Positions 1 through 18,540 of a DNA stretch of 18,540 bases are shown in pieces (position 1 is the stretch's first letter; every line of letters begins with the position of its first letter). The translations under genes were made by a program, and so were the position numbers. Source of the DNA: Jimgerdemannia flammicorona (Eukaryota; Mucoromycota; Endogonomycetes; Endogonales; Endogonaceae); the NCBI GenBank assembly GCA_003990745.1, contig RBNI01002428.1, forward strand, positions 1-18,540, in the 5' to 3' direction. The notes under the pieces were generated by a model. It was given only the letters and a program-made list of their open reading frames with translations. It had not been told where the DNA came from and searched no databases.

Positions 1-912
1 AAAAACAAAAAAAAAAAAAAAAAATTAATATTAGAGAAAAAGTTATACTAGATATCTGAGGATACTGAGATTATAATCTCAAGTATAGACTCTCTATAAA
101 GCTAAACAGTAAGTTTATTAGACTATTCAAAGTTATTATATAAGTCTCTTCAATATCTTTCAAATTCATATTACCAGATACCATCAAGATTTACCCAGTC
201 TTTAATGTTTAATATCTCAAGCAATATAATGAAAAAAAATGACAAACTATTTCCAAATTGAATTATAAAACCCCTAGATTCTATCATTATTAATGCCTAA
301 GAGGAATATAGAGTTCAATAAATTCTTAATAAATATAGCCACAAGAATCACCCAGAATACCTAATTAATTAGAAAGATTATCAATCTATAATACTATATG
401 AGAACTCAAATCAAATCTCCAAAATACTATTAACTTAGTTCAAGAATATGATTCTTTGAAATACTAGTTCAAATACTCCAATATCTATTATTCTCAAACT
501 ATATATTACTCTTTCTGAACACTGTTAAAAGTACTTTTATAATTATTATAAATAAAATCAAAAACTCAGTAAATTAAGATAAAAGAAATACTAACTCTCT
601 AGAAAAATAGCAAAACTAAAAGACAGCCTATTCTTTCGATATCACTGATAGAAAATAAGATATAGATGTTTAAAAAGATTCTTTAGAGGAAATTCACTAG
701 TAGTAAATGATATCAGAATTACTTTCAGTATATAGTATCAAATATATAACTCTTTAATATATAAATTTAATATATTAGGCAACTATACTATAAGTATGAT
801 ACTTTCTGAGAAAAAGGATATTACTGGACTTTTAACCATTTAAATAATATAATAATACTAGACCAAATTAGAAAATCTTGATGAGAATGTCAAAAACTAA
901 GTAGGGGAGAGT
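1..912 (+). mobile_element. Decayed 3' internal region of an LTR retrotransposon
   Basis: AT-rich, CpG-poor DNA with no usable reading frame, starting with an A-rich run (1-24). It ends directly against the LTR start at 913, and its last bases form a purine tract, so I read it as the 3' end of the internal domain of the element whose 3' LTR follows. Around 795-890 a stop-broken frame reads roughly QLYYKYDTF, then EKGYYWTFNHLNN. This faintly resembles the W-x-P...L-x-N end of a chromodomain such as those at the integrase C-terminus of Ty3/gypsy chromoviruses. That resemblance is weak and is only a hint of gypsy affiliation. Confidence 0.45.
901..911 (+). promoter_or_regulatory. Putative polypurine tract before the 3' LTR
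   Basis: GTAGGGGAGAG, one base before the TGTAAG terminus at 913. LTR retrotransposons prime plus-strand DNA from a purine run touching the 3' LTR. This explains why the split LTR copy (913-12123) has no matching 5-bp duplication at its two ends (AGAGT at 908-912, TATAG at 12124-12128): its left flank would be element, not host. Confidence 0.5.
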
Positions 913-1216
913 TGTAAGTACACAATCTCTAAGTCACTGAAATTACACATTACCCTCAGAACAAATTCAGAAATCATCTGCTAGATTACAAAGCTGAGTC
1001 AAACTGAAGTCACAGAATATAAGATTTACAAAAATATAACCTTACTAATTAGAACCAAAAGTATATATAGCAAATATATAATATTTCAAATAGAGAATTA
1101 TAATAAACCAAACAATTAACCTCAACTCTCAACATATACCTAGACATGACCACTAAAGTCTATAACTATATTTATGCTAATATTTAAAATGTCATTATCA
1201 ACTAAGCTATAAGTCC

Positions 1217-1354
1217 TTTTTTTTTTTTTTTTTTTTTATAATCACAAGAATATCCATATTATTATCAAACTATCTATATTATACTAATACAAATAAATCC
1301 CTCACCTAATTTCACAGGGAAGCTCCTTCCTTCTCTCATCATTTCTCTAAAATT
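1217..1354 (-). mobile_element. 5'-truncated LINE copy with poly(A) and 13-bp target duplication
   Basis: A 21-base T run (1217-1237) marks the poly(A) end of a minus-strand insertion. Flanks 1204-1216 and 1355-1367 both derive from the LTR segment GAGCCACACCCCC (seen intact near 4808-4820), blurred by C-to-T change, so they form a 13-bp target duplication. On the minus strand the 42 bases before the poly(A) agree at roughly 70% of positions with the 3' end of the large LINE (3304-11130), including GATAG at one end and TATAAAAA at the other. I infer a dead-on-arrival copy of a related LINE. A SINE remains possible. Confidence 0.6.
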
Positions 1355-1622
1355 GAGTCATAATTTCTCTGCTTCTTATAAATAGCCATAGTCTAGTACT
1401 TCTTTATTTGAGAAGTCTGATAAAATGCTCTGAACATACTTAGTGAGGTCTACTAAATCAGACAAATCTCAAGCTACTACTATATCAGCTGTCTCTTAGA
1501 GAATATAGTGTGACAAACCAAAACGTATCACCCAAATTATATCTTAACCAGATGACATGAACAATTAGGTAGGATGACGTGAATACACAGCATAGTAATC
1601 AGCAACCATTGCTGCGGAAAAC

Positions 1623-1631
1623 TATATAAAT
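1623..1631 (+). promoter_or_regulatory. TATA box, upstream copy
   Basis: TATATAAAT inside the 1.4-kb element. It belongs to a duplicated segment: a run of 'agcaacca...tatataaat..' followed by CAGAGA occurs here and again around 1758-1810. Confidence 0.5.
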
Positions 1632-1661
1632 AGCCAGAGATACCAGAAAGGGTCTGTTTAC

Positions 1662-1733
1662 CTGTATAGACTCTGTACACCATACAGACTCTGTACACTG
1701 TACAGGTCCTGTACACCATATAGACTCTGTACA
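1662..1733. repeat. Four tandem 18-bp units in U3
   Basis: Units 1662-1679, 1680-1697, 1698-1715 and 1716-1733 follow the pattern CCATACAGACTCTGTACA with a few changes. Each carries GTACA. Because 18 is a multiple of three, the minus strand gives a spurious six-residue peptide repeat. Tandem units between two promoter copies are typical of LTR enhancers. Confidence 0.85.
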
Positions 1734-1790
1734 CCTATCATAAGTAGCAGATCTATAGTTAGCCACATAGTAACTGGATAGCAACCAACT

Positions 1791-1799
1791 TATATAAAT
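1791..1799 (+). promoter_or_regulatory. TATA box, downstream copy
   Basis: TATATAAAT, 28 bp upstream of an AATAAA. It is the better candidate for the active core promoter because a poly(A) signal follows at R-region spacing. Confidence 0.5.
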
Positions 1800-1818
1800 T
1801 ACCCCAGAGACAAGAGTG

Positions 1819-1824
1819 AATAAA
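1819..1824 (+). terminator. Poly(A) signal AATAAA in the 1.4-kb element
   Basis: AATAAA shortly downstream of the second TATA box, the usual LTR order of promoter then poly(A) signal. Confidence 0.45.
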
Positions 1825-2114
1825 CCTCAGTCCGAAATTGAATCCAAAAGCAAAAGACAAGTCTGCCTACCACACTTCGAGAGGAACTCTACAGCCACTG
1901 TTAGGAGATTGTGAGCATTGGTCCCCTTTTTCACTCCAGTTCACTTTCCAATATAAAGCTTAAAGATTTGCCACCTAAGTTCAAGGAGAACTTCACCACC
2001 TTTGAAGAACCTGCTGCTTAAGGAATAAGCCGTACTATTGGTATGCTTGCCAGATAAGCCTGAAGAACCCCAGATTCTGCATTCCCAGAGAGCCTTGCCA
2101 CAAGCCAGTCTCTG

Positions 2115-2438
2115 ATGCAACTTCGCAGTAGAGCCAGTCTATCAACGCAACTCTGCGCAAACGAAGCCAGTCTTGACATAACTTGCCAAGAACCCAAGTT
2201 AATATTTCCAGAAGAGTCGGATCTGAAAGAACTCATGCCATCCGAGTTATTCCCAGTTGAAGCTGCCTTTTTCGAGAAATCTGCCAATTCAGGAGAATCC
2301 ATATCATCTGCCAATTTCAAGTTATCTGCATTCCCAGAAGACCTGAGTATTATTCCCAGAAAGTCCAAGTTGCCTGTACCATCCAAGTTATTTGTTGTTC
2401 CCAGTGAGCCCAGTACAGAAGAAACCATGCCAGTATAA
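2115..2438 (+). pseudogene. Unrecognised 107-codon frame, part of a longer broken frame
   Basis: Open from an ATG at 2115 to a TAA at 2436. The same frame reads back to about 1956 with three stops (about 2019-2058). The peptide is rich in Ser, Pro, Glu and Phe, with recurring Pro-Ser/Pro-Glu stretches (PEESDLKELMPSELFP, PEDLSIIPRKSKLPVPSKLF) that reflect a DNA-level repeat of 'cca..aagtta.tt.cc'. No domain is recognised. It may be the start of a gag-like protein or simply non-coding LTR repeat. The opposite-strand frame (2018-2464) is equally long, so coding status is uncertain. Confidence 0.2.
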
Positions 2439-2554
2439 TTCCCAGTAAGAAGAATCTGCGCCATCTTCTATTCCCAAACCACAACTTTTGGAAAATCCAT
2501 GCCAAATCAAGTTATCTGCTAAATTGCCAGATTGTCATGCATAAGAAACCATCG

Positions 2555-2611
2555 CACTTTACAGAGATTATCACACTACACAGAGATCATTACACTATAC
2601 AGAGATCGTCG
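2555..2611. repeat. Three tandem 19-bp units
   Basis: Units 2555-2573, 2574-2592 and 2593-2611 share CACTnnACAGAGATnnTnn. They lie within the 1.4-kb element. Confidence 0.8.
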
Positions 2612-3291
2612 CACCAAGACCATCACCCAGAAATCATATACTTTTGGAAATTATCTCACTACACAAAATTGTACCATTTCCAGTTGACCCAAGAAGGAAG
2701 TCCATTCATGCACAAATCGCCACTACACCCAGAGAACTATCCCAATAAGGAAACCACTCACAGATATCCAGATTGACTATTATACTACTAAACACCAAGG
2801 ACCTCAGGAAATCCTAGAATATTTTGTTGCTTTTTGACAAAGTAACTGGGGGCTCAAGCCAAACTATACCAACCCCCCAACCTTTTAATTTGCCTCTATT
2901 GAGCCGGGCACATTACAATAGTTAACCATTCTGATCTATGACCAAATCAATAACATAATATAAAAACTCAATTACATATACTTAAACTATAGACAGACCT
3001 TTCTCTTACTCCAATGATCACATTCTGCTAATATCTTAAGTTGTATATTATGAAGAATATCTATAATATAATCAAGTTTGATAATAACAAATTTGAAGAC
3101 AATGACTCTTCTGATACTGATATAATCTTTAGCTAAGAATATCTACCAGCTCTGATCATCCTACTAATCTTACCAATTAACTTATAACAGTTTATCACTA
3201 TTTATGAGATCTATTGGGATAATGACCACTGGTATGAGTATCAACCTACAATCATATCAGACTACTTTAACTAAAATAAAGAGATTAGAGA

Positions 3292-3303
3292 ACATCATCT
3301 ATA
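3292..3303. repeat. Left target-site duplication of the LINE
   Basis: ACATCATCTATA here matches ATATCATCTATA at 11131-11142, with one C/T difference of the decay type. Both come from the same point of the old LTR (about 5478-5490 in the young copy). A T/A-rich run, the LINE poly(A) tail read on the other strand, follows at once. Confidence 0.85.
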
Positions 3304-4488
3304 TTTTTTTTTTATTTTTTTTTTATTTTTATAGTCTCTTGAACATTACTATTTTTATCAGTCTATCAAATATAAATATAGTACTCCAGCCCACTATCCA
3401 GCCCCCTATCCAATTCCCCTAGAGGGGTCCCCCCCCACACCCTTATGCTTAAAGACCACCTCACTATCTGCCACTATAACTCTCCCTCCACTCTACCCAC
3501 AAATCTTCTTCACTTACATTACTGATAACCCCCTGCAGACTCTATCCCAGCCACCAATCCATCAATACATCTACCATCAATCCTTTCCATCATACTAGTC
3601 ACTTCCCCAAACTCAATTATCTCTTCTCCTCAAAAACAAACAGCCAGTATCTAGCCAGCCCCATCTATATAGCTAAAGCTCATTTAACTATAAGCTACTT
3701 ATTTCCAATCTCTCCCCCAATCTATCTCTCAAATCTCCCCATATACCTTACTCATCAATCCCCCTACTCACCACTCTCAGTTGAGTTCTAACTGCTAACC
3801 AAAAGTCTCCAAGCACCTCATACTCCCTAAGTCAATATTCTGGTATCTGTATAAAATCTCCTTCCTATTCTACATTATAGTACTTCTAATACTCAAATTG
3901 TCTCCCCTCTATAAGGTGGCCTGAGCTAAAGTTAAGCATGATATTTCTTCTCAGCAAGTACTATTATACTACTCAGAACATAGGCAGCATCTAGTACTAC
4001 ACCTCTACACTCTAGGTCCAGACTCTATTCTAGTCCCATTTTTCTCCAATATCTACTATCTGCCAGCCACTAGACCATACATCCTGTCCTAACCCTCTCT
4101 GGCACTCTACTCTATTACTAATATTGAAGTCAATACAGTTCCATCTCTACATTACCACCCCCTGCCAGCAAAGACTGATATAGTGTACTCTATCAACTAC
4201 CTCTATTAGAAGTTCTTATACTGTATACATCTACTATTCTGAAGCCCAATCAATTACAATAGATCTCCTGACAAGCCTCTTGGTGAAAATCTTATTTCCC
4301 AGATACCTAGCCACTCCCCCTCAGTTCTATAGCTCTCTTCAGCCACTATGTTCTCAGATAATGAAGCCTCTTCAGGAAGTCAACTAGCTAAAGACCTCTT
4401 CTTTCCACTGATAATAACAAAATCCCCCAAATAATCTGACTTCTTCTCTCAGCCCAGATCTAGTCCTAAGCTAGCTTCAAAAGCCTCT
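3304..4488 (-). pseudogene. LINE 3' portion: end of ORF2 and 3' UTR
   Basis: LINE sequence continuing beyond the nested LTR, read from 4488 down to the poly(A) at 3304. Joined across the insertion the frame stays that of ORF2 (about 6532 to 4488), but stops are dense and I could not place conserved thumb, zinc-knuckle or RNase H motifs. A C9 run and a palindromic CCCCTAGAGGGG lie near 3417-3439. CpG is almost absent. Confidence 0.6.
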
Positions 4489-4493
4489 TCATC
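4489..4493. repeat. Left 5-bp target duplication TCATC
   Basis: TCATC immediately before TGTAAG. The same five bases follow CTTACA at 6525-6529. Confidence 0.9.
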
Positions 4494-4566
4494 TGTAAGC
4501 GCACAACCTCCAAGCCACTGAAATCACACGTGATCTCCGAACAAATCTGGAAATCACCTGCAAGAT

Positions 4567-4628
4567 CACAAAGCTGAGTCAAACAGAAGTCACAGTGCAC
4601 AAAGCTGAGTCAATACCAAGTCACAGAA
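4567..4628. repeat. Two tandem 31-bp units with TGAGTCA sites
   Basis: Units start at 4567 and 4598 (CACAAAGCTGAGTCAA...AAGTCACAG). Each contains TGAGTCA (4575-4581, 4606-4612), the classic AP-1/Gcn4 bZIP half-site palindrome. The older LTR has one unit, so copy number varies between elements. Confidence 0.8.
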
Positions 4629-4750
4629 CACAAGATTCACACAAACGGGATCTTACCAATCCAGAACAAATGCATATATACCCAGCCCCAAGATGCATCG
4701 AAACAGAGAACCAAAACAAACAATAACCACAACTTCCAAAAAACACAAAC

Positions 4751-5849
4751 ATGACTACCGAGATCTACAACTGCATCCGTGCTGACATTTGGAATGCCAT
4801 TGTCAACCGAGCCACACCCCCTCTGCCCCTCATGAATATCTACAGCCAAGCACCTCTCTACTTCGTGGAAGCCCGATGGAATGCCCTGAACATGCTTAAC
4901 GAGGCCCACCGGATTGGACAAATCTCAAAGCTACTACCAAATTGACTATCTCCTGGAAGACATGGTTGAACACCACCATGATACAGACATTACCCAGATG
5001 TCTCAACACCAGAAGCTCATTGCCCGCAAACACCGAGAGCTCTTCTACGAGTACAGCACCTTTATTTCCCGCCTCCGAGTTACTACCAGCAAAATGGTTG
5101 CTACCCTGTCCTATGGCCAAATTGATGACATGATACAAGAACTCAACCACAAGTATCTTGAGTATGTTGAAACCACAGACAGAACCTTCCCGCACCCCGA
5201 TGACCACATCCTGCAAATGTCCCAAGTTGGGTATACTATGAAGGACATCTACGATATAATCAACTTCGACAAAGATGAAGCAGAAGACAATGATCCTTCC
5301 AACGCCGACATGATCTCAAGCCAAGGATCTCTCTCAACTCTGATCACACCGCCAACTCTGCTGATGAACTTACAACAGTTCATAACCACATACAAGACTT
5401 ATTGGGACAATGACCACTGACACGAATATCAACCTGCATTCACCCCCGATTACTTCAACTACAATGAAGAGACTGGAGAACACAACCTGTACCTTCAGAC
5501 AACCCTCGAGATTGAACCAACCACTCCACCACCTGAGTATGAACAACACGAACCACAGCCACCAGCTTACTACAACCCCACGACTCATAGTGCTGTAACC
5601 TATAGAAGGTATACAGACAGCGAATCTGATGAAAGCAAAGACAATACACCCCTCCTTCGCCCACCAACACCTTATCCAGCATACGAGACAGACGATGCTA
5701 TTCTGTGGGACAGAGATGAAGTCCCAATGTATTATTATCTCAGCGAACAAGGAGAAGTAATCCGCGAACCACTTTTCCTAGATGACTACTTCATCAGAGA
5801 TGAAGCTATCGATGGTGATGTCATCGAAGACTATCCAGATAGTGCCTAA
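4751..5849 (+). pseudogene. U3-encoded protein of the giant LTR, frameshifted and nonsense-mutated
   Basis: One frame of 366 codons including the stop, from ATG 4751 (MTTEIYNCIRADIWNAI...) to TAA 5847-5849. It is disrupted twice. An extra A in the AAA at 4927-4929 shifts frame; the older copy has AA at 1471-1472. A TGA at 5418-5420 stands where the older copy has TGG (3230-3232). Allowing for both, the whole 1,099-nt span is open. The N-terminal two thirds looks helical and polar. The C-terminal third is Pro- and acid-rich, with two PPxY motifs (PPEY 5529-5540, PPAY 5559-5570), and ends IEDYPDSA. No signal peptide, zinc finger, protease or polymerase motif is visible. I do not recognise the family. 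A gag-like or accessory role is only a guess. Confidence 0.6.
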
Positions 5850-5889
5850 ACCATAAATAGCCTAGCAGTCAGAGTATAGTTAGATTAGC

Positions 5890-5983
5890 CTTGTACAACA
5901 TGACTGTGAACTGACTCAGCCATCAGACGATCTCTTGACATGTCAGATCACACTTGTACTACGTGACTGCATTCCGACTCAGC
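5890..5983. repeat. Duplicated enhancer-like segment with TGACTCA
   Basis: CTTGTACAACATGACTG (5890) recurs imperfectly as CTTGTACTACGTGACTG (5953), followed in each by a GACTCAGC. The first has a full TGACTCA (5912-5918). The older copy (about 11509-11580) lacks a stretch of about 54 bp here, bounded by GCAGTCAG/GCCATCAG. Confidence 0.65.
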
Positions 5984-6037
5984 AAAGCACTTAGTGCTAC
6001 ACCCATATTTAGCATAGTCCAGATAGCCCCTCACTAG

Positions 6038-6045
6038 TATAAATA
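6038..6045 (+). promoter_or_regulatory. LTR TATA box
   Basis: TATAAATA, 189 bp after the ORF stop and 114 bp before AATAAA, in the right order for a U3/R boundary. The older copy has the mutated AATAAATA at about 11630. Confidence 0.6.
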
Positions 6046-6158
6046 CCCCCTCCCCCAGACCTCAGAATCTCAGACTCAAACACACAAGAACATTCCTGAA
6101 TACTTCCCCAAATATCCCCAATACTACTACTCCTAGTATAGCAATATCATGAATAGAG

Positions 6159-6164
6159 AATAAA
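6159..6164 (+). terminator. LTR poly(A) signal AATAAA
   Basis: AATAAA downstream of the TATA box. An AATAAA-rich stretch stands at the same place in the older copy (about 11750-11765). Confidence 0.55.
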
Positions 6165-6307
6165 TCCATTTAAAATACCCCACAAACCACTCTTAAGTAA
6201 ACCCGCCCCTGTTAGGTCCTACTCCTAACCCCGTCACGAAATTTCCTAATTGGGTATTGTCTGCAGCAATACACTAATTCAACTAAGCTGGCCTTAGTTT
6301 CTTAAAC

Positions 6308-6517
6308 TTCCTGAAATACGGAAAATCCTGAACATCCAGAACTAGTCCGAAAAAGGACTTTGGTTGAGACATCAATCCGATCTTGAAATCAATAAGCGTA
6401 GAGGACATACTCCATACGAAATTGATCTTGACCATAAGAAAAATGGTCTTCCAGAATATCTAGAACTTCCAAAAAACCCTTCCAGAACTATGTAACGGTT
6501 ACCCTAAAAAGCAACCC
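6308..6517 (+). other. Row of small stem-loops with A-rich loops in U5
   Basis: TTCC/GGAA around TGAAATAC (6308-6323). AGTCC/GGACT around GAAAAA (6344-6359). GACCA/TGGTC around TAAGAAAAA (6430-6448). GGTT/AACC around ACCCTAAAAAGC (about 6497-6516). All lie in the transcribed R-U5 side of the LTR, so they could be an RNA signal. Several are partly kept in the older copy. Confidence 0.45.
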
Positions 6518-6524
6518 TCTTACA

Positions 6525-6529
6525 TCATC
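6525..6529. repeat. Right 5-bp target duplication TCATC
   Basis: Perfect match to 4489-4493. The LINE sequence resumes directly after it. Confidence 0.9.
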
Positions 6530-9028
6530 ACTCTAGTTAGAAAGTTTAAGTAATATACCAAATACTACAACTTAAAAAGCCAGCAAATATTCAGAATTGA
6601 AATATGGCCCACCAAAGAGATATAGTGGCCTCTCTAGTACTACAGGGCCTCTCTCCAAATAGTCACTCTTTGCTCTTACCAAATTTATAGCAGAACAGAC
6701 CCAAGTATGTACAACAGCTTCAGTAGAGACAATTGTTCCAATGATATCTCCTCTCACCAGCCTATTGCCTAATACCATCATTTCATACTTATGCTAGTTG
6801 AGTTTTATTCCTGAGTATACCTCATACTACTCTACTGTTTTCTAAAGAGCTCTCACATTAGCATTTAACCTAAGGCCCACTACTATAGTATCTACAAAGA
6901 CTCTAATCTTCTAGAAAATTTCAAATATGGAGAGCCCTATCACCTTATACCAAATCCTATCTATCAATGGCTCTAAGGACAGAGCATACAAAATAGAGAA
7001 CAGCAGGTCCCTCTGAAAAACATCTCTATTCAGAGAGAATGCCACCCCCTGATGACTATTATATATATATACAACTCTACTTCCTTCCAGTAGACTAATC
7101 ATTGATACTTAGAACTACTAAGAGACTCTAATCCTATCTAGTACTCTTACTAACCAGACCCATCAGACATGATCATAGGCCTTCTTCTGTTCCAGGAAGG
7201 CCAATCTCCCATCCAACCCACAGGCTTGAGTCTTTTCAATAATGCCATGAACTCAAGCTATGCTATCTCTGATGAGCCAGCCTTCATCAAAGCCTCTCTG
7301 CTCCTTATCCAGAACTTACTGAGCCACCTTCTGCAGCCTTACCACAACTACCTTAGTGAGTATCTTTCTGTCTATGTTCAGGAGCATAATTAGTCACCAG
7401 TTCTTCCAATTCCCCCTCCTGCTCTGGTCCTTATATAGAAGTACCACTAACCCCAGGTCTTGCTTTCCCACCTACCTCTCTGACTATAATATTAAGTTAC
7501 AAAGTACTGTCATCTCTCCCAGCACCCCAGAGACTTCCACTATCTTCTTCTAGAAGTTTCAGGGCAGACCATCCTCACCAGGTACAGTGCTCAGAAAAGT
7601 CTAGGCAAGAACCTAGAGTATCTCCTCCTCCTGAATCAATAATATCAAATTGTCTAGCCCATCTACTTATAGTGGATACCACTCCTCTAAAGTGTATTCA
7701 ATGGTGGCTGCATTGGCCCTACCCTCCTTCTCACTCTATAAACCACTCTACCTTTCCTTCAATGAGTCCAAAATATTTTGTGAACAATTCTCTAGCAGAC
7801 TATCAGAACCCAGTACTCTCTCTCACTACTGCCTCACCTTCCTTACCTATAGGAGCCTTGAAAGATACTTAGAGGACCTCTCTCTCTCTTCCAGCCCCTG
7901 CCAGTACAACTGTGCAGCCATTTCTCATACATGTGTCTTCTCCTTCTCCTTCAATATCTGTTATAGCTTAGCAATCTCTATTCTTGCTCACAATAGCCTC
8001 CAATCCTCAACCCCCTCCAAGGTCAAAAGATCTACCCAATTCTCTTGAAGCCAGACTAATCTAGCAGAGGCCCAGATCACCCTCTTCTACTGCTGTCTTC
8101 CAGCTACCTTATTGGCCTCACCCCAGTAATTTCTAGTGGCCTTCTTTAACTTCACCCACTGAATATCTACAGGCATACCCTCACAGACCTAACTATTTAC
8201 TTTTCACCCAATGTCCTCAGCTCAAGTATTCTACAATCTCTTCTCAACTAATATAGAGAAATTAAGATATCAATATCCAGGCCCATCCCTACTTCTCCCA
8301 AACTAACCATGCCCTAACAAGTCCCAGTAGTCTGACTATAGGCACCACTTCACCTCTAGAGACTTCTAGATATCTAGACCCCAATAATCAGCTGTCAACA
8401 CCCAGTCTATCCTAGTTCTAAGTCTATCCACCTAATGGATATATCCTCCTATCTCTCTACATTGCTCAACTGGCATCCACTAAGGATTCAAGTTACTCTA
8501 CTTTCTTCTAACCTTTGAGACCATCACTTCTGCTCTCAGTATTCCTCTCTCATCTATCCTGTCTACCTGTACCAAATGTACCATATTGAAGTCTCTCTCT
8601 AGTATATCTACTCTAGCCTCTACAAGTGCTCTACTATACAGAAGACCAGCAATCTACTCTATATGCTTACCTATAATATCAGAGCAGAAATAAGATCTAA
8701 TCATAATAAACTCCTATTCTGGCTAATGCCATATTCCCCAAACCAGTTGATCCCCCCAATTTCTGCTGTCACATATTTCACCTCACCCTTTCTGTACCAG
8801 TATTCTGACCTTGTCCATCTATATTGCTGCTCCTCTCTATTCTCTCATCAACTTCTATCAATCCAGATCCTCCTCAATATAGAAGAAAGATATCTACTTC
8901 TAATCTCTTTAGCTAAATAAAAATGTTATGTCACCTCTAAGCACACTTCAAGCTAATCACATTTATTAAAAATATATTGGTTATACTATTTATGGGAAAT
9001 AATGTTGAAATAGACATATTCTCTTCAT
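6530..9028 (-). pseudogene. LINE ORF2: endonuclease-reverse transcriptase, stop-riddled
   Basis: Encodes the enzyme that nicks target DNA and copies the LINE RNA. Read on the minus strand in one frame throughout. Endonuclease: RDFNMV (8579-8593 is DFNMV), then TRIDWVLTAD near 8400. Linker before RT: DGLP*NF*KK (from 7573), matching the usual GLPWEFYKK. RT: LLYKDQSRRGNWKNW (about 7443-7400), LLNIDRKILTKVV, EQRGFDEGW, FLEQKKAYDHV (7166-7198), LLFSILYALSLEPL, the degraded active site VFVDTIVV (6878-6901, for F/YADD), and SGIKLN (6814 down). The second catalytic Asp is lost. Stops are mainly TAG and TGA. The start at 9028 overlaps the ORF1 stop. The gene continues into 3304-4488 beyond the nested LTR. 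Confidence 0.9.
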
Positions 9029-10956
9029 AACTCTATATTTCTCTCCTCTCTAGCCAAGTCACATCCATGTGCTACATCAGTCTCTACCTCCTAAACCTGC
9101 TTAGCCTCCAGTCCCACCAGAAGTTTGTCTATTACTACATCATTCTTCAATTCCATCTCCTCCCAGTACTCCAGGCAAGCTTCTTACTAAATCTTCAGCC
9201 TATGTCGCTGTTCCCACCAACAGACTGCTCTCTCCCTAATAGCCACTACTATCTCAGCCTCTCTTGCCTCATCCACCTCATAGCCTTCCTCATCTAGAAA
9301 AACTGCCAATACCTCTATCATCAAGGCCTCTATAATACTTTCTTCCTACAGTACCCTTATCTAGTGCTCTTTGCTGATAACTTACAAAACCACATCCCCC
9401 ATCTCCTCAGCCACTAAGTTGTTCATCACTCAGCACATCCACTATAAGTCCCCAATCTCTTTGCCCATAGAGATCACTAGTTGGCCAGCCTCCAGCATTA
9501 CTGTATCTACCCCTATACTTGCAGACTTATCTCACTCCTCCTCAGGAATATCCACTAGCTCATCCCCTCTAATCTCAATTACTTGCTCTCTACTCACCAT
9601 CTCAGGTACTCTAAACCAAACTTAGTGAGTCCCCATCATCTCCACATCCTCTCCAGCCCTCTGCCTTACAACTCCAGACCTTTTTTCCAAATCTATACTC
9701 TCCTCCCATATCTCCAGTATGCCATCATTATAGAGAGCCTGGTCCCTTGCCTCCTGGCTCTCATTTACAGTCTTCACACTCCTCTGCACCTTAACATCTA
9801 CCCAGACACTCTTCCAAGTACTCCCTACAGCACTATTAGAGCTCAGTACCACCTTCTCCTTTACATTCTCCTTCAAACTAGTAAGTAACTCTCTCTGCCT
9901 CTTATGCCTCTGTATGCTCTCCAACTGCCCCTTATCCATCTGAATGTGCTTTCCATCCACCACTTCCAAGTGAATTGAGTCTACATATGTCTGCTATATC
10001 TTGGTCTGCTGCTCCAACATACCACCGAGCTCCTTCAGCACCTCTATCAGATCCTTCTTCTCCTCTATACTCTCTTTTACTCTCATCATCTTACAGATGA
10101 ATGCTCCCTATAGCAGTACTGAGGACCAGTCTCTCAGCTTCCCTATAGCCTCCCTCCCAGCCAACCAGAGTCTGACATTCATATCTTCTGTCCTGAACAA
10201 AGTCTCCTCTCAGACCTGTAAGCTGATATCAATTACCTCATTATACTCTACTATAACCTCCTCTACTCTCCTCCTTATCTTGACTGTTGTCATCATGGGC
10301 ACTATCTCTACTAGTAACTAGACCACTCTGGAGTCTTACCTCAGACAGTGAGTCATTGGAACCACAATCTCTCCTATAGTCAGCTCTGTCTTCATTGTCT
10401 TCTCTAAAGGAGTAGCCTTCTCAAAGCCTACCTTCACTCCTTCAAGCCCCTTCAGGAACTTTACTGAGGCCACTCTAGCCATCTGCTTCAAGATCAGCCC
10501 CAGAACTATCTTCACTATCACTGCTAAGTCCTGGAAGCACAATATGACTACAAACTCCGCAATCAATTTCTTGAGTAATAGGATTACTGCCAGGCCTATC
10601 ACACTATCAGCCAGATCCCCCTGCTCCTGATGATCTCTCTGTATAGTACTACTATTAGCTGTCACATCTCTTTTTTTTTCTAAATATCTCATTATACTAC
10701 CATCAGCAATCATATCACTTCCCCCAGCTATAGCTCCTCCTGCCCCTATATCTACTCCCCTAGACAAAGAATCTCCTGCTCTCTCCAGGGTAGTCTTGTC
10801 TTTTCTCTCAGCTATATCAGTCCAAGCATCTGCTGGCCAGCCTCTCCCCTTCACCTTATCAGCAAAGCTAGAGAGATCAGATCTACTCTCACTTCCACCA
10901 GATACCAGCTCTCCTTCAGACTCTTCCCTACTATTCATATCTTCAAAAACACTCAT
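9025..10956 (-). pseudogene. LINE ORF1 (RNA-binding/gag-like), stop-interrupted
   Basis: 644 codons in a single frame from ATG 10956 (MSVFEDMNSREESEG...) to TGA 9027-9025, interrupted only by TAG/TAA/TGA, the first at 10336-10338. In LINEs this protein binds the element RNA and helps form the ribonucleoprotein. The N-terminus is acidic and Ser-rich. The middle (about 10090-9620) is Lys/Glu/Gln-rich and looks coiled-coil (KGQLESIQRHKRQRELL, SLKENVKEKVV). I see no CCHC zinc knuckle. The frame remains open upstream of 10956 right up to the insertion junction at 11130, with no other in-frame ATG, so the true start may have been lost by 5' truncation. Confidence 0.75.
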
Positions 10957-11130
10957 TTCTAGGTCATAACTCCTCTCTATATACTGCCAGCCAAATACTC
11001 CAGATCTATCTGACTCAGTACATCTATTAGGACTCTTGCTTGATGATATTTTACTTGTATCTTTTCTCTGAGTTGTATCAAAGAGTATTGCTAGAAGTTT
11101 TATATAATGTAAATTATACCAGAGAAAGGT

Positions 11131-12123
11131 ATATCATCTATACCTCTAGACTACTCTTAAAATAGAACCAAAAACTCTATCTTCTTAATATGAGTAAAAT
11201 AGAGAATAGCTACCAGTATACTACAACCTTGTAATATCTAGTACTATAATCTACTGAAATATACTAATAGTGAATCTAATGAAAATAATATATCTCTTCT
11301 CTATTCATCTATATCATATCTAGCATATGAGATAGTTGATACTATTCTGTAAGATAGTGATATAGTTCTAACATATTACTATATGAATAAATAGAGAGAT
11401 ATAATCCAAGAACTACTCTTTCTCGATAACTACTTTATCAGAGATAATATCATCAATAATGACCTCATCAAAGAATATCCAGATAGTGACTAAACTTATA
11501 AATAGCATAGCAGTCAGTTGATCTCTTAATATATCAGATTTCACTTATACTATATAACTATATTTTAACTTATCAAAGTACTAAAGTATTATATCTATAT
11601 TTAGTATAGTCTAGATAGTCTCCTATTAGAATAAATACCTACTCCTCCAGACCTTAGCAACTTAGATAAGAATAGATGAATAAGTCAAGAACATTTCTTT
11701 ACAAATATCCCTTCACATACTATTTCTAGTAATAGCCAATAGTAATATTATAAATAATAAATAAACTTATTTAATAACTCTCAAACTACTCTTAGACAAA
11801 TCTATAATATAGTAGGTCTCACTCCAAACTAGATCCCAAAATTTTCTAATTAGATATTGTCTATAGTAATAAGTTGATTTAACTAAGTTAGTTTTAGTTT
11901 CTTGAAATTTCTAAAATATAGAAAATTCTGAACATTCAGAATAAGTCTGAAAAAGGACTTTAGTTGAGATATCAATACAATCTTAAAATCAATAAGTATA
12001 AAAGATATACTCTATATATAATTGATCTTGATCTTAAGAAAATGATCTTTCAGAATATTTAGAACTTCTAGAGAAATTCTTTCAGGACTATGTAACTATA
12101 CTCTAAGAAAGAAATCTCTTATA
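11131..12123 (+). mobile_element. Older 3' LTR, right part
   Basis: Resumes at the LINE target duplication (11131-11142) and aligns with about 5478-6524 of the young LTR to a mutated terminus CTTATA (12118-12123, for CTTACA). The end of the U3 ORF is recognisable (stop TAA 11491-11493, 7 nt shorter than in the young copy since about 11147). The U5 hairpin segment is at about 11880-12120. Changes are both C-to-T and G-to-A. Confidence 0.88.
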
Positions 12124-12285
12124 TATAGCCATTCTTATTAGTATAAGAACCCAAAAGTAATATCTAGACTCTGTTATATTAGACAACTTAGTACTCAGTA
12201 CTTTCTCAAGAACTCAGAACTTAGGACCAATAGTTACTATTAATTATCTATAATATATTAATTATATTAGAATATAGTTTTATAA
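12124..12285. other. AT-rich flank without features
   Basis: Sequence after the old LTR terminus. If that unit is a 3' LTR, this is the host or older-repeat DNA it landed in. I see no frame or repeat. Confidence 0.4.
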
Positions 12286-13263
12286 TATAATCTTATATAA
12301 TTTATTATTTAAAATCTTATTTATTTTATCTTTTAAAAAAATAATAAGAAAACTCTTTTTAAATATATAAATATATATAATATATTATTAATATACTGAA
12401 TTCAAATATTAAAACAATGATATTTTGTATAAAGAAGGCTATTTAAGTATACTAAGTATACTTTATACTCATAATAAATTATAATTTATTTATTAATTAG
12501 ATTAGTTATAGTTGAAATTTTATAAATTATTATAGTATTAAATATAAGGAGAATAAATAGATACTATATAGAACAGACTGATATTAGGTAACTAGAAGTA
12601 TATAGTATCTCTAATAAAACAAAAATTAATTATTTTGGATTCTATATATAATATCTATCTTTTTCTATTATCTTTAAATTTTATAGTCAATCAATATTAT
12701 TTATTTTTTTCTAAATTAAAAATGCTGCAAAACTACTTTAAACTAACTATAAATACTCAAATAGTGTATTATTATTATCTTAAATATCTAAGATATATAC
12801 TATAAAATTGAAATAAAGATATGAAATATTACTTAATATAGTTATGTGATATTGATTGACTAAAATTTAAAGATAATAGAAAAAGATATATATTATATGC
12901 AGAATTCAAAATAATTGATTTTTGTTTTATTAGAGGATACTATATACTTCTAGTTATCTAATATCAGTCTGTTCTATATGATATCTATTTTTTCTTCTAT
13001 TATTCATATATATTTAATAATATAATAATTTATATAACCTTCAACAATATCTAATCTATTTAATAAATAAATTATAATTTATTATGAATAGAAAGTATTC
13101 TTAAATAGCCTTTCTTAGACAAAATATCATTACTTTAATATTTGAATTCAGTATATTAATAATATATTATATATATTTATATATATTTAAAAAGAGTTTT
13201 TTTATTATTTTTTTAAATAATAAAATAAATAAGATTATAAAAAATAAATTATATAAGATTATA
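12286..13263. repeat. Foldback structure: two ~415-bp inverted arms, 148-bp spacer
   Basis: Left arm 12286-12699 and right arm 12848-13263 are reverse complements with modest divergence. Matching landmarks: ATAATCTTATATAA at the outer end, ACTGAATTCAAATATTAAA, ATAAATTATAATTTATTTATTAA, AGAACAGACTGATATTA, ACTAGAAGTATATAGTATC, and GTCAATCAATAT at the inner end. The spacer 12700-12847 is AT-rich and empty. No ORF. It may be a MITE-like or foldback transposon, or an inverted duplication of a decayed repeat. I saw no clear target duplication. Confidence 0.85.
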
Positions 13264-14200
13264 GAGAAATATTAAAAGAATAACTATAATAAGTTTTAAA
13301 TATATATCTCAATTTATTATTTATTTATTAAATCAAGAAATTTATAAATAATTTTATTCCAAAACTAAATCAATAATTTTTTTTAAGAAATTTTTTAAAG
13401 ATAAAATAAAAATTTAAAAATAATAAATTTAATAAAGCATAGGTTCAGTTTTGGAATATATTGTATTATATTTAGCTATAACTTCAATCTATATTAATAT
13501 CCTCTATACTGAGTATATTATAATCTTAGCTCTACTTTTTTCTCTTAAGAATAAAGTAGTATTCTTTCTTATCAAGAACTCTCAGATCTGACTTATTAAT
13601 AATTCTAGTCTAATCAACTTAAAATACAAGTAGAGTATCTCTATCTAATACTAGATCCTGAAAGTGACACTTGAAGTATATCTTTATAAAATATACTTAA
13701 AATATAATATTTTCTTATAAAACTTAGAATCTAAGATTAATAGTTTATTTTAAATTAGATATAATATATTAAATTTATCAGTATATAGTTTTATTATACT
13801 TATAGTTCTAATATAAATTTCTTTTATATATACTAAAATAAAGCTAAGAATATATTTCTTTTAGAAGTTTTTCAAAATTTCTTAATACTAAAATCTTTCT
13901 TTAAGTTACTATTAGAAATGCTTAATTATTTTTATTTTATACAAACTAGAATTGTTATAGAGTAATATTAAAAGTAAACAAGACATTTAAATTATTTGTT
14001 ATACATATTATATTTATCTATATATATTTATGAATAATTTTATTTTATTTTGTTTTATTTTTAATGATTTAAATTTATTATAATTAGTTAAATTAATATA
14101 TTTCATTTATAAATTTATTCTATATAATAATTTATATTAGTAGGCTAATTCAAATCAATCGAAAGTCTAAAATAGTATAATAAGGTTAATAAAATATACA
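13264..14200. other. Very AT-rich decayed DNA, no gene
   Basis: Almost no CpG and no coding frame. The only structure seen is a short inverted repeat, ATTCCAAAACTAAAT (13356-13370) against GTTCAGTTTTGGAAT (13443-13457), pairing at 13 of 15 positions. The AT-rich block ends sharply near 14200. Confidence 0.6.
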
Positions 14201-14446
14201 ATGAAAGAATTAGTCAGAGATAGCAGGCAACGGAGGCTAATTCGGCCTTTTTTGTAATTGGGCGAGGACGACGTAATGATTGTGTGACGTTTTCATTTTT
14301 GGGGGGTTCAAAACAAATATTTTTCAGCAAGCAGTCGGTTTCCCTGTTTGAGCCGGTCGAGTAGTATCAAGCCAAAGTTTGCGGCATAGGGCATGGCAGC
14401 TGTTGGTCGGTAACTATGTGGAAGATACTTCGCTACTTATTTCGAT

Positions 14447-14635
14447 ATGGAGTGTGTGTGTTCGCTTGCGAATCGCCTTGACAAGACTCAAACGAAATGG
14501 GCCGCGACTGTTGTATCGGGGACAACCACCTTATACCTTGCGCTTATATATTGGTTAAATATCTATATGCAGATAAGTATTTCATATCAACGTGGTGTTT
14601 CTTGCATAATATTTGAAGTCCGAACCGCCTACTGA
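14447..14635 (+). CDS. Possible small membrane protein (62 codons)
   Basis: ATG 14447 to TGA 14633. The peptide MECVCSLANRLDKTQTKW is followed by a hydrophobic stretch (AATVVSGTTTLYLALIYW) that could span a membrane. It lies in the first CpG-rich DNA after the AT-rich block and stops 24 bp before the ribozyme. No family is recognised and no promoter or intron supports it, so chance is quite possible. Confidence 0.2.
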   Translation: MECVCSLANRLDKTQTKWAATVVSGTTTLYLALIYWLNIYMQISISYQRGVSCIIFEVRTAY

Positions 14636-14645
14636 CTTTACTTTT

Positions 14646-14666
14646 GACCGGTTCCTTATGCCGGTC
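14646..14666 (+). promoter_or_regulatory. Competing hairpin over the ribozyme cleavage site
   Basis: GACCGG (14646-14651) pairs perfectly with CCGGTC (14661-14666), around TTCCTTATG. The 3' arm is the stem III strand and the cleavage triplet of the hammerhead, so the two folds exclude each other. ACCGGTTC also occurs twice (14647-14654, 14712-14719). Confidence 0.5.
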
Positions 14667-14717
14667 TTGGTTGCTATAAACCAACTGATGAGCCCCTTAA
14701 GCAAGGGCGAAACCGGT
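14660..14717 (+). ncRNA. Type III hammerhead self-cleaving ribozyme
   Basis: All core parts are present in order. Stem III 5' strand GCCGG (14660-14664), cleavage triplet GUC ending at C14666, stem I UUGGUU (14667-14672) with loop GCUAUA and AACCAA (14679-14684), the invariant CUGAUGA (14685-14691), stem II GCCC (14692-14695) with loop CUUAAGCAA and GGGC (14705-14708), the invariant GAAA (14709-14712), and stem III 3' strand CCGGU (14713-14717). Stem I has 6 pairs, stem II 4, stem III 4 plus a G-U, plus the core U-A. Stem III is the open stem, so it is type III. Loop 1 GCU could contact loop 2 AGC (14700-14702). Predicted cleavage is between 14666 and 14667. The order and the exact invariant residues make chance unlikely; activity is not shown. 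Confidence 0.88.
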
Positions 14718-14924
14718 TCTATAGAAACACCTATTGGTGCGAGCCCCCCGTGCCCTTTCAGACATCCGTCCAAGATGCGCGAAAAGTCGTAGGCACCACC
14801 GCCACCCCCACAACCGCCACTGCTTGCACCACCCGCGTGCGTTAATTGTCGGCTCGAGGGGAGGTAACGTCGCATGAAATTCTAACACGAGTTCGGATTC
14901 CGCGTCAATCTCGCATACCAAAAG

Positions 14925-14969
14925 ATGTACCTGCTGTTGTTCCTCAGCAGATCGAGTCTTGGTGAGTCT

Positions 14970-15041
<72 letters not shown>

Positions 15042-15343
15042 ACTCTCATTCTTCCTTTTAATATAGTTGGTCACTTTGGTTCATTGCTGTCTTGCTCGCC
15101 GCAGTTGGAACCGCTATACCTCGTTCAACTATTGCTACAGCTCAGATATCCCTAGCTCATACATCTTCTATCTGGCTGCTTCCCTTGTCGCGCCCTCGGG
15201 TTGCTGGACCTACAGCCACAACTTCGGGGTTGACGTATGTAGGTTGCAGGTGGGAGTGTGAATGTCGTTCAAAAACACGGAAGGAGGTCCGCCAGGGTCG
15301 GCATTACATCATCAGCTCGCTAACTTCTATTTCCTCGTTATAA
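14925..15343 (+). CDS. Possible small secreted protein, two exons, 91 aa
   Basis: Exon 1 is 14925-14961 (MYLLLFLSRSSL) and exon 2 is 15105-15343, ending TAA. The intron 14962-15104 has donor GTGAGT and acceptor CGCCGCAG. The exons sum to 276 nt, a multiple of three, and join in frame as ...SRSSLVGTAIPRSTIATA. The N-terminus resembles a signal peptide. The rest is basic, with a clustered CRWECECRS. No family is recognised. Small, secreted, Cys-bearing proteins beside AT-rich repeat blocks are often effector candidates in fungi, but that is a guess. The intron holds an extreme poly-T tract and lacks a clear branch site. The ribozyme lies about 210 bp upstream, perhaps in the 5' leader. Confidence 0.35.
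14972..15039 (+). repeat. Poly-T tract of 68 bases
   Basis: T30-C-T37 inside the putative intron. Read on the other strand it gives an artificial poly-lysine frame. Similar tracts occur at 15715-15737, 17764-17790, 18005-18016 and at the window end (18531-18540). Confidence 0.95.
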
Positions 15344-15506
15344 CTTCCCAACCACAATCAAAACCACCTTCGGCAAACGTTTTCATCTGACAAGTCGACG
15401 ACCATGTGACCGTCGGGAGATTCCTTTTCACCCATCTCCCCTTTCCTTCCTTTCTCTCCCGTCCCTGTTATCCATTACTTCCTTCATTGATCCTTTCATT
15501 CGGAGT
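15344..15506 (+). promoter_or_regulatory. CT-rich upstream region before repeat module P1
   Basis: Pyrimidine-rich stretch about 15419-15500 (CCCCTTTCCTTCCTTTCTCTC and similar) directly before the first P module. Filamentous fungi often have CT-rich core promoters. A similar tract precedes P2 (about 16500-16600) and a short one precedes P3. Confidence 0.35.
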
Positions 15507-15750
15507 CGGTTGCTAAGGTTTCGAAAGGGTACGTATGTAATGACCGGGCGCGGTAGACAGTGCGGTGTGGGGGATAAGTTCTCGCACTGTTCTACTAAAA
15601 GTTGCGCATAGAGCTTTGCCGCTGAGGATATCGAAGCTCCTTAACTTGTGCGTTTCCTGTTAAGCGCGTGGTATTCGTTATTGCGTGCGTACTGGCTTTT
15701 GCTAATATCGACAATTTTTTTTTTTTTTTTTTTTTTTCCTTTTTCACCAA
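15507..15750 (+). repeat. Intron-like repeat module P, copy 1 (shortest)
   Basis: Shares with P2 and P3 the order: a leader ending TTCGAAAGG, donor-like GTACGTATG (15529), TAATGAC, AGTGCGG, TTCTCGCACTGTTCTACT, GTTGCGCAT, then GAAGCTCCTTA, GTTATTGCGTGCGTACT and TTTTGCTAATAT. Then come a 23-base T tract and CACCAAG (15744-15750), a possible acceptor. It lacks about 190 bp of the middle present in P2 and P3. Confidence 0.75.
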
Positions 15751-15792
15751 GCTCTCTGAGCACACCAACGTGCTAGATCGGTGCATGTCTTG

Positions 15793-15877
15793 GTAAGTTC
15801 CAGAGGATTAACCCTACATCACATAAAAATGTGAATTGACGTTTTTTTATATTTATTTTTACCTAGGCTAACAATAG
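15793..15877 (+). repeat. Intron-like repeat module Q, copy 1
   Basis: 85 bp with donor GTAAGT, shared CATCACATAAAA...TGAA, a T-rich stretch, branch-like GGCTAAC and acceptor AATAG. Homologous to 17952-18033. Similarity continues beyond the acceptor to GCGGTGGATAACCACGGCGG (about 15943-15962). Confidence 0.7.
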
Positions 15878-16392
15878 TTGGTAATCGCGACATAGCAAAT
15901 GCTGCCAAAAACAAGATTGCAAATTCCAAATATAATTACGTAGCGGTGGATAACCACGGCGGCTGCAGAGCTTTTATCAGAATCAGTGGCCGGTATTCCG
16001 ACGGCCGAAGCGAAGCTCGATGTAAACTTTCATATCGTAACGGATGTCGAGGAGACAGAGGGTGAACAAAAGAAGAAGGTTGCCGGCTGGAGTCTGAGGA
16101 AGACAACTACTAGATGCGGATTGCGAGAGTGATCGGGATGAAGCGAGTAAGGAGGAACAAGTCAAATTCATTTGGTATGTCAATCTGGTATTTGATGTCT
16201 TGAGAATTGTGTCATTTTTCTCTTTGCATTGTCATGCATCGCCAATCTACGTTGTATGTTAACCATTTTGCCCTTTGTAATTTACAGAACTTGAAGAACA
16301 TCTGTTCTGATGCCGAACTTGTAGATTTCGCGAGAAGTTTCCAAGTCGCAGAATCGTCAAACTGGTCAAATGCATTGGCCATCTTCGAATAA
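15878..16392 (+). pseudogene. Broken exon-like frames downstream of Q1
   Basis: One frame is open 15944-16132 (AAAELLSESVAGIPTAEAKL, ending at TGA). Another is open 15880-16063. A good intron follows (16175-16287, GTATGT...TTTACAG). The last exon-like frame 16288-16392 reads NLKNICSDAELVDFARSFQV, ending IFE and TAA. The frames on either side of that intron do not join without a stop, and I found no start codon serving them all. I read this as a decayed or misassembled multi-exon gene. No family is recognised. Confidence 0.3.
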
Positions 16393-16599
16393 CACAGTTG
16401 AAATGCTCCCCTGTCGGGACATTCACCTGAAATGGCAGGTACTTAAAGAGTCGTCGTAGTCCAAACCGTCATGACTCGGGATATGGTTCTAACCCTTTTT
16501 TTAACAACCATTCGTTCCTCCTTTCCTTCACCCGTCCATTTCTTTCTCCATCCCTTCCATCAACAGTCCTTTACCTCACACGTCGCTTCCTTCACCCGC
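16393..16599 (+). other. Intergenic, CT-rich toward P2
   Basis: No frame. The second half (about 16500-16590) is pyrimidine-rich, as before P1, and may be promoter sequence. Confidence 0.35.
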
Positions 16600-17022
16600 G
16601 CTTAGCAGGCTGTCACTGAGATTCTGAAAGGTATGTGCTTGTAATGACTCCATGTGGTAGGCAGTGCGGCGTAGGGGATATTTTCTCGCACTGTTCTACT
16701 GAATGTTGCGCATTCGCCGTTGTGCGCAACCGGAGGTAGTCTGGTGCAGCTTCCTCGGAGAGCGACTCCTCCACCCCTCCTTGTGGGTTGCTCGAAGGGT
16801 TGGCTTAAATCGGCGGTGCCTGGGGAACGTGGTTTCCAGGTCCCTCGTTCCTGGGGTATGTGGTTTCCAGGTCCCTCGGTCACCGTCGGACTCGTTGGCT
16901 TACCGGAGAATAACGAAGCTCCTTATTTCGTGCGTTACCTATTGACTGTGCGGTGTTCGTTATTACGTGCGTACTTGGCTTTTGCTAATATATATATATA
17001 TTATTTTGGTTTCTATCTCCAG
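16600..17022 (+). repeat. Intron-like repeat module P, copy 2 (fullest)
   Basis: Leader CTTAGCAGGCTGT...GAGATTCTGAAAG, donor-like GTATGT (16631), then the shared body to TTTTGCTAATAT (about 16979-16990) and a strong acceptor TTTCTATCTCCAG (17010-17022). As an intron it would be 392 nt. The body contains an 8-bp perfect stem (GTTGCGCA / TGCGCAAC around TTCGCCGTTG, about 16704-16729) and two 31-bp tandem units (16819-16849, 16850-16880). The frames across it (16703-16945, 16720-17028) are not conserved as protein in the other copies. Confidence 0.75.
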
Positions 17023-17533
17023 TTCTAGACCTTAATGAAACCCTTCATCACACAAGCCAAGATTGTAACGCCAAACCGAGCCAGCTTGACTATTTCGTTG
17101 CGGTCCAGCAGCCCATCAGCGACTACAATGTCCAATGCGTCGTTTACGGTCTATGTATGCGCCCTGCCGTCTCGGTTCCTCGTGTGGGCTGCGTTCATGT
17201 TGAGCTAGTAGTATTGATGGCGAGAACGCAGAGGTCGATTTGTAAGTACCCATTCATCTTCATTGTTGCTCTATGTTATATATACATTTACTTATTGACA
17301 TTCCTTTACACATATTTATGCCAAAGGCACTGCTTCGAGATGGAAGTCGTCTCCGGCGTAGCATCTTCAATCTCTCGCAAGTTCAGGATACACCATACTT
17401 CATAAAACGAGAGGAACCCTAAGACACCACCTGGGATATCTTTCAGAGTGATCCGGGATTTCACGAGAATTCCCTAACTAATATCACAGTGATAGACTGG
17501 TACAAGAAAGAGGCGTCGGCACCTTCTTCCTAA
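17023..17533 (+). pseudogene. Exon-like frames after P2
   Basis: From the P2 acceptor a frame stays open for 73 codons (LDLNETLHHTSQDCNAKPSQ ... MARTQRSI) to a donor GTAAGT at 17242. After a possible acceptor CCAAAG (17326) a second frame 17327-17533 reads ALLRDGSRLRRSIFNLSQVQ and later WDIFQSDPGFHENS, ending TAA, broken by one TAA at 17420. The two frames do not join in phase with the splice sites I chose. The composition looks coding, but no family is recognised. This is probably a damaged gene. Confidence 0.3.
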
Positions 17534-17806
17534 CAGTCGAAACTATTCGCCATTTTCGAACAAAAGGTACGCAATCTGGCCACGAGCTAATGTCAATAAT
17601 GACGCAAACAGTTGTGCGTCTTCCCCGCCGCGAAACAGGGCTCTCCGGGGTGCATATTTTCTCAACTTTGTTTTACGATTTTTTTGTCTGCAATGACGCT
17701 GTTATACAGCATCGCTTGATTTTCGCGACGTTGAGATATGTATGTCGAAATTTATGATTCCGCTTTTTTTTTTTTTTTTTTTTTTTTTTTATTTGATGAA
17801 ATTAGG
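17534..17806 (+). other. Unassigned stretch with a poly-T tract
   Basis: Contains a small intron-like segment (GTACGC at about 17568 to ACAG at 17611) and a 27-base T tract (17764-17790) followed by GATGAAATTAG, a possible acceptor at 17806. No supported gene. Confidence 0.3.
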
Positions 17807-17951
17807 CTTGCTCGGCCAGCACAAAGCGACCCTCACCGGTTTCAAAGGAAAGTTGGACGCCCAATGGCGCACGGGATAGTCATGAATCGTTGCAGTGATC
17901 ATGCTCTCCAAACCGTCGTTCTTCTGGCGTACGATATTGTTGCCTTACACA
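17807..17951 (+). pseudogene. Exon-like frame before Q2
   Basis: Open frame reading LARPAQSDPHRFQRKVGRPM then AHGIVMNRCSDHALQTVVLL, ending at the Q2 donor (17952). If Q2 is spliced, a stop follows within a few codons. No family is recognised. It may be the tail of a small or broken gene. Confidence 0.2.
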
Positions 17952-18033
17952 GTAAGTGTTTCAAGCGCGAATGACGATATGTCACATAAAAGGTTGAACT
18001 GAGGTTTTTTTTTTTTATCTTGGTTAACATTAG
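17952..18033 (+). repeat. Intron-like repeat module Q, copy 2
   Basis: 82 bp with donor GTAAGT, shared GTCACATAAAAGGTTGAACTG, a T12 run (18005-18016), branch-like GGTTAAC and acceptor ATTAG. Similarity to copy 1 continues downstream to GCGGTGGATAAGCACGGCGG (about 18103-18122). Confidence 0.7.
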
Positions 18034-18170
18034 ATGGACATTAGGTGGCACATACGGCGATATATATTCTGCAAAAGAGAAGATGGATAACACAATCATC
18101 CTGCGGTGGATAAGCACGGCGGCTGTCGAGGTGTCAGCGAAGGCAGCGATACTCTTCCTTTACTCCTCCT

Positions 18171-18540
18171 GCTTAGCGGTCTGTTGCTGAGATTCTGAAA
18201 GGTACGTGCTTGTTATGACTCCACGTGGTAGACAATGCGGCGTGGGATAAGTTCTCTCACCTTTCGGCTAAATGTTGCGCATTCGCCGTTGTGCGTAACC
18301 GGAGGTGGCCGTGCAGCTTCCTCGTATAGCCACGCCTTCACCCTCGCTCGAAGGGTTGGCTTAAATCGGCGTTGCCTGGGGTACGTGCCCTCGTTCCCGG
18401 GGGTATATGGCTTCCTGGTCCCTCGGTCACCGTCGGACTCGTTAGGATAACGAATCTCCTTATTCCGTGCGTTAACTGTTGACCATGCAGTGTTCGTTAT
18501 TGCTTGTGTATTTGACTCTGGCTAATATCCTTTTTTTTTT
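18171..18540 (+). repeat. Intron-like repeat module P, copy 3 (cut by window end)
   Basis: Leader GCTTAGCGGTCTGT...GAGATTCTGAAAG, donor-like GTACGT (18202), body as in P2 including GTTGCGCATTCGCCGTTG and GTCACCGTCGGACTCGTT, then GGCTAATATCC and the start of a T tract that runs off the window. It lies only about 50 bp after the end of Q2 similarity, so here Q precedes P, whereas in copy 1 P precedes Q. Confidence 0.75.

What the first reader, a model, noticed from the sequence alone, without database searches (positions are those of the whole stretch)
14660..14717. Complete type III hammerhead ribozyme motif in a probable fungal genome, outside any recognised element
Seen: every invariant core element (GUC, CUGAUGA, GAAA) in correct order with three base-paired stems and a possible loop-loop contact. 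Known: type III hammerheads occur in plant viroid-like RNAs and LTR-bearing retrozymes, and scattered hammerheads are known in many genomes. Inferred: here it sits just past the AT-rich/normal boundary, between two small putative genes, so it could trim a transcript leader, end an RNA, or be a remnant of a retrozyme or viroid-like RNA. Only one copy is in the window.
Basis: partly seen in the sequence, partly recalled or inferred. Interest (0 to 1): 0.88.

Follow-up and report, generated by a model that had tools for sequence, protein, structure and literature searches.

The report
Fungal hammerhead ribozymes beside splice signals
A fungal genome carries well over a hundred copies of a small RNA sequence built like a self-cutting ribozyme, and many of them sit just behind what looks like the front part of an intron, which suggests that RNA self-cutting and the splicing machinery may work together, or compete, to form RNA ends.

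Summary
A complete type III hammerhead lies at 14660-14717 (+), predicted to cut after C14666. Rfam RF00008 gives 32.0 bits, below its 48.5 cut-off, but covariation across 59 genomic copies supports the fold. It is not a lone motif: patterns find 112 + 16 copies of two variants in the same fungal genome, and 0 for reversed control patterns. Flanks differ between subfamilies, and no retrozyme-like LTR pair was found in 47 loci.

Unexpectedly, many copies share a second module upstream: a 5'-splice-site-like word, about 60 nt, a branch-point-like CTRAC, then the ribozyme (26 of 58 copies in a strict test, under 1% of random positions). In the window's subfamily the word is ATAAGT (10 of 11 copies). 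AUAAGU is the unusual 5' splice site at which Aspergillus telomerase RNA stops the spliceosome after its first step (PMC4299874).

Best reading: a dispersed family of noncoding transcripts, or mobile elements, with a "cut-instead-of-splice" 3'-end module. Ribozyme fold and family are near certain, the association with splice-like signals is strong, and the joint mechanism is inferred. No RNA data were available.

The parts
14660..14717 (+). type III hammerhead ribozyme; predicted cut between 14666 and 14667
   Evidence: sequence; RF00008 32.0 bits; covariation on 59 copies; 112 + 16 genomic pattern matches
14573..14579 (+). ATAAGTA, 5'-splice-site-like, preceded by CAG; first intron base A
   Evidence: ATAAGT in 10 of 11 copies of the window subfamily, ATAAGTA in 9 of 11; TRAGTA in 17 of 46 loci in the bin 120-80 nt before the core, against a mean of 2.1% per 40-nt bin elsewhere
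14632..14636 (+). CTGAC, branch-point-like (CTAAC in 8 of the 10 sister copies); ends 64 nt after the start of the 5' site and 30 nt before the cut
14646..14651 (+). GACCGG, 5' arm of a hairpin that would pair with 14661-14666 and compete with ribozyme stem III
   Evidence: predicted fold of 14641-14725; complement to the stem III strand upstream at p<=0.05 in 23 of 64 copies (window p 0.045)
14573..14666 (+). intron-like stretch from the 5' site to the ribozyme cut
   Evidence: mean pairwise identity, measured to within a few bases of the cut, 0.857 in 10 subfamily copies, against 0.651 in the 80 nt upstream (4 copies; 0.466 when shuffled) and 0.938 in the ribozyme (11 copies)
14305..14354 (+). 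short upstream block conserved in some copies of the window subfamily, about 220-270 nt before the 5' site; nature unknown
   Evidence: separate DNA matches within query 5-78 in 6 other loci

Best explanation
The window holds one member of a dispersed family of fungal noncoding transcription units, possibly carried by mobile elements. In the members that show the full module the RNA has, in order: a fast-changing 5' part, a 5'-splice-site-like sequence, about 60 nt, a branch-point-like sequence, and a type III hammerhead whose cut usually lies before the first AG that could serve as 3' splice site. Proposed working: the ribozyme cuts the nascent RNA and removes the 3' splice site and the downstream tail. 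The spliceosome can then do only its first step, which frees the upstream RNA with a defined 3' end at the 5' splice site. In the window's subfamily the A at intron position 1 would by itself block the second step, so there are two safeguards. In subfamilies with a normal GTGAGT site, self-cutting and full splicing would instead compete. The upstream hairpin that borrows the stem III strand would delay or gate cutting. Shown: ribozyme fold (by covariation), copy number, spacing and enrichment of the splice-like signals. Inferred: transcription, cleavage, spliceosome use, the product.
For: Covariation. Copy number against reversed controls. A 5'-site-like word and CTRAC at 45-80 nt spacing upstream of the cut in 26 of 58 copies, against 37 of 7,920 same-strand and 70 of 7,945 opposite-strand random positions; by eye the 26 fall into nine sequence groups. 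In five copies fetched after the motif had been defined, 4 of 5 have NTAAGTA and 1 of 5 GTCAGTA about the expected distance upstream (read by eye). In the window subfamily identity rises at the 5' site, and the first AG after the branch-like site lies 3' of the cut in 9 of 11 copies (the script took a nearer TTGAC as branch site in L056). In the strict set the same holds for 18 of 26; the script skips an AG touching the branch motif, as in four group II copies (CTAACAG), which I take to be too close to be used. Aspergillus niger telomerase RNA: AUAAGU stops the spliceosome after step one, and A1G makes spliced product dominant (PMC4299874, section 6 read).
Against: 32 of 58 copies fail the strict test. 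Strict CTRAC is present in only 1 of the 5 fresh copies; the others have CTTACTCAC or CTAATCAC. Copies are related, so counts are not independent. 8 of the 26 strict copies have an AG between branch site and cut, 4 of these only 4-8 nt before the cut, which could permit splicing. The first base is A, T, C or G by subfamily, and U or C at position 1 is not known to me to support step one well. In the paper cited, G1A in the S. pombe TER1 intron blocked the first step, so the effect depends on context. No RNA data; no Sm-like tract seen consistently before the 5' site. AATAAA downstream is only weakly enriched (16 of 44, against 6-11 of 35-42 in ten other bins). The longer predicted folds prefer the hairpin to the ribozyme.
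Confidence: 0.42

Rival explanations
1. Non-autonomous mobile elements carry the ribozyme for their own spread, as in retrozymes, Penelope-like elements or ribozyme SINEs; the splice-like signals are part of the element's transcript and have no special link to the ribozyme.
For: Dispersed copies in two large groups; the group II upstream region gives 25 matches (itself included), several of them fragments; some copies with G-to-A changes in the core. A review states that most data on genomic hammerheads point to retrotransposon propagation (PMC6155905, passages). C5981 has two same-strand copies 1,977 bases apart, both matching the window subfamily; their surroundings were not fetched.
Against: In window + 45 loci our model finds the 49 known copies and one weak extra match (L053, 24.1 bits, other strand), so neighbours occur only in C1034 and C635 and are of other sequence groups. 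Five of 47 loci have direct repeats of 60 bases or more nearby; none spans the ribozyme (flanks are cut short by contig ends in some). No contig of a ribozyme match listed is among those of the 150 best reverse-transcriptase matches (11,005 candidates, 150 scored; one contig, C2078, is, 9.6 kb away). Unlike subfamilies share little beyond the stretch from 5' site to stem III.
Confidence: 0.33
2. Ordinary introns with a ribozyme at the 3' end: A-first introns are U2-type AT-AC introns ending at the conserved TTTTGAC (14642-14648), GT introns end at an AG inside stem I, and the ribozyme regulates or follows splicing in a 5' leader.
For: ATAAGT plus a GAC 12 nt after the branch-like motif in the window subfamily; GTGAGT plus CTAAC plus CAG in group II copies.
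Against: TTTTGAC is also the hairpin arm and occurs with a non-A site (L022). T- and C-first copies (L012, L014-L016, L027) fit no intron class known to me. No frame in common was seen among the ORFs of 130 aa or more beside the ribozymes (by eye).
Confidence: 0.17
3. The splice-like motifs are inherited by descent with the ribozyme but are not used; the ribozyme alone ends or destabilises the RNA.
For: Relatedness of copies; 32 of 58 fail the strict module test.
Against: Spacing of 51-75 nt from 5' site to branch motif in the 26 strict copies, although the sequence between differs between groups (the test itself allows 45-80); NTAAGTA recurs in unlike subfamilies.
Confidence: 0.08

Closest known systems
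Spliceosomal cleavage of Aspergillus (and, recalled, Neurospora) telomerase RNA
   Same: AUAAGU 5' site and branch-like site, predicted first-step-only processing (PMC4299874, section 6)
   Different: the word hammerhead does not occur in that paper's main text; many loci here; no telomere-like string within the fetched upstream flanks (one in 47 loci, downstream); no consistent Sm-like tract (by eye)
Plant LTR retrozymes
   Same: type III hammerhead, many dispersed noncoding copies (PMC4918200, passages)
   Different: no ribozyme pair in LTR-like repeats found in 47 loci; PBS, PPT and TSD not searched; fungal host; splice-like module upstream
Intronic hammerheads of amniotes
   Same: hammerhead in intron-like context, proposed role in mRNA biogenesis (PMC6155905, passages)
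   Different: those are type I and in introns of a few named genes; here type III, over a hundred matches, in no identified gene
Rfam RF00008 Hammerhead_3
   Same: fold, core, order of stems
   Different: window 32.0 bits; 46 other matches at E<=10 with 21.2-45.3 bits, none over the 48.5 cut-off

Membership tests
Type III hammerhead ribozyme | CUGAUGA, GAAA and NUH in order, three stems, stem III open | tested here: met
Type III hammerhead ribozyme | Rfam RF00008 gathering score (a library cut-off rather than a defining property) | tested here: not met
   32.0 against 48.5 bits in the window; best in genome 45.3
Type III hammerhead ribozyme | self-cleavage | not testable with these tools
   needs in vitro transcription
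LTR retrozyme | two hammerheads in LTR direct repeats (697-776 bases between the cut sites in Jatropha) | tested here: not met
   0 of 47 loci; neighbours in C1034 and C635 are of unlike groups; the C5981 pair, 1,977 bases apart, was not examined
LTR retrozyme | tRNA-Met PBS, polypurine tract, target-site duplications | not tested
   not searched
Spliceosomal-cleavage (telomerase RNA type) 3' end | 5' site with step-two block (AUAAGU) and branch site | tested here: met
   window 14573-14579 and 14632-14636; ATAAGT in 10 of 11 subfamily copies
Spliceosomal-cleavage (telomerase RNA type) 3' end | Sm-like tract just before the 5' site | tested here: not met
   none before the window's site, by eye; T-rich ATTTTG seen only in some group II copies
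Spliceosomal-cleavage (telomerase RNA type) 3' end | step-one product in RNA | not testable with these tools
   no RNA data
Telomerase RNA | telomere template | tested here: inconclusive
   TTAGGG-type strings only once in 47 loci, 1.4 kb downstream of the ribozyme; telomere repeat of this fungus unknown

The most novel reading that the evidence does not exclude
A fungus has over a hundred noncoding RNA loci whose 3' ends are made jointly by a self-cleaving ribozyme and an arrested spliceosome: the hammerhead cuts between branch point and 3' splice site, with a competing hairpin as timer. This would be a ribozyme-enforced one-step splicing class outside telomerase RNA.
Probability: 0.3. Interest if true: 0.92.

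Novelty: new variant of a known kind. Interest (0 to 1): 0.68.

Why it matters
Genomic hammerheads have few established cellular roles. A large fungal family in which the predicted cut often falls between branch-like site and AG gives a direct, cheap test of whether ribozymes and the spliceosome are coupled. It could also extend spliceosomal 3'-end formation, which I know only from fungal telomerase RNA, to many loci. I found no open-access paper whose listed title or abstract joins fungal genomic hammerheads with splice signals (listings of searches; passages of four of the listed papers). Subscription papers and preprints were not searched.

Tried and rejected
Rfam gathering scan of the window and of 40 of the 45 loci (L011-L050; L051-L055 not scanned): nothing. 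Retrozyme layout: not found; the ribozyme regex was too strict and missed copies in C1034 and C635, so one search replaces that part. Association with reverse transcriptase: the 150 best RVT_1 matches share no contig with the ribozyme matches listed. Telomere template upstream: none. Common promoter words upstream of the module in 22 representative loci: nothing convincing. Shared protein-coding frame beside the ribozymes: none seen by eye. Pfam on ten window ORFs: nothing over a cut-off. Exact ribozyme pattern in viral contigs: 0. Species: not identified; a 386-aa ORF near copy L054 gave one unnamed relative, and the rRNA search did not complete. The first pair count used a structure string shifted by one column and is discarded; one search replaces it. 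One search stopped on a script error; one search replaces it. Dropped before counts: L021 from the module test (under 150 nt upstream); L066-L070 are not in A1 nor in the module test. Of the 27 places found I fetched 10.

Full report
What is there. The window (18,540 bases; contig C2428 of a 134.8-Mb, 7,754-contig assembly) has a complete type III hammerhead at 14660-14717 on the + strand. Nothing in the window passes an Rfam gathering score, but RF00008 matches with 32.0 bits, E 7.8e-5. The genome is fungal: 51 Zn2Cys6 domain matches, none in the 14 control genomes. The species was not identified.

It is one of many. RF00008 finds 46 matches at E<=10 in the genome, 36 of them at E<=0.01, best 45.3 bits, none over the cut-off. 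The window's own copy is not among them, since only 68 of 18,148 first-look candidates were scored. At that loose threshold the family also rings in 7 of 14 control genomes, over the cut-off in 0. Patterns with up to 3 mismatches are more telling: 112 matches for group I (33 nt; 49 of the listed places without mismatch) and 16 for group II, with 0 reversed-control matches. I fetched up to 3 kb of flank on each side for those 46 copies (45 regions) and short flanks for 15 more copies.

The fold is under selection, or was so in active lineages. On 59 copies (56 distinct: the window, the 46, 10 and two extra in C1034), 90.0% of cells in 15 pairs are standard pairs, 8 pairs change on both sides, and the covariation score is 0.213 against 0.131 in shuffles (0 of 500 as high) and at most 0.056 in slid structures. 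Stem I pairs in 277 of 280 cells, stem II in 162 of 164 (group I) and 73 of 75 (group II, own register), stem III in 275 of 336. Stem III is short in group II: its outer two pairs form in only 3 and 5 of 15.

A second module. Across subfamilies the stretch upstream of the ribozyme has two words in common. TRAGTA occurs in 17 of 46 loci in the bin 120-80 nt before the core, against 2.1% per bin elsewhere; CTAAC occurs in 9 of 47 and 11 of 47 loci in the two bins nearest the core, against 2.1%. A strict test (CTRAC ending 3-60 nt before the cut, a 5'-site-like word starting 45-80 nt before its end) is met by 26 of 58 copies, by 37 of 7,920 random same-strand positions and by 70 of 7,945 opposite-strand positions. 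By eye the 26 fall into nine sequence groups, so relatedness does not explain all of it. Five copies fetched afterwards have TTAAGTA, TTAAGTA, ATAAGTA, ATAAGTA and GTCAGTA about the expected distance upstream; at least three of these five look like one subfamily. Results against: 32 of 58 fail the strict test, and only 1 of the 5 fresh copies has a strict CTRAC.

The window's own subfamily. A DNA search with 14280-14660 finds, besides itself, 27 other places that match the 3' part of the query and 7 shorter matches. I fetched 10 of the 27. In the 11 copies aligned (window, L056-L065), ATAAGT is present in 10 and ATAAGTA in 9. Mean pairwise identity is 0.651 for the 80 nt upstream (4 copies with enough sequence; 0.466 when shuffled, so this part is related too), 0.857 from the 5' site to near the cut (10 copies) and 0.938 for the ribozyme (11 copies). 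The first AG after the branch-like site lies beyond the cut in 9 of 11 copies.

Why AUAAGU matters. In Aspergillus niger telomerase RNA the same AUAAGU site makes the spliceosome stop after step one, and changing A1 to G makes spliced product dominant (PMC4299874, section 6 read). The same paper reports that G1A in the S. pombe TER1 intron blocked the first step, and that GUCAGU, the site seen in one fresh copy here, inhibits the second step in several introns; both are context-dependent (passages). The corresponding Neurospora work is recalled, not read (not held). Here other subfamilies have T or C at position 1 (L012, L014-L016, L027), and 8 of 15 group II copies have GTGAGT. In the 11 group II copies with an assigned branch motif, the first AG counted by the script lies 2-13 nt beyond the cut (an AG touching the motif is skipped in four), so splicing and self-cutting would exclude each other.

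Competing hairpin. In the window GACCGG (14646-14651) can pair with CCGGTC (14661-14666), the strand needed for stem III; the longer folds prefer this hairpin. A complement of the stem III strand upstream scores at p<=0.05 against shuffles in 23 of 64 copies (about 3 expected), median p 0.095. I read this as a possible delay; it is weaker evidence than the rest.

Mobile element or gene family. Flanking homology around the ribozyme reaches about 1,500 bases in the longest of 497 collinear pairs and is far shorter in most of the 100 pairs listed; it is cut short by what was fetched. The group II upstream region also occurs as fragments (25 matches, itself included). Five of 47 loci have direct repeats of 60 bases or more near the ribozyme, none spanning it. 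In the window and 45 loci our own model finds the 49 known copies and one weak extra match. Copies of unlike subfamilies can lie about 1 kb apart on one strand (C1034: three; C635: two). C5981 has two same-strand copies of the window subfamily 1,977 bases apart, not examined. AATAAA downstream is only slightly more common than elsewhere (16 of 44). I cannot decide between fast-changing ncRNA genes and old mobile elements.

Verdict. Ribozyme structure and family: near certain. Association with splice-like signals: strong. Joint use for 3'-end formation: a testable inference, confidence about 0.4. Literature: open-access search only (listings). Three hammerhead papers have no word beginning with 'fung' in their main text; one of them places type III hammerheads mostly in plants and their circular RNAs, with types I-III in prokaryotes. 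A fourth treats fungal viroid-like RNAs and circular viruses; the passages shown name no fungal genomic hammerhead family.

Noticed in passing
window 15536-18528: Three partial copies of a repeat about 1.1-1.6 kb apart (families D3, D5; two copies in D7, D11, D14), two of them followed by poly-T runs.
   Followed up: no
window 11000-14250: AT-rich island (GC 11-28%) with sharp edges in otherwise mostly 40-50% GC sequence, like the mutated repeat islands of fungi.
   Followed up: no
window 9622-10956, -; L027; L054:4110-5267: Minus-strand ORFs in the window resemble, by eye only, repeat-encoded ORFs near ribozyme copies L027 and L054; the L054 ORF has one unnamed relative, 63% identical over 33% of the query.
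   Followed up: partly
L026:1367-1429, 2306-2369, 3306-3370 (+): Three hammerheads of unlike sequence groups within 2 kb on one strand.
   Followed up: partly
G000 C5981:3111 and 5088 (+), not fetched: Two same-strand copies of the window subfamily 1,977 bases apart, the only such pair seen; could be a tandem element.
   Followed up: no
window 14652-14660 (loop of the hairpin): TTCCTTATG resembles the recalled U12 branch-site consensus; the 5' site is not U12-like, so taken as chance.
   Followed up: no
L050, L051, L052, L053, L054: Ribozyme copies in which the GAAA of the core reads AAAA, suggesting decayed repeats.
   Followed up: no
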